From positions 1 to 64,000 of the forward strand of contig JAIXKT010000057.1 in the NCBI GenBank assembly GCA_026932145.1: 64,000 bases of DNA, given 5' to 3'. The stretch's first letter is position 1. The number at the start of each line of letters is the position of its first letter. Under the pieces are notes generated by a model that saw nothing but the letters and a program-made list of their open reading frames with translations, made no database searches and was not told the DNA's origin. The stretch comes from Bacteroidia bacterium (GTDB lineage: Bacteria > Bacteroidota > Bacteroidia > J057 > JAIXKT01). The position numbers and the translations under genes are program-made. Below are positions 1-64,000 of the stretch, one piece after another.

Positions 1-69
1 ATGATTAGAATTATGCTTAACAGAATAAAAAAATAAATTTTAAACAACCTCTTACACCGATTTTTGCGG

Positions 70-77
70 TATGTTTG
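70..77 (+). promoter_or_regulatory. -7 promoter element before xdhC-like gene
   Basis: TATGTTTG matches the Bacteroidota -7 consensus TAnnTTTG, 41 nt before the XdhC start. No clear -33 TTG partner is visible at the usual spacing, so this is a motif match only. Confidence 0.4.
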
Positions 78-118
78 TTGCGTAATATCTCATAAGCAGG
101 TTAGTTTCGTTTTTAGTC

Positions 119-865
119 ATGGATTCCAAGAAGTTACGTTCTGCGCAGTGCATTATCGTTCAGACTAAGGGTTCAACCCCCCGAAAAGTGGGGGCTAAGA
201 TGCTGGTGTTTGAAGACGGACGGATTTTGGGAACTATCGGCGGCGGCGCTTTTGAAAAATCAGTCATCAACCAAGCACTACAACAAATCCATTTAAATGA
301 ACCTAAACTATTTGAACACAACTTGTTACAGGAACATCAAATGTGCTGCGGAGGTACAATATTGGTTTATATTGAGCCAGAAAAATTACAACATGATTTG
401 ATTATTTTTGGTTCAGGGCACGTTGGGGCAGCCTTGACCAGATACGCCTCCCAGTTAGACTTCTCCATTACTCTCATTGACGACCGCCCAGAATATCTAA
501 ATAATGTTTTTGCCGAAAATCTAACTAAACTGCAATCCGATTTTTTAGATATTTTGCCAAAAATCCGCTTTCATTCAAATAGTTATATCGCTATCATGAC
601 CTATGACCACGAAATTGACCGCGAAATATTAACTTACTGCCTTCAACAACCTCGTGCTTATCTTGGCTTTATCGGTAGCAGTAGGAAAATTGCTATCACC
701 CAAAAAATGCTTCTGGCAAAACAAGTAGCTACCCAAGAACAATTAGCTACCGTAGATATGCCTATGGGGTTGGATATTGGAGCCGAAACCCCCGAAGAAA
801 TTGCTATCAGCATTCTGGCGAAATTAATAGCCACCAAAAATCATCCTAAAAAAACAAAGCTATGA
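119..865 (+). CDS. XdhC/CoxI-family molybdoenzyme maturation protein
   Basis: Proteins of this family bind the molybdenum cofactor, promote its sulfuration and deliver it to xanthine-oxidase-type enzymes. The N-terminal half has the family block KGSTPRKVGAKMLV (residues 17-30), GTIGGG (38-43) and the paired cysteines CCGG (76-79). The C-terminal half is a Rossmann domain with GSGHVG at 98-103 and GFIGSSRK near 180. The ATG at 119 is the first in frame after the stop at 83-85. The N terminus is somewhat shorter than that of many homologues. The gene overlaps the following SDR by 4 nt (ATGA) and heads the cluster encoding its probable client enzyme. Confidence 0.88.
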   Translation: MDSKKLRSAQCIIVQTKGSTPRKVGAKMLVFEDGRILGTIGGGAFEKSVINQALQQIHLNEPKLFEHNLLQEHQMCCGGTILVYIEPEKLQHDLIIFGSGHVGAALTRYASQLDFSITLIDDRPEYLNNVFAENLTKLQSDFLDILPKIRFHSNSYIAIMTYDHEIDREILTYCLQQPRAYLGFIGSSRKIAITQKMLLAKQVATQEQLATVDMPMGLDIGAETPEEIAISILAKLIATKNHPKKTKL

Positions 866-1599
866 TTAATAGAAAATTATCCGTTGTAACCGGAGCTGCC
901 AAAGGTATTGGCAAAGCTATTGTAGAAGGATTAGTAGCCGAAGGGTACTTTACCATTCTGGTAGATGTAGATACCGAAAACGGGAGCTCATTGGCTGCCC
1001 AGTTAGGCGAAAATGCCCGATTCTTATACTGTAATATTTGTGATAAAGAATCTGTATCAGCTCTTTTTCAAACTATTACCAATGAATACCAACGCTTAGA
1101 TGTTCTGGTAAATAATGCAGGAATCATTAAAGATAACGTTATTTGGAAAATGCCTGTTGAGGATTTTGACCAAGTAATTGACGTTAATTTGCGTGGAACT
1201 TGGCTGATGTGCAAATATGCTTCGGAAATTATGAAAAGCCGGCAAAGTGGACGGATTGTGAATATCACCTCCCGTGCTTGGTTAGGTAATCCGGGACAAT
1301 CTAATTATTCTGCTTCAAAAGCCGGCGTTGTAGGTCTAACTCGTGTACTTGCCTTAGAGTTAGGAAGATACGGTGTTTTAGTAAATGCAATAGCTCCCGG
1401 CTTAATAGATACCCCGCTCAGCCAAAAACTTCCTCCAGATGTGCTGCAAAAACTAATTCAAGCCCAACCTACCCGAACTATGGGTAAACCCGAAGACATT
1501 GCACAAGCAGTCATTTTTTTAAGTGATGAAAAAACACAATTCATTACGGGACAAACAATTTACTTAGATGGCGGCAAAAGTATCGGTGCCGGTATCTAA
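862..1599 (+). CDS. SDR-family oxidoreductase (FabG-like)
   Basis: This is a classical short-chain dehydrogenase/reductase of 245 residues. It has the cofactor motif TGAAKGIG (10-17), NNAG (84-87), and the catalytic Ser137, Tyr149 and Lys153 within SNYSASKAG. It resembles 3-oxoacyl-ACP reductases in sequence. Its overlap with xdhC and its position just ahead of a benzoyl-CoA-reductase-like molybdoenzyme suggest a role in the same pathway, perhaps on a cyclic or acyl-CoA intermediate, rather than housekeeping fatty-acid synthesis. The substrate is not predictable from sequence. Confidence 0.85.
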   Translation: MINRKLSVVTGAAKGIGKAIVEGLVAEGYFTILVDVDTENGSSLAAQLGENARFLYCNICDKESVSALFQTITNEYQRLDVLVNNAGIIKDNVIWKMPVEDFDQVIDVNLRGTWLMCKYASEIMKSRQSGRIVNITSRAWLGNPGQSNYSASKAGVVGLTRVLALELGRYGVLVNAIAPGLIDTPLSQKLPPDVLQKLIQAQPTRTMGKPEDIAQAVIFLSDEKTQFITGQTIYLDGGKSIGAGI

Positions 1600-1625
1600 T
1601 GACCTAAATTCTCCTTTTTCTTTTG

Positions 1626-1633
1626 TAACTTTG
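1626..1633 (+). promoter_or_regulatory. -7 promoter element before the fused molybdoenzyme gene
   Basis: TAACTTTG matches TAnnTTTG exactly. It lies 7 nt before an ATG at 1641 and 55 nt before the ATG at 1689 that homology favours. It would let the two enzyme subunits be transcribed separately from the xdhC-SDR pair. Confidence 0.45.
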
Positions 1634-1688
1634 TAACTCGATGTTCAGCCAAAAACTGCTGAATACCTGCAAAAATATCCGCTTGATA

Positions 1689-4475
1689 ATGCATTTAATA
1701 GAATTAACAATAAACGACAAGAAATACCATTTAGCCGTTGAGCCACATGAAACTTTGGCTGATGTTATTCGGGAAAAAGCACACCTTACCGGAACCAAAT
1801 TAGGTTGTGAGCAAGCAAGTTGCGGTGCTTGTACTGTTTGGATAGATGGAAAAGCAACTCAAAGTTGTATAACTCCTGCATTACGTGCCGCAGGCAGCAG
1901 CATCACTACCATTGAAGGTATTGCCCAAAACGGAAAGTTACATCGGCTACAAGAACTATTTGTCCAAAAAGGAGCTACCCAATGCGGATATTGCACTCCG
2001 GGAATGATCATGACTACCTTAGACTTCCTGAAAGAAAATTCAAACCCCACACAAGATGAGATTCGAGAAGCCTTATCAGGAAACCTCTGCCGCTGTACCG
2101 GTTATGTGAAAATTATCGAAGCAGTGGATACTTATGTACAAGAAACAAACAATAACAGCCCTACAGTAGCCGAACAATCTGACCGATATAAAATGGTTGG
2201 CGAGCCGCGCCCTTACTTAGAAGCAGCCAAAAAAGTAACCGGAAGTGCTGACTATGCCGATGATATTCAAGTAAAAAATGTTTTACATTGTAGGTTTTTA
2301 CGCAGCCCTCATGCACATGCGAAGATTAACAATATTGACATTTCTCGCGCCGTAGCTATTCCCGGGGTGCGTGGAGTCATTACCGGAAAAGATTTACCCA
2401 TTAAATTTGGTGTACTACCTATTTCGCAAGATGAAACTGCAATAGCGATCGAAAAGACACGCTACATCGGTGAAATCGTTGCCGCCGTTGCAGCAGATTC
2501 TCCGGCTATAGCAAACTATGCCTGCTCTCTGATTCAGGTAGATTACACCCCGCTCCGCCCTTTCTTTGATATGGAGGAATCCTGCAAAGACATAGGCACT
2601 GCCGAAAAAATCCATGAACACGTCAAACATAATAACAACATCCACAAAAAAGCTGAACTTCGTTTTGGAAACCAAGCAGAAGGCTTTGAAAAATCTGATT
2701 ATACCGTAAAAGTTGATTTTGATTTTCAGGGTATTAACCATGGGTTCACGGAGCCTCACGCTGCTACTGCATGGTGGGATGAAAACGGCCTGACTATCAT
2801 CACAGCAACGCAAGTTCCGCATTATCTGCATCGCTACTTATCTAAGGTGCTTGAAGTACCGATGAGCCGTGTGCGGGTCATCAAACCTTATGTTGGCGGT
2901 GGATTTGGCGGAAAATCCGACCCATTCCCACATGAAATCATCATTGCACACCTTTCCAGAATATTAGGTCAGCCGGTAAAAGTAAAGTTCAATAGAGAAG
3001 AAGTCTTTCTAACTAACCACGGCAGGCATCCAACCAAAATGTCTGTACAAATGGGCATTAACAAAGACGGGACGTTTCAAGCATTAGACGCAGATGTTAT
3101 TATTGACGGTGGCGCTTACGGGAGTTTTGGCGTTGTTACTACGTATTACAACGGGGTTTTGCTGCAAGCACCGTATAAATTAGATAATTTTGGGTTTAGA
3201 ACTCGCCGGGTTTATACCAATAAGCCGCAATGTGGCGCTATGCGAGGGCATGGAGCCGTTAATTCCCGATTCGCCGTAGAAACAATCATTGATAGGTTGG
3301 CAGAAAAAATAAATATAGACCCCTGCGAACTTCGTCTAAAGAATTTTCTAACTGAAAATACCCTTACCGTTGGGCAATACAGGATTACTTCCAACGGAAG
3401 TGCCCAATCCCTAAAAGCCGTAATGGAGCAATCAGGCTGGAAAAATAAGTTCCAAAAATTGCCTTATGGGCGCGGAATAGGTGTAGGCTGTGGCTTCTTC
3501 ATCAGCGGAAGTGCTTTACCAATCCATTGGAATGAATATCCACAATCTGTCGTTCACCTAAAAGTAGATTTAGATGGACGTGTACTCATTACCTCCGGAG
3601 CCAGCGACATAGGGCAAGGTAGTGATACTATGCTGGCTATTATTGTAGCTGAGGTTTTGGGTTTAAGTATAGAAAATATATTTGTTGTGGCTGCCGACAC
3701 TACTTTAACGCCCATAGACTTAGGTAGTTATTCCAGTAGAGTAACTTTTATGGCTGGAAATGCCGCAAAAATGGCTGCCGAAAATCTCCGTACTCAAATT
3801 TTAACTGCCGTAGCTTCCAATCAAAATGTTGATATTTTAGAATTAAACTTAGAATGCGAAAAAGTTTTTTCAAACGATAAATCCATTGATTTAACTTGGG
3901 TGCAAGCTATTGAAATAGCTACCCGAAAAGTTGGTGCTTTAAATACCAGCGGATATTACAATTCTCCTAAGTTGGGAGGTGATTTTAAAGGGTCAGGTGC
4001 CGGCTTAAGTCCTTCTTATAGTTTTGGTGCCGTCATTGCAGAAGTATCAGTAGATCCAGAAACGGGGCAAGTTCGGGTTCTAAATATCTGGGGAGCACAT
4101 GATGCCGGCAAAGCCCTGAACCCACTTGCAGTAGAAGGACAATTAGAAGGCTCTTGGCACATGGGGCTTGGCCAAGCCCTCTCAGAACAAATGAAATACC
4201 ACGAAGGGCTACTGCTTAACAGTAACTTTGTGAACTATAAAATACCAACCACCAAAGACACACCTCCTATTCACACAAACATCATTGAGTCAATGGATCC
4301 CGAAGGCCCGTTTGGTGCCAAAGAATGTGGTGAAGGGGCTTTACATCCGGTAATTCCGGCTGTTGCAAATGCTATTTATGATGCCGTAGGCGTGCGCGTA
4401 ACCTCTCTGCCTATTAACGCCGAAGAAGTATTAAAAGCCATCAAACTTTCTCAAAAACAATCTGTTAAACCCTAA
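1689..4475 (+). CDS. Fused [2Fe-2S] and molybdopterin subunit, HcrC-HcrA-like
   Basis: This is a xanthine-oxidase-family hydroxylase or reductase with two subunits in one chain. Residues 1-160 are the iron-sulfur domain: cysteines 40, 45, 48 and 60 bind the plant-type cluster, and 99, 102, 134 and 136 the second cluster. From about residue 170 it is a molybdopterin-binding subunit with GGGFGGK, CGAMRGHGAVNSRFAVE, and near the C terminus GAKECGEGAL, which holds the expected catalytic Glu. The total of 928 residues is close to HcrC (about 161) plus HcrA (about 769) of 4-hydroxybenzoyl-CoA reductase, as I recall those lengths. An ATG 48 nt upstream (1641) is also open, but homology begins at 1689. 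The FAD subunit follows after 13 nt. Xanthine or aldehyde oxidation remain alternatives. Confidence 0.87.
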   Translation: MHLIELTINDKKYHLAVEPHETLADVIREKAHLTGTKLGCEQASCGACTVWIDGKATQSCITPALRAAGSSITTIEGIAQNGKLHRLQELFVQKGATQCGYCTPGMIMTTLDFLKENSNPTQDEIREALSGNLCRCTGYVKIIEAVDTYVQETNNNSPTVAEQSDRYKMVGEPRPYLEAAKKVTGSADYADDIQVKNVLHCRFLRSPHAHAKINNIDISRAVAIPGVRGVITGKDLPIKFGVLPISQDETAIAIEKTRYIGEIVAAVAADSPAIANYACSLIQVDYTPLRPFFDMEESCKDIGTAEKIHEHVKHNNNIHKKAELRFGNQAEGFEKSDYTVKVDFDFQGINHGFTEPHAATAWWDENGLTIITATQVPHYLHRYLSKVLEVPMSRVRVIKPYVGGGFGGKSDPFPHEIIIAHLSRILGQPVKVKFNREEVFLTNHGRHPTKMSVQMGINKDGTFQALDADVIIDGGAYGSFGVVTTYYNGVLLQAPYKLDNFGFRTRRVYTNKPQCGAMRGHGAVNSRFAVETIIDRLAEKINIDPCELRLKNFLTENTLTVGQYRITSNGSAQSLKAVMEQSGWKNKFQKLPYGRGIGVGCGFFISGSALPIHWNEYPQSVVHLKVDLDGRVLITSGASDIGQGSDTMLAIIVAEVLGLSIENIFVVAADTTLTPIDLGSYSSRVTFMAGNAAKMAAENLRTQILTAVASNQNVDILELNLECEKVFSNDKSIDLTWVQAIEIATRKVGALNTSGYYNSPKLGGDFKGSGAGLSPSYSFGAVIAEVSVDPETGQVRVLNIWGAHDAGKALNPLAVEGQLEGSWHMGLGQALSEQMKYHEGLLLNSNFVNYKIPTTKDTPPIHTNIIESMDPEGPFGAKECGEGALHPVIPAVANAIYDAVGVRVTSLPINAEEVLKAIKLSQKQSVKP

Positions 4476-4488
4476 AAAATCTTGCTAA

Positions 4489-5418
4489 ATGATAGCCGAA
4501 AAAACATATTTAGTTCCCAAAACGATAACAGAGGCATTACAGTTTGCCCAAGATAACGCAGGAAAATTCAGGTTTATTGCCGGTGGTACAGATCTTATGG
4601 TGAATCGTTTTCAAGGAAACGATAACCCTATTTGCTTAATTGATATTACCAAGATTCCAGATATAAAAGGTATCAAAGATGAAGGCACTTACCTACGTAT
4701 CGGGTCATTGGAGATTTTGGAAGATCTTAAATTAAATCCTATACTTCAGCACGAATTTCCATTATTGATAGAGGCTGCGCTATCTGTGGGTGCGCCTTTA
4801 TTGAGAAAAACAGCTACAATCGGCGGAAATGTTTTGTGTGAAAATCGCTGCATTTACTATAATCAATCAGAATGGTGGCGGGATTCTGTGGGTTATTGCC
4901 TGAAATGCGATGGAGACATTTGCATAGCTACCGGCGGTAAAAAAGCCTGTTTTTCTGAATTAGTATCTGATACAGCTCCTGCTCTTATTGCTATGGATGC
5001 TGAAATTGAATGGGTTACTACTAACGGTACTCAGCGAGCCAAATTAGAAACTATTTATACCGGAGACGGAGTAATACCGCGTAAACTCCCTGAAACAGCA
5101 ATCGTAACAGCTTTGTTGTTACCTAAAAATAGAGACTTTAAATATACTTTTTTCAAACTGAGAGAGCGACAAAGCCTTGAATTTACTTCGCTGACAACGG
5201 CTGTAACGGTGGATAATTCCGGTAAGTTAAAAATTGCATTATCCGGTGTGGATCCCAAACCGGTTGTTATTGAAGCAAATATATCCGAAAACCCAGAAAC
5301 GCTTATCAAAAAAGCATTAAAAAACGCCAGAGCTATTGATAACGATATGTATTCCAGAAACTATCGCCGAGAGATGATTCAGACACACCTCCGCAAAAGT
5401 TTTGAAAAATTATTGTAA
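4489..5418 (+). CDS. FAD-binding subunit with extra [4Fe-4S] loop, HcrB-like
   Basis: This is the electron-transfer flavin subunit of the molybdoenzyme. The FAD site is shown by AGGTDLM (31-37) and TATIGGNVL (108-116). Unlike ordinary CoxM/XdhB subunits it has an insertion between about 117 and 160 with cysteines at 117, 121, 137, 140, 145 and 154 and the stretch YYNQSEWWRDS. Cys121, 137, 145 and 154 match, one residue off, the four cysteines I recall binding the extra [4Fe-4S] cluster in Thauera 4-hydroxybenzoyl-CoA reductase (122, 138, 146, 155). That cluster allows electrons to run toward the molybdenum centre, so a reductive role is plausible. The gene is convergent with the next one, with a 9-nt gap. 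Confidence 0.88.
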   Translation: MIAEKTYLVPKTITEALQFAQDNAGKFRFIAGGTDLMVNRFQGNDNPICLIDITKIPDIKGIKDEGTYLRIGSLEILEDLKLNPILQHEFPLLIEAALSVGAPLLRKTATIGGNVLCENRCIYYNQSEWWRDSVGYCLKCDGDICIATGGKKACFSELVSDTAPALIAMDAEIEWVTTNGTQRAKLETIYTGDGVIPRKLPETAIVTALLLPKNRDFKYTFFKLRERQSLEFTSLTTAVTVDNSGKLKIALSGVDPKPVVIEANISENPETLIKKALKNARAIDNDMYSRNYRREMIQTHLRKSFEKLL

Positions 5419-5427
5419 ACCAATTCG

Positions 5428-5877
5428 TTATATTTTTTCTTTTAACTGTTTCAGGATTTCCCAAGTCTTAGCTTTGTAGGCTACATTCATTTCCATATCT
5501 TGTAGTGAGGGTACAACAAAAATTTGTTTAGCGAATAACTCGTTCACAGTAGATAGATTTGGGCATAGATTTGGGTTAAATATAATGACGTAATTATCGG
5601 GAGCTTTTGAAATTAGTTCAGATTCAAATGGTGCATCTGCCCGGCCAAAACTAATATGGTCTGTAGGAATATTTAAAGCGGTAATAATTTTCTTCAGTAA
5701 GTCTGTCAGTTTTTTATCACCAAACTCGTCATTTCTCAATATGCAAGTAATTCGGCTATTGGGCTTAGGATACCAATGTATTTTTCCGGAAAGCGCAATT
5801 ATCTGTCCGCCTAATTGCCAAATTGTTGGCCCATAGAGCAAACAAGTGTCAGCAAAGTTGAGATTTAAAGGGAGCAT
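5428..5877 (-). CDS. Small protein resembling DNA polymerase III psi (HolD)
   Basis: No confident family assignment. The ATG at 5877 overlaps the stop of the upstream gene by 1 nt (TAATG), giving 149 residues; a longer reading frame from 5958 would overlap that gene by about 80 nt. By eye the order of features follows E. coli psi: a strand ending in ILRNDEF, then a helix and strand (LLKKIITALNIPTDHISF), and a C-terminal P-x-L-x-x-M ... K-x-x-x-W-x-x-L pattern in VPSLQDMEMNVAYKAKTWEI. In E. coli psi, as I recall it, the same places read VMVANDL, VLRALTVSPDQV and SPALTDLRAN...ALW. This is a pattern resemblance only. The product should be cytoplasmic, with no signal or membrane segment. Confidence 0.4.
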   Translation of the reverse strand: MLPLNLNFADTCLLYGPTIWQLGGQIIALSGKIHWYPKPNSRITCILRNDEFGDKKLTDLLKKIITALNIPTDHISFGRADAPFESELISKAPDNYVIIFNPNLCPNLSTVNELFAKQIFVVPSLQDMEMNVAYKAKTWEILKQLKEKI

Positions 5878-6581
5878 TATTTTAGGTAGTAGATATATTT
5901 CAGGCCAAAGTTGCTTAACAATATCGGGACAGTACCAACGCCCCTGCCGGGCTCCCATTTACTGGTTGCTGGAGATAAATCTGCATGAATTTGTACGGAG
6001 CTAACAGTACCGCCCGTTCTCCAGAGTACTTCAAATAAGATTTGAGGGGTGATAAGCAAACTTGATAGTTTACTGTTATAGACGTTATTGGTTGTGGCAT
6101 CTTGGTATCTGAATGGATAATTTAGGTAGCCTGTGTTAATGCCAGCGCCTATAGCAAGGCCAAAACGTTGGCTGTTAAAAGGAGTAGCTCCTGCTCCTAT
6201 TCGTCCCATTATAGAAACCGGCACCTGCACCAAATACGCAATGCCGCTATTGGGAACAATCTGGATATTTCCGGCAATTGCAGCCTGCGGGCAAACGCTG
6301 AACATATCGTTAGAATGTACTAAGGTATAGCTAACACCTCCGGAAAACCCCCATAGGCTTGGGATATAACCGTTATCAAAAAAAGACTGACGTGGAAACT
6401 TGAACTGAACAGTTACAAATTCATACTGAATAGCTATAAACGGAAGTAAGTTATTTTCAAATTTAGAGGTAGGCTTTTGGGTTGCTGAGGGTGTTTTTGA
6501 GGTATGCGTTCCTTGTGCTTGAGCAAATTGGGTAGCGCAAGCAGCTATAAAAATCAAAAAAAAGAGCCGTTTAGTTATCAT
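5877..6581 (-). CDS. Outer-membrane beta-barrel protein with signal peptide
   Basis: A 234-residue exported protein. From the ATG at 6581 it begins with a clean signal peptide (MITKRLFFLIFIAACATQF, ending AQAQ); an in-frame start at 6626 would bury this signal behind 15 residues. After a Ser/Thr/Pro-rich linker the rest alternates polar and hydrophobic residues with many aromatics, ending in NFGLKYIYYLK. The terminal aromatic pattern is typical of small Bacteroidota outer-membrane barrels. Its stop overlaps the next start by 1 nt, so the two are translationally coupled. No specific function is recognised. Confidence 0.6.
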   Translation of the reverse strand: MITKRLFFLIFIAACATQFAQAQGTHTSKTPSATQKPTSKFENNLLPFIAIQYEFVTVQFKFPRQSFFDNGYIPSLWGFSGGVSYTLVHSNDMFSVCPQAAIAGNIQIVPNSGIAYLVQVPVSIMGRIGAGATPFNSQRFGLAIGAGINTGYLNYPFRYQDATTNNVYNSKLSSLLITPQILFEVLWRTGGTVSSVQIHADLSPATSKWEPGRGVGTVPILLSNFGLKYIYYLK

Positions 6582-6638
6582 AAGTCCGGTACTACTGTAT
6601 AGTTTGGGTAACTTGATGTTAATCACGGCACAAGTTAA

Positions 6639-7691
6639 TTAAAATTGGGCAGAGAATGTATGTAGTTGTTGTAAGCATCGTGTTAATAGCTTGATACTTT
6701 CTATAACATCGTGTTTATGAACGCTTTCTATGGTTGAATGGATATGTCTGGTAGGTATAGAGACACATCCGGCGATAGCGCCCGATTTTCCGGCGCGTTG
6801 TAGCGGGGCAGTATCGGTGCCGCCTGCGGGTAAAATCTCCGGCTGCCACTCTATGCCGGCTTCATCAGCTTGTTGTTTCATAAATGCAACCATACGGCTA
6901 TCGGCTATTACGCCACCGTCCATGATTTTGATTGCTGTTCCTTTTCCCAGCGAGGTAATACGTTCGTGCTCCGCTGCATCTGGGGTGTCAAAAGCAATTG
7001 TAGTATCTATTCCAAAAGCAAAATCTGGATTTAATGTATGAGCGGCGACCCATGCACCACGAGTACCAACTTCTTCTTGAACAGAAAAAACTGCCCAAAA
7101 ATCAACTGCCGGAGGGGTTTCTTTCAATAGTCGCAATGTTTCTAACAGCACATAGACGCTAATGCGGTTATCTAACGACTTTCCGTTTAGGCAGTTTCCC
7201 AGCCAAATCAGCTCTCTATCGCGAGTAACCGGTGTACCGATAAATAGGTTTTCTTTAACTGTTTCTCCGGGAAGGCCAAAGTCAATATAAAAGTCAGTGG
7301 TTTTAAGACGCTTAGCTTTATCTTCTTCAGACATGACATGGATTGGTTTGGATCCCATCACGCCAATTAGAGGTTGTTTTCCGTGTGCAATAACGCGCTG
7401 TGCCACTAAGGTTTTAGGGTCAAAACCCCCAACAGTATGAAAGCGAGCAAATCCCTGCTCGTTTAAATGAGTTATTATAAAACCAATTTCATCTAAATGG
7501 GCAGCAGCTACGGCTTTTCGGGAACTATCTATTCCTTTAACCTCAACCAATAGATTCCCAAGTGAATCTATTTTAGATTGATAGCCCAATTCATTCAAAA
7601 CTGAAATAACAAAAGAACGAATTGGCTGCTCAAATCCAGAAATACCCGGAATTTCAGATAGTCTTTTGAGTAATTCAAAATTTATTTCCAT
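6639..7691 (-). CDS. M42-family aminopeptidase
   Basis: A cytoplasmic dinuclear-metal aminopeptidase of 350 residues, the usual length of the M42 (glutamyl aminopeptidase/FrvX/CelM) family. Visible metal and catalytic residues are His65 and Asp67 in AHLDEIG, Asp174 in SLDNR, Glu206-Glu207 in QEEVGTRGA, Asp229 in GIDTT, and His316/His318 in TRHIHSTIE. Such enzymes form large tetrahedral dodecamers that trim peptides. The gene starts 3 nt after the stop of nuoN, so the two are probably co-transcribed, though no functional link is obvious. Older endoglucanase annotations of this family should not be believed. Confidence 0.92.
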   Translation of the reverse strand: MEINFELLKRLSEIPGISGFEQPIRSFVISVLNELGYQSKIDSLGNLLVEVKGIDSSRKAVAAAHLDEIGFIITHLNEQGFARFHTVGGFDPKTLVAQRVIAHGKQPLIGVMGSKPIHVMSEEDKAKRLKTTDFYIDFGLPGETVKENLFIGTPVTRDRELIWLGNCLNGKSLDNRISVYVLLETLRLLKETPPAVDFWAVFSVQEEVGTRGAWVAAHTLNPDFAFGIDTTIAFDTPDAAEHERITSLGKGTAIKIMDGGVIADSRMVAFMKQQADEAGIEWQPEILPAGGTDTAPLQRAGKSGAIAGCVSIPTRHIHSTIESVHKHDVIESIKLLTRCLQQLHTFSAQF

Positions 7692-7694
7692 AGC

Positions 7695-9176
7695 TTATCT
7701 ACTGGCTATTGAAAATGATAAATTATACAAAGTATCTATGGAGTTCATGATAACTGAGGGATATACCCCGAGTAAAATCACTAAGGCGGCGATAACTGCT
7801 AAGGCAACGACCGGAGTTGTTGCAGTTGTTCGGATGGGGTCAAGTACGGTTTGGGATTCTACAGGTTTCTGAAAATACATCACCATGATTATCCGGATGT
7901 AATAGTAAGCACCGATTACGGAGGTTAGGATACCTAATACAGCTAATAAAGTTTGCTTTGCTTGGATTGCGGCCAAGAAAACTTGGTATTTTCCCATAAA
8001 ACCTGCTAATGGGGGAATCCCAGCTAAAGAGAATAAAAATATACTCATCAACATAGCCAGCATTGGATTTTTTTGACCTAAGCCTTTGAAAGTATCTAAC
8101 TCATTGTCATTAAATTTGTTCTCTAATAAAGCAATTACGCCAAAAGCTCCTATTGTCATAAGGACGTACACCACTAAGTAAAACATTACGGCTTCAAATG
8201 CTTGAGCACCAGCACATAATCCCAAAAATATGTATCCGGTATGTGCAATAGATGAATAGGCTAAAATTCTTTTAACATTAGTTTGCTGGGCAGCTACGAT
8301 ATTACCATAAAGCATGGATAAAAAGGCTAACATACCCAAGACGGCGATAAATTTGCCGTTACTTAGTGCTGTTTCTCCGGTAGGAATGATTTTTAGGAAG
8401 TAGAGTAAAAAAGTGAGTGATATAAATACAGCAAATTTACTGGCAGTAGCCATAAAACCGGCTAAGGGAGTTGGCGCACCCGTATAAACGTCCGGTGTCC
8501 AAGCATGAAAGGGAAAAGCCGCCGTCTTAAATAAATAACCTACTAATATTAAACCAATTGCAGGATAAAATACAATAGAATCATGCAAGGTAGCATAATC
8601 TATTTCTATTAAGTTTTTGAGATTGGTTGTTCCGGAGATTCCGTACAAAAGAGCCATCCCATAAAGCAGGAAAGCAGAGGCAAATGCACCTAATAAAAAA
8701 TATTTTAGACCGGCTTCGGTAGATTGAATCTGTTTGCGAAATAATCCTGCCATGATGTATAAACAAATTGAAAAGACCTCTAACCCAATAAAGATGATTA
8801 TCAAATCATTAGCAGTAGCCATCATAATCATTCCGATTAGAGAAAACGTAACCAAGGCATACACCTCCCCAATATCTTCTTGAAACCTTTTTAAATAATC
8901 CGGAATAAAAAATAGTGCAAAAACTCCGGATAAACATAGAAAAATATGAATAATGGAAGCCAGCCCCCCAAAATAAATCATTCCATTATAGAGAGGGGAC
9001 ATTTCTTCGCTGTAATTAAACAGATAAGACAGAATAGCTGAAAGCAGTATCCCTACTCCGGCTAATGATGGCAGCATCTTATGTAACTTAAATCCATCTG
9101 CCAGCATTAACAAGAGACCGCAAATTAGAAGGATTATCAGCGGAACTGAGTGAAAAACATCTATAAAGCTAATCAT
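7695..9176 (-). CDS. nuoN: NADH-quinone oxidoreductase subunit N
   Basis: This is one of the three antiporter-like proton-pumping subunits of respiratory complex I. The 493 residues are almost entirely membrane helices (about 14). Family features include the broken helix with FPFHAWTPDVYTGAPTP, the KRILAYSSIAHTGY segment and FSLAGIPPLAGFMGKY, with the conserved Lys and Glu residues of the proton path. The gene stands apart from other nuo genes: upstream is a promoter region and a divergent regulator rather than nuoM. The remaining subunits are presumably outside this window. Confidence 0.95.
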   Translation of the reverse strand: MISFIDVFHSVPLIILLICGLLLMLADGFKLHKMLPSLAGVGILLSAILSYLFNYSEEMSPLYNGMIYFGGLASIIHIFLCLSGVFALFFIPDYLKRFQEDIGEVYALVTFSLIGMIMMATANDLIIIFIGLEVFSICLYIMAGLFRKQIQSTEAGLKYFLLGAFASAFLLYGMALLYGISGTTNLKNLIEIDYATLHDSIVFYPAIGLILVGYLFKTAAFPFHAWTPDVYTGAPTPLAGFMATASKFAVFISLTFLLYFLKIIPTGETALSNGKFIAVLGMLAFLSMLYGNIVAAQQTNVKRILAYSSIAHTGYIFLGLCAGAQAFEAVMFYLVVYVLMTIGAFGVIALLENKFNDNELDTFKGLGQKNPMLAMLMSIFLFSLAGIPPLAGFMGKYQVFLAAIQAKQTLLAVLGILTSVIGAYYYIRIIMVMYFQKPVESQTVLDPIRTTATTPVVALAVIAALVILLGVYPSVIMNSIDTLYNLSFSIASR

Positions 9177-9542
9177 ATCTTTTTTCTAAATAAAGTTTAG
9201 GTTGGTAAAATTACAAACTTCGCCTGCAAAGTTAGATTTTTGTATAAAACAGCGTAAGGTCTTTTTAATTTTTTAGTAATTGAATTTGTTAATATTTTTA
9301 CTTCTATCAATATAACCGGTGTTTGGGGTATCTTTTTGGTTGATGATATACTTGATTTTGGGTTTGTTTCAGAAAAATATGCCAAAAAGATGATAGGAAA
9401 GCGTTTTTAGGTTCTACAATACAGAACTATGGTTTTTATGTTTTCTGAATTACCGCCAAAAAACAGGTAAGAATCCTAAAAATAATGGAGTAAAATTTGC
9501 AGTTTTGTGAAAAAAATCCAATATTTGCAACGTTTGTGTGCC
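9177..9542. other. Divergent intergenic region between nuoN and the Xre regulator
   Basis: About 365 nt without a supportable gene. The nuoN side has a -7 element at 9227-9234. On the regulator side only an imperfect element is visible (TAAAATTTG near 9491, one base too long in the spacer). A 62-codon open frame on the minus strand (9197-9385) has no recognisable product and I regard it as chance. Confidence 0.5.
9227..9234 (-). promoter_or_regulatory. -7 promoter element for nuoN
   Basis: TAACTTTG on the minus strand matches TAnnTTTG, 50 nt before the nuoN start. A -33 partner is not clear. Confidence 0.4.
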
Positions 9543-9920
9543 ATGATAGCTAATAAGATTCGGACAATCCTTAAAGAGCGTAAAATAACCGTTAAGCGGT
9601 TAGCTCACTCGATACAAATGACAGAGTCCAATTTATATCGCTGTTTTGTAAGGGATTCTATAGAAACCAAATACCTCATTCGAGCAGCCAAATTTTTGGA
9701 AATATCACCTACATATTTTTTAGCGGATAATACCCCGCAAAGTGCTCCCGAAATTCTTGCGCAAGGGTTAGCCTCACACGAAACAATACAGTATCTACAA
9801 ATGTTAGTAGCTGAAAAAGAACGCTTAATTGTACAAAAAGAAAAATATATTGATTTATTAGAAAAGCAGTTAAAAATTGGCCAAACTACCCCGATTCCTA
9901 CAGCAGCTACCGAAAAATAA
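9543..9920 (+). CDS. Xre-type helix-turn-helix protein with C-terminal coiled coil
   Basis: A likely DNA-binding regulator of 125 residues. The first 63 residues fit a helix-turn-helix domain: IRTILKERKITVKRLAHSI, then MTESNLYRCF as the recognition turn, then LIRAAKFLEISPTYFLAD. The rest is a short coiled coil (LQMLVAEKERLIVQKEKYID onward), a plan seen in Bacteroidota Xre proteins that dimerise through the tail. I chose the ATG at 9543 because it begins directly at the domain; a start at 9507 adds 12 unconserved residues. The GAF-domain gene follows after 6 nt, so the two probably act together. The effector is unknown. Confidence 0.7.
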   Translation: MIANKIRTILKERKITVKRLAHSIQMTESNLYRCFVRDSIETKYLIRAAKFLEISPTYFLADNTPQSAPEILAQGLASHETIQYLQMLVAEKERLIVQKEKYIDLLEKQLKIGQTTPIPTAATEK

Positions 9921-9926
9921 ACCGAT

Positions 9927-10502
9927 ATGGATAACTTAGAACAACAAATCCTTCAATTAGAAGAGTTTTTACGCCAAAACTACGCTAAGCACCTTGATGA
10001 ATTTGTTGATTTAACATTAACCGAAATCTGCACCCAAACAAATTCTATACGAGGGATTTTTTACGTAGTAAATCAAGATACCCAAGTTGCCCACGCTAAA
10101 GCAGGCTATGCCATTAATCTGGATAAGCTATCTTACCCAGTCATTCATTTAGGAGAGGGACTTACAGGCGAGGCCATCCGGCTTAAACAAATTTTACTCT
10201 TCAATGACTTAGCCCCCGGATCTATATTCACACAAACATTAACCATTAATTTATCTCCTAAGGGACTGATTATCATACCATTAATATTCAATGAAAATGT
10301 TTATGGTGCCTTAGAATTGGTTTCTTTAAGCAATTACTCTGAAACTTACCTAAATTACCTACAAGTTGTATCCAATAGTATCACCGTAACCTTACAGAGT
10401 TTACTTAATACCGACAAAATGCAACGACTTCTTGCAGAAAAAGCTAAAATTGAAGTAACCGAAGGCGTAGATGCACAGTCGCAGGAGTTTTTTTATCAGT
10501 AA
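9927..10502 (+). CDS. GAF-domain protein
   Basis: A soluble protein of 191 residues made of one GAF domain, a fold that binds small ligands or mediates dimerisation. Residues 1-45 form helices; the domain core runs through IRGIFYVVNQDTQ, VIHLGEGLTGEAIRLKQILL and SPKGLIIIPLIFNENVYGAL to about residue 170. There is no kinase, cyclase or DNA-binding domain attached, so it must work through a partner. The preceding Xre-type protein is the obvious candidate. The nearest free-standing relatives are GAF proteins annotated as methionine sulfoxide reductase-like, but the catalytic Cys pattern of that group is absent (the only cysteine is in the N-terminal helix, in EICTQTN). Confidence 0.75.
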   Translation: MDNLEQQILQLEEFLRQNYAKHLDEFVDLTLTEICTQTNSIRGIFYVVNQDTQVAHAKAGYAINLDKLSYPVIHLGEGLTGEAIRLKQILLFNDLAPGSIFTQTLTINLSPKGLIIIPLIFNENVYGALELVSLSNYSETYLNYLQVVSNSITVTLQSLLNTDKMQRLLAEKAKIEVTEGVDAQSQEFFYQ

Positions 10503-10642
10503 AATTTATTCTGTATTTGGCTTATGAGTCAGTATAATGAATAGAAAGCCCCCAACCAACATACTGACTGCAATAATACTTCAACTACAAAGCCATAACT
10601 TTCATACCCTCTAAGTCATCATCAAATATAAACTTGTAGCTA

Positions 10643-12685
10643 TTATCTGTAGATAATTTTACCACCCCTTGATACAATTTGCTCTTTGGTACAGAGCAAT
10701 TTAGCTTGTTTATCAATAACAATACGGCTGTTTTTTTCTAAAATTATAGTAGCTTCTGCTTCAAGTTGTACATGGGAGTTTTCGGCAATATGCCAAGTAG
10801 ATTTGGGTAATAACGTTATGGTAGCCTTTGGGCGAACTATAAATTTTGTGGGCGGAGAATAGGTGTTTAAACTATCTTTTTTCCAGATATTAGGTGAATT
10901 GCTTTGTGCTAAGGTTAAAGTAGCTTTTTCTGCAATAGTTAGGCTTCCTGACGGTAAAATGATTTGAGGGGCGCACCAACGTATTGATTTTCTGATAACT
11001 TGTTGATTATCATTAATCTTAACCAAAATACTACCATCTGAAAAACGCCTATCAATTAAAATTTCGAGCCCGGAAAGTATTATAGAACGGTTGTCTTGGG
11101 AAAAGTGCTGGGTTTGATTTTTGTCTGTTAGTGTTAAACAATTGACTGCTGCGGGGTTTGTATCGAGAGCAATTCTATCGCCGGGTATAAATGCGTGCTC
11201 TGCACGACCATGAAATGTCAATACATTCAGAATAGTATCTGGAAGTCGCTCTGAATAAGGCAAATGGTATTCCTGAACCGTTATTAAATTGTCATTATTG
11301 GCATCATAAGGAGCAAGTTCTTGGTCATGATAGCCCGAAAAAGGATTGGGCAAGTTACGTTGAAATGGAAATGTAGGGCTTGCAGAGACACAGGGATTCC
11401 AGATTGCTACTGTATCATAAACGTAGTCCCAACAGCCATTTGCCGGCAGTACCCGCAAGTAATCTGCATAGCCAGACCAAGCCGACTCTCCCGTAAGTTG
11501 CTCTTTATCAACTTGTACATAGGCATAAATTCCGGAAGTTGCTCTATTGGTGCAGGAGAAATCTTGTTGATATTGAAATACATCAAAGGGCGATTGATTG
11601 TAGGTTTGGGTTAAATGATTTTCGAGCCAAAGCCATTGCGGAAAGGTACCCTTTTCTGTGGGTAGTTTGATTCGGATAGCATCTCCGGTCTTCACAAAGT
11701 CGCGTAAACGAAAAATATAGCTTCCGGAATCTGCCATAATATCTGCTGTTATTTCATTTTTTCCAATACTATCTAAGCCACTGATTATCATTTTTTTATA
11801 TTCTGGTTTCCAGTTTAGCCGTCTTCTATCCCAAGCATTTGGGGTCATCAGGCTTGAACTTGCGCCGCCAACCATTCCCCAACCTCCTTGAACAAAAGCA
11901 GGGAAATAGGTCAGTTGGTTATCCCGATGATGATGCCCACCTCCAGCGTGAAAATTGTTTTCCCCAAGTAACAAGTGATTTATCTCATGAAGTAACACTT
12001 TCAGGGTCATTCTGTTAGCTCCAAATTGAGAGTAGGTATCTGTTCCGAAGCCCATTAAGTTGAAAAAATTTCCGGCTGAAGCTGTTCCGGAATTTGGCGC
12101 ATAAAATGTTTGATTCGGATGGTTTCGCCAGATAACCATAACATGGTCAAACCTTTGGGGTGAATTGGGTGTCTTTAAACGCTTAGGGCTGCCGGGCTGG
12201 ACTACATCTAAATCCCAAATATCAAAATCTGCTGGATTTTTACTGCCTCCTTCGGTTTCAAATACTTTGTATTCCTGTAAAACTTTGGGAAGTGTGCTCC
12301 CGGCAGGAACTTGAATTGGCAAATCTCTACCTGCCGGGTTCAGCAATCTATCTCCCGTAACTTGAAGCAGGCCAAAAGAAGCCTCTTGATAATACCGGCT
12401 AACCAATGCTTGCGGATTAGTATTTGTTTTTTTTTCAAACAATAGATGATGCCATTTAGGTAGCTGGCCGGCTTGCCATTCGGGGTGGTCTGGTTTCTGT
12501 GGCTGGTCCGGCGGGTAAATATATTCTGCAAAAATCACCAATACCGGTAAATGGCCGCGAGTTGGTAAATAACGCCCATTTTCAGAAGCTACAGAAATAG
12601 ATTGTGCAGATGTTTGTAAAAAAAACAACCCGATGAATATCCATGCGTAACTTACGTTACTTTTGCAAACTAAACGAAAATCCAT
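10643..12685 (-). CDS. Secreted M6-like zinc metalloprotease
   Basis: A 680-residue exported protein with an N-terminal signal ending near QTSAQS (residue 29). The catalytic domain has LPVLVIFAEY at the start of its core and the zinc motif HEINH at 233-237, followed by GENNFH with a likely third ligand at His246. This resembles the M6 (immune-inhibitor-A-like) zincins, but the assignment to a peptidase family is tentative. Residues 461-472 form an EF-hand-type calcium loop (DANNDNLITVQE). The C-terminal 130 residues are beta-rich and lack an obvious T9SS tail, so the route past the outer membrane is unclear. Its ATG overlaps the corA ATG on the other strand within CCATGG. Confidence 0.75.
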   Translation of the reverse strand: MDFRLVCKSNVSYAWIFIGLFFLQTSAQSISVASENGRYLPTRGHLPVLVIFAEYIYPPDQPQKPDHPEWQAGQLPKWHHLLFEKKTNTNPQALVSRYYQEASFGLLQVTGDRLLNPAGRDLPIQVPAGSTLPKVLQEYKVFETEGGSKNPADFDIWDLDVVQPGSPKRLKTPNSPQRFDHVMVIWRNHPNQTFYAPNSGTASAGNFFNLMGFGTDTYSQFGANRMTLKVLLHEINHLLLGENNFHAGGGHHHRDNQLTYFPAFVQGGWGMVGGASSSLMTPNAWDRRRLNWKPEYKKMIISGLDSIGKNEITADIMADSGSYIFRLRDFVKTGDAIRIKLPTEKGTFPQWLWLENHLTQTYNQSPFDVFQYQQDFSCTNRATSGIYAYVQVDKEQLTGESAWSGYADYLRVLPANGCWDYVYDTVAIWNPCVSASPTFPFQRNLPNPFSGYHDQELAPYDANNDNLITVQEYHLPYSERLPDTILNVLTFHGRAEHAFIPGDRIALDTNPAAVNCLTLTDKNQTQHFSQDNRSIILSGLEILIDRRFSDGSILVKINDNQQVIRKSIRWCAPQIILPSGSLTIAEKATLTLAQSNSPNIWKKDSLNTYSPPTKFIVRPKATITLLPKSTWHIAENSHVQLEAEATIILEKNSRIVIDKQAKLLCTKEQIVSRGGKIIYR
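12658..12665 (+). promoter_or_regulatory. -7 promoter element for corA
   Basis: TACTTTTG matches TAnnTTTG exactly. It ends 18 nt before the corA ATG and lies inside the first codons of the divergent protease gene. The same octamer precedes the MlaE-like gene. Confidence 0.5.
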
Positions 12686-13616
12686 GGTTACAGTGTATCA
12701 ACATATCAAAGAAGAGCTACGCTCTGTGCAAGAGATAGGGCTTGATACATGGATACAGGTAACCGCTCCGTCCCATACTGAGGTAAAACGCCTTTGCGAA
12801 CAAGGAGGCGTGCCCCTTGAATTTATCACCTCTGCCCTTGACCCAGACGAAAGACCCAGAATCGAACATGAAGATAACTTCACACTAATACTCCTGCGAA
12901 TCCCCTTACCAAATGACGAACACGCCGAAATCCCTTTTTTGACCTTACCATTGAGTATCATTATTGCACCAAGATTTATCATAACAGTTTGCACAAAACC
13001 AAATTCAGTAATAGCAGACTTCATTGAAACCAAAGTTCGTAATTTTTTAATAGAAAACAAAAACCGGTTCGTACTGCAAATTGTCAATAGAACGGTACTT
13101 AAATACCTAAATTATCTAAAGGAAATTAACCACCAAACGGCTTTGTTAGAACGGCAGGTACATTCTGCTCTTAAAAATGAAGATTTAATTCGCTTGATGC
13201 GTTATGAAAAAAGTCTTGTTTATTTCTTAGCCTCCCTCAGAACCAATCAGTTAATGCTGGAAAGGCTGCGCAAAAGCGAAACCCTTCGTCTTTCTCTTGA
13301 AGATAAAGAATTTCTGGAAGACATTGCCATAGACAACACACAAGCTCTGGAGATGACTAACATCTATAAATCTATCTTATCAAATTTAGCGGCTACTTTT
13401 TCTTCTATTATCTCAAATAACCTGAACCAAGAGATGAAAACGCTTACTACTGTTACCATTATTTTGATGGTTCCGACTTTAGTAACCGGTTTTTATGGCA
13501 TGAACGTAGGGCTACCTTGGCAGGATTCTCCATATATTTTTATAGTCATAACAACATTTTGTATTCTTATGGGGTCCCTTGGTATCGTTGTTCTGAGTGT
13601 TCGGAAACTGTTTTAA
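12684..13616 (+). CDS. corA: CorA-family magnesium/divalent cation transporter
   Basis: A pentameric inner-membrane channel for Mg2+ or other divalent cations. The 310-residue chain has the large N-terminal cytoplasmic funnel domain, the long charged helix, and two C-terminal membrane helices. The defining YGMNVG loop follows the first helix (residues 271-276) and the short basic tail VRKLF ends the protein. I chose the ATG at 12684 (MVTVYQHIK); a frame from 12663 uses TTG inside the promoter element. It faces the next gene, with a strong shared terminator between. Confidence 0.92.
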   Translation: MVTVYQHIKEELRSVQEIGLDTWIQVTAPSHTEVKRLCEQGGVPLEFITSALDPDERPRIEHEDNFTLILLRIPLPNDEHAEIPFLTLPLSIIIAPRFIITVCTKPNSVIADFIETKVRNFLIENKNRFVLQIVNRTVLKYLNYLKEINHQTALLERQVHSALKNEDLIRLMRYEKSLVYFLASLRTNQLMLERLRKSETLRLSLEDKEFLEDIAIDNTQALEMTNIYKSILSNLAATFSSIISNNLNQEMKTLTTVTIILMVPTLVTGFYGMNVGLPWQDSPYIFIVITTFCILMGSLGIVVLSVRKLF

Positions 13617-13630
13617 TGTCATCAAAATTT

Positions 13631-13666
13631 TCGGCCTAATAACACACAAAGTTGTTATTAGGCCGA
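13631..13666. terminator. Bidirectional terminator hairpin between convergent genes
   Basis: A perfect 13-bp inverted repeat (TCGGCCTAATAAC at 13631-13643, its complement at 13654-13666) with a 10-nt loop. It is flanked by AT-rich tracts on both sides. It lies between the ends of corA and the T9SS protein gene and can serve both. Confidence 0.8.
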
Positions 13667-13691
13667 GTTAAATTTAGTATTTTTTCTGATG

Positions 13692-16232
13692 TCAGCGAAT
13701 AAACTTGATTTGATAGCTTGATTTGGGAGTTGTTAGTTTTAGATAATAAATTCCCTGTGGTAATGTTATCGCCAAAGGTGTGGTATTGTATCCCTGCAAA
13801 ATGTTAATGTTTTGGTGAAAAACTACTTTTCCGGCTAAATTATAGATCTCAATGGTTGCAGGTCTTTCATCAACAAAATTTGTTTGTATCGTAAGAATAT
13901 CCGCTTGAGAAAAATACGCATTAACAAATTCATTATCTGGGATAAAGACAGATTTAATTTCTGATTGAGAACTTTTTCCTTGATAATCAATCATTTTTAA
14001 GCGGTAATAAACTAATCCACGTTTTTGGGAAGAGTCTGTAATCTGATAATTTAAGATTTGATGGGAATTTCCGGCACCGGCTATCGTCTTAATATCTTCA
14101 AAAACTTGCCCGTCAGAGGATCTTTGTATCACAAAAAACTGGTTGCTAACTTCTTTAGCTGTAGCCCATTTTAAAAGTACGTTGGTATTTGGCAGTATAG
14201 ATACCTGAAAATCAGCTAATTCTACCAGCATTGGAGGTGGATCAGTAATTCCGATACCGTGATCAGAAAAATCTATTAATCCGTTGCGTTGTGCATAACC
14301 TATTTCCAAAGGGCCTGAGTTTTCATGAATACGCCCCGAAGTTGAGGCGGCATTTAGCGTTCCACCGCCGGTACTCCAATCTTTACATTCCGTAAGACCG
14401 TCGGAACGTTTAAGAGGCCCGAACTGGTTATCTACCAATGCCGGACTCGTAAACTGATGGATATATAATTTTTCGTCATAAGTAATTGTACCTGACCCGT
14501 AAGTTACCACATTCCAGTAGCCTTCAGGATGCAGTTTTAGGTAGCTTAAAGAACCATCTACGGCAACCAAAGATCCGTCACAATCAGGACTAAGTGGGGT
14601 TACAAACTTAACCTTTAAATCTGTGTAACCTGATAAGGCTGAAATATCCATCGTAAAGAGACGGTATCTAAGTCTATCTACTGTCGAATAACTTGTAACA
14701 GATTGATAACCAACCCCAAAATCATAGGATCCAACGCCTATTTTTCGCTTTAGCGGCCCGGAAATCCAGCCGGGAATGGCTGAATATCCGGTTGTTTGGT
14801 GCTCAAATGCACTGGGAGAAGCGTTGCTCAAATATACCAAATTTGTTTCGTCAGTCTTTAAAATACCTTGTTTTACGCTCAACAAACTCGTAACCGTCAA
14901 ATTAGAACGTAAGAACACAACATCAGAGCGATATACTTTTAAAGTGCCAATGGTGGCAGAACCACCCGAAGATGCCGAAAAACGTAACTGTGGATACTGA
15001 ATATCAATAGAACCTGATTGAGAACGAATAGAGGTTCCACCAATAGACGGAATATCGGTAGTAATAGAGGTAGAATAAGTTTCACACGGGGTTCCTATGA
15101 AGGAAAGTTTTCCAACAATCGTTAAGTCTGAACTTGAGTTTGACTCAATATAGTTACTCCCTGTATAAGAAACCGTTCCACGAAGTAATATTTTACGGCT
15201 GTTTAAATTGATATTTCCTGATTTTAAGTACAAAGCCCCAATAACTTGCGTACAACTGGAATGCCCTAAATTTAACTTTGCTCCACTGGACAAATTTACC
15301 TCTAAATCATAGTAATACGGGCATGAATTAACGTTTGTAATACCACTATTTAAGGTAATACTGGAAGAACCGTAATACTCAACAGTTCCGCCATAATTGC
15401 TGTTAAAACCAAAAAAGTTGTTTGTTGCACCCATATAAGATGCTACGTTGGGAACAGGAATAAAAGCTGTCTGGGTACGGATTCTGCCGCTTGTAGTGTT
15501 GCTCGCCACACACACCTGCCCTAAAGAAAAATTTGAGGCAGTAGCATCAGACGAAAGATAGTTTTTGCAGTCAAAAGTACCGTCAATTTGCGTATATAAA
15601 GTTCCGGAAGACCATGTTGAAAAGCCACCTGATGAAGAGTTGATATTCACTGTTCCGCCGGATTCTACCACCAAAGTAATACCGCCTAACTTCCGCATAA
15701 TAGTTCCGCCACTCATATTAAGCGTACCGCCGGATTTTACCGTAACACTTGAAACTTTCAGTGTACCGCTGGTGATGTTGGCTACACCTCCTGAGCAAAC
15801 AACTAAGTAGCTTGTACTTGAATTTTGGGCAAAATCCATTGTATTCCCTGACCCAATTTGGAAGTCCATAGTTCCCGCTACATAAATATTGGCTGCCGTA
15901 TTGGTTGGCGGATCTATCTTTTTGTTCACTACTAATTTCCCTCCAGATAGAACGGAAATTCCTTTTGAACGCAGAGTAGTGGGGTTTACCGGCGCAGCCG
16001 GTACTGTAACGGTATAGCCATTTAAAATGTTATGATAACGATTCTCATTAATGGTTCCCGGCCAAGCTGCACATGAAACATCTAAGGGATTCCATGTTGC
16101 ACATACATCCCAATTTCCTGTAGCATTGCTTCTGATAACCGAAACACCGGACCCTGTACAACTCGGCTGCGCATCAGCTACCCAATAAGAAATGATGTAT
16201 AAAAAAACAAATAATGTAAAAATATTCTTCAT
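13692..16232 (-). CDS. T9SS-secreted beta-helix-like surface protein
   Basis: An 846-residue exported protein. It begins with a signal peptide (MKNIFTLFVFLYIISYW..., cleavage near ADAQ). Residues about 25-480 are built of short Gly/Ser/Thr-rich strands (VVESGGTVNINSSSGG and similar), as in parallel beta-helices. A beta-sandwich of about 90 residues follows (VELADFQVSILPNTNVLLKW), and the C-terminal 75 residues form a T9SS type-A sorting domain with IEIYNLAGKVV, LPQGIYYLKL and a final basic IKFIR. Export across the outer membrane by the type IX system and anchoring or release at the surface is expected. No catalytic motif is seen; adhesion or matrix formation are guesses. Confidence 0.85.
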   Translation of the reverse strand: MKNIFTLFVFLYIISYWVADAQPSCTGSGVSVIRSNATGNWDVCATWNPLDVSCAAWPGTINENRYHNILNGYTVTVPAAPVNPTTLRSKGISVLSGGKLVVNKKIDPPTNTAANIYVAGTMDFQIGSGNTMDFAQNSSTSYLVVCSGGVANITSGTLKVSSVTVKSGGTLNMSGGTIMRKLGGITLVVESGGTVNINSSSGGFSTWSSGTLYTQIDGTFDCKNYLSSDATASNFSLGQVCVASNTTSGRIRTQTAFIPVPNVASYMGATNNFFGFNSNYGGTVEYYGSSSITLNSGITNVNSCPYYYDLEVNLSSGAKLNLGHSSCTQVIGALYLKSGNINLNSRKILLRGTVSYTGSNYIESNSSSDLTIVGKLSFIGTPCETYSTSITTDIPSIGGTSIRSQSGSIDIQYPQLRFSASSGGSATIGTLKVYRSDVVFLRSNLTVTSLLSVKQGILKTDETNLVYLSNASPSAFEHQTTGYSAIPGWISGPLKRKIGVGSYDFGVGYQSVTSYSTVDRLRYRLFTMDISALSGYTDLKVKFVTPLSPDCDGSLVAVDGSLSYLKLHPEGYWNVVTYGSGTITYDEKLYIHQFTSPALVDNQFGPLKRSDGLTECKDWSTGGGTLNAASTSGRIHENSGPLEIGYAQRNGLIDFSDHGIGITDPPPMLVELADFQVSILPNTNVLLKWATAKEVSNQFFVIQRSSDGQVFEDIKTIAGAGNSHQILNYQITDSSQKRGLVYYRLKMIDYQGKSSQSEIKSVFIPDNEFVNAYFSQADILTIQTNFVDERPATIEIYNLAGKVVFHQNINILQGYNTTPLAITLPQGIYYLKLTTPKSSYQIKFIR

Positions 16233-16267
16233 AATCAGTGCGTAAATGTAATAATCAATTTTTTTAA

Positions 16268-16300
16268 CAAAATTAATCTAAATATTTCAAAAGACCAAAA
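16268..16300 (-). promoter_or_regulatory. -33/-7 promoter of the T9SS protein gene
   Basis: On the minus strand TTTTGG is followed after 19 nt by TAATTTTG, a good match to the Bacteroidota TTG / TAnnTTTG promoter. The -7 element ends 35 nt before the ATG. Confidence 0.55.
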
Positions 16301-16524
16301 CTAATTTCTGGAATTGTTTTAATTTAGGACTGCGGTTTAGAAAATATGAGAAAAAGCTAAGTAATAAGACGTATTTCTACAATTTATGCGTAAAGAATCA
16401 CTCAGAGTTACATTTCATTACCAAAGTATAAAAGTATCCCAAAAGGGATTGAAAAAGAGCGGAGCTTAAAATTACTGTACTATGATATTGAGTTATCTAA
16501 CTGATTAGAAATTGGTTACTTATT

Positions 16525-18696
16525 CTATTGAGAGACTTCGGCAAGTTTTCCGTCCCAAGCTAAACTGATTCGGTTTTTTTCAAGGTCAATACTATCAATA
16601 ATTACCTGTAATACTTGTCCGGTTTTCAGCACGTCCATTGGCTTAGTAATCCGCTTATTAAGTTGAATTTTAGATATATGTAATAAAGCGTCATTTTTTA
16701 AGCCAATATCTACAAATGCTCCGAAATCCACTACATTTCTGACGGTTCCATTTAAGGTCATTCCGGTATGTAGGTCTTCCGGTTTGAGAACATCTGACCG
16801 GAGTACTGGTTTAGAGATACTTTCACGTGGGTCTCTGCCGGGCTTTGCTAAGTTTTCTTGGATAAGGTTTAAAGTATGTGTGTCGAGGTCTAATGCCGTG
16901 CAAAGTTTAACCCGTTCAGGCTCTTTTTGTTGGCTCAAGGCAAGCGCAATTCGGGGTAATTCTGTTTTGGTCTGCTTCAAAACCTCGGCAAGTTGATACA
17001 CTTTTGGGTATGACTCCGGGTGAATTGCGGTATTATCTAAAGGTTCATTACCATCTCTAATGCGTAAGAAACCGGCAGATTGCTCAAAGGCTTTTTCACC
17101 AACTCCTTTGACAAGTTTTAGTTCAGTACGATTTTTAAATTTTCCATTTGTTTCGCGATAAGCTACGATATTTTCTGCTACTCTGGTCGTTAAGCCGGAA
17201 ACATAAGACAGTAAAGCGGCAGAGGCGCTGTTTAGTTCTACTCCCACTTCATTTACGCAGGATTCTACAACGGCGGCTAATTCCTGCTCCAATAGGCGTT
17301 GGTTTACATCGTGTTGGTAAAGCCCCACTCCGATAGATTTCGGGTCAATCTTAATAAGTTCGGCTAAAGGGTCTAACACTCGTCTGGCAATGGAGATGTT
17401 TCCGCGCTCAGTAGCATCTAACTTCGGAAATTCTTTTTGGGCAATCGTAGAAACAGAATACACAGAAGCACCGGCTTCAGAAGTTATCAGATATTGAATG
17501 GGGAGGTTATTTTTTTGGATTACCGATGCCACAAATACTTCGGTTTCCCGAGATGCTGTTCCATTTCCGATTGCAATAAGGGTTACTTGATACCGATAAA
17601 TTAAGCGTAACATGATTTTTTCGGCATCTTGAGTGGCTTTTTTGGGTGGAGTCGGATACATCACATCTCCCTCTAAATAAGTTCCTAACTCATTGATTAC
17701 GGCAATTTTGCATCCAGAAGCAAATCCCGGGTCAATTCCCATAACAATGTGACCAGCTAAAGGCGGCTGCATCAACAAACTTTTTAGGTTTTGAGCAAAA
17801 ATTGTAATTGCATGTTTATCAGATACTTCCGTTAAATTACTGCGGATTTCTCTCTCCAATGAAGGATATAAATAACGATTTAAGCCTAACTTAATGCCTC
17901 CATGCCACGTCTCTTCAAATAGTAGGTTAGATGATACTTTTTCTTGCTGAATTATTTGCTGAAGTAGAAACTCTGAATCTCCGGTTATTTTTACAGATAA
18001 AACCCCCAAAGACTCGCCCCTATTTAGAGCTAAAATCTGATATGGCTTGATTCGTTTTAAATTACATTGAAATTCATGATAAATTTCAAATTTGGTAGCT
18101 TCTTTGTGCTCTGTATCTTTGACGGTGCTGGAAACAGTTCCATAATCCTGCAAGTGCTTTCTAACCAAAGCCCTATATGCGGTATTTTCGGTAATTTCCT
18201 CTGCAATAATGTATTGTACGCCATCTAAGGCTTCTTTTTGGGTGCAAATATCTCCTTTTAAAAAGGGATAAACGATTTCTGTGGGGTTTCCGGTGCGTGC
18301 TGTTTTTACAATTTCAACTAACGGGCCTAATCCGTTTTCTAAGGCAATAACGGCTTTTGTTTTCCTTTTTACTTTGAAGGGGAGGTATAAGTCCTCCAAA
18401 ATAGTAGCATCTTCACAATTTTCTATTTGAAGTTGGAGTTCGGGGGTGAGTTTGCCTTGCTCTGTAATTGATTTCAGAATGGTTTTTTTTCTGTCTTCTA
18501 ACTCCTGAAAGTAGTTAGAGAGCTTGATAATTTGGCGGATTTGCTCTTCATCTAAGCCGCCGGTTTGGGCTTTGCGGTATCGGGCTATAAAGGGAACAGT
18601 AGCCTCCTGTTCTATGAGGTTTAATACGGATAGAATATTTGCCGTAGGCAAAGAAATCTGCTTGGCTATTTTAATAGCGAGGTCTTGTATTTCCAT
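16525..18696 (-). CDS. tex: Tex-family RNA-binding transcription accessory protein
   Basis: A nucleic-acid-binding protein of 723 residues, slightly shorter than E. coli Tex. The order is the usual one: helical N-terminal domain (VPFIARYRKAQTGGLDEEQI), the YqgF/RNase-H-like domain (VMGIDPGFASGCKIAV), a helix-hairpin-helix region (GVGLYQHDVNQ and LVKGVGEKAFEQSAGFLRI) and a C-terminal S1 RNA-binding domain (GTVRNVVDFGAFVDIGLKND). Homologues bind RNA polymerase or RNA and affect transcription under stress. An 18-bp perfect palindrome lies 14 nt before the start. Confidence 0.95.
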   Translation of the reverse strand: MEIQDLAIKIAKQISLPTANILSVLNLIEQEATVPFIARYRKAQTGGLDEEQIRQIIKLSNYFQELEDRKKTILKSITEQGKLTPELQLQIENCEDATILEDLYLPFKVKRKTKAVIALENGLGPLVEIVKTARTGNPTEIVYPFLKGDICTQKEALDGVQYIIAEEITENTAYRALVRKHLQDYGTVSSTVKDTEHKEATKFEIYHEFQCNLKRIKPYQILALNRGESLGVLSVKITGDSEFLLQQIIQQEKVSSNLLFEETWHGGIKLGLNRYLYPSLEREIRSNLTEVSDKHAITIFAQNLKSLLMQPPLAGHIVMGIDPGFASGCKIAVINELGTYLEGDVMYPTPPKKATQDAEKIMLRLIYRYQVTLIAIGNGTASRETEVFVASVIQKNNLPIQYLITSEAGASVYSVSTIAQKEFPKLDATERGNISIARRVLDPLAELIKIDPKSIGVGLYQHDVNQRLLEQELAAVVESCVNEVGVELNSASAALLSYVSGLTTRVAENIVAYRETNGKFKNRTELKLVKGVGEKAFEQSAGFLRIRDGNEPLDNTAIHPESYPKVYQLAEVLKQTKTELPRIALALSQQKEPERVKLCTALDLDTHTLNLIQENLAKPGRDPRESISKPVLRSDVLKPEDLHTGMTLNGTVRNVVDFGAFVDIGLKNDALLHISKIQLNKRITKPMDVLKTGQVLQVIIDSIDLEKNRISLAWDGKLAEVSQ

Positions 18697-18709
18697 AAAT
18701 CTTCCTATT

Positions 18710-18727
18710 TGCTAAATTAATTTAGCA
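18710..18727. promoter_or_regulatory. 18-bp perfect palindrome before tex
   Basis: TGCTAAATTAATTTAGCA reads the same on both strands and lies between the ybaB stop and the tex start, 14 nt from the ATG. The dyad symmetry without a loop fits a dimeric-repressor operator better than a terminator. No cognate regulator is identified. Confidence 0.4.
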
Positions 18728-18762
18728 GGATACAGGTTTTTGTATGATGATTTTGTATTTAT

Positions 18763-19110
18763 TTAGAGGCCGAGGTTGCCTAAGTTTAAGCCGGGGATGT
18801 TGGGTAGGTTCATATCTCCCAGAATATTTTGGGTAAAATGCCCCATCTCTTGCTGGTGGCGTTCTTCGGCAAGAGTTAAGGCTTTATTTAAGGCGGTGCA
18901 TAATAAATCTTCTAAACCCTCTTTATCACCGGACGTTAAAAGTTCTTGATTAATAGTAATTTGCTTTACTTTTTTTGAGGCAGACATCTTTACATGAACC
19001 ATATTTCCGCCTGCTTCGGCCTCCACAAAGATCTCGTCTAAGTGAGCTTTTGCCTTCTCCATATCTTGTTGCATTTGGCTAACCTTGCCAAACATATCTG
19101 CAAAATTCAT
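18763..19110 (-). CDS. YbaB/EbfC-family nucleoid-associated protein
   Basis: A small dimeric DNA-binding protein of 115 residues, close to the 109 of E. coli YbaB. It starts with the long helix MFGKVSQMQQDMEKAKAHLD, then the beta-hairpin with VEAEAGGNMVHVKMSASKKV, then LLTSGDKEGLEDLLCTALNKAL, and ends in a Gly/Asn/Leu-rich tail (NLPNIPGLNLGNLGL), as is common in the family. It is not next to dnaX and recR here, the usual pairing in other phyla. Tex lies downstream. Confidence 0.92.
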   Translation of the reverse strand: MNFADMFGKVSQMQQDMEKAKAHLDEIFVEAEAGGNMVHVKMSASKKVKQITINQELLTSGDKEGLEDLLCTALNKALTLAEERHQQEMGHFTQNILGDMNLPNIPGLNLGNLGL

Positions 19111-19233
19111 CGTGAATAATTTTTCGGTAAAGTTACAAAGTTTAAATACATTTTGTTCAGAGAATTTTCTTTCTCTTTGGAATAATACAGCATTTTGGGA
19201 AGTTCGTTAATTCAGTGTTATTGCTAAAAAGGG

Positions 19234-20016
19234 TTATTCTATTTTTCTTTTTCCGTTAAATAAATAGCTTACTGACAGCCAAAAAGCGCGGTTATAAATC
19301 TTTATTTCATGCTTATTACCGCTTATTATGTAGCCATTAGCACTTTGAAAGATGTCAAAAAAACCATGCGTATATTTTGCACCAATGGATAAACTATAGG
19401 GAAGTTGATATGCTAAACCTACCTCAATTCCAAAATCCATTTTTTGTAGATATTTTGATTTGTCTTCAAATTGACTTGGATTGCCAAAAATACTGTGGTC
19501 AATAAAGGTCTTTCCGGTTTCATCTTTTCGATTTATTTGGGCATCTATCAATGCACTGATATAAGGCCCTGTATAAATCTGAACACCTTTGAAATAAAGT
19601 GTAGGGCTGATTGGGAAAAAGTCTAAATAATAGGTTTTAAATTGTGCAGAATAGTTTCCGTTGATGCTGTCAGTTAGGGTTACGCCTGCACCTTTCTGGT
19701 TAAAAAGTAGTTCATGTTTGAGGTAAAGATGTTTTTCGATTTTTGTATCCACCCAAATTCCAAGATGAAAGGCTGGTTGAAAGTTTGTCTCGTTATTGGC
19801 AAAAACGTAATCAATATCACTGCCATAAATATTGGATAAGCTAAAGCCTGCTTTTATGCCCCATAAAACGCTGCCGCTTTTAAATAAAGTATTACGAAAT
19901 TTTGTTGTAGTGTCAATTTCTGTATTTTGTTTTGGATTTTGGGTTTCGGGTTTGTTTTGTGCGAATACAAAACTGCAACAGCAAAAAGCAATAAGTATGT
20001 TGGTTATCTGTTTCAT
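19234..20016 (-). CDS. PorT-like outer-membrane beta-barrel protein
   Basis: A 260-residue exported protein with signal peptide MKQITNILIAFCCCSFVFAQ and a mature part typical of porin-family/PorT-like barrels: WGIKAGFSLSNIYGSDIDYVF early, then LYLKHELLFNQKGAG, LYFKGVQIYTGPYI and the terminal AFWLSVSYLFNG. The gene starts 12 nt after the tolC-like gene and probably shares its transcript. The role is unknown; small barrels of this class often assist export or sensing. Confidence 0.68.
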   Translation of the reverse strand: MKQITNILIAFCCCSFVFAQNKPETQNPKQNTEIDTTTKFRNTLFKSGSVLWGIKAGFSLSNIYGSDIDYVFANNETNFQPAFHLGIWVDTKIEKHLYLKHELLFNQKGAGVTLTDSINGNYSAQFKTYYLDFFPISPTLYFKGVQIYTGPYISALIDAQINRKDETGKTFIDHSIFGNPSQFEDKSKYLQKMDFGIEVGLAYQLPYSLSIGAKYTHGFFDIFQSANGYIISGNKHEIKIYNRAFWLSVSYLFNGKRKIE

Positions 20017-20028
20017 TTTGCTGATTTT

Positions 20029-21321
20029 TTAAAAGTTAATATCCCAAATGCCGGCTGCTCTTTCTAACTCCACCAAAGCGGCAGCATAGGAATAAAGCGT
20101 TTGATAATAATCTTGCTGTACTTCGTTAAATGTTCTTTGTGCGTTTAACACTTCAAGTAGCGAAGTTTCACCCCGTTTGTAACTGTATATTTTTCCGTCT
20201 AAGACCGCTTGGGCTTCTGTAAGCAAGCCTGTGTTAAATTGCTGCACCTGTTTTTGCATAGAGAGATAATTAAAATAGGCTTGTACTACCTCATCTTGGA
20301 TCTGTAATTCAATTTGTCGGTATTGGGTTTCTGCCTGCAAGCTACTGTAATAAGCTGTTTTGAGTTCACCCGGATGGTTATTAGAAAACTTTAGCGGCAC
20401 AGAAATGCCTATGCCTACCTGTGCATAAGAGGGTGTTGGGGCAATAATGTTTCTATCATAAGAAGAGTAGGTTATACCAGTGGCAATCCCTAAGTCAATT
20501 ATCCGGTTTGCTTTGGCTAATTGTAAGATGTGTTGCGATATATTTTTGTTTTGTAAGGCCACGGATAGGTCAGCGCGGTTATTTTGTGCCGTTATTACTA
20601 AATCGGATAAAATGAAGTTTCGTTCAAACTTAGAAAAATCACCTTGCGGTAAAAATAGTGTGTCGGTTTGCTTTACCCCTAATAACAACCAAAGGCTGAT
20701 TAATGAGTTTTTAAATTGTGCATCTGCCTGATACACGTTGTTAAGCATCATTCCGGCTTCTAATTTACTTTGTCTTGCGTCCACTTGTGTGATTGAGGCC
20801 AATTTAAACCGGATACTGTCAGATTGAGCCAATTTGCTCATTTGCAGATATGAATTAGATAATATATCCAGCAGCAAATTATCTTTCATTGCTGCTAAAA
20901 AACCAAGTGTGGCATCTGCCCGAAGGTTGCGGAAATAATCTTGTAATAAATAGTGGGCAAGTTCTGCTTGGCTATTTGCTAAGTTAATCCTTGCCTTGCG
21001 TTTGCCCCCCAACTCCAATGTCCAATTAAGCCCTGAATTAAACCCGTAGCCCATATTCATCCTTCGCTGTCCATTATCAAAATAGCCAAAAATAATTTGA
21101 GGGTCAGGAAAGATTTTAGCAGTTTCTATCTGCGCATTGGCAATATTGATATTGAATTTTTGTGCCGCATAATTCAAATTATTTTTTCCAACTAATGCTA
21201 AATAGTCAGTGTAATCAATTTTAATTTGTACAAAAGAGGTATCAATAAATTCAGGTTTGTTTTGTGTAAATGCTTTTGCCACAAAAAGGCATATACACAA
21301 TATAAATAAAGTTCTTTTCAT
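20029..21321 (-). CDS. TolC-family outer-membrane efflux protein
   Basis: A 430-residue outer-membrane channel protein with signal peptide (MKRTLFILCICLFVAKAFTQ). Two repeated helical/barrel halves are visible, with long alanine- and glutamine-rich helices (INIANAQIETAKIFPDPQII; GETSLLEVLNAQRTFNEVQQ), the second being the diagnostic family motif. It should dock onto a periplasmic adaptor and an inner-membrane pump, but neither an RND/ABC pump nor an adaptor gene lies in this window. A good promoter precedes it. Confidence 0.9.
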   Translation of the reverse strand: MKRTLFILCICLFVAKAFTQNKPEFIDTSFVQIKIDYTDYLALVGKNNLNYAAQKFNINIANAQIETAKIFPDPQIIFGYFDNGQRRMNMGYGFNSGLNWTLELGGKRKARINLANSQAELAHYLLQDYFRNLRADATLGFLAAMKDNLLLDILSNSYLQMSKLAQSDSIRFKLASITQVDARQSKLEAGMMLNNVYQADAQFKNSLISLWLLLGVKQTDTLFLPQGDFSKFERNFILSDLVITAQNNRADLSVALQNKNISQHILQLAKANRIIDLGIATGITYSSYDRNIIAPTPSYAQVGIGISVPLKFSNNHPGELKTAYYSSLQAETQYRQIELQIQDEVVQAYFNYLSMQKQVQQFNTGLLTEAQAVLDGKIYSYKRGETSLLEVLNAQRTFNEVQQDYYQTLYSYAAALVELERAAGIWDINF

Positions 21322-21343
21322 CCTTCAGAAGATGTCTCGATGC

Positions 21344-21375
21344 CAAAATTATTGCCAAATTTCTTTTCCAGCAAA
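21344..21375 (-). promoter_or_regulatory. -33/-7 promoter of the tolC-like operon
   Basis: On the minus strand TTTG is followed after 20 nt by TAATTTTG, the best full promoter match in the window. The -7 element ends 22 nt before the ATG. Confidence 0.6.
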
Positions 21376-21695
21376 TAATAGACTTTAGATAAGTTAATGT
21401 TTTATGAGAACAAAGATATTAATAAAAACAGAAATAGTTTGCTCAATAGAATAAAAAGATGATTAGCTATGTGCTCCAGTATGGCAAAATCAAAATCAGC
21501 CTTCAAAATAGGCAAAGGAAAGTTAGTAAATCAAACAAGTATAACAGAAAGTGACTTTGAATATTTGTTACCGTCTATTTTCGGCAGAATACTCTTTGAA
21601 TGAGCTCGGCTACCCGTTGGTCATCTTCTATAATTAAAATTTGTATTTCAGCTATTTTTTTACAAAAATAACTACCTGTTGGCTCTATCTATGAG
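21376..21695. other. Gene-poor gap between tolC-like and TonB receptor genes
   Basis: About 320 nt with no intact gene. It holds the remnant of a response regulator on the minus strand (separate entry) and otherwise AT-rich sequence. Short plus-strand frames here (40 codons from 21481, 32 codons from 21460) resemble nothing known. Confidence 0.5.
21575..21646 (-). pseudogene. Remnant of a response-regulator receiver domain
   Basis: Reading on the minus strand gives IQILIIEDDQRVAELIQRVF, followed by CRK and a stop. This is unmistakably like the first strand and helix of an OmpR-class receiver domain (compare ILIIEDE.RVAEFI.. in CusR-like regulators), with the acidic pair retained. There is no start codon and nothing of the phosphorylation site or output domain. 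It looks like the end of a deletion. The frame is open a little further upstream, to about 21688, without receiver similarity. Confidence 0.55.
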
Positions 21696-24119
21696 CTAAA
21701 ATTTATAGTTATAGCCTAACCGAATTACCTGTGTTTCGTAGTAGTCTGCACTGGTGTAGCTAAATCCATTCCCCTGAATCTCTTTTTTGATGACCATTGT
21801 GTTTAATAAATCAGTTGCATTGAAAAATAATTCTCCTTTACTTTTTTGGATAGATTTTTTTAGCCCTAAATCCAACGAAAAACGTTGTCCGATTTTTCCT
21901 TGCGGAATGATGTCAGGTGCTAAATAAACGGCTATTATTTGCAATTCAACTTTTTTGGGTAAATGGAAGTTATTGTTTAGCTTTACGTTACCTGAAAAAA
22001 TTGTCTGTTTTTCGGCAGAAAAAGTATGGGGAATAGGATAAAGGTTTTCTATTGAGAAAGCATTGATTTGGCTGCGATAAATAGTTGCATTGACGTTGAA
22101 TGAATACCATTTGGCAGTTTCCTGGTTTAGTATAAATTCCATACCTGTATTGTAGCTTTTTCCTGCATTTTGAAATATGGCGTAAATTAAAGTACTGTTC
22201 GGAACAATGGTTGAAATTCGTGTAATGGTTGCGTTTGCAAAGCGATAATATGCTGCCGAATAAAAATAGCCGTTTTCCCAACTTGTTTTATACCCCAATT
22301 CAAATGAGTTGGTAAACTGTGGGCGTAATGCAGGATTACCGACTTTGATAATTTCTGCATCATCATATTTTGGGAAAATGCGAATGTCCACTTCATTTGG
22401 CCTATCTACTCTTCGGTTGTAAAAAAGTGAAAATTTATGGTGGTCATTAATTTTGTAAGCTAAACGAAAATTTGGAAATGGCTGAGTATAGTCATAACCA
22501 CTACTTTTGTAGGTATTGTGATTGGGATTTACTTCATAATTGATATTTACATATTCGATTCTTAAACCTAATTCAGCTTCCCACTTGGCGTTTTCCAGAA
22601 CATAGTTTCCATATAACGCCGGTATCACTTCTTTGTAAGTTGCCCAGCCGCCAGCACCCATATCTAAAACCGAATTTATTCCGGCAATAAAATTCATATT
22701 TGTTGGGATAATCCTATTCCTCAATTTTACACCTGTTTCAATTCTTCCATATTTCAAGGGTTGTATATAATCGACATTAAAATCATAAACTTGTTCATCA
22801 GATAATAGCTTAAAAGCGTCTGTCCCTGTTGAATTTGGCAAATAATTATCATAAAAATACTTTTCATCTTCTCTGTGAAAAGTATAATTAAACCCAGCAT
22901 TTAACAAATGTCCGGCTTCTTTAAATTTATGCTGGTAAATTGCTGAGGCCATTATGGTTGTTTTTAGTTCATCTTCTAAAAACTGCCAGAGGCGAAGCCG
23001 TGTTGATAAATCCGCGTTAAAAAAAGGCTGGTCTCCTCGGTCAGTTATTTTTTCACTTCCAAACAAACCCGAGACAGTTAAGGTATTTTGGTCGTTAATA
23101 TACCAATCAATTCCCGCTTTTGAAGTAAAAAAGTTCGTATTCCTGTTTCGTTTTAATTGTTGTTTGATAATTGTTTTATCATCATAAGTTCTGGCTACAA
23201 ATTCGTTTTTGTTCAGCGTTTGCGTGTATAAGTTATCGGCCTGAAAAAAAACGTTTGTTTTTCTTTTTCTGTAATTGAAAGAGAGGGATGGGTTTATCTT
23301 TGGTGTAAAAGTATATTGTGGCCTGATGGTTGGTAAATTTTCTTTACGCACCCACAAAGCTCCTAAGCCCGTTGTGAAGCCAGCTTTTCCATTAAAGCCA
23401 TCTTGTTTGTTTTTTTTCATTATAATATTGATAATTCCGGCATTACCGTTGGCATCGTATTTTGATGAGGGGTTGTTTATGATTTCAATTTTTTCGATGG
23501 CAGAGGCGGGGATGTTATCTAATCCGGTTTGGCTACCGAAGCCGGTCATTGCAGTTTGTTTACCGTCAATCAAGATAATTACTTTTTCGTTGCCTCTTAG
23601 CTGCACTTTTCCGTCCTGAACCGTAATGCTGGGTAAGTTTTGCATGATTTGCAAGACAGAGCCCCCTCCCTGGCTAATATTATCATCAACAGAATACGTT
23701 TTTTTGTCCATTTTTTCACTTACGTCATCTGCTTTTCCGGTTATCACAATTTCTTCTAAGGTTTTATTTTCTTCTTCCAACTCAATAGTTGCTATATTCA
23801 GAAACGCTGAGAGATTTCCTACAAAAAGTGCTTGTTTTTTAGTAGTATAACCGATGTAAGAAAGTTCCAGAAAATAATTATTGGGTTTGATACCTGTAAG
23901 GGTAAATCTTCCTTCATCGTCTGTAATGGTGCCGGTTACGAAGGAACTATCTTTTTCGGCTTTCAAAACAACATTTACAAATGGCAAAGCGGCTTTCTCA
24001 TTTTTGTCTTTTACGACTCCCGAAAGTGTAATAGATGATATTTGGGCTGAAGAAATACTGGTTGAAAATAAGAGCAACATGTTGAGTACAAGTGTTGCTC
24101 TTAATAACGTTTTAGTCAT
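21696..24119 (-). CDS. TonB-dependent receptor-type outer-membrane protein (OMP_b-brl family)
   Basis: A large outer-membrane receptor of 807 residues from the ATG at 24119, which directly begins the signal peptide (MTKTLLRATLVLNMLLLFS). Domains in order are: a carboxypeptidase-regulatory-like beta-sandwich (ITLSGVVKDKNEKAALPFVN...), the plug (GGGSVLQIMQNLPSITVQDG; VILIDGKQTAM; IEIINNPSSKYDANGNAGII), and a barrel ending in VIRLGYNYKF with the terminal aromatic. The barrel is of the second OMP_b-brl type rather than SusC. Its start overlaps the PepSY-like gene by 8 nt, and a kinase/regulator pair sits upstream, so it may be induced by the signal that pair senses. The ligand is unknown. Confidence 0.85.
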   Translation of the reverse strand: MTKTLLRATLVLNMLLLFSTSISSAQISSITLSGVVKDKNEKAALPFVNVVLKAEKDSSFVTGTITDDEGRFTLTGIKPNNYFLELSYIGYTTKKQALFVGNLSAFLNIATIELEEENKTLEEIVITGKADDVSEKMDKKTYSVDDNISQGGGSVLQIMQNLPSITVQDGKVQLRGNEKVIILIDGKQTAMTGFGSQTGLDNIPASAIEKIEIINNPSSKYDANGNAGIINIIMKKNKQDGFNGKAGFTTGLGALWVRKENLPTIRPQYTFTPKINPSLSFNYRKRKTNVFFQADNLYTQTLNKNEFVARTYDDKTIIKQQLKRNRNTNFFTSKAGIDWYINDQNTLTVSGLFGSEKITDRGDQPFFNADLSTRLRLWQFLEDELKTTIMASAIYQHKFKEAGHLLNAGFNYTFHREDEKYFYDNYLPNSTGTDAFKLLSDEQVYDFNVDYIQPLKYGRIETGVKLRNRIIPTNMNFIAGINSVLDMGAGGWATYKEVIPALYGNYVLENAKWEAELGLRIEYVNINYEVNPNHNTYKSSGYDYTQPFPNFRLAYKINDHHKFSLFYNRRVDRPNEVDIRIFPKYDDAEIIKVGNPALRPQFTNSFELGYKTSWENGYFYSAAYYRFANATITRISTIVPNSTLIYAIFQNAGKSYNTGMEFILNQETAKWYSFNVNATIYRSQINAFSIENLYPIPHTFSAEKQTIFSGNVKLNNNFHLPKKVELQIIAVYLAPDIIPQGKIGQRFSLDLGLKKSIQKSKGELFFNATDLLNTMVIKKEIQGNGFSYTSADYYETQVIRLGYNYKF

Positions 24120-24552
24120 TGTCGTTTTCTGGTTCTTCTTTAATAAAATTTCCGTTGCTGTCAAAAATCAAGTCTTTTCCTTTTACCTCTGCTTCGTATG
24201 TAACAACACCTTTGCTGCTGGTAATTTTTGTAGCTTCTTTGATTTTTTGCCCTGCGTAGTTTTTAGTAATGTAATCTTTCACTTTTGCAGGTAGCGCATC
24301 AACTTTGATTTCTATTTCTGTTTCTAAAATATTTCCTGAAGCGTCAATCAAAAGCGAATAATCAGTTTCATTAACTTCAAATTCTGCTTCGTAATTGCCT
24401 TTTTCTTTTTCCCATTTCAACTCCTTTGCGTTGGGGTAGTTTTTTTGTAATGCTGATTTTACAACTGCCGGAACTTCTTTGTCCGAAATTTTTTGTGCGT
24501 TGGCGGATAATACTGTGAACATTACGCTCAATAAAATTACTGTCTTTTTCAT
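24112..24552 (-). CDS. PepSY-like periplasmic protein
   Basis: A secreted 146-residue protein with signal peptide (MKKTVILLSVMFTVLSANAQ) and two copies of a roughly 60-residue PepSY-like beta fold: VPAVVKSALQKNYPNAKELK ... YEAEFEVNETDYSLLIDASG, then LPAKVKDYITKNYAGQKIKE ... YEAEVKGKDLIFDSNG. The acidic tail EEPENDND ends it. Such proteins are usual partners of two-component systems and barrel receptors in Bacteroidota, possibly as extracytoplasmic ligand binders or inhibitors. It lies between the receptor gene (8-nt overlap) and the kinase gene. Confidence 0.82.
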   Translation of the reverse strand: MKKTVILLSVMFTVLSANAQKISDKEVPAVVKSALQKNYPNAKELKWEKEKGNYEAEFEVNETDYSLLIDASGNILETEIEIKVDALPAKVKDYITKNYAGQKIKEATKITSSKGVVTYEAEVKGKDLIFDSNGNFIKEEPENDND

Positions 24553-24625
24553 TTTCTTAAAATTTTAAATTTAATAAGGCAAAGGTGCAACCTGATTTAG
24601 AAGAAATTTAGAATTTGCGTAGCAA

Positions 24626-25948
24626 TCACAAAAATTTTATTGTAAACGAATGAAACCCGTTTTCAAAAGCGTAGCTGATTTGCCATTGATAACGGTTGCA
24701 AATTTCTTTCACTATCGCCAACCCTAAACCGCTGTTGGTATTTTGTGAAGATGCAACAGCAAAACGTTCAAATAATTTTTCGTTGTTCAATGCTGTTTTT
24801 CCTGTGTTGGAAACTGTTAGTGTTTTGTTCGGAAAATCAATATCTGCACTGAAAGAAGTTGAAATGTTGATTTTTCCGTTTTCAGAATTGTGAATAATGG
24901 AATTGATAAGCAAATTACTGACCAGAATTTCAAGTAACGTTTTGTTGCAAACAACCGATAATTTTTCAGCAAAGGCTTGTCCCGAGCTTGTCGAAGAACC
25001 TTTATCTACAATAATTTGCTTTGTTGTAATATAGTCAGACAACAATTCAAGTGTTTCGTTTATTACTTCGGTTAGTTCAATAGTTTCAACTTCTGAAAAC
25101 TGTTTGTTTTCAATCTTTGCTAATAACAACAAGTTTTTATTTATTCTTGTCATTCGTGCCAGTGGTAAATCAATTGCAGTTAGCAATTCTGCTTGTTCGC
25201 TTGTAATGTTTTTGTTTTGTAACAATAAATTTAACTTTGATTTTAAAATCGCCAATGGCGTTTGTAATTCGTGTGAAGCATTTTCAATAAATGTTTTTTG
25301 TTGGTTGTAAACTGAAATATTTTTATCAATCAGTTTTTGTAACGACTGATTTAGCTCTTCAAATTCTTTAATGTTTGTTTTATCAAATGAAATACCTTGT
25401 CGTGTAGTTAAGTCAAACGATTTTAGTTTTTCAAGGGTGCTGTGGAATGGTTGCCAAATTTTCTTTGAAAAGCGATTGGTAACAAAAATTAAAACACCTA
25501 ATAATAAGCCAATTAAAACAACAAAAACGACGGCAATGCTTTCAATTAAATCTTCTGTTTCAACTAAACTAATTCGGGCAGTAAAAATGTATGGTTTATT
25601 TTCAATCACAATAGGTGATTGCATTACTCTATAGGGCTCTTTTTCATCATCAAGCACATCGAAAAAATCTTTGTAGAAATAAGCAGTATGCTGATTGGTA
25701 TAAATATCACTCGGCTCTATTTTCATATCTCGGTTGTATTTATTCCAACTCTCAATTTCCGATTGTTTGAAATTTGGTAAATAATAATGTTTAAACTCTT
25801 TTTTGTACAAGTGCAATGTTTCATCAATATCATTTATGTATAAATAGACCATTGAAAAATAAAAGATTGGTGCAGCAACAAGTAAAACGATGATACTTGA
25901 TACTATATAAACAAAAAATGTTCTATTTAAAAGTTTTACGCTTCCCAT
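24626..25948 (-). CDS. Membrane sensor histidine kinase
   Basis: A two-helix sensor kinase of 440 residues. Membrane helices lie at about 13-36 and 137-158, with an extracytoplasmic loop of about 100 residues between. The phospho-acceptor is His226 in IENASHELQTPL. The ATPase domain has the N box (LLEILVSNLLINSIIHN, 338-354) and the G box SGLGLAIVKEI. Between the strand IIVDK and the N box residues 317-326 read GSSTSSGQAF; that stretch is encoded by a short interspersed repeat and has no counterpart in normal kinases (separate entry). The gene overlaps the regulator gene by 13 nt. Confidence 0.92.
   Translation of the reverse strand: MGSVKLLNRTFFVYIVSSIIVLLVAAPIFYFSMVYLYINDIDETLHLYKKEFKHYYLPNFKQSEIESWNKYNRDMKIEPSDIYTNQHTAYFYKDFFDVLDDEKEPYRVMQSPIVIENKPYIFTARISLVETEDLIESIAVVFVVLIGLLLGVLIFVTNRFSKKIWQPFHSTLEKLKSFDLTTRQGISFDKTNIKEFEELNQSLQKLIDKNISVYNQQKTFIENASHELQTPLAILKSKLNLLLQNKNITSEQAELLTAIDLPLARMTRINKNLLLLAKIENKQFSEVETIELTEVINETLELLSDYITTKQIIVDKGSSTSSGQAFAEKLSVVCNKTLLEILVSNLLINSIIHNSENGKINISTSFSADIDFPNKTLTVSNTGKTALNNEKLFERFAVASSQNTNSGLGLAIVKEICNRYQWQISYAFENGFHSFTIKFL
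24972..25000 (-). repeat. Short interspersed repeat embedded in the kinase gene
   Basis: The minus strand reads TTCTTCGACAAGCTCGGGAC within GG...GCC. The core TTCGACAAGCTCGGGACA matches, from memory, an abundant short repeat of Bacteroidota genomes. Here it sits in frame inside a coding region and yields the peptide SSTSSGQA. It is an imperfect dyad. I saw no second copy in this window. Confidence 0.55.
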
Positions 25949-26610
25949 TTGTAGCCTGTTCCATAAATTGTTTTGATATAATTGCCGTAGCTCGCTTCTG
26001 TTAATTTCTTTTTTAGGTTTTTAACGTGGGCATAAACGAAATCATGATTATCAAACATATCGGCAATGTCGCCCGACAAATGTTCTGCCAATGCACTTTT
26101 TGAGATCACTCGGTTTTTATTTCCGATAAAAAACAGCAATAAATCCAATTCTTTTTTCGTCAATGAAATCTCAAATTCGTTCACTTTTACTGTCTTAGCT
26201 AACAAGTCGATCGTTATTTCGTTTTGCTGAATGATATTTGAACTGTTAAATTGTTTCCTGCGAATAATGGAATGTATTCTTGCTGAAAGTTCTGAATGAT
26301 GAAACGGTTTTGCCAGATAATCGTCTGCCCCAATTTGTAACCCTTTTACTTTGTCTTCAATAGAATTTTTTGCAGAAATGATAATTACGCCGTCCTGTTT
26401 ATTTTGCTGCTTTAAAAGTTCTAAAAGGTCAAGCCCGCTTCCGTCTGGAAGCATTAAGTCCAACAAAATACAGTCATATTGATAAACAGAGATTTTATCG
26501 GTTGCTTGATTGTAGGTTTCCGCTACTTCACACACATAGTTTTGTCCCGATAAGTATTTTACAATGTCTTGTGCTAATTCTTTTTCATCTTCTACAATCA
26601 AAATTTTCAT
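25936..26610 (-). CDS. OmpR/PhoB-family response regulator
   Basis: A DNA-binding response regulator of 224 residues. The receiver domain has the acidic pair in VEDE (6-9), the phosphorylation site Asp51 in CILLDLMLPDGSG and Lys in YLAKPF. The C-terminal winged helix (ISLTKKELDLLLFFI ... DFVYAHVKNLKKKL ... IKTIYGTGYKWEA) is the OmpR type. It overlaps the kinase gene downstream. The likely targets are the PepSY-like and receptor genes of the same strand. Confidence 0.94.
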   Translation of the reverse strand: MKILIVEDEKELAQDIVKYLSGQNYVCEVAETYNQATDKISVYQYDCILLDLMLPDGSGLDLLELLKQQNKQDGVIIISAKNSIEDKVKGLQIGADDYLAKPFHHSELSARIHSIIRRKQFNSSNIIQQNEITIDLLAKTVKVNEFEISLTKKELDLLLFFIGNKNRVISKSALAEHLSGDIADMFDNHDFVYAHVKNLKKKLTEASYGNYIKTIYGTGYKWEA

Positions 26611-26870
26611 TCGCCAAATTTACCATAGAAATCATGAACGCAAAGTTTATATGTAATTAATTATCTGATTTTCAATGGTTCTTTTGATAGTTTTTTCAGA
26701 AAAATCCTTCTGTTTATAACCTCAAATGAACTTCGATAAAGATTTAAAAAAACACCTACAAATAGATATTTTTTTGTGTGTAGAGGCTCTAATAATCCTT
26801 ACATTAAGGGTTAATTTTTATAGATAATATGCTGATAACAAGGGGATTTCTGTACTCTGTTATAGGCTAA

Positions 26871-27752
26871 TCAGTCGTATTCATTTGGTTCAACGTGGAT
26901 TAAGACGTGCCCTAACTGTGGTATTTCGCTACGCAAGGTATCTTTGAGTTTGTGGGCGATTTCGTGTCCTTTTTTTACGGTAATATTAGCGTTTACGATT
27001 GCGTGTAGGTCCACGTGATATTTCATTCCTGCTTTTCTGATAAAACATTTTTCAGTTCCGGTAACGCCCTCAACTGTTAGGGATACTTTTCTGATGTCTT
27101 CAACGAGGTCATCATATAAATGTTCGTCCATTATTTCGCCAAGTGCAGGTCTAAAAATTTTATAGCTATTGTAAAATATAAATCCGGAGGCAAATAAGGC
27201 TGCCCAATCGTCTGCTGTTTCGTAGCCTTTACCAAAATATAAGGCAATAGAGATGCCAATTAGCGCAGCAACGGAGGTGATAGCATCACTTCTATGATGC
27301 CACGCATCCGCTTTTAGCGATGAGCTATTTGATTCTTTGGCTTTTTTCATTACTATTTGAAAAGAGATTTCTTTCCAAATAATCAGCGGGATGAGCACAA
27401 ATAGTGTCCAGAACTTGGGGAGGTCGTGTGGTGTTCCGATATTTTGTATGCTTTCGTAGGCAATTACGGTTGCAGATGTAATCAGGAAGCCAACTACTAA
27501 AAAAGTGATTAAGGGTTCAGCGCGCCCGTGCCCATAAGGGTGGTCTTTATCAGCCGGCTTGTTGGCATATTTAAGCCCAAATAAAACTAAGAAAGAAGAA
27601 AAAATATCCGTAGTGGACTCTATTGCATCTGCAATAAGTGCATAAGAGTTTCCGAAAAAACCGGCAAGTCCCTTTATAATAGCAAGACTTATATTTCCCA
27701 GAATACTAAAATAGGTTGCTTTTATCGCTGTTTGTTCGTGAGAGATAGCCAT
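26871..27752 (-). CDS. Cation diffusion facilitator (CDF) metal transporter
   Basis: An inner-membrane exporter for Zn2+, Fe2+ or a similar divalent metal, in exchange for protons. From the ATG at 27752 it has 293 residues and the usual six helices; metal-site residues are visible in ALIADAIESTTD (helix 2) and AWHHRSDAITS (helix 5, HxxxD). The C-terminal cytoplasmic domain (VEGVTGTEKCFIRKAGMKYH...) is the regulatory dimer domain. A longer frame to 27794 would place codons inside a perfect inverted repeat and is not conserved. That hairpin lies just before the start. The second metal-site position reads HHRSD, which fits Zn/Fe-type more than Mn-type members. Confidence 0.9.
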   Translation of the reverse strand: MAISHEQTAIKATYFSILGNISLAIIKGLAGFFGNSYALIADAIESTTDIFSSFLVLFGLKYANKPADKDHPYGHGRAEPLITFLVVGFLITSATVIAYESIQNIGTPHDLPKFWTLFVLIPLIIWKEISFQIVMKKAKESNSSSLKADAWHHRSDAITSVAALIGISIALYFGKGYETADDWAALFASGFIFYNSYKIFRPALGEIMDEHLYDDLVEDIRKVSLTVEGVTGTEKCFIRKAGMKYHVDLHAIVNANITVKKGHEIAHKLKDTLRSEIPQLGHVLIHVEPNEYD

Positions 27753-27767
27753 TTTTATATTACAGTT

Positions 27768-27824
27768 AATAATTAAATTACTGAATATCAACATTTTATA
27801 TTGATATTCAGTAATTTAATTATT
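27768..27824. repeat. Perfect 24-bp inverted repeat before the CDF gene
   Basis: The arms are 27768-27791 and 27801-27824, fully complementary, with a 9-nt loop (CATTTTATA). The stem core on the left arm is ACTGAATATCAA. It starts 15 nt before the CDF ATG and lies 88 nt after the end of the upstream gene. It may act as a factor-independent terminator for DUF3078, a leader hairpin or an operator; the stem is AT-rich and is not followed by a clear T-tract. Confidence 0.7.
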
Positions 27825-27912
27825 TAGAGATGAAGTTATGCACTAAAAACCCAAATTTAGTAATTTGTTTCTGAATGCGTTTTACGAAGCCTGTTTTTAT
27901 TTTTATCAAAAA

Positions 27913-28893
27913 TCAGAATTTATAGGAGAAGCCAACGCCGAGGATTTCTTTAAATTGTGTTCTGGGGCCCAATACATCCGGTTTGCCGTCTCCGTTGGTA
28001 TCTATAATGATGTTAATATCATTATCATACAAGAGATGGGTAGTTAGGTTGACGGATATATATTTATTTACTTTCAGGGCGATTAGGGTTTCCCAGCTAA
28101 TATCTATATTTTCCGGGTGGTATAGATAGTTTGAAAATAAATCGAGTTTGGTGGTAAAGGAAACGTTTTTCAGGAACTCATTTTTAAAGTCATTTTTAGA
28201 GAAAATCAATCTCAGATAGCCTCCCAGTTCAATTCTGGATTTTTTACCTTTGGTAAGAACATTGCCCAGGGTGTCATAAGTTGCTTTTTCGACTCCAAAA
28301 GATCCGGCATTTGCAAGCGTTTGGTCATTTACGAGGGTGATTTTGGTGGTTATTGGTGCTATGAATAAGCTGAAATAACTAATTGGCTTGTAATCAAGCC
28401 CAATAGCTCCAATAATATAGGCAGGGGCAAATAAGGTTGAGATTTTTATGGAATCGTTTGGATAATTGTATCCGGGTGTCATTTGGGTTTTGAAGTTTAA
28501 GAGCCCTGCGTAATACCAATGATTGCTAAAAGCCTGCCTTCCATATTTAGACAGAAGGTCAATTTTATCATCTGTTTTTATGAATTTTGCGTTTTTTCCT
28601 TGTTTTAGGAGGCCATAGCCAAGGTCAAGGGAATTATCCCAAGCTGATTTTTCTTTTTTGTAATTGGCAAAGACACTCAGGAGGCTGTTTATGGAAATGG
28701 AGTTATCCCCTCCTGCTGCCCAATTGGTTAAGGAGGTTTGAGCAAGATTAATGGCGAGTATTCCGCCTTTTCGCCATCCTTGTGTGGTATCTGCTGATTG
28801 GGTTCTTAGATTTTTTTCTTTTTCGGTTGTCTGCGCAAAAACTGTTAATGAAACGCTGGTTATAGTAGCTAATAAGAATATCTTTGTAGTCAT
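27913..28893 (-). CDS. DUF3078-family outer-membrane protein
   Basis: A 326-residue exported protein with signal peptide (MTTKIFLLATITSVSLTVFAQ). The mature start GWRKGGILAINLAQTSLTNW followed by AAGGDNSISINSLLSVFANY and KKEKSAWDNSLDLGYGLLKQ is the hallmark of DUF3078, a Bacteroidota-wide beta-barrel family of unknown function. It ends in ILGVGFSYKF, with the terminal Phe that outer-membrane barrels use for insertion. It is separated from EnvC-like and CDF genes by its own spacers. Confidence 0.9.
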   Translation of the reverse strand: MTTKIFLLATITSVSLTVFAQTTEKEKNLRTQSADTTQGWRKGGILAINLAQTSLTNWAAGGDNSISINSLLSVFANYKKEKSAWDNSLDLGYGLLKQGKNAKFIKTDDKIDLLSKYGRQAFSNHWYYAGLLNFKTQMTPGYNYPNDSIKISTLFAPAYIIGAIGLDYKPISYFSLFIAPITTKITLVNDQTLANAGSFGVEKATYDTLGNVLTKGKKSRIELGGYLRLIFSKNDFKNEFLKNVSFTTKLDLFSNYLYHPENIDISWETLIALKVNKYISVNLTTHLLYDNDINIIIDTNGDGKPDVLGPRTQFKEILGVGFSYKF

Positions 28894-28979
28894 GTAGTTG
28901 ATTTTCGACTATATTAAAGTTGAATTTTGAAGTCTATAACTATTCTGGGATAGATTTAGTTTTAAAAAAATCGTTTAGC

Positions 28980-30206
28980 TTAGTTTTTTTCTGCGATCCA
29001 GAGCATCGGGTCAATGGGAGTTTTGTCTTTGTAGAGCAAAAAATGAAGTTTGGTATCACCTGTTTCATACTCGGTTTTAACGATTCCTATTGGTTGGAGA
29101 GCGTCTATTTCCTGGCCAACGGTTACGGAGGTTTCTTTTAGGTTTGCATATACGCTTCGATACACACCATGTTGGATAATGATAATTTTTCCGTGCATGG
29201 GGATTGTGCTAACGGCGGTTACTTTTCCGGAAAAGATTGCTCGTATGGTCATGTCTTTGGAAGTAGAGATATAAACGCCGTTATTATTAACTTTACCGCC
29301 TGAGGCTACTTCATTTACGCCAAAGGTTTCTGTAATAACCCCTTTGTTACTGGGTAAAGGCCAAGGTAATTTCCCTTTATTTTTTTCAAATTGCTCTGAA
29401 AGAGGGTTCAATATATCTTTTTCATCTGCTTTTTTTGACTTAGCTATTTCTTCTCGAATTATTTTTTCGATAGCTTCCTGTACTTGAGCTAATGATTTTT
29501 GGTGTTCTCTAAGTTTTTCTCTGTATTCTCGTTCTTTTTTTCTTAATTCAAGGTATAAGTCATCTTTATCTTTTTTGGACTGAACTAATTTATCGGCTTC
29601 TTGCTTTCTTCTACCCAAAAGTTTTTCTTTTTGGGCTTTTTGGGTGTTAATTTCATCTTTTTTTTCATAAAGATAGTGTTGCGCACGCCTTAGTAGGGAT
29701 ATTTGCTGGCTTCGGTATTTGCTTACTTCTTTAAAATACATCATTCGGTAGTAAGCTTGTTTAAAACTTTCAGCACTTAAAATCCACAGTAAAATAGATA
29801 GGTTATTTTGGGTTTTATAGATGCGATAAGCCATTTTGCCATATTGTTCTCGAATTTTGATAATATCTTGCTCCATAGCTCCCACAACGGAATTGGTGCT
29901 GGCTATTTCTACGTCCATTCTGCCCATATCTAATTCAATATTAGAGATTAGGCGTTCCCGTAGGGAAATTTGTTTTTTGAGCAGTGCTATATCATTTAAA
30001 GATTGAGAACGGCTGTTACGTGTTTCGTTAATCAGTTGATTGGTAAGCGTAACCTCCTGCTCTATTCGTTCTCGCTCTTTTTCAAGAAGTTGTCTGTTTT
30101 TGGATATATTTTGTGCGAAACTACCGAGTGGGCAAAGCAAGGCTTCGAACCCCAAAATGTAGAGGTAGAGTATCCATTTTAGTGCAATGCTACTGCGATA
30201 AACCAT
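28980..30206 (-). CDS. EnvC-like coiled-coil protein with degenerate M23 domain
   Basis: A 408-residue exported protein of the murein-hydrolase-activator type. After a signal segment (ILYLYILGFEALL, cleavage near SFAQN) a long coiled coil runs from about 25 to 270 (KNRQLLEKERERIEQEVTLT ... LREHQKSLAQVQEAIEKIIR). The C-terminal LytM-like domain is present in fold (GVYISTSKDMTIRAIFSGKV, GKIIIIQHGVYRSVYANL, LHFLLYKD). However, the first His and Asp ligands and the HxH motif of active M23 endopeptidases are missing, as in EnvC. It should therefore activate amidases at division rather than cut peptidoglycan itself. I take the ATG at 30206; the upstream frame would need a TTG inside the promoter element. 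Confidence 0.85.
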   Translation of the reverse strand: MVYRSSIALKWILYLYILGFEALLCPLGSFAQNISKNRQLLEKERERIEQEVTLTNQLINETRNSRSQSLNDIALLKKQISLRERLISNIELDMGRMDVEIASTNSVVGAMEQDIIKIREQYGKMAYRIYKTQNNLSILLWILSAESFKQAYYRMMYFKEVSKYRSQQISLLRRAQHYLYEKKDEINTQKAQKEKLLGRRKQEADKLVQSKKDKDDLYLELRKKEREYREKLREHQKSLAQVQEAIEKIIREEIAKSKKADEKDILNPLSEQFEKNKGKLPWPLPSNKGVITETFGVNEVASGGKVNNNGVYISTSKDMTIRAIFSGKVTAVSTIPMHGKIIIIQHGVYRSVYANLKETSVTVGQEIDALQPIGIVKTEYETGDTKLHFLLYKDKTPIDPMLWIAEKN

Positions 30207-30212
30207 GCTGCG

Positions 30213-30220
30213 CAAACTTA
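30213..30220 (-). promoter_or_regulatory. -7 promoter element for the EnvC-like gene
   Basis: TAAGTTTG on the minus strand, matching TAnnTTTG and ending 6 nt before the ATG. Transcription would start at or within a base or two of the start codon, so the mRNA may be leaderless. Confidence 0.45.
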
Positions 30221-30337
30221 CGCAAATTTTAAAAAACTATAATCAGTATTAATGCAACATAACTGACTGATAATTATAGCTTTAGAAAAGTTTGTTAAAT
30301 GAGGTTGTGGTGTAGAATTTTATTCAATATAAATAAT

Positions 30338-30655
30338 TTAAGAAAATATCCAAATTAAAAATAATGCGATGACAGCGACAAAGGCAATAGTAGCTGCAAT
30401 TACGATAGGCGTAGAAATGCTAAATTGATGCATTTGTCGGTTTCCGGCAATTTCTAACCGGTTGCGGATAGCGCGGTTCTCGGCGGCGTGGATGCCAATG
30501 ATAATATCTCTGCGCAAAGAAATCTCGGTCTGCATCTGCGGATTTTGAGCCAGAAACTCTTCAAAATTAACCCTGTCTTCTTCAGAAAGTTCCTTTTTTA
30601 GATATTTATCCATCAATATTTCTATTTCTTTATCAGAAAGTTCTATATTTTCCAT
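30338..30655 (-). CDS. Putative anti-sigma factor, single-pass membrane protein
   Basis: A 105-residue protein with an acidic helical cytoplasmic part (KEIEILMDKYLKKELSEEDR, FEEFLAQNPQ), a linker, and one membrane helix at about 81-103 (TPIVIAATIAFVAVIALFLI). The pattern ExLxxxYLxxxLSxxDxxxFExxLxxxP is common in short Bacteroidota anti-sigma-like proteins. It lies 2 nt downstream of the sigma-factor gene, the classical arrangement for sigma/anti-sigma pairs. There is no zinc-binding motif and no large periplasmic domain. Confidence 0.6.
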   Translation of the reverse strand: MENIELSDKEIEILMDKYLKKELSEEDRVNFEEFLAQNPQMQTEISLRRDIIIGIHAAENRAIRNRLEIAGNRQMHQFSISTPIVIAATIAFVAVIALFLIWIFS

Positions 30656-30657
30656 AC

Positions 30658-31521
30658 TTAATTATCCATTGTTGATCTTGTATTAGGTAGTCTTTGTTGT
30701 ATAGCTTTTTTTAGTTTAGAAAGGCATTTATTTTTTTGTGTCTTAGAGGTTTCGGAATTTGCATATCCAAGCCGTTGTGCAATTTCCTCGTGTGAAAGCT
30801 GATGTTTGTAAAACAAACTCAGTACTTTTTTGCAAGCATCAGAAGCCTGCTCAAAAAGTTCTTGAACCAACTGTTGTCGTTCATTCAAAAGTTCTTCTTG
30901 AAATTCAATATCTACAAATTCATTTGCTTCTTCGGGTAAGTCATATAAATATTCAAATGGGTTATTTTTTCGTTTTCGGATTCTTTCTAACCAAAGATTT
31001 TTGCAAATTGCATAAAAATATGTTTTAACACTCACATCATGCCGTGGTTTATACTTACCATCACGGGTATTATTTAACAAGACCAAAATAGCGTCCTGAA
31101 TCAAATCTTCTGCGTCTTGGGTATTTCCACTGTTGATTCTGACAAAGTTCTTGATACTGTGGGCATATTGCATATTGATATAATAATATCCCCAACCATC
31201 ATTGCTTAGTAAGCTATTAATAATCTTGTGGTCAAGCGTTAGTTCTTCTTGTTCTTTTTCAAAACGAACACAGCATAGATTAAAAATATGTTCTTCTAAG
31301 CTGCTACCCAATGTTGGTTTAAATTTACCTTTAACGATTAAATTTCTTACTTGCAGCAAGGCATCTTTGAGTAGTCTTTTAACAGTCTCTTCTTTTTTTA
31401 GTTCAACTAATAGTGCGGGAATAATTTTAAGGTATAGCATTTCAATGAGGCTATCATCTCCGTCTTTTATTCGGGATATAATGGTAGGATCATCTAAGTT
31501 TTTAGGGTATTCAGTGGACAT
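30658..31521 (-). CDS. ECF-type sigma factor with duplicated region 2
   Basis: An RNA polymerase sigma factor of 287 residues, about 100 more than usual. The functional region 2 is at about 107-185 (NTQDAEDLIQDAILVLLNN, DVSVKTYFYAICKNLWLERI) and region 4 at 217-275 (SHEEIAQRLGYANSETSKTQ). Residues 13-92 look like a second, degenerate region 2: positions 50-91 align without gaps to 140-181, offset by exactly 90, with about 11 identities of 42 and many conservative changes (LLKDALL / LIQDAIL, KGKFKPT / DGKYKPR). The gene overlaps purD by 11 nt and is followed after 2 nt by the putative anti-sigma gene. Confidence 0.85.
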   Translation of the reverse strand: MSTEYPKNLDDPTIISRIKDGDDSLIEMLYLKIIPALLVELKKEETVKRLLKDALLQVRNLIVKGKFKPTLGSSLEEHIFNLCCVRFEKEQEELTLDHKIINSLLSNDGWGYYYINMQYAHSIKNFVRINSGNTQDAEDLIQDAILVLLNNTRDGKYKPRHDVSVKTYFYAICKNLWLERIRKRKNNPFEYLYDLPEEANEFVDIEFQEELLNERQQLVQELFEQASDACKKVLSLFYKHQLSHEEIAQRLGYANSETSKTQKNKCLSKLKKAIQQRLPNTRSTMDN

Positions 31522-32782
31522 CGGGGAGCAAATCTAATCCAATATCTGTTCTATAAGTTTTACCGGTAAAGTTTACGGACTGAACGGCTTGATAAGCATG
31601 GGAAATGGCTTTTTTTAGGGATTCAGCGGCAACAGTAACATTTATGACTCTACCTCCTGCGGTTATTAATTGTTTATTTTCATCAAGGGTTGTTCCGGCA
31701 TGAAAAAGCAGTGCGTCTGTGTGTGTTATTTCGATTTTGTGTCCTGTTGTTATCTTTCCGGGGTATCCGGCACTTGTGCAAACCACATTTAACATCGTTT
31801 CTGGCGATACTTCTATGTGTGTATTTGGCTGAATTTTTTTAGCTGCAGCTAAATAACAAAGATAAGCAAAGTCAGCTTTGATTCTGGGCAGAACAACTTG
31901 GGTTTCCGGATCTCCCAAACGCACGTTGTATTCCAAGATATAGGGCTGATTATCAAGAACCATGATTCCTAAAAACAGGAATCCACAGTAATCAATTTGT
32001 TCTTGTTGCAGCCCTTTTAGGGTTGGGTATATTATTTGGGCAATAATTTGTTGTTTTAATGTTTCATTAAACCAGGGTACCGGAGATACTGCCCCCATTC
32101 CGCCGGTATTAGGGCCTAAGTCGTTATTTTGGGCACGTTTATAGTCTTTGGCTTCTGGAAGCCAGATAAACTCTTTTCCGTCGGTCAAAATAAAACAGGA
32201 AATTTCTTTACCGGCTAAATATTGCTCTACTACAACTTTTGAGGCTGCATCTTGTAATGTTTTATCAGCCCAAAAATCTTGTAATGTGCTTTTTAGTTCG
32301 GGTTCATTTTGGCAGATGGCTACCCCTTTTCCGGCAGCCAAGCCGTCAGCTTTGAGTACGCAAGGAAACCCAAGTTTATGAGCATAATCCAGCACGTTAT
32401 CATATTCTCCGGTTGTAAAAACTTGATATTGCGCTGTGGGTATGTTGTTTTTGGCGAAAAAGTGTTTGGCAAAAGACTTACTGCTTTCCAGCATAGCGGC
32501 GGCTTGATTGGGGCCACATACGAAGCAGTATGGACGCAGATAGTCAGCAATTCCGGCAGCTAAGGGCTGTTCGGGGCCTACTATCACCAAATCAATATGT
32601 TCTTGCTGAATGAATTCAGCAATTTTCTCAAAATCAGTGAGCTGTATTGTTATATTTGTGCCTAAGGTAGCCGTTCCGGGGTTTCCTGGGCAGGTAAATA
32701 AGGCTGTGCATGACGGGCTTTTGTGAATTGCTAACGCCATTGCGTGCTCTCGACCGCCGGAACCTAACAATAGTACACGCAT
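31511..32782 (-). CDS. purD: Phosphoribosylamine-glycine ligase
   Basis: This enzyme of de novo purine synthesis joins phosphoribosylamine and glycine with ATP. The 423-residue chain has the family length and order: N-terminal MRVLLLGSGGREHAMALA, the DLVIVGPEQPLAAGIAD segment, the ATP-grasp core (FPCVLKADGLAAGKGV; CFILTDG; GPNTGGMGAVSP) and EYNVRLGDPETQ with the metal-binding residues. No other purine gene is nearby. It overlaps the sigma-factor start by 11 nt, so that regulator is probably translated from purD mRNA. Confidence 0.97.
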   Translation of the reverse strand: MRVLLLGSGGREHAMALAIHKSPSCTALFTCPGNPGTATLGTNITIQLTDFEKIAEFIQQEHIDLVIVGPEQPLAAGIADYLRPYCFVCGPNQAAAMLESSKSFAKHFFAKNNIPTAQYQVFTTGEYDNVLDYAHKLGFPCVLKADGLAAGKGVAICQNEPELKSTLQDFWADKTLQDAASKVVVEQYLAGKEISCFILTDGKEFIWLPEAKDYKRAQNNDLGPNTGGMGAVSPVPWFNETLKQQIIAQIIYPTLKGLQQEQIDYCGFLFLGIMVLDNQPYILEYNVRLGDPETQVVLPRIKADFAYLCYLAAAKKIQPNTHIEVSPETMLNVVCTSAGYPGKITTGHKIEITHTDALLFHAGTTLDENKQLITAGGRVINVTVAAESLKKAISHAYQAVQSVNFTGKTYRTDIGLDLLPDVH

Positions 32783-32792
32783 ACTCTTAATC

Positions 32793-33716
32793 CTAAAACT
32801 TCTCTACCAAAATTTGTAATCCTTTCACAAAATTGGTTTCCGGCTGATACATCAATTCAGTTTGTGCACGAACGATAGATGCCAGTGAGTTCTTTATATC
32901 TCCAATACGTGGTGGTTCAAACTTTGGCTCAATATTTTTTCCTAAAATGGTATTTAGATGCTGAATGAGATCTAACAAAGAATGGGTGGAATTACAAGCA
33001 ATATTAAAAACTTTACCGGAAACATTAGGAGAATCGCAGGCTAAAAGATTTGCATTAACTACATTTTTTACAAAAGTAAAATCTCTACTTTGGGTTCCGT
33101 CTCCGTGGACAGTAGGCTTTTGAGCCTTTAACATAGCACTTAGAAATTTCGGAATCACCGCTGCATATTGAGAATTAGGGTCTTGTCTGGGGCCAAAAAC
33201 ATTAAAGTATCGTAAGGCAACGGTTTCTAAGCCATAAACTTTATGAAACACTTGGCAGTAGTGCTCCCCTGATAACTTGCTTACAGCATAAGGAGATTTC
33301 GGGCTGGGTGTCATGGTTTCAATCTTAGGAGATTCAGGGTTATCTCCATAAACGGAGGATGAAGAAGCATAAATAAACCGTTTAACACGAGCTTCTTTGG
33401 CAGCATATAGCATCGTTAGGGTTCCGTTTGCATTTATGTCATTGCTAGTAATCGGGTCATTAATAGAGCGTGGCACAGAACCCAATGCGGCTTGATGTAA
33501 CACAAAGTCTATTCCCTTAACTGCCTGCAATGCAACATGATAATAGCGGATATCTCCCTCTATTAACTCTATATCGTTTATAAACTGATCTAAGTTTCGG
33601 CGATACCCAGTTGAGAAATTATCCAACACACGAACAAATTCTCCGCGTTTTAATAGATCTTCAACAATGTGTGAACCAATAAAACCAGCACCTCCGGTTA
33701 TTAAATAACGAGCCAT
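32793..33716 (-). CDS. NAD-dependent sugar-nucleotide epimerase (UDP-GlcNAc 4-epimerase-like)
   Basis: An extended-SDR epimerase of 307 residues. It has the NAD motif GGAGFIGS (8-15), the QAALGSVPRSINDP segment, SSSSVYGD, and the catalytic YAVSK. Wording around ALGSVPRSI and RYFNVFGPRQDP is closer to WbpP/TviC UDP-N-acetylhexosamine 4-epimerases than to GalE or dTDP-glucose dehydratases, although the chain is shorter than WbpP (about 340). It may supply UDP-GalNAc-type sugars for the surface polysaccharide whose export genes lie just upstream. The starting gap to purD is 10 nt. Confidence 0.8.
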   Translation of the reverse strand: MARYLITGGAGFIGSHIVEDLLKRGEFVRVLDNFSTGYRRNLDQFINDIELIEGDIRYYHVALQAVKGIDFVLHQAALGSVPRSINDPITSNDINANGTLTMLYAAKEARVKRFIYASSSSVYGDNPESPKIETMTPSPKSPYAVSKLSGEHYCQVFHKVYGLETVALRYFNVFGPRQDPNSQYAAVIPKFLSAMLKAQKPTVHGDGTQSRDFTFVKNVVNANLLACDSPNVSGKVFNIACNSTHSLLDLIQHLNTILGKNIEPKFEPPRIGDIKNSLASIVRAQTELMYQPETNFVKGLQILVEKF

Positions 33717-33941
33717 ATTATTGTAAATTCAATAAAAATAATTTTTTAACTAATAAAATAACCTCTAAATATAGGTGATTAAAAAAATGATAACCCATAG
33801 AACACTCAAAAACGCGCTGCCTAAACATCTTTACTTTACTATTTATCATGATATTTTAGAGAGCAATTTACAAATAAAATTTAACTGTGTTAGGTAAATA
33901 ATGGAGTTTTTTCTGCTAATTATAAAGTCATTTTAAGTATG

Positions 33942-36440
33942 TTAGATTTTCTTTCGGAAAAAATATTTGATTTTTCTGCGAATTTTTTGAAACCAAGGCT
34001 CATCCTCTTCATAATATCCATATCCATACCCATAGCCGTAGTAGCCGTATCCATACCCATGGTCTTTGCTTACGTCATTGAGCAAAATGCACAGATTACT
34101 AATTTTTTTACTCTGGTGCAGTTCATCTACATAGTCTATAAAATCTACCTTAGTGATATTTTGTCTGGTAACAAAAATATTTATATCTGAAAGTTTTGAT
34201 AATATAAGGGCATCAGTTACCAATCCTATTGGGGGAGTATCTAAGACAACAAAGGAGAAATTTGCTTTTAAATACTCTATAAGTTCAGGCATCTTGTTGT
34301 CTAACAGTAATTCAGATGGATTGTTAGTATCTGAGCCAGAGGGGATTACGTACAGATAATCTGCTTGTGTTTGGTAGATTACATCCTGAATTTCTTTATT
34401 TCCTTTCAAATAGTCTGTTATTCCGGGTAAGCCTCTGACTCCGGTATATTGTCCAAGTCGCTCTTTTGAGTCAGGTGAAGTTACGGGCATTGCATTTAAG
34501 TATTCATGGATTTTGGGTTTTCGTAGGTCTAAGCCTAAGATAATGGTCTTTTTTCCTGCCATAGAAAGTGCAACGGCTAAGTTTGTAGCAGTAAAGGTTT
34601 TGCCTTCGTTTGCAATTGAAGAGGTAAGTAAAATAACTGAACCTTGTTGATCTTGTCCTGTTCTTTTGTAATAGTTTATATTTGAGCGCAAGATTCGGAA
34701 GGCTTCTGATACGCCGCTACGTGGTTTTTCAAAAGTGATTAGCTTATGACGTTTGTTGCTATCATAGTTATGCGGAATACTCCCCAAGAAAGGAACATCT
34801 GTTTTTTGGGAAATCTCAACTTTATCCAGAATCGTATTTTGGGAAAAGTGTTTTGCTAAAATAACGCCTAATGGGATAAAAAGCCCAAGAAAAATAGCTG
34901 CTGCATAAACCAAAACGGGTTTTGGAAAAACGGGATCGTCAGGGTCCAGCATAGCCGGCTCAACAATCTGAACATCAGGCGTATTAGAAGAACGACTGAT
35001 TGCTGCCTCCGTCCGTTTTTCCATCAAAAACACATACAAATTCTCACTCAGTTTATAATTCCGCTGGATATTTACTAACTCCCGCTCTGACTTGGGGAGT
35101 TGCTTAACAGACTGCTCCACTTGCTTTATCCGATTATTCAAATCATTCATAGCTAAGCTATTAGCAGTAAGTAAGTTATTTACATTTTCTAAAATTTTAT
35201 TGCGTAATGTCTTTATTCTATCTTCCAAAAGTTTTACTTGCGGGCTTTGTATCATTCCTTGATCTAAGTAAACTTTCTTTTCTAATTGAAGGCTGATTAA
35301 ATCCATCACTAACTTATTCAGAATAGGATCTTGATTTTCTCCCAATGAAAATGGGAATATACCGTTGTTGAAATCTTCGTTATTAATGTTATTTTTAAGG
35401 TATTCGTAATATTTCTGGGCGATTATATATTTTGCACGCTCTTCTTCTAACTTGCTGAGTTCTTCCAAGAGCATTTTGGCTTCTATACTAAGGTCGGCAA
35501 TTTGATAGGATGATTTAAACTGCTCTAATTGGGCTTCTACGCTGCCTAAAGTATCACTAGTTTGTTTGAGCTCTTTATCAATAAACTCAATTGTCTTAAT
35601 TGACACTTCATTTTTTAGGTCTAAATTTTGAGAGGCATAATTTCGGACTAATGTCTGCAAAAAATAGACGGCCTTTCTCGGTACATTTTGTTGTATTGAA
35701 ACATCTATGATGGTAGAGCCAACAGGTTCTGGATTTACTACTAACCGGCGTTTATAGTCTGCAGCTAACCGCTTCAAATTATGTATTCTGAATGAATAAT
35801 TTGTAATAACTATGTCTTTAACGATTTTTTCGGGCTTTACCAATCGTAGTGCAAATTCAAAATTACCGACCTTAACAATTTGATTAAACTGTACTTTTTG
35901 GTTTATCGAAAACGGCCCATAAAATATCGTTCCTTCACTTTCAGCAGTAAGTTGGTAGGTTTTGCTATCAATCAAAGTTACTTTAAAATCAACCCCATAA
36001 GGTAATGAGGAATCACAAGCAAATACCTTTGCTGTATCTACAACAATGGCAAAGGGGTTGTCTTCATATAATTCAATGTTATTGAATAATCCCTTAGAGT
36101 AGAATGATACCCAGAATCCTAACTGCCTTAATGATAGGAATATCAGTGGCTGTGAAGTTATGATTGTAGATTCGTTGAATACTTTTTCCTTTGTTTGAAA
36201 AGTGATTTCGCCGAATAAAATTTCGGAAGGGTCTTGGAAGCCGCCACTATCTTTGATTAATAGGGTTGTTTTTGCTTGAAAAACGGGAATGCTGTACCGT
36301 AAGAAAAGCCACGCTAAGAAAATAAAAAATATTAGGGAAAAGAGTATCCAGTATTTATTGGTTTTTATACGGCGATAAAACTTTTTAAATGCCTGAGTAT
36401 CTCGGCTTTCTTGATTGGGTTGCGAAATAAAATCTGCCAT
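33942..36440 (-). CDS. Wzc-type polysaccharide co-polymerase and tyrosine kinase
   Basis: An inner-membrane chain-length regulator with a cytoplasmic BY-kinase domain, 832 residues. Helices near 31-50 and 515-535 flank a large periplasmic coiled-coil domain with the Wzz fold. The kinase has Walker A in SSIANEGKTFTATNL, the A' motif GLDLRKPKIH and Walker B FVVLDTPPIG. The C terminus carries a tyrosine cluster, GYGYGYYGYGYGYGYY, at about 795-810, then acidic EEDEP and a basic end; this is the expected autophosphorylation tail. The gene lies 17 nt after the export protein gene. No cognate phosphatase is seen. Confidence 0.93.
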   Translation of the reverse strand: MADFISQPNQESRDTQAFKKFYRRIKTNKYWILFSLIFFIFLAWLFLRYSIPVFQAKTTLLIKDSGGFQDPSEILFGEITFQTKEKVFNESTIITSQPLIFLSLRQLGFWVSFYSKGLFNNIELYEDNPFAIVVDTAKVFACDSSLPYGVDFKVTLIDSKTYQLTAESEGTIFYGPFSINQKVQFNQIVKVGNFEFALRLVKPEKIVKDIVITNYSFRIHNLKRLAADYKRRLVVNPEPVGSTIIDVSIQQNVPRKAVYFLQTLVRNYASQNLDLKNEVSIKTIEFIDKELKQTSDTLGSVEAQLEQFKSSYQIADLSIEAKMLLEELSKLEEERAKYIIAQKYYEYLKNNINNEDFNNGIFPFSLGENQDPILNKLVMDLISLQLEKKVYLDQGMIQSPQVKLLEDRIKTLRNKILENVNNLLTANSLAMNDLNNRIKQVEQSVKQLPKSERELVNIQRNYKLSENLYVFLMEKRTEAAISRSSNTPDVQIVEPAMLDPDDPVFPKPVLVYAAAIFLGLFIPLGVILAKHFSQNTILDKVEISQKTDVPFLGSIPHNYDSNKRHKLITFEKPRSGVSEAFRILRSNINYYKRTGQDQQGSVILLTSSIANEGKTFTATNLAVALSMAGKKTIILGLDLRKPKIHEYLNAMPVTSPDSKERLGQYTGVRGLPGITDYLKGNKEIQDVIYQTQADYLYVIPSGSDTNNPSELLLDNKMPELIEYLKANFSFVVLDTPPIGLVTDALILSKLSDINIFVTRQNITKVDFIDYVDELHQSKKISNLCILLNDVSKDHGYGYGYYGYGYGYGYYEEDEPWFQKIRRKIKYFFRKKI

Positions 36441-36457
36441 GAATGTTTAACTAAAGG

Positions 36458-37288
36458 CTACTTGCGCGTAAGCACATTCAAGATGATTGCTAAAGTTGAT
36501 AAAAGTGGTAAAACCCACATCGCGTTATTCATAACGAATTTTTTGGCTTTCATAGGTTTTATGTAGATAATATCGTTTGGGCGAAGATAATAATCTTCTG
36601 TTGTCAAAGTTCTTTGATTCGTCATATCCATGTATAAGACTTTGGCTTCTCCGGGGTTGCCGTGTGTACGCACAACTTTTATGACTTCTCGGTTTGCCCA
36701 TGGTGAAAAGTCTCCTGCTAAGGCTATTGCGTCATAAATCGTTGGTGTAGTAAGATATACCGGATACAAGCCAGGATGCAGTACCTCTCCCATAACGGTT
36801 ACGTTAAAATTCATCAAAAAAATACGAACGTTTGGGTCTGAAAAATACCTACGGGCAATAATCTTTAGCTCTTGCTGCATCTCTGAAATCGTTTTCCCCA
36901 AAACATATTGGTAGCCAATTGTCGGTAAATCTACCCGCCCGCTGTCATCAACCATATAACCTTTTAGGTATGGATGCTGGTTCGTACCAAGCCCAATAGT
37001 TGCCTCCTGCTCTGTGTTAAAGGGTATTATCGCAGAAGTAGCAATAGAACCCATCTGAATCGAAAGAACATCTCCTTTTTGTATTCGATAACTATAACTT
37101 GACCGTTCTACTGCAGAATTTTGAGAGTAGTCCTGCGATTTGGGAATAGATTTATTTTGAAAAAGCACTATTTTTTTGTTTGAAACGCATCCAGAAAGAT
37201 TAGCTAATACGCTAATAATCAAAATGTAGCCAAAAAAAAATACTTTTGCAGATGTCTTTGAGATGGTTATAGAATTACCGACTTGCAT
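36458..37288 (-). CDS. Outer-membrane polysaccharide export lipoprotein (Wza-like)
   Basis: A 276-residue OPX protein that forms the outer-membrane exit for capsule or exopolysaccharide. A lipoprotein signal is seen with the box LSGC and Cys34. The polysaccharide-export domain follows (SYSYRIQKGDVLSIQMGSIA), then a SLBB domain (VTVMGEVLHPGLYPV ... IYDAIALAGDFSPWA), and a membrane helix close to the C terminus (NAMWVLPLLSTLAIILNVL) with a short basic tail. The start at 37288 lies only 7 nt after a -7 promoter element. The Wzc gene follows in the same transcript. Confidence 0.93.
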   Translation of the reverse strand: MQVGNSITISKTSAKVFFFGYILIISVLANLSGCVSNKKIVLFQNKSIPKSQDYSQNSAVERSSYSYRIQKGDVLSIQMGSIATSAIIPFNTEQEATIGLGTNQHPYLKGYMVDDSGRVDLPTIGYQYVLGKTISEMQQELKIIARRYFSDPNVRIFLMNFNVTVMGEVLHPGLYPVYLTTPTIYDAIALAGDFSPWANREVIKVVRTHGNPGEAKVLYMDMTNQRTLTTEDYYLRPNDIIYIKPMKAKKFVMNNAMWVLPLLSTLAIILNVLTRK

Positions 37289-37295
37289 TCGGCTT

Positions 37296-37303
37296 CAAAT
37301 ATA
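37296..37303 (-). promoter_or_regulatory. -7 promoter element of the capsule-export operon
   Basis: TATATTTG on the minus strand matches TAnnTTTG and ends 7 nt before the ATG, so the transcript may begin at the start codon. No -33 TTG is found at the normal distance. Confidence 0.45.
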
Positions 37304-37407
37304 GGAACTTTGTAGAGATAAATAGATAGCAAAAGATGTTTTTTATTGCTGCCCAAGAACCTACGTATCAAAAACCATCAGATACCGGTGTGTGTATTGA
37401 ATTTAGT

Positions 37408-37415
37408 TACTTTTG
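37408..37415 (+). promoter_or_regulatory. -7 promoter element of the mlaEF-cdaA operon
   Basis: TACTTTTG, identical to the corA element, ending 6 nt before the ATG at 37422. It implies a leaderless or nearly leaderless message for the first gene of the operon. Confidence 0.5.
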
Positions 37416-37421
37416 CACGGT

Positions 37422-38162
37422 ATGATGAAAGCAGTTTATCATTTCGGGCGCTACTTAATGCTTCTCCGAATGTTCTTTGAGTCTCCTGAAAAATTTAAAA
37501 TCTATTGGAGACTTACAATGCAGGAAATAGTAGCTATGGGTATCGGGAGTGTGTCTATCGTTTTCATTATTTCTGTTTTTATCGGTGCTGTTACAACGGT
37601 TCAAACTGCTTATCAATTGGTGAGTAACTTAGTTCCTAAGTCCACTATTGGAGCGATAGTTTCGACCTCTGCTATTTTAGAATTAGCTCCTACAATACTT
37701 TCTTTAGTGCTTGCCGGAAAAATCGGTTCACATATTGCTGGTGAGCTTGGGACAATGCGTGTAACAGAGCAAATTGATGCACTGGAAGTTATGGGAATAA
37801 ACTCCGCATCATATTTGATTTTACCAAAGATTATCGGTGCCATGATTGCTTTCCCGTGCTTAGTGATTTTTTCTTGTTTTTTAACACACATTGGCGGTAT
37901 AATAGCCGGAGATATGACCGGCGAAGTTACCGCAGCACAATTTGGGCTTGGAGCAAGAGAGTTTTTTGAGCCGTTTCAGGTTACTTTTATGCTTATTAAA
38001 GCTGTAACCTTTGGATTTGTAATTAGCTCTATTTCAGCCTATCAAGGATTTTATGTTAAGGGAGGAGCCTTAGAAGTAGGCCGTTCAAGTACCTTAGCCG
38101 TAGTTTATAGTTGTATCTTTGTGGTCTTTTGTGATTATATTTTAGCCCAATTGCTGTTATGA
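37422..38162 (+). CDS. MlaE-like ABC transporter permease
   Basis: The permease of an MCE-type lipid transporter that moves phospholipids between the membranes. The 246-residue chain has five or six helices and the conserved block GAVTTVQTAYQLV and LVLAGKIGSHIAGELGTMRVTEQIDALEVMG, which I give here in part only: GSHIAGELGTMRVTEQ is the coupling segment that docks on the ATPase. The ATG at 37422 (or the next codon) is the first; a frame from 37413 uses TTG inside the promoter. It overlaps the ATPase gene by 4 nt. No MlaD/MCE gene follows. Confidence 0.92.
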   Translation: MMKAVYHFGRYLMLLRMFFESPEKFKIYWRLTMQEIVAMGIGSVSIVFIISVFIGAVTTVQTAYQLVSNLVPKSTIGAIVSTSAILELAPTILSLVLAGKIGSHIAGELGTMRVTEQIDALEVMGINSASYLILPKIIGAMIAFPCLVIFSCFLTHIGGIIAGDMTGEVTAAQFGLGAREFFEPFQVTFMLIKAVTFGFVISSISAYQGFYVKGGALEVGRSSTLAVVYSCIFVVFCDYILAQLLL

Positions 38163-38899
38163 TTGTTATCCGCAATATCTGGAAGTCGTTTGGAACCAAT
38201 GATGTGTTAAAAGGTATTGATTTTGAATTTGAAAAAGGAAAAGTTAATATGGTAATTGGGGCATCAGGAAGCGGAAAAAGTGTCTTAGTTAAAAATGTAG
38301 TTGGCTTAATGACACCCAATCAAGGGCAGGTTTTTTTTGAAGACCGTGATTTTTATGCCTTACCGATACAAGAACGTAGGGAAATCAGAAAAGACATCGG
38401 AATGCTATTTCAATTTTCCGCCTTATTTGATTCTATGACCGTAGCCCAAAACGTAGCTTTTCCTTTAAAGACCTTTACCAATAAAAGTCAGCACGAAATT
38501 GACCAACGGGTTCAATTTTGTTTGTCCCGTGTAAATCTACACAATGTAGATCATTTATATCCGGCAGAAATTTCAGGCGGAATGAAAAAACGGGTCGGTA
38601 TTGCCAGAGCGATAGCCAATAACCCCTGCTACTTATTTTGTGATGAACCCAACTCCGGCTTAGACCCACAAACTGCCTCATTGATAGATAAACTTATCCA
38701 AGAACTTACTTATGAGTATAAAACAACAACAGTTGTAATCTCTCATGACATGAACTCGGTTGTAAATATTGGGGATAAAATTATGTTTATCCACCAAGGG
38801 AAAAAAGCGTGGGAAGGCAGCCGATTTGATATTCGAAAAACAGATAACCCAATTGTAAACGCCTTTGTATTTGTATCTGACTGGATACGCCATGATTAG
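38159..38899 (+). CDS. MlaF-like ABC transporter ATPase
   Basis: The nucleotide-binding subunit of the same transporter, 246 residues. It has Walker A GASGSGKS (34-41), the Q loop (MLFQFSALFDSMTV), the signature ISGGMKKRVGIARA with Met-Lys in place of the usual Gln, as in other MlaF proteins, Walker B YLFCDEPNSGLDP and the switch His in VISHDMN. It overlaps the permease gene by 4 nt, so the two are made in equal amounts. Confidence 0.94.
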   Translation: MIVIRNIWKSFGTNDVLKGIDFEFEKGKVNMVIGASGSGKSVLVKNVVGLMTPNQGQVFFEDRDFYALPIQERREIRKDIGMLFQFSALFDSMTVAQNVAFPLKTFTNKSQHEIDQRVQFCLSRVNLHNVDHLYPAEISGGMKKRVGIARAIANNPCYLFCDEPNSGLDPQTASLIDKLIQELTYEYKTTTVVISHDMNSVVNIGDKIMFIHQGKKAWEGSRFDIRKTDNPIVNAFVFVSDWIRHD

Positions 38900-38908
38900 C
38901 AATAACTT

Positions 38909-39700
38909 ATGGAGATAATCCGAATCGGTATTTTGTCCATTACATGGAAAGATCTATTAGACATCGGAATAGTTTCGTTTTTAATCTATGAAGCCTTAGC
39001 TATCTTTAAAGGTACTGCTTTTGTTCGGCTGCTGAGTATCATCTTGGGTGTCTTTATTTTATATGAACTTGTTGTTTTTTTTGATTTAACTTTACTTAAA
39101 GCACTACTTGGTCAGGTACTAAACGTAGGGTTATTAGGTACGTTGGTTATTTTTTCTCCGGAAATACGCCGTTTTTTGATTTTACTTACTAAAAATAGAT
39201 TTTTAGATTTATTACAACGCTCATTCCGTTGGAGCAGCCAAGATGCTATTCCGCATAAAGAGGTTTTGTTAGCCGTAGAAGATTTAGCCCGAAACCGTGT
39301 AGGAGCAATTATTGCATTACAGGGAAGCTCTCCATTATCCCAAATTATAGACACCGGAGATATGCTAAATGCTGCTGTGTCGCACCGGCTTATCTTGTCT
39401 ATATTCCAGAAAAACAGCCCGTTGCATGACGGAGCATTAATCATTCATCGAAATAAAATGATAGCTGCTCGATGTCTTTTACCGATGAGTGAAAATATGA
39501 ATTTACCGGCTCAATACGGTACGAGGCATCGAGCTTCGTTGGGCTTGAGTGAGCAATCAGACTCCTTGGTGATAATAGTTTCAGAAGAAACCGGAAATAT
39601 ATCGGTAGCGTGGGCTGGAAAAATCTATTATAACTTAATACTTTCCAATCTGAAAAACATGATTCATACATTCCAAAAGGAAAAAACACCCATATCGTGA
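38909..39700 (+). CDS. cdaA: Membrane diadenylate cyclase (CdaA type)
   Basis: This enzyme makes the second messenger c-di-AMP from two ATP. The 263 residues comprise three N-terminal helices (about 13-90) and a DAC domain with both diagnostic motifs: DGA at 174-176 in LHDGALIIH and RHR at 206-208 in GTRHRASLGLSE. In Firmicutes cdaA lies with cdaR and glmM; neither is here. The gene starts 9 nt after the MlaF-like gene and overlaps the LolC/E-like gene by 4 nt, so its expression is tied to lipid-transport genes. Confidence 0.95.
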   Translation: MEIIRIGILSITWKDLLDIGIVSFLIYEALAIFKGTAFVRLLSIILGVFILYELVVFFDLTLLKALLGQVLNVGLLGTLVIFSPEIRRFLILLTKNRFLDLLQRSFRWSSQDAIPHKEVLLAVEDLARNRVGAIIALQGSSPLSQIIDTGDMLNAAVSHRLILSIFQKNSPLHDGALIIHRNKMIAARCLLPMSENMNLPAQYGTRHRASLGLSEQSDSLVIIVSEETGNISVAWAGKIYYNLILSNLKNMIHTFQKEKTPIS

Positions 39701-40938
39701 GAATAATAATCTTATTTTGGCTATCCCGAAAGTTTATTTTATCTCCCAGACTACCTACGGCAGTCAATCTAATAACGATAATATCCATCATCGGAATTTG
39801 TTTATGTACTGCTGCTATGGTAATGGTTCTTTCTGTATTTAATGGATTTGAAACCCTCATGCAAGAGCTATTTGCCAAAATAGATGCAGATATTCAGCTA
39901 ACGCCGCGTAATGGGAAATATTTGGAATATCCTATTTTTCAAAAAGATTTACAGCAAGATTTTATCCAGTACCACACTCCTATTTTTGAAAATAGAGCGT
40001 TAGTTCAATACCAAGACAAACAAGTTATGGTAGTTTTGCGGGGTGTAAGCAACCAATATCAACTTGTAAGCCGCTATCAAGAAGCGATTTATGACGGAAA
40101 AAAGCAGTTAGATTCTGCCGGAGAATTTCCTACTGTATTGCTGGGGGCAGGGGTTGCATACCAGTTAGCAGCAAACCTTGAAGACAAACTCCACCCGCTA
40201 AAACTATTCACAATTTCAGAAAATGCAGACCTCCTGACAAATCCTGAAGCTGCTCTACAGCAAATCAATGCCTTTCCTGCTGGATATTTTTCTATCCAAA
40301 AAGAATATGACGACCAATTAGTATTAGCACCGCTTTCTGTCGTTCATTCTCTCTTTCAAGTAGATACATCACTTACTACAACTATCGAAATTCGGTTAAA
40401 ACCCGGAACAAATCCCTTAAAAGCGAAACTCAAATTACAACAAATTGTTGGAAATAAAGCAATAGCAAGAACCTCAATAGAGCAGCACGAAACTATTTAC
40501 CTCGTTATGCGCAATGAAAAACAAATAGCTTTTCTGGTAATATTACTGATGCTAATTATTGCTGCATTTAACTTAGTGAGTAGCCTAACGATGACTATAA
40601 TCTCTAAAAAACGGGAAATAGCTGTTTTACAAACAGTTGGTGCAAATCAAATAGCTATTCAAAAGCTATTTCTGTGTTTAGGGCTTTTAATTTCCGGAAT
40701 AGGAAGCCTAACCGGAATTGGGCTTGGCAGCACTTTGGTTGTTCTACAAGACAAATACAAACTGCTAAAGCTAAATGGCGGAGAAACTTTCTTATTAGAT
40801 GCCTTCCCGGCAACTTTACAAAGTTTAGATTTGGTACAGATTATGGGAACAGTAATCGTTATTACTTTAATAGCAAGCTATTGGCCGGCTAAGCAAGCCG
40901 CTAAAAGGCTTATTATTGAAAACCTGCAATACCGTTAA
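39697..40938 (+). CDS. FtsX-like permease, LolC/LolE type
   Basis: An inner-membrane subunit of an ABC system of the lipoprotein-release type, 413 residues. One helix near 20-45 (INLITIISIIGICLCTAAMV), a periplasmic domain of about 220 residues, and three helices at the C terminus (AFLVILLMLIIAAFNLVSSL; LGLLISGIGSLTGIGLG; IMGTVIVITLIAS) form the FtsX/MacB fold. The start codon is GTG, overlapping the cdaA stop (GTGA). No LolD ATPase lies beside it. Its end is 2 nt from the end of the convergent STAS gene. Confidence 0.9.
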   Translation: MRIIILFWLSRKFILSPRLPTAVNLITIISIIGICLCTAAMVMVLSVFNGFETLMQELFAKIDADIQLTPRNGKYLEYPIFQKDLQQDFIQYHTPIFENRALVQYQDKQVMVVLRGVSNQYQLVSRYQEAIYDGKKQLDSAGEFPTVLLGAGVAYQLAANLEDKLHPLKLFTISENADLLTNPEAALQQINAFPAGYFSIQKEYDDQLVLAPLSVVHSLFQVDTSLTTTIEIRLKPGTNPLKAKLKLQQIVGNKAIARTSIEQHETIYLVMRNEKQIAFLVILLMLIIAAFNLVSSLTMTIISKKREIAVLQTVGANQIAIQKLFLCLGLLISGIGSLTGIGLGSTLVVLQDKYKLLKLNGGETFLLDAFPATLQSLDLVQIMGTVIVITLIASYWPAKQAAKRLIIENLQYR

Positions 40939-40940
40939 AC

Positions 40941-41342
40941 TTAACTTCCTTCGCTTTCTCCGTCATTGCTAACTTCTCCGGCAACTTCTTCTTCCAGTGT
41001 AGATAAAAAGATTGCTTCTATTGCTTCCTGAACAGTAGGTAAAATATTGAGTACCTTATCTAATTGAGATATTTTTATCAATTTTTCTACATGCTGGTTG
41101 ATGCAACACAAAATTAAATATCCATTTAACTGCCCACATAAACGATTGGCTATCAGAATAGAACTTAATCCTGAGCTATCAATATGTCGGGTTTTTTCTA
41201 AATCTAATATGATATTCCGCACTCCCTCTGCATTCAGCATCAAAAAATCACTTTTTAGTTCCGGCGCATTTCTGGTGTCTAATTTTTCTTCCAGAACTTT
41301 TAGGATAGTGTAATTTTCTTGTTTATCTAAGGTGATTCGCAT
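40941..41342 (-). CDS. STAS-domain anti-sigma-factor antagonist
   Basis: A 133-residue SpoIIAA/RsbV-like protein. Residues 1-110 are the STAS fold, with the phosphorylatable serine motif DSSGL at 55-59 in TRHIDSSGLSSIL. The C-terminal tail is acidic (EEEVAGEVSNDGESEGS). I take the ATG at 41342, where the domain begins; the frame extends 7 codons further. No RsbW-like kinase is adjacent, so it may pair with the kinase at 60.1-60.5 kb or with another outside the window. Confidence 0.86.
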   Translation of the reverse strand: MRITLDKQENYTILKVLEEKLDTRNAPELKSDFLMLNAEGVRNIILDLEKTRHIDSSGLSSILIANRLCGQLNGYLILCCINQHVEKLIKISQLDKVLNILPTVQEAIEAIFLSTLEEEVAGEVSNDGESEGS

Positions 41343-41397
41343 AGCAAAGTTATGAATCGGCAAAGTTGAGAAATACTTCGCTTCAAAAACCTTTTTT

Positions 41398-41439
41398 ATA
41401 CCAAAAAAAGCTGCCTTTTTAGGCAGCTTTTTTTGGTAT
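41398..41439 (-). terminator. Strong rho-independent-type terminator
   Basis: A perfect 19-bp inverted repeat (41398-41416 and 41421-41439) with a 4-nt loop; the core is AAAAGCTGCCT. On the minus strand the GC-rich part is followed by a run of T. It lies 15 nt after the stop of the GEVED-repeat protein gene. Confidence 0.85.
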
Positions 41440-41454
41440 AAGGAATAAGTTAAA

Positions 41455-44400
41455 TTATTCTTTTACGATTTTGACAACCCTGCGAACGTCTCCGCAAGAA
41501 ATCTCAACCATATAAATTCCGGTTTCTAAGTCAGAAACAGAAATTTCTCGAACAATAGAACCTGTCGTTACTGTTTCTTGGTAACGTTTTACGGTAACGC
41601 CCAGAATATTAACAAAAGAAACTTCCAATTTAGAATCTATTTCGGGCATAGCAGTTATGACCAAAATATCGTGCATTGGGTTTGGATACGCAGAAATATC
41701 AGAAACAAAATCATCTGTTTTTGAAACATTCGTGGTAAATGAACCCATTGCTGCATAACCGGTAAATGCACCTGTGTTGCAGAAAGTTTTAACTTTTACT
41801 TCGTAAGTTGTATTGGCAGATAATCCGGTTAAGGTGGCAGAATTGGTCATTGCTACTTTAAATAGCCAAATACCGCCCGTTTTTCTATAATTAACATAGA
41901 AGCTATCGGCAATAGAGGCAGCGTCCCAAGTGATAGTCGCTTGGTTATTGGTAACACCGGAAGCTACTAAGTTACTTGCCGGAACACAAGCCATGGCGGT
42001 TGTAAAGTTAGGTCCAGATACCCTGGGTAGCGGTGTTCCATTGCAATACACAGCTATTTTCCACTCATAAGCTTGGTTATCTGGTTTTAGCTTAAAGATA
42101 CGAATAGAATCTATGTCTGTCCAAACACGTCTTTGCCAATTGACAGCTCCTACTAAGCGGAAGTAGGTAACAACAGAATCCGGAGTTGTGTAAGGAGGGC
42201 CAGTAGGTAAGTCCCAATCCAAAGTTGCAGAATAAGCACTTAGATTAACAACTCGTAAATTAGTGGGCGTTGGGCAGACGGGTATCATTACGTTAATATT
42301 ATAATCTTCCGTTTCTCCAAAATATTCTTCGGTACAAGACCCAGGTGCATTAAATCGGGTGGTACGAATACGCATCCGATGAACACCGGGATTAGCATTG
42401 TTCGGAATAGCTATAGAACCATTAAGATAATAATTAGCATTAGCAAAGTCTTCAAAAAGGACTTCTCCCGGGTCGTCAAAGTCAGTATCATCGTTAAAGT
42501 CCACCCAAATTTTACAATACTGTACTTCATGTTGAAAACTAAGTGATATGGGGTAGGTTGTTCCCGTAACGACATTAGCTGTTAAATTCTGGTAGTATGT
42601 ATAGTAGTAAGGTTGATCAGAACAGCCTGTTGTATTATTAATACCGGCAAAAGTAACATTACTTATATAATCTCCAACAACGCAACCAACGCTATGAGAG
42701 GGTTGGCAATAGCATTTTGTAGGTATCTCCATATCTACAAACACTGGTGTAGAGGCAACAGTTGTTCCACAAATTACGTTGCAGCGATAATACGTAGCTG
42801 CAGTTTGGGAAACATATATTAAGGTATCAGTAGCATTACTAATATCTGTCCAAGAAGAACCGTCCAGAGAAGACTGCCACTGATAGGTTTGGTTTAGCCC
42901 TGCAGAGTTACCAGTTAAATTCAAAGGGAAAGAAATATTAGGGCAAATAACTGTTACTGGGCTATTTGCAGTTCCGGCAGTAGGTGGGTTTTGGCAAGGA
43001 GGGGGTATCATGATGTTGATTTTATAGTCTTCTGTTTCTCCATACGCTTGATTTGAACAGGTGGTAAAAGCAGAATTGTTCCAAACACATCTAACACGCA
43101 TCCGATGAACTCCAGCAGGAGCATTTCCCGGGATAGCTACTAATTTACTAATACTGTAACCGGAGGCGGCCTGCGCAAATATCTCTTCACCCGGGTCGTC
43201 AAAGTCGCCATCATCATTAAAGTCCACCCAGATTTTTAAAAACTCATCACTATATCCAAATACAACAAACAGGCTATAAGAAGATCCGGCAAGAACATTA
43301 GCTGTTAAGCCGGAGTAATTTGTATAATAGTTAGGTGATGGGGAACAGCTTGTGGCGTTATTTATATCGCTAAACTTAAATCTGAAAATTCCATCACCTC
43401 CACTGCATCCACTTGTAAATGAGGGAGTACAGTAGCAATCATTTATATCTTTCATACCCACAAATACAGCGGAAGAGGCAACTGTTGTGCCGCAGGTTAC
43501 ATTACAACGATAATAAGTAGCAGCAGCCTGTGTAGCATAGAATATTGTAGTATTAGCATTACTAATATCCGTCCATATAGAGTTATCCGGTGAAGATTGC
43601 CATTGGTAAGTCTGGTTTAGTCCGTTAGAATTACCAGTAAGATATAGCTTAAAAGAAATATTCTTGCAAACATTAGCTGAAAGGCTATTAGCAGTGCCGG
43701 CAATAGGCGGATCTTGGCAAGGGGGTGCTGGCGTTATATTAATCTTATAATCTTCCGTTTCTCCGTAATATTGATAATCACAAGAGGTGAAATTAGAGTT
43801 ATTGTAAACACCGCGAACGCGCATCCGGTGAGTTCCCAGCGGTGCATTATTCGAGATAATTATTGCATTGCTCATTGAACCTACTCCCCGCTGGGCTAAA
43901 ATCATCTCTCCTGAATCTTCAAAGCTACCATTATCGTTGAAATCCACCCAAATTCTGCAAACCTCACTATAAAGATTGTTACCCAATGTAATAGATACAG
44001 AATAGGAACCTCCTTGATTAACATTGGCTATTAAATTAGGATAATATGTATAATACGGGTCGGGAGAACACGTGGTCGTGTTGTTAATACCGGCAAAAGT
44101 AAAGTTGGCAATATAATCATCATCAGTACAGCCGTCTGAATACTCAGGCGTACAGTAGCAGTTATCTATATCTTCCATATCTACAAATACAGATGAAGAA
44201 GCAACTGTTGTACCGCAGGTTACATTGCAATGATAATACGTAGCGGAAGTTTGCTCTATCCCACTATAAGATGCAGACGTAGCACCACTAATATCTGACC
44301 AAGTAGAGCCATCAGGCGAAGATTGCCATTGATATGTCTGATATAACCCTCCGGACTGGCCAGTTAAATCTAAGGAAAACGCAACGTTAGCACAAATCTT

Positions 44401-45165
44401 AGGCACAGAGCTGGTCGATGTACCGGCAGTAGGTGGATTTGTACATGGTGGTGGCGGGGTAAACAACACATAGGGATAATTTGTCCCATCATAGTTAGTT
44501 ATATTGGTAGTAAAAACGGTTGTGCTGGGTACACGAGCAGCATCTAAAGTGATAAAATCAGTAGTGCTTGTAGAAATCCCGATAGAAGCGCCAAAGCTTC
44601 CATCCGTTGCCGTATTCGGTGAACCATATACATATTGAATGGTGTTAGTACCCTCTGAAAGTGAAACCTGAAAAGTAGCATTGGCAGCATTAGAACTCCA
44701 AGGGATAGTAACCCCCCACTGGATTACCAACACTCGGTTAGGAGCAGTACCAAAAAGCTGATACCTTATTTCCCCGCCTTGACCAGAAGCTCCCAACGAT
44801 AGATTATTCCACCAAGGAAATAGTTTAGGTTGGTTTCTACTGGAATTTGTATTATTGAACTGATAGGAAGCAGCTATTCCGCCAAACCTCAAAAATCCGT
44901 CCGGCGAAACAGAATACTGAGTGTAAACAGTAGCTCCAAGGCTAAAATCAAAGCCAATATCTTGAACCGCGGAGGGGTCGTCATCATTTTCAGCAGACAT
45001 GATGACTGTTCCACTGCTTAAATCATACCAAGTGCCTCCCGTACCGGTAGTAGTGGTATATGCATTTACCTGAGCTGTGGCGGAAGAAGCTAAGCTCCAC
45101 ACAACCACAGCAAGCACCAGCACCAAACGCCAGCTTTGCAATCGTGAAATAATAAAACTATACAT
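41455..45165 (-). CDS. Giant T9SS-secreted protein with three GEVED repeats
   Basis: A 1236-residue exported protein. Signal peptide (VLVLAVVVWSLASSATAQ), then an N-terminal beta-sandwich of about 210 residues, then three repeats of about 243 residues (from about 238, 481 and 723). Each repeat has an Ig-like module (TYQWQSSPD.S.WTDIS ... YYRCNVTCGTTVASS) and a GEVED module (WVDFNDDGDFDDPGE ... HRMRVR ... YGETEDYKINI). The acidic loops probably bind calcium. Two fibronectin-III-like domains follow, then a T9SS type-A sorting tail (PNPMHDILVITA; LETGIYMVEISCG; VVKIVKE). It is expected at the cell surface or in the medium, as an adhesin or scaffold; no enzyme motif is seen. Confidence 0.88.
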   Translation of the reverse strand: MYSFIISRLQSWRLVLVLAVVVWSLASSATAQVNAYTTTTGTGGTWYDLSSGTVIMSAENDDDPSAVQDIGFDFSLGATVYTQYSVSPDGFLRFGGIAASYQFNNTNSSRNQPKLFPWWNNLSLGASGQGGEIRYQLFGTAPNRVLVIQWGVTIPWSSNAANATFQVSLSEGTNTIQYVYGSPNTATDGSFGASIGISTSTTDFITLDAARVPSTTVFTTNITNYDGTNYPYVLFTPPPPCTNPPTAGTSTSSVPKICANVAFSLDLTGQSGGLYQTYQWQSSPDGSTWSDISGATSASYSGIEQTSATYYHCNVTCGTTVASSSVFVDMEDIDNCYCTPEYSDGCTDDDYIANFTFAGINNTTTCSPDPYYTYYPNLIANVNQGGSYSVSITLGNNLYSEVCRIWVDFNDNGSFEDSGEMILAQRGVGSMSNAIIISNNAPLGTHRMRVRGVYNNSNFTSCDYQYYGETEDYKINITPAPPCQDPPIAGTANSLSANVCKNISFKLYLTGNSNGLNQTYQWQSSPDNSIWTDISNANTTIFYATQAAATYYRCNVTCGTTVASSAVFVGMKDINDCYCTPSFTSGCSGGDGIFRFKFSDINNATSCSPSPNYYTNYSGLTANVLAGSSYSLFVVFGYSDEFLKIWVDFNDDGDFDDPGEEIFAQAASGYSISKLVAIPGNAPAGVHRMRVRCVWNNSAFTTCSNQAYGETEDYKINIMIPPPCQNPPTAGTANSPVTVICPNISFPLNLTGNSAGLNQTYQWQSSLDGSSWTDISNATDTLIYVSQTAATYYRCNVICGTTVASTPVFVDMEIPTKCYCQPSHSVGCVVGDYISNVTFAGINNTTGCSDQPYYYTYYQNLTANVVTGTTYPISLSFQHEVQYCKIWVDFNDDTDFDDPGEVLFEDFANANYYLNGSIAIPNNANPGVHRMRIRTTRFNAPGSCTEEYFGETEDYNINVMIPVCPTPTNLRVVNLSAYSATLDWDLPTGPPYTTPDSVVTYFRLVGAVNWQRRVWTDIDSIRIFKLKPDNQAYEWKIAVYCNGTPLPRVSGPNFTTAMACVPASNLVASGVTNNQATITWDAASIADSFYVNYRKTGGIWLFKVAMTNSATLTGLSANTTYEVKVKTFCNTGAFTGYAAMGSFTTNVSKTDDFVSDISAYPNPMHDILVITAMPEIDSKLEVSFVNILGVTVKRYQETVTTGSIVREISVSDLETGIYMVEISCGDVRRVVKIVKE
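42270..44452 (-). repeat. Three tandem ~730-bp coding repeats
   Basis: Three consecutive units encode the Ig-plus-GEVED modules of the giant secreted protein. Their boundaries fall near 44452, 43722 and 42995, and the last ends near 42270. The DNA is similar but clearly diverged between copies (for example TGTTGTACCGCAGG versus TGTTGTGCCGCAGG), so this is an old duplication. Confidence 0.8.
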
Positions 45166-45200
45166 AAAAAATATTCAGAGTTACTTGAAACTCCATACGC

Positions 45201-45208
45201 CAAAATTA
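45201..45208 (-). promoter_or_regulatory. -7 promoter element of the giant T9SS protein gene
   Basis: TAATTTTG on the minus strand, matching TAnnTTTG and ending 35 nt before the ATG. The other T9SS protein gene in this window has the same octamer 35 nt before its own ATG. Confidence 0.5.
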
Positions 45209-45509
45209 ATACAAAATAAAGTATTTCATGACTTTTTTTTAAAAAAATATCCTGTTTTTGTATTAGATGCTAATAATTAATTTGATAAATTAATTTCAAA
45301 TCATTACTTAGTCTTTGGAAGCGTGAAAATATTTCCCCACTCACCTTCTTTTTTTGAGTGATTTGACGTACTTATTAGAGACTATGGACAAAACATTTTC
45401 TTGTTTTTTTTAACTATAAGGTAAGCCTTTTATAGTTAAAATCAATCTCTAAAATTTATATTTTATTGTTGGTCCTATTTTAGCAAACATCTAAACATCT
45501 TCGTTAGGC
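45209..45509. other. Noncoding gap between the giant protein gene and pdhB
   Basis: About 300 nt without a supportable gene, AT-rich. It holds a hairpin with 12-bp arms (TTTTAACTATAA at 45408-45419, complement at 45430-45441), about 70 nt after the pdhB stop. The hairpin has no proper T-tract on the pdhB side, so a terminator role is uncertain. Confidence 0.45.
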
Positions 45510-46493
45510 TTAGCGGTACATAACGTGTTTTACGGCCTCGATGGTGCGGTGGGTATTGGGGAGGTAGGCTTGGATGAGTGTTGGAGCATAGGGTAGCGGA
45601 ACGTCTCTGCCGGTAACTCGTAAAACGGGAGCATCCAAGTAGTCAAAGGCGTATTTCTGAACCATAAATGTTATTTCTGAAGAAATGCTGGCTAATGGCC
45701 AAGACTCCTCTACAATTACTAAGCGGTTTGTTTTTTTTACTGACTGGATAACTGTTTGGTAATCAATAGGTCTTAGGCTTCTTAGGTCTATCATTTCGGC
45801 AGAAATTCCTTCTTTGGATAGTTCGTGGCAAGCATCTAATGCTACGTGCACCATTTTCCCGAAGGAAACGATGGTAACGTCATCGCCGGCGTGCTTAATA
45901 TCTGCTGAAGCTATTGGGATTAGAAATTCATCGCTTTCAGGGACATCTCCTTTTAAGCCATACATAACTTCGGATTCCATGAATATAACTGGGTCAGAGT
46001 CTCTGATAGCTGTTTTGAGTAATCCTTTAGCATCTGCGGGTGTTGAAGGGCTGAGGACTTTAAGGCCGGGGCAGTTTGCATACCAATTTTCAAAGCACTG
46101 TGAGTGCTGTGCGGCTAATTGGCCGGCAGACCCGCTTGCTCCCCGAAATACAATCGGGATGTTGTATTGTCCGCCACTCATAGACAGAATTTTAGCTGCC
46201 GAGTTAATGACCTGATCAATAGCTACTAAGGAAAAATTAAACGTCATAAATTCGATAATAGGCCGTAGTCCTGCCATTGCAGCACCCACGCCTATTCCGG
46301 CAAAACCCAATTCAGCAATCGGTGTGTCTATCACACGTTCGTGGCCAAATTCTGCCAACATTCCTTCACTGACTTTGTAAGCTCCATTATATTCTGCAAC
46401 TTCTTCGCCCATTAAAAAAACAGCAGGGTCTCTGCGCATCTCTTCGCTCATTGCTTCCCGAAGTGCCTCCCGAAATTGAATCTCTCTTGCCAT
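45510..46493 (-). CDS. pdhB: Pyruvate dehydrogenase E1 beta subunit
   Basis: The beta chain of the E1 component of pyruvate dehydrogenase (or a close 2-oxo acid dehydrogenase), 327 residues, the usual length. The transketolase pyrimidine domain has [38 protein letters not shown], and [20 protein letters not shown]; the C-terminal domain has [13 protein letters not shown] and VIVEESWP. The alpha subunit and the E2 and E3 genes are not adjacent. Confidence 0.94.
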
Positions 46494-46509
46494 TTCAATA
46501 CAATTGCCG

Positions 46510-46517
46510 CAAAGCTA
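46510..46517 (-). promoter_or_regulatory. -7 promoter element of pdhB
   Basis: TAGCTTTG on the minus strand, matching TAnnTTTG and ending 16 nt before the ATG. Confidence 0.45.
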
Positions 46518-46724
46518 ACTAAATTCGAGTATCCTTGAAGTCTATGCCAATATTATTTTTCTACTTTTAAAGCTATAACTCAATAGCTGAATACTTATAC
46601 TCTTTCAGTATCCTGTTTTTAGAAAAATCCAGCAGAACATAGTTGAAACATAACTCTTTAATTAGACATTTTGATGCTGATTTTTCAGCCAGTAAATAGT
46701 TTCTACTTTTGTTTCGTAGCTATT

Positions 46725-47114
46725 TTAGCTTAATGGGATTTTTTTAGACATAAAAATTCCGATGGAAAGCATCACAATAGTAAATACTGTTCTAAAAATC
46801 ATAGCTTTAACGGTTCGTGTTTCATAGATGCCGCCACTATTGATATGCAGTAGCAAGCCTACAAAGGCAACTATTAGAATAGTTAAGGCGAAACTCAGGC
46901 TATAATTACTCCATTTAGGGATTTTCCAGCTACTGTATGCAGCAAATAAATACAAGATTCCACAAACTAAGTTAGCATATACAACAAATGAAACGTAATT
47001 TCCTTCCTTTTCTCGAATGCCAAATAAATCAAAGATGATAGAAACAGTCATAAATACCGAAACTGTTCCCAAAAGTGTTAGTAGTCCTGTTTGTATAATC
47101 TTTAAAACCTTCAT
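46725..47114 (-). CDS. Small membrane protein of unknown function
   Basis: A 129-residue protein with four predicted membrane helices: about 5-27, 43-63 (VVYANLVCGILYLFAAYSSW), 72-90 (LSFALTILIVAFVGLLLHI) and 104-123 (MIFRTVFTIVMLSIGIFMS). The C terminus is basic (KKIPLS). I recognise no family or motif. It is flanked by spacers of more than 200 nt and has no obvious operon partner. Confidence 0.65.
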   Translation of the reverse strand: MKVLKIIQTGLLTLLGTVSVFMTVSIIFDLFGIREKEGNYVSFVVYANLVCGILYLFAAYSSWKIPKWSNYSLSFALTILIVAFVGLLLHINSGGIYETRTVKAMIFRTVFTIVMLSIGIFMSKKIPLS

Positions 47115-47406
47115 ACTATTTCAAATTTGTATTGATACGGTTGTGGTTCAGAAAGTATGATGAAGTTTTTGGCAATAATGAGTAACTTTATCGTCTATGC
47201 CAAGAGTCAAAATAACGATTATCTACCCTCATTTCCAAAACGCAAAAATATCTAAAAATGGGTAAAAAAAGAACAGGGATTAGATTTACTTGTGTACCGC
47301 CTGCTTTTCCAAGAAACCAAAAATCCCCGTGTTTCTATGATGGCAATAATAATTCACTAACGAAACATAGTTTTTATGCCTTCTGAGGCGCAAGTATAGT
47401 TATTTT

Positions 47407-50400
47407 TCAAAACAGTGCTCGAAGTTGCATTCGGGCGGCGTGGATAATCGGGTTGTTTTCACTCACTCTGGCATCATAGGTGATGGTAAGCTCTAACATT
47501 TTGGTAATGAACTGAACAAGTTGAACGTTGGCTGTTATGTTTTTCCCGGGCTGCATTCCTTCTAATAGTTCAAAACGGGTGGATGTATTGGGATTTCCGG
47601 TAAGGCTATGGTTAAATAGATCTAACTTAACGAATAGGGTGTTTCTGCCTCCAAGGTTTGCCCGTAAGTCAGTAGTTATTTTATTGGTTTTTACTTGGCT
47701 TGAAACCACAGAGTTATCTTTTTTATCTGCCCGAATATACCCAATACTCCAGCGGATCTTACGTGAAAGCTGCCAGTTAAAACTGGGATTTATTTGTAGA
47801 TAATGGATGTTAAAATTTCTTTCTGGGAGTAATTCTGCTGTACTTTGCTTATTTCCAAGCTGAATTGCTGTTTCAATGCTGCGACTTGCTGAAAAGTTGA
47901 TACGTCCTTTGGTTTGCCACTGGTTGTTTTGTCGGTATTCATTGCCGGAATTTAAGAAAAGGCGGTACGCATTAGTTGAGTAAGCTACGGAAGCATCTCC
48001 TTTGGGGGAGTTTCGGAACAAAAATAATTCTTGCCTAAATTGGTATTGTGCAGAAAGCAATGTGCTATCCCACGCTGTTCGTCTTAGGGAAAAAGTATAA
48101 TTAGACAGTTGATTTGTTAGGGCATCTTTTTTTTGCTCAATTCGGGCTGTTGTTTGCAGTTGGATAGCTTGTAGCCATTTTTGTTTATTGGCATCTATTT
48201 TTTTGATTCGGCTGCCCGGCTCTATACGCCAAACGCCACTCAAAGAGCTGCTGATGGTCGGGAATAGCTGCTGGGTTGGTAATAATAGTTTGACAAAGTT
48301 TGCCTGTAAGGGATTTACGGCAATCTGAAATTCGTCTAAGTCTTGAAGTCCGTTTTTGTTGTAATCTATCCATTCATACTGCCCAAGCCCTGCATTTACC
48401 TCAACATAAGACACTTGCCTACGCGCAATCTGTTCGGTAAGGGTTTCATAAATTATATTTACCTGAAAAATGCGGTATTTACTTTGCCAATTACCTTGCA
48501 AATTGCTCAAAAAAGTATTTTGATTGACCAAGCCTCTGCTGATAAAGGTGGTATCTAATACACGAAAGCTTCGGTGGGTAGCGGTAGCTAAGATGCTGAG
48601 ATTATCTAAACTTTGATAGCTGATTTTGGCCGTAGTAGTTCCGGAGAGAGATTTATTCAGATAAGAACTTTGCACTACTTCTTTATCAGTTCGGGTGTCG
48701 TAGTTTATTTCAACAGTCCAAGCAGTGCTGGGGCTGATTTTTAAGTATGGTTTTACAGATAGGAATTGGAAACTTGTGCTTAATACGGAATCAGAATTGC
48801 TGATGCGTTTATCTTCGCCCCACAGTTCTGTGCCTATTTTCAGTTTGTTCAGCCAGAGGAGTCGGTAAAAGTCTGAATTACTACGAAACCAGCGGGATAT
48901 GGTTTTGGCGGAGTCATTATGGGTGGTGATGTAAGTAGTTTGTATATTGCCAAGTATTGTGCTGGAATCTTGGCTTTCCCACTGTAAAGTATGTTTGACG
49001 GCATAATTTGCGTCAGTAGTATTTCGAAATCCAGCTTGATAGCGGATTCGGTGTCCGTAGCCAACTAATTCTGTCATACCTTCCGATACAAATTCGCGGG
49101 TTCTTTCGCCTAAGTCATTAAAGTTCCATTCCCGTCCATATTCCATCTGATAAACTCTATCTAAGCCTTGAAAGCGTGCTTCTACCATTCGGCTGTTAAA
49201 AAAAGAGTTTAGTGCGATTTTTTTTCCAATAGGGATTTTACGGGCGTTTAGCTGGGTAAAAGCAGCTAAGCCACCATTGTCTTCATCTTGTTTTTTGGAA
49301 AGGCGATTTTTGTCATAATAAGAATACGCAATTTCGGCATCTATAGAAAAGATTTTATTGAGCTGGACGTTTCCTGAGAGGTTAGCTACTTGGGTGGAAG
49401 TTGGTAGCGGTATTTTCCGAATTGGCTGATAATCACCATTTAATTTTCCGGTTAAGCTATCCGGTGCAACCCAACGGAATATATTTCCGTTGAGGGTGGA
49501 TTGGTCTTTGGTATAGTATCCAGAATTAGGGCCTGCATACACAAAGGAGACTTGCCAATATGCTTTGGTAGAGTCTTTGGAGAATACAAATATTTGCGGG
49601 AAAGAGGTTCCGTTTGTTATGGTGTCTTTTCGTTGGTATCGTATTTGGGTTGGGTTCCAGCCTACTGAATCTCCGCCAAAGAGTATTGCTAAGTTAGGGT
49701 CATCTCCGGCATCTGCTGCGATTCGGCGGACGGTATCCGATAGTTGTACATCAATAGGTGCGGAAGGGTTATCTGCTTCCCGTGCGTAAGTAGCTCTAAT
49801 TGACCATCTTCCGGCAGTGTCGGTATAGCTATACCCCACCCCAATCAGAGAGCGGCTGTAATTTCTATCTGTATATTCAAAATCCACCACAATACGGCTG
49901 TTATTGGTAATCAACCGAAAAGAGGTAAACCGCAGCTCTCCGGTGTTGTATTCGATGATATAATCATTATTTTCACCGCGAAGCATACGTTTTCCATCCA
50001 CATAAACCTTTTCGGTACCCGCTAAAACGATGATAAACCGTTCGTTATTTTTCCCTGATAGCCGATATGGGCCTTGTTTTCCATTTTCACCCATAAATGA
50101 ATTGGAATTAAACTTGCCCTTAGAAGCAGAGCCAATCACATATATTTTTTGCGCAGTATCACGGTATTCTGCCCGAAGCCCCAAAACATTTCTACCATAA
50201 CTCATAAAACGACTGTTACTTTCTCTTAGTTCTAAGTCTCCTAACATTACGGATGCTTTTTTGAGGTTAAATTGCAAGAAAACCTTGTCAAAATCAGATA
50301 GTTGCTGTGTAGTTCCGCTTGGCTGAATCGGAATATTTTCATCTGTAATGGATGCCAATACGCTAACGTCATCGCTGATTCGGCCATTTAGATTTAGGCG

Positions 50401-50862
50401 AAAAGCCGAATTTATGGCAATATCTCGGTTTGTGCCAATCGTTATTCCTCTGGCAATAGAGCCGCTGCGTTGTAACTGCGAATAGTCAAACCCTGAATTA
50501 GGCTTTGTTTCCGGCAAAAGTTCATCAATAGCTACGGAATCTTTGGTTAGCAAAATATGCTGAGAGCGTAAGGAAAAAACTTCCGGAACAAAGTAGCGGT
50601 AACTAACCACGAGAGTATCTGATTTGGGGCTATTGGGTTGCTTGATTAACATTCCGCGCATCAAATCAACCTGATAATGCGCCGAATTTCCTTGCAAAAA
50701 CCGAACTGTTTCAGGGATAATTCCGGCGTGGGTTAGTAGTGTAGAATCTTGAAAAACAACTATTGTGTCTATGCTTATTGCAGAACCAGAGCCATAAAAC
50801 CCTTGCGCAGGCAGTATTGTAATTATTCCCCAACAAAAAATCAGCCCTGCAAAAATCCGCAT
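47407..50862 (-). CDS. Very large outer-membrane beta-barrel protein, uncharacterised
   Basis: A 1151-residue exported protein. From the ATG at 50862 it starts with a signal peptide (MRIFAGLIFCWGIITILPAQ). An N-terminal domain of about 120 residues is followed by a conserved-looking stretch (SGSIARGITIGTNRDIAINS, DDVSVLASITDENIPIQPSG, FDKVFLQFNL, SVMLGDLEL). From about residue 170 to the end the chain is dense in alternating strands with many Tyr/Trp/Arg, ending in HAARMQLRALF with the terminal Phe of barrels. I have seen this repeat-RGITIGTN plan only in uncharacterised Bacteroidota envelope proteins. A distant link to SprA-like giant barrels is possible but unproven. Confidence 0.65.
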   Translation of the reverse strand: MRIFAGLIFCWGIITILPAQGFYGSGSAISIDTIVVFQDSTLLTHAGIIPETVRFLQGNSAHYQVDLMRGMLIKQPNSPKSDTLVVSYRYFVPEVFSLRSQHILLTKDSVAIDELLPETKPNSGFDYSQLQRSGSIARGITIGTNRDIAINSAFRLNLNGRISDDVSVLASITDENIPIQPSGTTQQLSDFDKVFLQFNLKKASVMLGDLELRESNSRFMSYGRNVLGLRAEYRDTAQKIYVIGSASKGKFNSNSFMGENGKQGPYRLSGKNNERFIIVLAGTEKVYVDGKRMLRGENNDYIIEYNTGELRFTSFRLITNNSRIVVDFEYTDRNYSRSLIGVGYSYTDTAGRWSIRATYAREADNPSAPIDVQLSDTVRRIAADAGDDPNLAILFGGDSVGWNPTQIRYQRKDTITNGTSFPQIFVFSKDSTKAYWQVSFVYAGPNSGYYTKDQSTLNGNIFRWVAPDSLTGKLNGDYQPIRKIPLPTSTQVANLSGNVQLNKIFSIDAEIAYSYYDKNRLSKKQDEDNGGLAAFTQLNARKIPIGKKIALNSFFNSRMVEARFQGLDRVYQMEYGREWNFNDLGERTREFVSEGMTELVGYGHRIRYQAGFRNTTDANYAVKHTLQWESQDSSTILGNIQTTYITTHNDSAKTISRWFRSNSDFYRLLWLNKLKIGTELWGEDKRISNSDSVLSTSFQFLSVKPYLKISPSTAWTVEINYDTRTDKEVVQSSYLNKSLSGTTTAKISYQSLDNLSILATATHRSFRVLDTTFISRGLVNQNTFLSNLQGNWQSKYRIFQVNIIYETLTEQIARRQVSYVEVNAGLGQYEWIDYNKNGLQDLDEFQIAVNPLQANFVKLLLPTQQLFPTISSSLSGVWRIEPGSRIKKIDANKQKWLQAIQLQTTARIEQKKDALTNQLSNYTFSLRRTAWDSTLLSAQYQFRQELFLFRNSPKGDASVAYSTNAYRLFLNSGNEYRQNNQWQTKGRINFSASRSIETAIQLGNKQSTAELLPERNFNIHYLQINPSFNWQLSRKIRWSIGYIRADKKDNSVVSSQVKTNKITTDLRANLGGRNTLFVKLDLFNHSLTGNPNTSTRFELLEGMQPGKNITANVQLVQFITKMLELTITYDARVSENNPIIHAARMQLRALF

Positions 50863-50874
50863 ACATACACTTTG

Positions 50875-50882
50875 CAAAAATA
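50875..50882 (-). promoter_or_regulatory. -7 promoter element of the giant barrel gene
   Basis: TATTTTTG on the minus strand, matching TAnnTTTG and ending 12 nt before the ATG. Confidence 0.4.
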
Positions 50883-51027
50883 GCTAACTTAACTTGTTTT
50901 ATTCCGAAATAACATTTCCGGATAGTGGGTGCCAATATTTTTAAGGTATGATACTTTTCCGGTGAAAATAGGAGTTGAATTTTGGTTGTAGCTCAGAAAG
51001 TTTTTACTTTGTGTTTCTACCTACTTT

Positions 51028-51564
51028 ATGCACCCGATAATTCCAATAAATGATCGAATATACCTGCGGGAATGGAAGGTTACAGATATTGACTCCCTAA
51101 CATTAAATGCAAATAACTATTTAATTTGGAAGTGGTTACGAAATACTTTTCCCCATCCCTATACTTATTCGGATGCAGCTTTTTGGGTTGAAACGGGACA
51201 ATATGCTTCTTCACAACTTAACTTTGCTATTGTGTATGAGGAAATTGCCATAGGTGGTATTGGAATTATATTTAAAGATGATATCTATACTCTTCGGGCA
51301 GAAATTGGGTATTGGGTTGGGCAAAGCTATCAGGGATTGGGAATCACTACTGCCTGTTTAAAGCATCTAACAGAATGGGGCTTCCAAAACTATCATTTAA
51401 CTCGTATAGAAGCACCGGTAATAGCCGGAAATGAACCTTCTATGCGAATTTTAGAGAAATCAGGCTATCATTTAGAAGCAATACACCGATTTGGAATCTT
51501 TAAAGAAAATGAAGTAAAAGACGAATATTTCTACGTAAAATACGCTCCTTCTTTAGTAAATTAA
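51028..51564 (+). CDS. GNAT-family N-acetyltransferase (RimJ/RimL type)
   Basis: An acetyl-CoA-dependent acetyltransferase of 178 residues, the normal size. It has the N-terminal RIYLREWKVTDIDSLTLNAN, the core IGGIGIIFKDDIYTLRAEIG, the acetyl-CoA loop YWVGQSYQGLGITTACLKHL and the C-terminal RIEAPVIAGNEPSMRILEKS with GYHLEAIHR. It is of the RimJ/RimL or YjdJ class; substrates range from ribosomal proteins to small amines, and cannot be told from sequence. A near-promoter (TACTTTG, one base short in the spacer) lies at 51005-51012. An AT-rich repeat follows the stop. Confidence 0.88.
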   Translation: MHPIIPINDRIYLREWKVTDIDSLTLNANNYLIWKWLRNTFPHPYTYSDAAFWVETGQYASSQLNFAIVYEEIAIGGIGIIFKDDIYTLRAEIGYWVGQSYQGLGITTACLKHLTEWGFQNYHLTRIEAPVIAGNEPSMRILEKSGYHLEAIHRFGIFKENEVKDEYFYVKYAPSLVN

Positions 51565-51674
51565 AATTAAAAATTAAAAATTAAAATTAAAATTAAAAAT
51601 TAAAAATTAAAAATTAAAATTAAAATTAAAAATTAAAATTAAAATTTAAAAATTAAAATTAAAAATTAAAAATT
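51565..51674. repeat. AT-only tandem repeat tract
   Basis: About 110 nt made only of AAAATT and AAAAATT units, mixed irregularly (and one AAAATTT), starting directly after the acetyltransferase stop. This is a microsatellite-like slippage tract. It contains no spacer sequences and no dyad beyond A/T runs. Confidence 0.9.
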
Positions 51675-51699
51675 GCGTTTTGGCTATCGGGAAAAATAA

Positions 51700-51730
51700 A
51701 CGCGAGAAAGGAGGTTAGTCTTTCTCGCGT
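51700..51730 (-). terminator. Terminator of the DUF2723 gene
   Basis: An 11-bp perfect stem (ACGCGAGAAAG at 51700-51710, complement at 51720-51730) with a 9-nt loop. On the minus strand it is followed by TTTATTTTT. It lies 25 nt after the DUF2723 stop. Confidence 0.8.
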
Positions 51731-51755
51731 GGGTAATATTCTTTCAGAATAGTTG

Positions 51756-54700
51756 TTATTTGTTCTGTGTTGAATCTGTAATTTTGCTTGTATCCGTTTG
51801 TTTTGCTCGTGCTTCTATTTGCCGGGCATATTCAAGGAACTGAGCATCACCGCTATACTCTGCGTATAGTTTAGCCATTTCAGCAGCTTTGGTAAACTCT
51901 TGGTCGTCATTATGCAGTTGCATCATTACTTGCAGAGCATATAGGTTCAAATCGTCTTCCGGTAGTGCTGTTTTTGTATCTTTAGCATACTTGAGTTTTT
52001 CGATTGCTCTATCTTTTGCTATTTGGTACAGTTTGTCGGATTTATCTTTACTGCCTAAGCGGTTATAGTTTCTTGCCATGAGTGCTAAGAAATAGGCTTC
52101 TGCCTGTACGGCTCTATCGTCAATAACTTTCATGGAGTAATCATTAACTTCGATACCGCGTTGTTTTAAAAATTCGATACGGGATTTATTAGCGGCTAAT
52201 CTCTCTGCCCCAGCATTTCCGCTTGCTGCCAATGCAAGATTTTCGTTCTCTAAGCGGTTAACCTCTTCTACATAGTCATTAACGAGTCTGTAAAAGTTAT
52301 TTCGGAAGTTACTAACCATCCGCACTACGTTTGCATCATAAAATATATCTGGATTATCTAAGTTTCTAAACCGGAATTTTTTCATGAGGTTTTCGTACAT
52401 AATATCCTGTGCGATATGTCCACCATAAGGATTGCCGCTTTTTGAAAAACGCACTGGAGTTAGGCGGTAGGCCATTCCTTCCATCTGGAAGAAATCTGAA
52501 AGAGATACAAAACTGGATGTAGGAATCGTAATGGCAAAGTAAATTGGGCGTTTCCAACCTTGTTTTGCATTTGTTTCAACCATATCCAAAATCAGTAAAT
52601 CTTGTTTTAACAAGTAGGTTTGGTCGCCTCCGCCTCTGGGGGCAACTTCCCATTCCATATTACCACTTTCTAAACTCGGTATATCTATTTTTTGATTTTT
52701 GATAAATGACTCTTTATCAACGGGTACTCGTTTTATCTGCTTCTTAAATGGAGCATAAGCATTACGTTCTCCGATATAATAACTTTCTGGTAAAGATATA
52801 GGTAATGGGTCAGATTGATTGCTTTTTTGGTTTTTAAGTTGATGAATATACCAATCTGTGTTCAATAAGCTGAGGTTTACCACGCGGACATCCGGACGGA
52901 CGTTTTCTACTTCTTGAATATACCAAAGCGGGAAAGTGTCGTTATCGCCATTGGTAAAGATAATAGCATTTTCGGCACAGGAATTAAGCATATTATAGGC
53001 GGAATCCGGTGCAACATAGTTTCCTGCGCGTGAATGGTCGTGCCAATTTTCTTTGGCCATAATTCCAGGAACGAGTATTAGGCTTAATACTCCGGAAACC
53101 AAGGAGGCTTTGTCCTTCAAAAATTTTCGGATTATTTCGGTTAAGCCGACTACGCCAAGCCCAATCCAAATTGTAAACGTTTGGAATGATCCTGCAAAGG
53201 CATAATCTCGCTCTCTGGGCTGTGCCGGCGGAGTGTTGAGATACACAATAATCATCAGGCCGGTAAATAGAAACAGTAACATAACCACCCAAAAGTCTTT
53301 TTTGGCATAGTTATACTGCCAAACAAGCCCCAGTAGCCCTAAGAGTAAGGGAAGAGCGTAGTAGTGATTTCGGGTAGGGTCTTTACGCATAGACTCCGGC
53401 ATCTTAGCTGTCTTTACAAAATTTAAGCCGCTCTCCCAATCACTATCTTGAATATCGCTGCTGCGCCCCACAAAATTGAATAAGAAATACCGCAGATACA
53501 TATGATAACATTGGTATTGAAAAAAGTATCGGATATTATCTCCCAGAGTGGGGTTATCGTCATAAGGGCTATTTTCGTCATCTCCTTTATCCCGAACGAA
53601 GTTTTTATATCCATTTAGAGGGGAATCATAATGAGCTGATGAATACATACGTGGAAAAAGTTTTTTGGAACCGGGTGTGTATTCATATTCTTTGCGGTAG
53701 CCTTCTTCGGTATAACGAGTTTTATGTAAGATTTTTACATAGTTCATTTTACCATCTTTTTCTTGAACAGCCTGTGCATTATACATGGGGCCATACATGA
53801 GTGCCGGGGTTTCACCGTATTGTTCACGTTTTAAGAACTTTAGAAAATCAACTATATTTTCCGGGTTATTTTCGTCAATGGGTGTGTTTGCTTTGGAACG
53901 AATAAAAATGATTGCATACGATGAAAATCCTAAATAAATCATTGTTAAACTTAATATTGCTGTATTTGCCAAAACGAACTTCTTTTTGTGGGTATAATGA
54001 ATCCCAAAAGCCAGCAAAGCCAATAACATAATAATAAAAACAACTATTCCGGTACCAAAAGGCATTCCTAATCCGGAGGTTTCGCCGTCAGTATTTTCGG
54101 TGCCCACAAAAAACTTTTCAAAGCCCCAAGCTATATCAAATGTTACTTGATTGACTCCAAATAAGATAACAGCTAAGATTACAAATGAAATGCCAATAGC
54201 AGCAAGTGCTCCCATTGGGCTGAAGTTGTATTTTTTGTTGTAGTAAATCAAGGCTATTGCCGGAATAGCCAGCAGGTTTAACAGGTGAACTCCAATAGAA
54301 AGCCCAATCGTATAAGCAATCAGGATTATCCAACGCAGATTATTGGGTTCATTGGCTCGGGCTTCCCATTTTAGCATAAGCCAAAATAGTACTGCCGTAA
54401 AAAAAGCACTCATTGCATAAACCTCTGCTTCAACTGTACTAAACCAAATTGAATCTGCATAGGTACAAGCTAAACCACCTACAACGCCCGAAAATAATAT
54501 TGCTAAGATCTTGTCAAGGCTAGGGTTTTCCTCATCTGGGGCAATTACCTTTTTGGCAAACATTGTGATAGTCCAGCAAACAAACAAGGAGGTGAATGCT
54601 CCACTAAAAACACTTACTAAATTTACAAAGTAAGCCACTTTGTCAGGGCTTGGCGCAAATATTGCAAAAATACGGCCTACCAACAAAAAGAAAGGTGCTC

Positions 54701-54857
54701 CCGGCGGGTGTGGCACCTCTAATTCATTCGCTACCGCAATAAACTCACCACAATCCCAAAAACTGGCCGTAGGAGCTACCGTAAGCATATACGATAACAA
54801 TGCAATAGCAAAAACCACCCAACCAGTTATGTTATTTAACTTCCGATAATTCATCAT
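51756..54857 (-). CDS. DUF2723 membrane protein (TMEM260-like glycosyltransferase)
   Basis: A polytopic inner-membrane protein of 1033 residues. The first 600 contain about 12-14 helices and the family signature LTVAPTASFWDCGEFIAVAN, ELEVPHPPGAPFFLLVGRIF; Asp-Cys-Gly-Glu in the first loop is in the place of catalytic acids in GT-C enzymes. A soluble half follows (ENAIIFTNGDNDTFPLWYI), with helical repeats near the end (KSDKLYQIAKDRAIEKLKYA). DUF2723 is related to the eukaryotic O-mannosyltransferase TMEM260, so transfer of sugars from lipid carriers to exported proteins is likely. A terminator follows. Confidence 0.85.
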   Translation of the reverse strand: MMNYRKLNNITGWVVFAIALLSYMLTVAPTASFWDCGEFIAVANELEVPHPPGAPFFLLVGRIFAIFAPSPDKVAYFVNLVSVFSGAFTSLFVCWTITMFAKKVIAPDEENPSLDKILAILFSGVVGGLACTYADSIWFSTVEAEVYAMSAFFTAVLFWLMLKWEARANEPNNLRWIILIAYTIGLSIGVHLLNLLAIPAIALIYYNKKYNFSPMGALAAIGISFVILAVILFGVNQVTFDIAWGFEKFFVGTENTDGETSGLGMPFGTGIVVFIIMLLALLAFGIHYTHKKKFVLANTAILSLTMIYLGFSSYAIIFIRSKANTPIDENNPENIVDFLKFLKREQYGETPALMYGPMYNAQAVQEKDGKMNYVKILHKTRYTEEGYRKEYEYTPGSKKLFPRMYSSAHYDSPLNGYKNFVRDKGDDENSPYDDNPTLGDNIRYFFQYQCYHMYLRYFLFNFVGRSSDIQDSDWESGLNFVKTAKMPESMRKDPTRNHYYALPLLLGLLGLVWQYNYAKKDFWVVMLLFLFTGLMIIVYLNTPPAQPRERDYAFAGSFQTFTIWIGLGVVGLTEIIRKFLKDKASLVSGVLSLILVPGIMAKENWHDHSRAGNYVAPDSAYNMLNSCAENAIIFTNGDNDTFPLWYIQEVENVRPDVRVVNLSLLNTDWYIHQLKNQKSNQSDPLPISLPESYYIGERNAYAPFKKQIKRVPVDKESFIKNQKIDIPSLESGNMEWEVAPRGGGDQTYLLKQDLLILDMVETNAKQGWKRPIYFAITIPTSSFVSLSDFFQMEGMAYRLTPVRFSKSGNPYGGHIAQDIMYENLMKKFRFRNLDNPDIFYDANVVRMVSNFRNNFYRLVNDYVEEVNRLENENLALAASGNAGAERLAANKSRIEFLKQRGIEVNDYSMKVIDDRAVQAEAYFLALMARNYNRLGSKDKSDKLYQIAKDRAIEKLKYAKDTKTALPEDDLNLYALQVMMQLHNDDQEFTKAAEMAKLYAEYSGDAQFLEYARQIEARAKQTDTSKITDSTQNK

Positions 54858-55024
54858 AACTAAACTGCCGCGAAGTTACAGTAAATATTATTCTTTGCTG
54901 CAAAACTTGTATAAATCATCCATAAATGATTGTGGATAACGGCTTATTCTTAAAAAATTAGCCGGCTGTAAATACCTAACAACCATGTGATAGCCTTGCA
55001 TACCTACCTTTTGGCTACAATCTT

Positions 55025-57331
55025 TTAGCTTTCTGATTGCTGGGGAATGGAAAACAAAACGACCGTTCCCTGATTGGTATTTTCAAATTGAATGGTATTT
55101 TGGCCGGGAAATAGTGTCTCTAAACGTGTTAAAACGTTGTTTAATCCATTTCCTTTTTTTACTCTGCTTTTATCTATTCCGGGGCCATTATCAGTAACTT
55201 TTCCCAACAAAACGCCCTCTTCAACCCAAAATCTTAGGGTAATGACACCTTGCTTTACCAACTTAGAAATACCGTGCTTTACGCAATTTTCTACCAAAGT
55301 CTGAATCATTATCGAAGGAATCAAACATTCATTGGCATCGCTGTTTGTATCAATGCTAAAAGAAAGTCTCTCTCCAAAACGCATTTTTTCTATCTCAAGA
55401 TAATTCTGAACCAATTGTAATTCAGACTCTAATGTAACAAAGTTTTGGGATGAAAACTCCAATGTATGCCGAAAAACAAAGGCAAGTTTTTGAACAATGT
55501 CTTCGGCTTGGTCAGGGGCTGTATGAATCAATTCAGAAATTGAATTTAATGTGTTGAACAGAAAATGGGGATTAATCTTGGCACGTAGAGCTGTTAGTTC
55601 TGCCTCTAAGTTTTTCTTACTCAGGGTCTCTTCTTTTTCTAACAGCTGAATGATTTCCAGAAAAGATTGAATGGATTTAGTCGCTTGTTTTAAATAACTT
55701 AAGTCTGTTATGGAATATTCACCCATACGTTTTTTCCCTAATGCTAAAAATCCTGCTATTCCGGAGCTAAATCGTATAGGTAAAACTAATACATAATTTT
55801 TTTGTTGGAAATATAATGGGGCTGCTTTTGTGGGTAAATCTTGTGTAGATAGCGCCGAAATAGCCGACCAATGCGAATCATCTTTCCATTCTTGAATATC
55901 CTGAAATATAGCTGTTAAATCAGCACTATTTTCATCTTTCAAGATAATTTGGGTACTTTCTGCATCCAACAAATACTGGATTTTATTGCAGGAATCCCCA
56001 ATAAGTGTCTTTTTATTCAGTGTTTTGGGAATTTCAGCCAAAAACTGTTCCCATTTTTTGGAGTCAGATAACTGTAATTTATCCAAGATAGAATCCCAGC
56101 CTTTAGGGTTTCCGCTTAAAAATACACGCTCTACCAAAATCAGTAATAGTATCAGTAAAACGATGTCTATTACTCCGCTATCATCGGATAAGTTTATCTG
56201 TTTCAATAACTTATGAATACCTACCCAAATGAACAAAATGATAATAGATGCCACCAACACTGCGCCGGATTGTATCAAAACGCGCCGGATATTACCAAAA
56301 CGGATAACGCGCCCCATACCGCCTGCCAACAGAAAAGCATACGTCAAAGGATGGGATTGCTCTAAATATTGATAAAAATCTCCCCCAAAATCAACAGAAC
56401 ACATTGTCAATATCGCAATAAAAAATGCCGCTAAAAGCAAAGCCGCCCCAAAGATTAACTTAGATTTTGGCTTTGTTAGTGAACTTAAAAACTGCAACTG
56501 TTTCCATGCTGAAAAACCAACCACAATTCGTACAAAAATTGGCTCTATTGCTAAAAACCGGTTGTTCATCCAAAAATATACTCCGACCCCACCTAAAGCT
56601 CCCCAAATAAGTAAATCATATCCAAACTGCCATTTAGGTAGCAAGTTCCATTGCCAAACTGTGGTTAAAATAAATATCAAAATATATTGTAATACCAGCA
56701 AAAAAGGCCATATCCAAGCAAATTGCACCGGTAAATCAGTTAGGCAAAGCCCTAATTGTAAGCCATGTAGGCTTATCAATATTGTGAATACCCATGTTTG
56801 AATATACAGTGGAGTAAAGGTTTCCGGCTGGTATCTTAAAAAAGGATATTGTAAAGCAATAAGCATTGCCCCTCCAACGAGCAAGATACAGTATAAAGAC
56901 AGCCGAATATTCCAACTTAATTCACTCGAAATTGGCTCTAATAAGGGTTTAGAGTGTATCTGAATAAGTTTGGTTTGGATATTTTGAGGGGATTCAGGCT
57001 GCGCAAGTGAATATACCCGATAGCTACCTACCGGTGTATTTCGAACCAGCTTTTGCAACAGTTCTATATCAATAACATTTTGATAATCAAATGCTTTGAT
57101 AGAACTACCACGTTCAGGATAAACTATATGCCATGATTCATGGACTTTGGCCGGATAGAGTACCTCCTTAGAAATTATTTGGTTGTCTTTTTTTATCCAA
57201 TGTATCCAATCTGTACCCGGTATATTTCCAGAAATATCTATTGGTAAATACTGATGTATTTCCCAGCACATCCAGCATACCCAGAGCAAAACTCCCGCGT
57301 TCCATAAGTTTGAACGCAATATTTGGCTCAT
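55025..57331 (-). CDS. LytS-like sensor histidine kinase with GAF domain
   Basis: A 768-residue kinase of the His_kinase/HATPase class. One helix near 11-27, an extracytoplasmic part (28-145, with YRVYSLAQPESPQ), then about eight membrane helices (148-380), a GAF-like domain (about 420-560), and the kinase core. The phospho-acceptor His is in KINPHFLFNTLNSISELIH; the ATPase N box is VENCVKHGIS and the G box GNGLNNVLTRL. Such kinases usually pair with LytTR regulators, but the only regulator nearby is the NarL-type gene at 58.3 kb, which lies on the same strand downstream, after DUF3467 and gmhA. That pairing is an inference. Confidence 0.88.
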   Translation of the reverse strand: MSQILRSNLWNAGVLLWVCWMCWEIHQYLPIDISGNIPGTDWIHWIKKDNQIISKEVLYPAKVHESWHIVYPERGSSIKAFDYQNVIDIELLQKLVRNTPVGSYRVYSLAQPESPQNIQTKLIQIHSKPLLEPISSELSWNIRLSLYCILLVGGAMLIALQYPFLRYQPETFTPLYIQTWVFTILISLHGLQLGLCLTDLPVQFAWIWPFLLVLQYILIFILTTVWQWNLLPKWQFGYDLLIWGALGGVGVYFWMNNRFLAIEPIFVRIVVGFSAWKQLQFLSSLTKPKSKLIFGAALLLAAFFIAILTMCSVDFGGDFYQYLEQSHPLTYAFLLAGGMGRVIRFGNIRRVLIQSGAVLVASIIILFIWVGIHKLLKQINLSDDSGVIDIVLLILLLILVERVFLSGNPKGWDSILDKLQLSDSKKWEQFLAEIPKTLNKKTLIGDSCNKIQYLLDAESTQIILKDENSADLTAIFQDIQEWKDDSHWSAISALSTQDLPTKAAPLYFQQKNYVLVLPIRFSSGIAGFLALGKKRMGEYSITDLSYLKQATKSIQSFLEIIQLLEKEETLSKKNLEAELTALRAKINPHFLFNTLNSISELIHTAPDQAEDIVQKLAFVFRHTLEFSSQNFVTLESELQLVQNYLEIEKMRFGERLSFSIDTNSDANECLIPSIMIQTLVENCVKHGISKLVKQGVITLRFWVEEGVLLGKVTDNGPGIDKSRVKKGNGLNNVLTRLETLFPGQNTIQFENTNQGTVVLFSIPQQSES

Positions 57332-57390
57332 TACATAAAATTTAACAACTTATTTCATACGAACCCTATCCGCAAATCTTATATTTAGGA

Positions 57391-57708
57391 TTAAGCGTAG
57401 CCGGTATTTGACCCACCGAAGCCCCCTAACGGAAAATCATTTTCCTGATTTTGCCCTACGTTAATTGTGCCAAAGCTCTTCTCGTATCTATCTATATTTT
57501 CAGAAAGAGCCAATAACAATCGTTTGGCATGGCTTGGGGTAGTTACAATGCGTGAACGAACTTTTGCTTTGGGCAATCCGGGTAAAACCTGAACAAAATC
57601 TATGATAAATTCGGTAGGAGAATGAGATATAATCGCCAAATTAGAATAGACACCTTCAGAAATCTCCTCCGGTAGTTCAATATTTATCTGCTGCTCTTTA
57701 TTTTCCAT
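57391..57708 (-). CDS. DUF3467-family protein
   Basis: A 105-residue cytoplasmic protein of a widespread but uncharacterised family, as judged by IELPEEISEGVYSNLAIISH, FIIDFVQVLPGLPKAKVRSR and TTPSHAKRLLLALSENIDRY. The C-terminal 30 residues are a Gly/Asn-rich tail (GGFGGSNTGYA) that suits a flexible or interaction peptide. It lies 7 nt from gmhA upstream; expression with gmhA is likely. The function is unknown. Confidence 0.85.
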   Translation of the reverse strand: MENKEQQINIELPEEISEGVYSNLAIISHSPTEFIIDFVQVLPGLPKAKVRSRIVTTPSHAKRLLLALSENIDRYEKSFGTINVGQNQENDFPLGGFGGSNTGYA

Positions 57709-57715
57709 TATTTCT

Positions 57716-58342
57716 TTATGAATGCTGTAATGTTTTGGGAATAGACGTGGGGTTATAAAGATTTAAGTCCCCAAATATTTTATACTCAATCAGTTGAATA
57801 AGAGTATGAATGATTTTAATATGAATTTCTTGGATTCTATCGGCATAGCCGTTATGGGGAACTCTTATTTCTAAGTCAGTTTGGAGTGCAAGCCTTCCGC
57901 CGTCATTTCCGGTGAGAGAGATAACAAATATACCGAGTTTTTGGGCTGCTTTTGCCGCTTCTAAGACATTTTGGCTATTTCCACTGGTTGATAAGGTTAG
58001 TAAAATATCGCCTTCTTTTCCGAATGCCTCTAAGTACCTTGAAAAGACGGCTTGGTATCCGAAGTCATTGGCCACACAGGAGAGATAGCTGGGGTCAGAG
58101 ATAGCTATTGCCGGTAAAGCGGGGCGGTTTCTACGAAATTTTCCGGAGAGTTCCTCTGCAAAGTGCATTGCATCACACATTGAGCCGCCATTTCCGCAGG
58201 AAAAAACTCGATTCCCTCCTACTATGGCGCGAGCTATAATCGTAGCTGCTATATCTACTTTCTGAAAACTATCTGTAGTAGAAAAACGTTTAAGGGCATC
58301 AGCCATTTCATCAAAGGCTGCCTGAACCATTTCAACAGCCAT
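57716..58342 (-). CDS. gmhA: Sedoheptulose-7-phosphate isomerase
   Basis: This enzyme makes D-glycero-D-manno-heptose-7-phosphate, the first step to the ADP-heptose of the LPS core. The 208-residue SIS-domain chain is closely similar to E. coli Gmh[21 protein letters not shown] with the catalytic Glu64 (Glu65 in E. coli), [34 protein letters not shown], and [20 protein letters not shown] with the catalytic His. A DiaA-type replication role is a weaker alternative because DiaA lacks those residues. The other heptose genes are not in the window. Confidence 0.92.
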
Positions 58343-58343
58343 A

Positions 58344-59021
58344 TTAATCGTTTAATAACCCGTTCATCATCGCAAATTTAACGAGGCCGGCTGTATTTTT
58401 AACGCCTGTTTTTTGCAATAGGTTTCGTCTATGGGTATCTACGGTACGCGGGCTTATGGTCAAACGCTCTGCTATTTCTGCATTCGTGTATTCCTGAACA
58501 ATCAAGCGAATGATTTCAATTTCACGGGACGTTAAGGGGATTTCTTTTGTAGAGGAACTTTTATGGCCATCCATTGGCTTATTCATGCTTTTACGGTTCA
58601 TTAGCCGGCTTAACATTTTGGCAGACACATCATTACTAAAGTAATTTGTGCCCCCCACTACGGTATGAATTGCTCTAAGAAGCTCTTCTTTACCTGTTTT
58701 TTTGAGTAAATATCCTTGTGCTCCGGCTTGCAATGCTTTTGTGATATATTCTTCTTCATCATGCATTGACAAAATGATGATTTTAACATCCGGATATAGT
58801 CTATGAATCTTTTCGGTTACTTGAATTCCATTCAGAACGGGCATACGAATATCCAAAAGGACAATATCCGGCTGCTCAATCGCTAACTTATCTAATAAAT
58901 CTTGGCCATTTTCAGCCTCTGCTATAATGGTCATATTGGGTTCATCAGAAATAAGAAAGCGAAGTCCGTCTCTGACAATTTGGTGGTCATCAACAATAAT
59001 AATACGAATCGGTTTTGACAT
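58344..59021 (-). CDS. NarL/FixJ-family response regulator
   Basis: A DNA-binding response regulator of 225 residues. The receiver domain has the acidic pair DD at 11-12 and the phosphorylation site Asp57 in [13 protein letters not shown], and Lys in [14 protein letters not shown] serine/threonine-rich linker ([14 protein letters not shown]) leads to a LuxR-type helix-turn-helix ([38 protein letters not shown]). The gene ends 1 nt before gmhA and lies 3 nt after the threonine dehydrogenase. The likely kinase is the LytS-like gene downstream, or one elsewhere. Confidence 0.93.
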
Positions 59022-59024
59022 GGT

Positions 59025-59999
59025 TTAGTTATTTAATTTACTTATTGGGGTTGGTTGGTTTTGTTGGAGGTACTGTAAAAAAGTTTGCGTTAGCTTAGTT
59101 ATATCAAAATCTGATTTCCAGTTCCAATCTTCTTGGGCAGTTGTGTCATCTAAACTTTTTGGCCATGAGTCTGCAATTTGCTGGCGGAAGTCTGGCTGAT
59201 ACGTTATTGTAAATTCAGGGAGTAGCTGCTGAATTGATTTTGAAATTTCGGCAGGTGAAAAAGTCATTCCTTGAATATTATAGGAGGAGCGTATTGATAT
59301 ACATTTTGGGTCAGCCTCCATAAGTTCTACGGTAGCGCGTATGGCATCATCCATATACATCATCGGGAGGTAAGTGTCTGGTTCTAAGAAGCACTGGTAT
59401 GTTCCATACAAAATTGCGTGGTGAAAAATTTCTACGGCATAATCTGTTGTGCCGCCGCCGGGTGCTGCTTTGCAGCCAATTAGCCCAGGATAGCGTAAAC
59501 TTCTGATGTCTAAATTTTTCTTTTGGAAATAATATTCACATAGGCGTTCTCCGGCCAGCTTCGTGATGCCATACATCGAGGTCGGCTCCATCACGCAGCG
59601 TTGTGGAGTCATCGTTTTGGGTGTAGTTGGGCCAAATACGGCTATTGAACTTGGCCAAAATAGTTGCTTTACTTGTAATTCTACGCAGGTGTCTAATACA
59701 TGAAACAATCCATCCATATTTAGTTTCCATGCAAATGCAGGGTCTTGCTCGCCTTTAGCAGATAAAATAGCTGCTAAATGGTAAACTACTTGAATATCAT
59801 ACTGTTTTATGATTTTTCCCAGAGATTGTTTATCCAAAACGTCTAACAAAACAAAATCAGAAGGAAACGGGGCTAAGGGTTTCTGAATATCGGCAGCAAT
59901 AATTTTATGGCTACCATAACGTGCGCACAAGTACGGGACAAGTTCTGTACCTAATTGCCCGCAGGCACCAATGACTAAAATGTTTCCAGACTGCCGCAT
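59025..59999 (-). CDS. L-threonine 3-dehydrogenase, SDR type
   Basis: An NAD-dependent enzyme of 324 residues that oxidises threonine to 2-amino-3-oxobutyrate for glycine production. It belongs to the GalE-like SDR type of threonine dehydrogenase rather than the zinc type: GACGQLGTEL at the N terminus, SSIAVFGPTTPKTMTPQ, the catalytic Tyr/Lys in YGITKLAGERLCEYY, RYPGLIGCKAAPGGGTTDYA and LPMMYMDDAIRATVELMEA, all hallmarks of the Flavobacterium-type enzyme. The following kbl partner is not adjacent. Confidence 0.87.
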   Translation of the reverse strand: MRQSGNILVIGACGQLGTELVPYLCARYGSHKIIAADIQKPLAPFPSDFVLLDVLDKQSLGKIIKQYDIQVVYHLAAILSAKGEQDPAFAWKLNMDGLFHVLDTCVELQVKQLFWPSSIAVFGPTTPKTMTPQRCVMEPTSMYGITKLAGERLCEYYFQKKNLDIRSLRYPGLIGCKAAPGGGTTDYAVEIFHHAILYGTYQCFLEPDTYLPMMYMDDAIRATVELMEADPKCISIRSSYNIQGMTFSPAEISKSIQQLLPEFTITYQPDFRQQIADSWPKSLDDTTAQEDWNWKSDFDITKLTQTFLQYLQQNQPTPISKLNN

Positions 60000-60039
60000 T
60001 CTTCTATGTTAAAAATCACTGCAAAGTTGCAAAAAAACG

Positions 60040-60047
60040 CAAAAGTA
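60040..60047 (-). promoter_or_regulatory. -7 promoter element of the threonine dehydrogenase operon
   Basis: TACTTTTG on the minus strand, matching TAnnTTTG and ending 40 nt before the ATG at 59999. It may drive the dehydrogenase, the regulator, gmhA and DUF3467, which are spaced by 1-7 nt. Confidence 0.45.
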
Positions 60048-60089
60048 GCAATATTTTTTTAGGTATTCTAAACTTATTAAGCAGCATTG

Positions 60090-60512
60090 CTATAAGCCTA
60101 AAACTACCCGCTTAATTAGTTTATAGGTACTGCCGAATCCGTTGTCTTTTACATCTACCTCATCCATTATTTTGAGAATTAGGGAAATACCAAGACCGCC
60201 TTTGGCAGCACATTTTATTTTTTCTTGAATGGGAATAGGCTGGTGGGTTTGAATCTGGTAGGGAGGTGCAGAATCAAAAATCTCAACCCTGATCTCATTC
60301 TCTATGAATGTCAAAATAACTTCTATTGAGTGGGTTTCATCGCATTTGTTCCCATGAATAATACAATTAGCACTTGCTTCATCAACAGCCAGCGTAATTT
60401 GGTTTCGGATAATATCATCAATCGGCAAACTCTGAAGGGAGTTTTCTATATACTCTCTTATAAGAGCTAAGCTGGACTTTGTGCAGGGAACTTTTATGCC
60501 GGATGAGTTCAT
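60090..60512 (-). CDS. RsbW-like anti-sigma serine kinase
   Basis: A 140-residue HATPase-fold protein that in partner-switching pathways holds a sigma factor and phosphorylates a STAS antagonist. The N box is AVDEASANCIIHG, with the metal-ligand Glu and Asn; the G-box region is KGGLGISLILKIMDEV. The length is typical of RsbW and SpoIIAB. The STAS gene lies 2 nt upstream in the same operon and is its probable substrate. The sigma factor it controls is not in this operon; the window's sigma factor at 30.7 kb has its own apparent anti-sigma. Confidence 0.88.
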   Translation of the reverse strand: MNSSGIKVPCTKSSLALIREYIENSLQSLPIDDIIRNQITLAVDEASANCIIHGNKCDETHSIEVILTFIENEIRVEIFDSAPPYQIQTHQPIPIQEKIKCAAKGGLGISLILKIMDEVDVKDNGFGSTYKLIKRVVLGL

Positions 60513-60514
60513 AA

Positions 60515-60850
60515 TTATAAATATTTTTCAGCCTCTTGGACTGTTCCCACTATTGTCATTACTTGATTAAGCCCTAATAGTTCAAATACATTGAATACTT
60601 TGGGGCTCATATCTGAAAAAATCATTTTTCCGCCGTTTTGGTTTATTTCTTCTACATAAGACATAAAGACTCCTAATCCGGCACTGGATATATAGGTAAG
60701 GTTGCTACAATCAATATGAAAAAATGTAGTATTTTCTTGTAGCCATTTTTGTATAACCTCATCTACTTGAATAGAAGAAGCAGCGTCAAGCTCCCCTTCT
60801 AAAGAAATTTTGACATATCTTTTATCTATTAATGTTTCGGTTATGGTCAT
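60515..60850 (-). CDS. STAS-domain antagonist (RsbV-like)
   Basis: A 111-residue STAS protein, the usual length of RsbV/SpoIIAA. The strand-helix core has FHIDCSNLTYISSAGLGVFM with the predicted phosphoserine in SSAGL. It lies 2 nt before the RsbW-like gene, the order seen in sigma-B-type systems. A sigma factor gene does not follow, and a partner other than a sigma factor is possible, as in Bacteroidota and other bacteria lacking sigma-B. Confidence 0.9.
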   Translation of the reverse strand: MTITETLIDKRYVKISLEGELDAASSIQVDEVIQKWLQENTTFFHIDCSNLTYISSAGLGVFMSYVEEINQNGGKMIFSDMSPKVFNVFELLGLNQVMTIVGTVQEAEKYL

Positions 60851-60900
60851 ATTTAACTGTATCGGTTTGTACGATTATCGTGTTTAAATTGTTTCCGTAT

Positions 60901-62568
60901 TTATTTACTTTTTTGAAGTATTTTATCATAACGTTCTTGGTTCAAGAGTGTCTTTCTGGCTTCTTGTACTTCTGTATCTTGTGCTAAGGTATTTTCGGTA
61001 CGCCCGGCCTGTAAGTAATAACGCAGCGTTATCTCTTGTGCTAAGATATTTTTGATTTCACTTTGAAAGTCGGTAAAATCGTTTTCTTTTTCTTTCTGTA
61101 TTTGTTCTTCCAAAACAGCTAACTGTTGTTTTACACTTTCATGGTAAGATTCTTTTTTGACAGATTCTCGTAGGTTAATTAAGTCCTCTTCGCTTTTAGT
61201 TTTGTATTTAAATCCTTTTTTATGAGCGAATTGCGAAAACTGCTGATATACTTCTTGGGTTATTGAAAAGTCTTTGGCTGGTAGTATAGATGGATTGCTA
61301 TAATAGAATTGGGTAGCAAATTCAAATACAATTCCTTGCTCTACCAATTCTTTTGTAATTGGGTGGTATTCTACTAAGGGGGTTTGTATATCCGGTAGGA
61401 TTCCTGCGCCGTCTTTTACAATGCGTCCATTTTTGGTTTTAAATTCGTGAATTAAGCTATCTGGTATTTTAACGGCTTCCCCTGCTGCGTTACGATGCTG
61501 ATAATCAAGTGCTTGGATACACCTACCGCTTGGGGTGTAATACTTAGCCGTAGTTAATTTTAACTGAGAGTTATAGCTTAATGGAACTGTTTTTTGTACC
61601 AACCCTTTTCCATAGGAGCGTTGCCCTACGATAATGCCCCTATCCAAGTCTTGCATTACGCCGGAAACTATCTCCGAAGCACTGGCACTTTGGCCGTTAA
61701 TAAGTACAGCTAAGGGAATATTAATATCTAACGGGTGGTCTTTGGCGGTGTATATCACATTAGAACCCTCCATTCGTCCTTTGGTTTCTACTACTTTTTC
61801 GTTACGTGGAATAAACAAGTTGGCTATTTGAATAGCTTCATTTAGCAGTCCGCCGGGGTTTCCGCGTAAATCTAAGATAATTCCCTTTAAATCAGGATTT
61901 TTATTTTTAAAACTTTCAATAGCTGATCTTACCTCTGCCGAAGCGTCATTGGTGAAACTATTGAGATGTAGGTAGCCGATTTTGTCTGAAAAAACAGTTG
62001 AAAACGGAACATTTTTTACTTTAATTTCTTCTCTTGTTAGGGTAAGGCTAAGCGGTTGGGGAGTTTTGTAGCGTTTAACGGTTACATTGATTTTAGTTTT
62101 AGGTTGGCCGCGTAAAAGGTCTCTGACTTGTTCGTACTTTAACTTTGTTTTTGCCAATTCTTCGTTATCTATTTTTACAATTTCATCACCTATATTTATG
62201 CCGCCGGTTTGGGCTGGTGTTCCTTGATAGATTTCTGTTATGAAATAAGAGCCATTTTTTTCTACGATAGTAGCTCCTATTCCGCCATATTGGCCGGTGC
62301 TCAAAAATCTATAATCTTCTACTTCTGAGGCGCTTATGTAGTTTGTGTAAGGATCTAACGAGGATAGCATTGCTTCCACGCCTTCTCTGAATAATTGATT
62401 GGGTTCTATTTCATCAACATAGTTATTGTGAAGTTCACGGTATAAACGGGTTAGTATATCTAAGTTTTTAGCTATTTCAAAATAGACATCTTGCTGGCGG
62501 AAGCCAACAATTCCCAAGAAAATAGCCCCAAAGAAAATCGCATATAAGGTTTTTCGGGTATTCTTCAT
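60901..62568 (-). CDS. S41-family C-terminal processing peptidase
   Basis: A periplasmic serine protease of the CtpA/tail-specific class, 555 residues. The N-terminal helix (TLYAIFFGAIFLGIVGF) anchors it or acts as a signal. A PDZ domain follows (YGGIGATIVEKNGSYFITEI; GINIGDEIVKI), and the protease has the catalytic Ser in GQSASASEIVSGVM and the Lys 25 residues later in SYGKGLVQ. The C-terminal 150 residues are helical and charged. It is likely involved in envelope protein turnover. The gene is followed on the same strand by the STAS gene after 50 nt. Confidence 0.93.
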   Translation of the reverse strand: MKNTRKTLYAIFFGAIFLGIVGFRQQDVYFEIAKNLDILTRLYRELHNNYVDEIEPNQLFREGVEAMLSSLDPYTNYISASEVEDYRFLSTGQYGGIGATIVEKNGSYFITEIYQGTPAQTGGINIGDEIVKIDNEELAKTKLKYEQVRDLLRGQPKTKINVTVKRYKTPQPLSLTLTREEIKVKNVPFSTVFSDKIGYLHLNSFTNDASAEVRSAIESFKNKNPDLKGIILDLRGNPGGLLNEAIQIANLFIPRNEKVVETKGRMEGSNVIYTAKDHPLDINIPLAVLINGQSASASEIVSGVMQDLDRGIIVGQRSYGKGLVQKTVPLSYNSQLKLTTAKYYTPSGRCIQALDYQHRNAAGEAVKIPDSLIHEFKTKNGRIVKDGAGILPDIQTPLVEYHPITKELVEQGIVFEFATQFYYSNPSILPAKDFSITQEVYQQFSQFAHKKGFKYKTKSEEDLINLRESVKKESYHESVKQQLAVLEEQIQKEKENDFTDFQSEIKNILAQEITLRYYLQAGRTENTLAQDTEVQEARKTLLNQERYDKILQKSK

Positions 62569-62578
62569 AAGTGATTCG

Positions 62579-62586
62579 CAAAGTTA
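62579..62586 (-). promoter_or_regulatory. -7 promoter element of the S41 peptidase gene
   Basis: TAACTTTG on the minus strand, matching TAnnTTTG and ending 10 nt before the ATG. It overlaps a short dyad (GTTAAGT / ACTTAAC), which may be chance in this AT-rich sequence. Confidence 0.4.
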
Positions 62587-62795
62587 AGTGCTTTAACTTA
62601 ACAAAGGAGTTTTTTTCAAAATAAAGTTAAAGAGTTTTCAAAAAAATGATGTTTTTTTTGCAGTATATAACATTTAGTGGCTTTGTAAATTTAAAATGTA
62701 TCCGTTTTTTTAGCTGAATTTACTCAAATAAGCACTATCTTAGCGGGTTAAAATCATAATATCTTTTAAAGTCTTAATTATCAAGCTAATCATTT

Positions 62796-63503
62796 ATGAT
62801 ACAGGAAATAAACCCGATGGGCACAGCGCATAATCTTAAAGATTGGAAAGAAAAGCGTATGGTAGATACGTGGCAGATATTCAAAATTATCGCTGAGTTT
62901 GTGGAGGGGTTTGAGCGGATGTCAAAGACGGGGCCTTGTGTGTCTATTTTTGGGTCTGCCCGTGCTAAAGCCGGCCAGCCTTACTATGAGTTAGGAGTCG
63001 AAATATCCAGAAAGTTAGGGGAGCATGGCTATGGAGTAATTACCGGAGGAGGTCCCGGCATCATGGAAGCCGGTAATAAAGGTGCTTTTGAATCCGGTGC
63101 TACTTCGGTTGGCCTAAATATCAAACTCCCTTTTGAGCAGCACCATAACCCATACATAGACTCGGCGCATAACATTAATTTTGACTACTTTTTTGTCCGA
63201 AAAGTCATGTTTGTGAAATATGCACAAGGTTTTGTGGTTTTACCCGGAGGCTTTGGAACTTTAGACGAAATGTTTGAAGCCCTAACGCTTATTCAAACCC
63301 ATAAAATCAGAAAGTTCCCAATCATTGTAGTCGGCAGAAAATACTGGAGTGGTCTTTTTGAATGGATTGAAACTACTTTAATATCAGAAGGTTACATATC
63401 TCCCACAGATAGAGAACTTATCACCCTTGTGGATACTGCCGAAGAAGTATGCGAGTTTATTGATAATTTTTATAATAAAAATATTCTTCAACCTAATTTT
63501 TAA
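62796..63503 (+). CDS. LOG-family protein (cytokinin-type phosphoribohydrolase fold)
   Basis: A 235-residue Rossmann-fold protein of the TIGR00730/LOG family. Visible motifs are GPCVSIFGSARAK, VITGGGPGIMEAGNKGAFES and the hallmark PGGFGTLDEMFEAL. LOG proteins release free bases from nucleotide 5-monophosphates; many bacterial members are mislabelled lysine decarboxylase. The N-terminal 35 residues (including LKDWKEKRMVDTWQIFKIIA) are typical of the longer bacterial subgroup. Its stop lies 5 nt before the next ATG, so it is co-transcribed with the transglycosylase. Confidence 0.9.
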   Translation: MIQEINPMGTAHNLKDWKEKRMVDTWQIFKIIAEFVEGFERMSKTGPCVSIFGSARAKAGQPYYELGVEISRKLGEHGYGVITGGGPGIMEAGNKGAFESGATSVGLNIKLPFEQHHNPYIDSAHNINFDYFFVRKVMFVKYAQGFVVLPGGFGTLDEMFEALTLIQTHKIRKFPIIVVGRKYWSGLFEWIETTLISEGYISPTDRELITLVDTAEEVCEFIDNFYNKNILQPNF

Positions 63504-63508
63504 ACATT

Positions 63509-64000
63509 ATGAAGCGGTCGGGCTGGCATATTGGATTTGGTGTGGGGCTTTTATTAGCGGTTATTGCAGGATGGATGCTTTCTTTCAAAGATAGTTTAAA
63601 GGTTGTTAAGACCAAAGATCTGCGTCAAAATTCGGTATTAGTAGCCCCTCCTATTCCGGCAAAAGTAACTTTTGCCGGTGAAAAAGTACCTCTTCAAGAT
63701 TTTGAAGTAAGAGAACGTTTTGATAGAGAGCTACTTAACGTGGTTTACAATTATGCACAAACAATATTCATTTTAAAGCGTGCTAACCGCTGGAAAGATG
63801 ATGTTTTAAAGACACTTCGGGAAGAAAACATCCCTGAAGACTTTTTTTATTTAATGGCAGCAGAGAGTCATTTTGGAAACGGTACGTCTGTTAAAGGGGC
63901 AAGAGGGTTTTGGCAGTTTATGCCGGCTACTGCAAAGCACTATCAATTAGAGGTTTCTGATTTTGTTGATGAACGATGTCATGTAACGTTGGCCACTAAA
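63509..64000 (+). CDS. Lytic transglycosylase, cut by the window end
   Basis: The first 164 residues are present. An N-terminal helix (IGFGVGLLLAVIAGWML) anchors or exports the protein. The lysozyme-like SLT domain begins near 105: LREENIPEDFFYLMAAESHF with the catalytic Glu in AAESHF, and GARGFWQFMPATAKHYQLEV, the MltD-type block. It should cleave the glycan strands of peptidoglycan to 1,6-anhydromuropeptides. LysM repeats, frequent in MltD, would lie beyond the window. The ATG at 63509 follows the LOG stop by 5 nt. Confidence 0.88.
   Translation, partial: MKRSGWHIGFGVGLLLAVIAGWMLSFKDSLKVVKTKDLRQNSVLVAPPIPAKVTFAGEKVPLQDFEVRERFDRELLNVVYNYAQTIFILKRANRWKDDVLKTLREENIPEDFFYLMAAESHFGNGTSVKGARGFWQFMPATAKHYQLEVSDFVDERCHVTLATK

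Follow-up and report, generated by a model that had tools for sequence, protein, structure and literature searches.

The window analysed here is the whole 64,000-nucleotide stretch of contig JAIXKT010000057.1 (assembly GCA_026932145.1) from a Bacteroidia bacterium. Its reverse strand carries a gene for a sigma factor of the ECF family with two sigma region 2 domains in tandem, and directly downstream of it a small gene for an anti-sigma-like membrane protein, which we call the partner. The features are as follows, with the basis for each in parentheses:

30658..31521, minus strand: tandem-sigma2 ECF sigma factor gene, 287 residues in the order sigma2'-sigma2-sigma4 (open reading frame, TIGR02937, homologues)
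31231..31494, minus strand: copy 1 (sigma2'), a degenerate sigma region 2, residues about 10-97 (profile, AlphaFold2, Foldseek)
31231..31299, minus strand: fourth helix of copy 1, corresponding to the helix that recognizes the -10 element, residues 75-97 (net charge comparison)
30952..31230, minus strand: copy 2 (sigma2), presumed working region 2, residues about 98-190 (Pfam, helix 4 charge)
30889..30951, minus strand: low-confidence and variable linker, residues 191-211 (pLDDT, between-family identity)
30691..30888, minus strand: sigma4 domain, residues about 212-277 (Pfam Sigma70_r4)
30338..30655, minus strand: partner gene, 105 residues, anti-sigma-like with a C-terminal transmembrane helix (adjacency in five of five genomes, profile A2)

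The ATG of the sigma open reading frame is preceded, four codons upstream, by a stop codon, and the N-terminal domain is therefore in the same frame as the rest of the protein. There is an overlap of 11 bases with the end of a purD-like open reading frame, and the partner gene begins 2 bases past the stop of the sigma gene. Residues 118-273 match the TIGR02937 sigma70-ECF model with 71.5 bits against a cut-off of 42.9, and Pfam assigns Sigma70_r2 to residues 118-185 in copy 2 (E 4.1e-9) and Sigma70_r4 to residues 231-272 (E 4.4e-6), both over the Pfam cut-off. Copy 2 also carries the motifs D..QD and KTYFYAICKNLW, and together with sigma4 it is presumed to work as an ECF sigma factor. The linker between them has a pLDDT below 50 at residues 187-212 in an AlphaFold2 model of the whole chain, and its identity between families is 14-24%. 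As in other ECFs (group IV), there is a sigma2 and a sigma4 and no sigma3. However, ECFs are normally of a minimal two-domain kind, with a single sigma2 and about 180-220 residues, while this protein is roughly 100 residues longer, as had been noted from its sequence alone. Since it has two sigma2 domains and 287 residues it is a variant of the ECF family; it belongs within that family and is not a new kind of system. By the Pfam model the genome has six sigma2-containing genes, among which the window gene alone is matched twice in one frame by the N-terminal profile described below.

Full-length homologues with 35-42% identity over 270-280 residues were found in four additional genomes belonging to the order of the window organism in a search for two-copy relatives, a check that the sequence-only reading had proposed. 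As the full-length protein recurs in these four genomes, three of which are also separate public records, an assembly artefact is ruled out. The sigma2-sigma2-sigma4 arrangement is thus conserved in five of the 22 genomes examined for the order, in three families (f1, f3 and f7), and is found in none of the genomes of f4, the largest family of the order. A search of 395 sampled genomes of the class gave no tandem members beyond the same five, and a scan of 84,980 species genomes, seeded by a pattern, gave three full-length members, all among the known five. Among the viral contigs searched there were only two distant sigma matches, which extend over copy 2 and a portion of sigma4. We also considered a set of sigma matches in long frames (L097-L104) as independent tandem cases, and rejected them because none has a second significant sigma2; their extra length is frame 5' of a normal-looking sigma gene, except in fusions of sigma2 with a transmembrane helix and TPR repeats.

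The window sequence by itself does not reveal what copy 1 is, as residues 1-98 alone have zero matches in Pfam or NCBIfam scans of this single sequence; homologues are therefore needed for its identification. Using them, we find that copy 1 is a homologous sigma region 2 domain. The ungapped alignment of residues 50-91 with 140-181 at an offset of 90, on which the sequence-only reading was built, was reproduced with 11 of 42 positions identical and a BLOSUM62 score of 44. The best ungapped match of residues 1-97 with 98-190 scores 56, also at offset 90, a value reached by 0 of 2000 shuffles (maximum 43, z about 8), and BLASTP of one half against the other gives an E-value of 9e-6 as a single comparison. 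When profiles of the two copies from the five homologues are compared by hhalign, they align over 82 columns (13-94 with 2-87) with a probability of 97% and a score of 58.6, against a maximum of 22.4 for 150 column-shuffled profiles. The copy 1 profile, built from the five N-terminal domains, aligns with ordinary ECF sigma2 at a probability of 98.9% and a score of 89.1 (shuffled maximum 18.6). It thus aligns better with single-copy ECF sigma2 than with copy 2 (89.1 versus 58.6), where the ordinary ECFs used as a yardstick are biased to near relatives because some were collected through the same profiles. Additionally, an ordinary sigma2 HMM scores each N-terminal domain alone at 25.5-38.0 bits, against a maximum of 16.7 bits in a control of 10,000 shuffled sequences (9,305 reported). 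In 395 Bacteroidota genomes the N-terminal profile matches ordinary ECF sigma2 in 103 genomes (best E 2.5e-11), with two matches in one frame only in the window gene.

Structure prediction agrees with the profiles. The AlphaFold2 model of the whole chain (mean pLDDT 77.6, pTM 0.53) has two consecutive four-helix units and a separate sigma4, with helices at residues 11-19, 24-41, 44-63, 75-106 running into 110-129, 134-153 and 165-186; at this pTM the packing of the domains is not defined. Modeled alone, residues 1-97 reach a pLDDT of 83.4, and the helices of copy 1 span 11-19, 24-41, 44-63 and 75-96. In a Foldseek search of the PDB with copy 1 alone the top-ranking structures are sigma factors, with region 2 as the aligned part; E. 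coli sigmaE comes first, and the first six have probabilities of 0.98-1.00 and TM-scores of 0.53-0.64. Since the domain is small and helical, weak Foldseek E-values are to be expected (the best is 0.087), and we take the fold match as support, short of proof, with the sequence profiles carrying the weight. Thus the N-terminal residues, tested alone for a different fold or for a lack of similarity to region 2, came out as region 2 by profile and by fold, and the proposal of a tandem, degenerate copy of this region stands. The other possibility is that the similarity is due to chance or to mimicry by helical composition, with no sigma domain present. It could draw on the empty scans of the N-terminal 98 residues and on the Pfam scan of the N-termini of the other four homologues, which gives zero sigma families. 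However, the profile and HMM scores of these same domains lie far above their shuffled maxima, and in the fold search the top structures align through region 2 of sigma factors. We regard this possibility as extremely improbable, and the sequence shuffles and profile controls rule it out.

In a phylogenetic tree the copy 1 domains form one clade and the copy 2 domains form another. As each copy is a single clade, the tandem arrangement was most likely in place before the three families separated, and the five cases probably descend from one event. The tree does not place copy 1 beside copy 2, and a grouping of both is not rejected (AU p 0.30). This value is compatible with an origin of copy 1 by internal duplication as well as by fusion with another ECF.

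Comparison with 75 ordinary ECFs, used for both conserved positions and charge, indicates what copy 1 has lost. Of 31 conserved sigma2 positions, 6-12 are preserved in copy 1 compared with 14-22 in copy 2. For example, at the positions corresponding to sigmaE T72 (Thr in 71 of the 75 ordinary ECFs), K71, K79 and N80, copy 1 mostly carries other residues and copy 2 has retained the conserved ones. In the window, helix 4 of copy 1 has its charge reversed, and its conserved Asn and basic residues are gone. The view that the first copy lacks the pattern of a working -10-binding region was thereby borne out, and it extends to all five homologues. The residues that are invariant in copy 1 are mostly those of the scaffold (I18, G21, Y30, L51, A54 and L96), together with E88. 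Copy 1 keeps the four-helix scaffold and has lost most -10-recognition and most core-binding residues. Two further departures from ordinary ECFs are seen in copy 2. Helix 2 of ordinary ECFs has a near-invariant Tyr (74 of 75), which copy 1 keeps and which is Asn or Gln in copy 2. In addition, copy 2 (window 30952-31230) of all five homologues has acquired a GW(A/G)(F/Y)YY motif whose Trp is invariant.

The core-binding residues bear on the possibility that copy 1 is an extra contact with RNA polymerase that strengthens or redirects core binding. We take D403, Q406, E407 and M413 of sigma70 to be core-contact residues and to align with the ECF positions compared here. The core-contact triad is D-Q-D/E in nearly all of the 75 single-sigma2 ECFs, and copy 2 in the window keeps D, Q and D along with a KTYF..ICKN motif. 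In contrast, the equivalents of D48-Q51-E52 in the five copy 1 domains are R-K-D, D-K-K, N-K-K, K-Q-D and D-Q-E, and all five have Arg or Lys where sigma70 has M413. An added polymerase contact would be in keeping with the retained scaffold of regions 2.1 and 2.2, and two members from f7 keep Q and D/E at Q51 and E52 while their copy 2 has M for Q there. With the triad broken in most members, the extra core-binding arm that the sequence-only reading had considered is weakened, and we now judge it improbable. At sigmaE position 51 there is a reciprocal pattern of Gln: in f7 (L004, L005) copy 1 has Gln and copy 2 has Met, and in f1 and f3 copy 1 has Lys and copy 2 has Gln.

Copy 1 evolves faster than copy 2, with identities between families of 18-30% for copy 1 and 45-49% for copy 2. 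Such rapid divergence would fit a relic of fusion or duplication that is tolerated and contributes only passively to structure, for example to stability or spacing. However, copy 1 is kept in five genomes and three families with no disruption of the frame, and it is predicted to fold with confidence. Moreover, copy 1 is under purifying selection in the one genome pair that could be used for a dN/dS analysis by a single method (Nei-Gojobori); between G002 and G008 it has a dN of 0.109, a dS of 0.68 and an omega of about 0.16, and copy 2 has an omega of 0.023. A passive relic is accordingly an unlikely account of these domains.

The charge of helix 4 bears on a further possibility, the built-in inhibitor that the sequence-only reading had also suggested. 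Copy 1 would then be an intramolecular inhibitor folding onto the basic -10-binding or core-binding face of copy 2, a cover that the partner or core RNA polymerase would lift, as with region 1.1 of sigma70. Inhibitory acidic N-terminal domains occur in primary sigmas. Helix 4 in the window has a net charge of -5 in copy 1 and +6 in copy 2, and in the full model helix 4 of copy 1 continues into helix 1 of copy 2 (H75-106), which would hold the two copies close together. While copy 2 has +6 or +7 throughout and the 75 ordinary ECFs range from +1 to +9 (mean +6.2), the acidity of copy 1 is not general: its helix 4 has net charges of 0, 0, -1 and -2 in the other four homologues, whose whole copy 1 domains have +2, 0, +1 and -1. 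The pTM of the full model also leaves the packing of the two copies undefined. We consider autoinhibition rather unlikely, placing it ahead of a passive relic, with an extra polymerase contact last.

The gene beside the sigma gene had been described as small, membrane-bound and anti-sigma-like, and this description holds. In five of five genomes it lies directly downstream of the tandem sigma gene, and all five partner proteins have a transmembrane helix at the C-terminus and share the conserved motif D.YL..E..(T/S).E...FE..L. A profile of the partners (A2) recognizes the N-terminal domain of the proteins whose genes directly follow those of single-sigma2 ECFs, with a best E-value of 1.4e-11. 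Some of these relatives of the partner match NCBIfam anti-sigma models with E-values down to 2.2e-9, below the curated cut-offs, and one is over the Pfam zf-HC2 cut-off. The window partner itself has only weak matches (NF052375, E 0.016; zf-HC2, E 0.13), and a PDB profile search with it gave zero anti-sigma matches. It consists of an anti-sigma-like cytoplasmic domain and a transmembrane helix at residues 84-102, without a periplasmic domain. Its relatives continue past the helix with TPR, trypsin-like or unassigned domains. With the helix located by a simple hydropathy window, 1-4 residues follow it in the five partners versus at least 133 in 43 anti-sigma-like neighbours of single-sigma2 ECFs, and none of the five has the extracytoplasmic domain by which a membrane anti-sigma with a periplasmic sensor is recognized. 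Within the order, partner open frames have 107-123 residues and all other frames matching A2 have 209-456. Judged by these profile matches and lengths, the partner is probably a truncated homologue of the anti-sigma family usual beside such ECFs, a feature that is new relative to the sequence-only reading. Because the five cases probably come from one event, the coincidence of a short partner with a second sigma2 counts as one correlation and not as five.

Some relatives of the partner encoded downstream of ECFs (L078, L089 and L091) carry a CxxC zinc-type motif, which links this Bacteroidota anti-sigma-like family to the zf-HC2 anti-sigmas. As class I anti-sigmas were found beside only 6% of Bacteroidetes ECFs in a published survey (PMC7406223), divergent anti-sigmas of the partner type may have been undercounted there.

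The retention of a degenerate copy beside a shortened, inhibitor-like protein suggests that the copy is kept for regulation. From the architecture observed in the five genomes we infer a mechanism in which copy 1 would be a pseudo-sigma2 that no longer binds DNA and is kept for regulation by protein contact, as a docking, decoy or inhibitory domain working with the tail-anchored partner. Although we favor this explanation over the others weighed above, we hold it only tentatively. In its most likely form copy 1 would be a docking or decoy surface in cis for the neighbouring putative membrane anti-sigma, and the partner would hold the sigma factor at the membrane through copy 1. Alternatively, copy 1 may compete for the anti-sigma helix that otherwise covers copy 2. 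As the partner barely extends beyond the membrane, any signal would be sensed in the cytoplasm or in the membrane itself and not by a periplasmic sensor. In class I anti-sigmas (ASDI), helix 4 binds regions 2.1 and 2.2 of sigma2 and helix 1 binds sigma4 (PMC7406223), so that docking on a spare sigma2 is plausible. In trans, a sigma-like protein acting as a decoy for an anti-sigma is known from PhyR and NepR (PMC4814048, PMC5830050). Docking is consistent with the five full-length homologues, each of which has retained copy 1 and has a truncated partner beside it. However, no conserved binding patch is visible in copy 1 with five sequences, and the surface of region 2.2 on which class I anti-sigmas dock has itself changed there. 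The short anti-sigma may merely accompany the lineage with no mechanistic link to copy 1, and the omega value comes from one genome pair. A more specific version, which we consider possible and still doubtful, is a decoy in cis, with a copy 1 that would have given up both DNA and core binding, in which the tail-anchored, sensor-less putative anti-sigma would switch between copy 1, leaving the sigma factor active, and copy 2, holding it, in response to intracellular sensing.

The tandem-sigma2 protein shares features with several known systems. Copy 2 with sigma4 resembles the sigma factor of ordinary Bacteroidota ECF systems with a membrane anti-sigma (TIGR02937/TIGR02985-type), and the cytoplasmic domain of the partner is homologous to that of the neighbours of single-sigma2 ECFs. 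Unlike those systems, the window has an extra N-terminal sigma2 and a partner that ends after its transmembrane helix. Extra N-terminal sequence is also present in extended ECFs such as the former ECF87-89 of Planctomycetes and ECF36, which has transmembrane helices and DUF2275. In the window, however, the extension is itself a sigma2, a kind not described in the available portions of PMC8103513 and PMC8999054. These portions describe the mechanism of ECF N-terminal extensions as unknown, so that the window protein also bears on how such extensions control ECFs. PhyR, of the alphaproteobacterial general stress response, has a sigma-like domain kept to bind an anti-sigma and not for transcription (PMC4814048, PMC5830050), a role that is putative here, where copy 1 has lost most of its DNA-contact residues. 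In contrast, PhyR forms a protein of its own and has a receiver domain. The sigma-like domain of the window is fused to the sigma factor, and Pfam and NCBIfam scans of the window protein find no receiver domain. SigO/RsoA of Bacillus subtilis likewise has sigma region-level parts rearranged between polypeptides (PMC10141391), but these are split and not duplicated, with no second sigma2. Finally, Dma3 of Bacteroides thetaiotaomicron joins a Bacteroidota sigma domain to a regulator (PMC13088901); there the sigma is fused to a membrane-spanning anti-sigma and a tandem sigma2 is not described (PMC13088901). For the phrases tried, we found no paper in the open-access literature on a tandem or duplicated sigma2 in one sigma factor. 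The window protein provides a compact system to ask how a DNA-reading sigma domain turns to regulating its own protein.

Two additional observations were made. Two proteins from two genomes of another family (L102, about 1019-1987, plus strand, and L103, about 1005-1973, plus strand; wider loci L111 and L112) have a sigma2-like domain followed by a transmembrane helix and TPR repeats. No sigma4 is detectable in either, and L111 has no separate sigma factor gene nearby; each apparently joins a sigma2 domain to a membrane protein of the anti-sigma type. Elsewhere in the window, at 33942-36440 on the minus strand, an exopolysaccharide tyrosine-kinase-like protein has an unusual C-terminal tail of Gly-Tyr repeats (GYGYGYYGYGYGYGYY).
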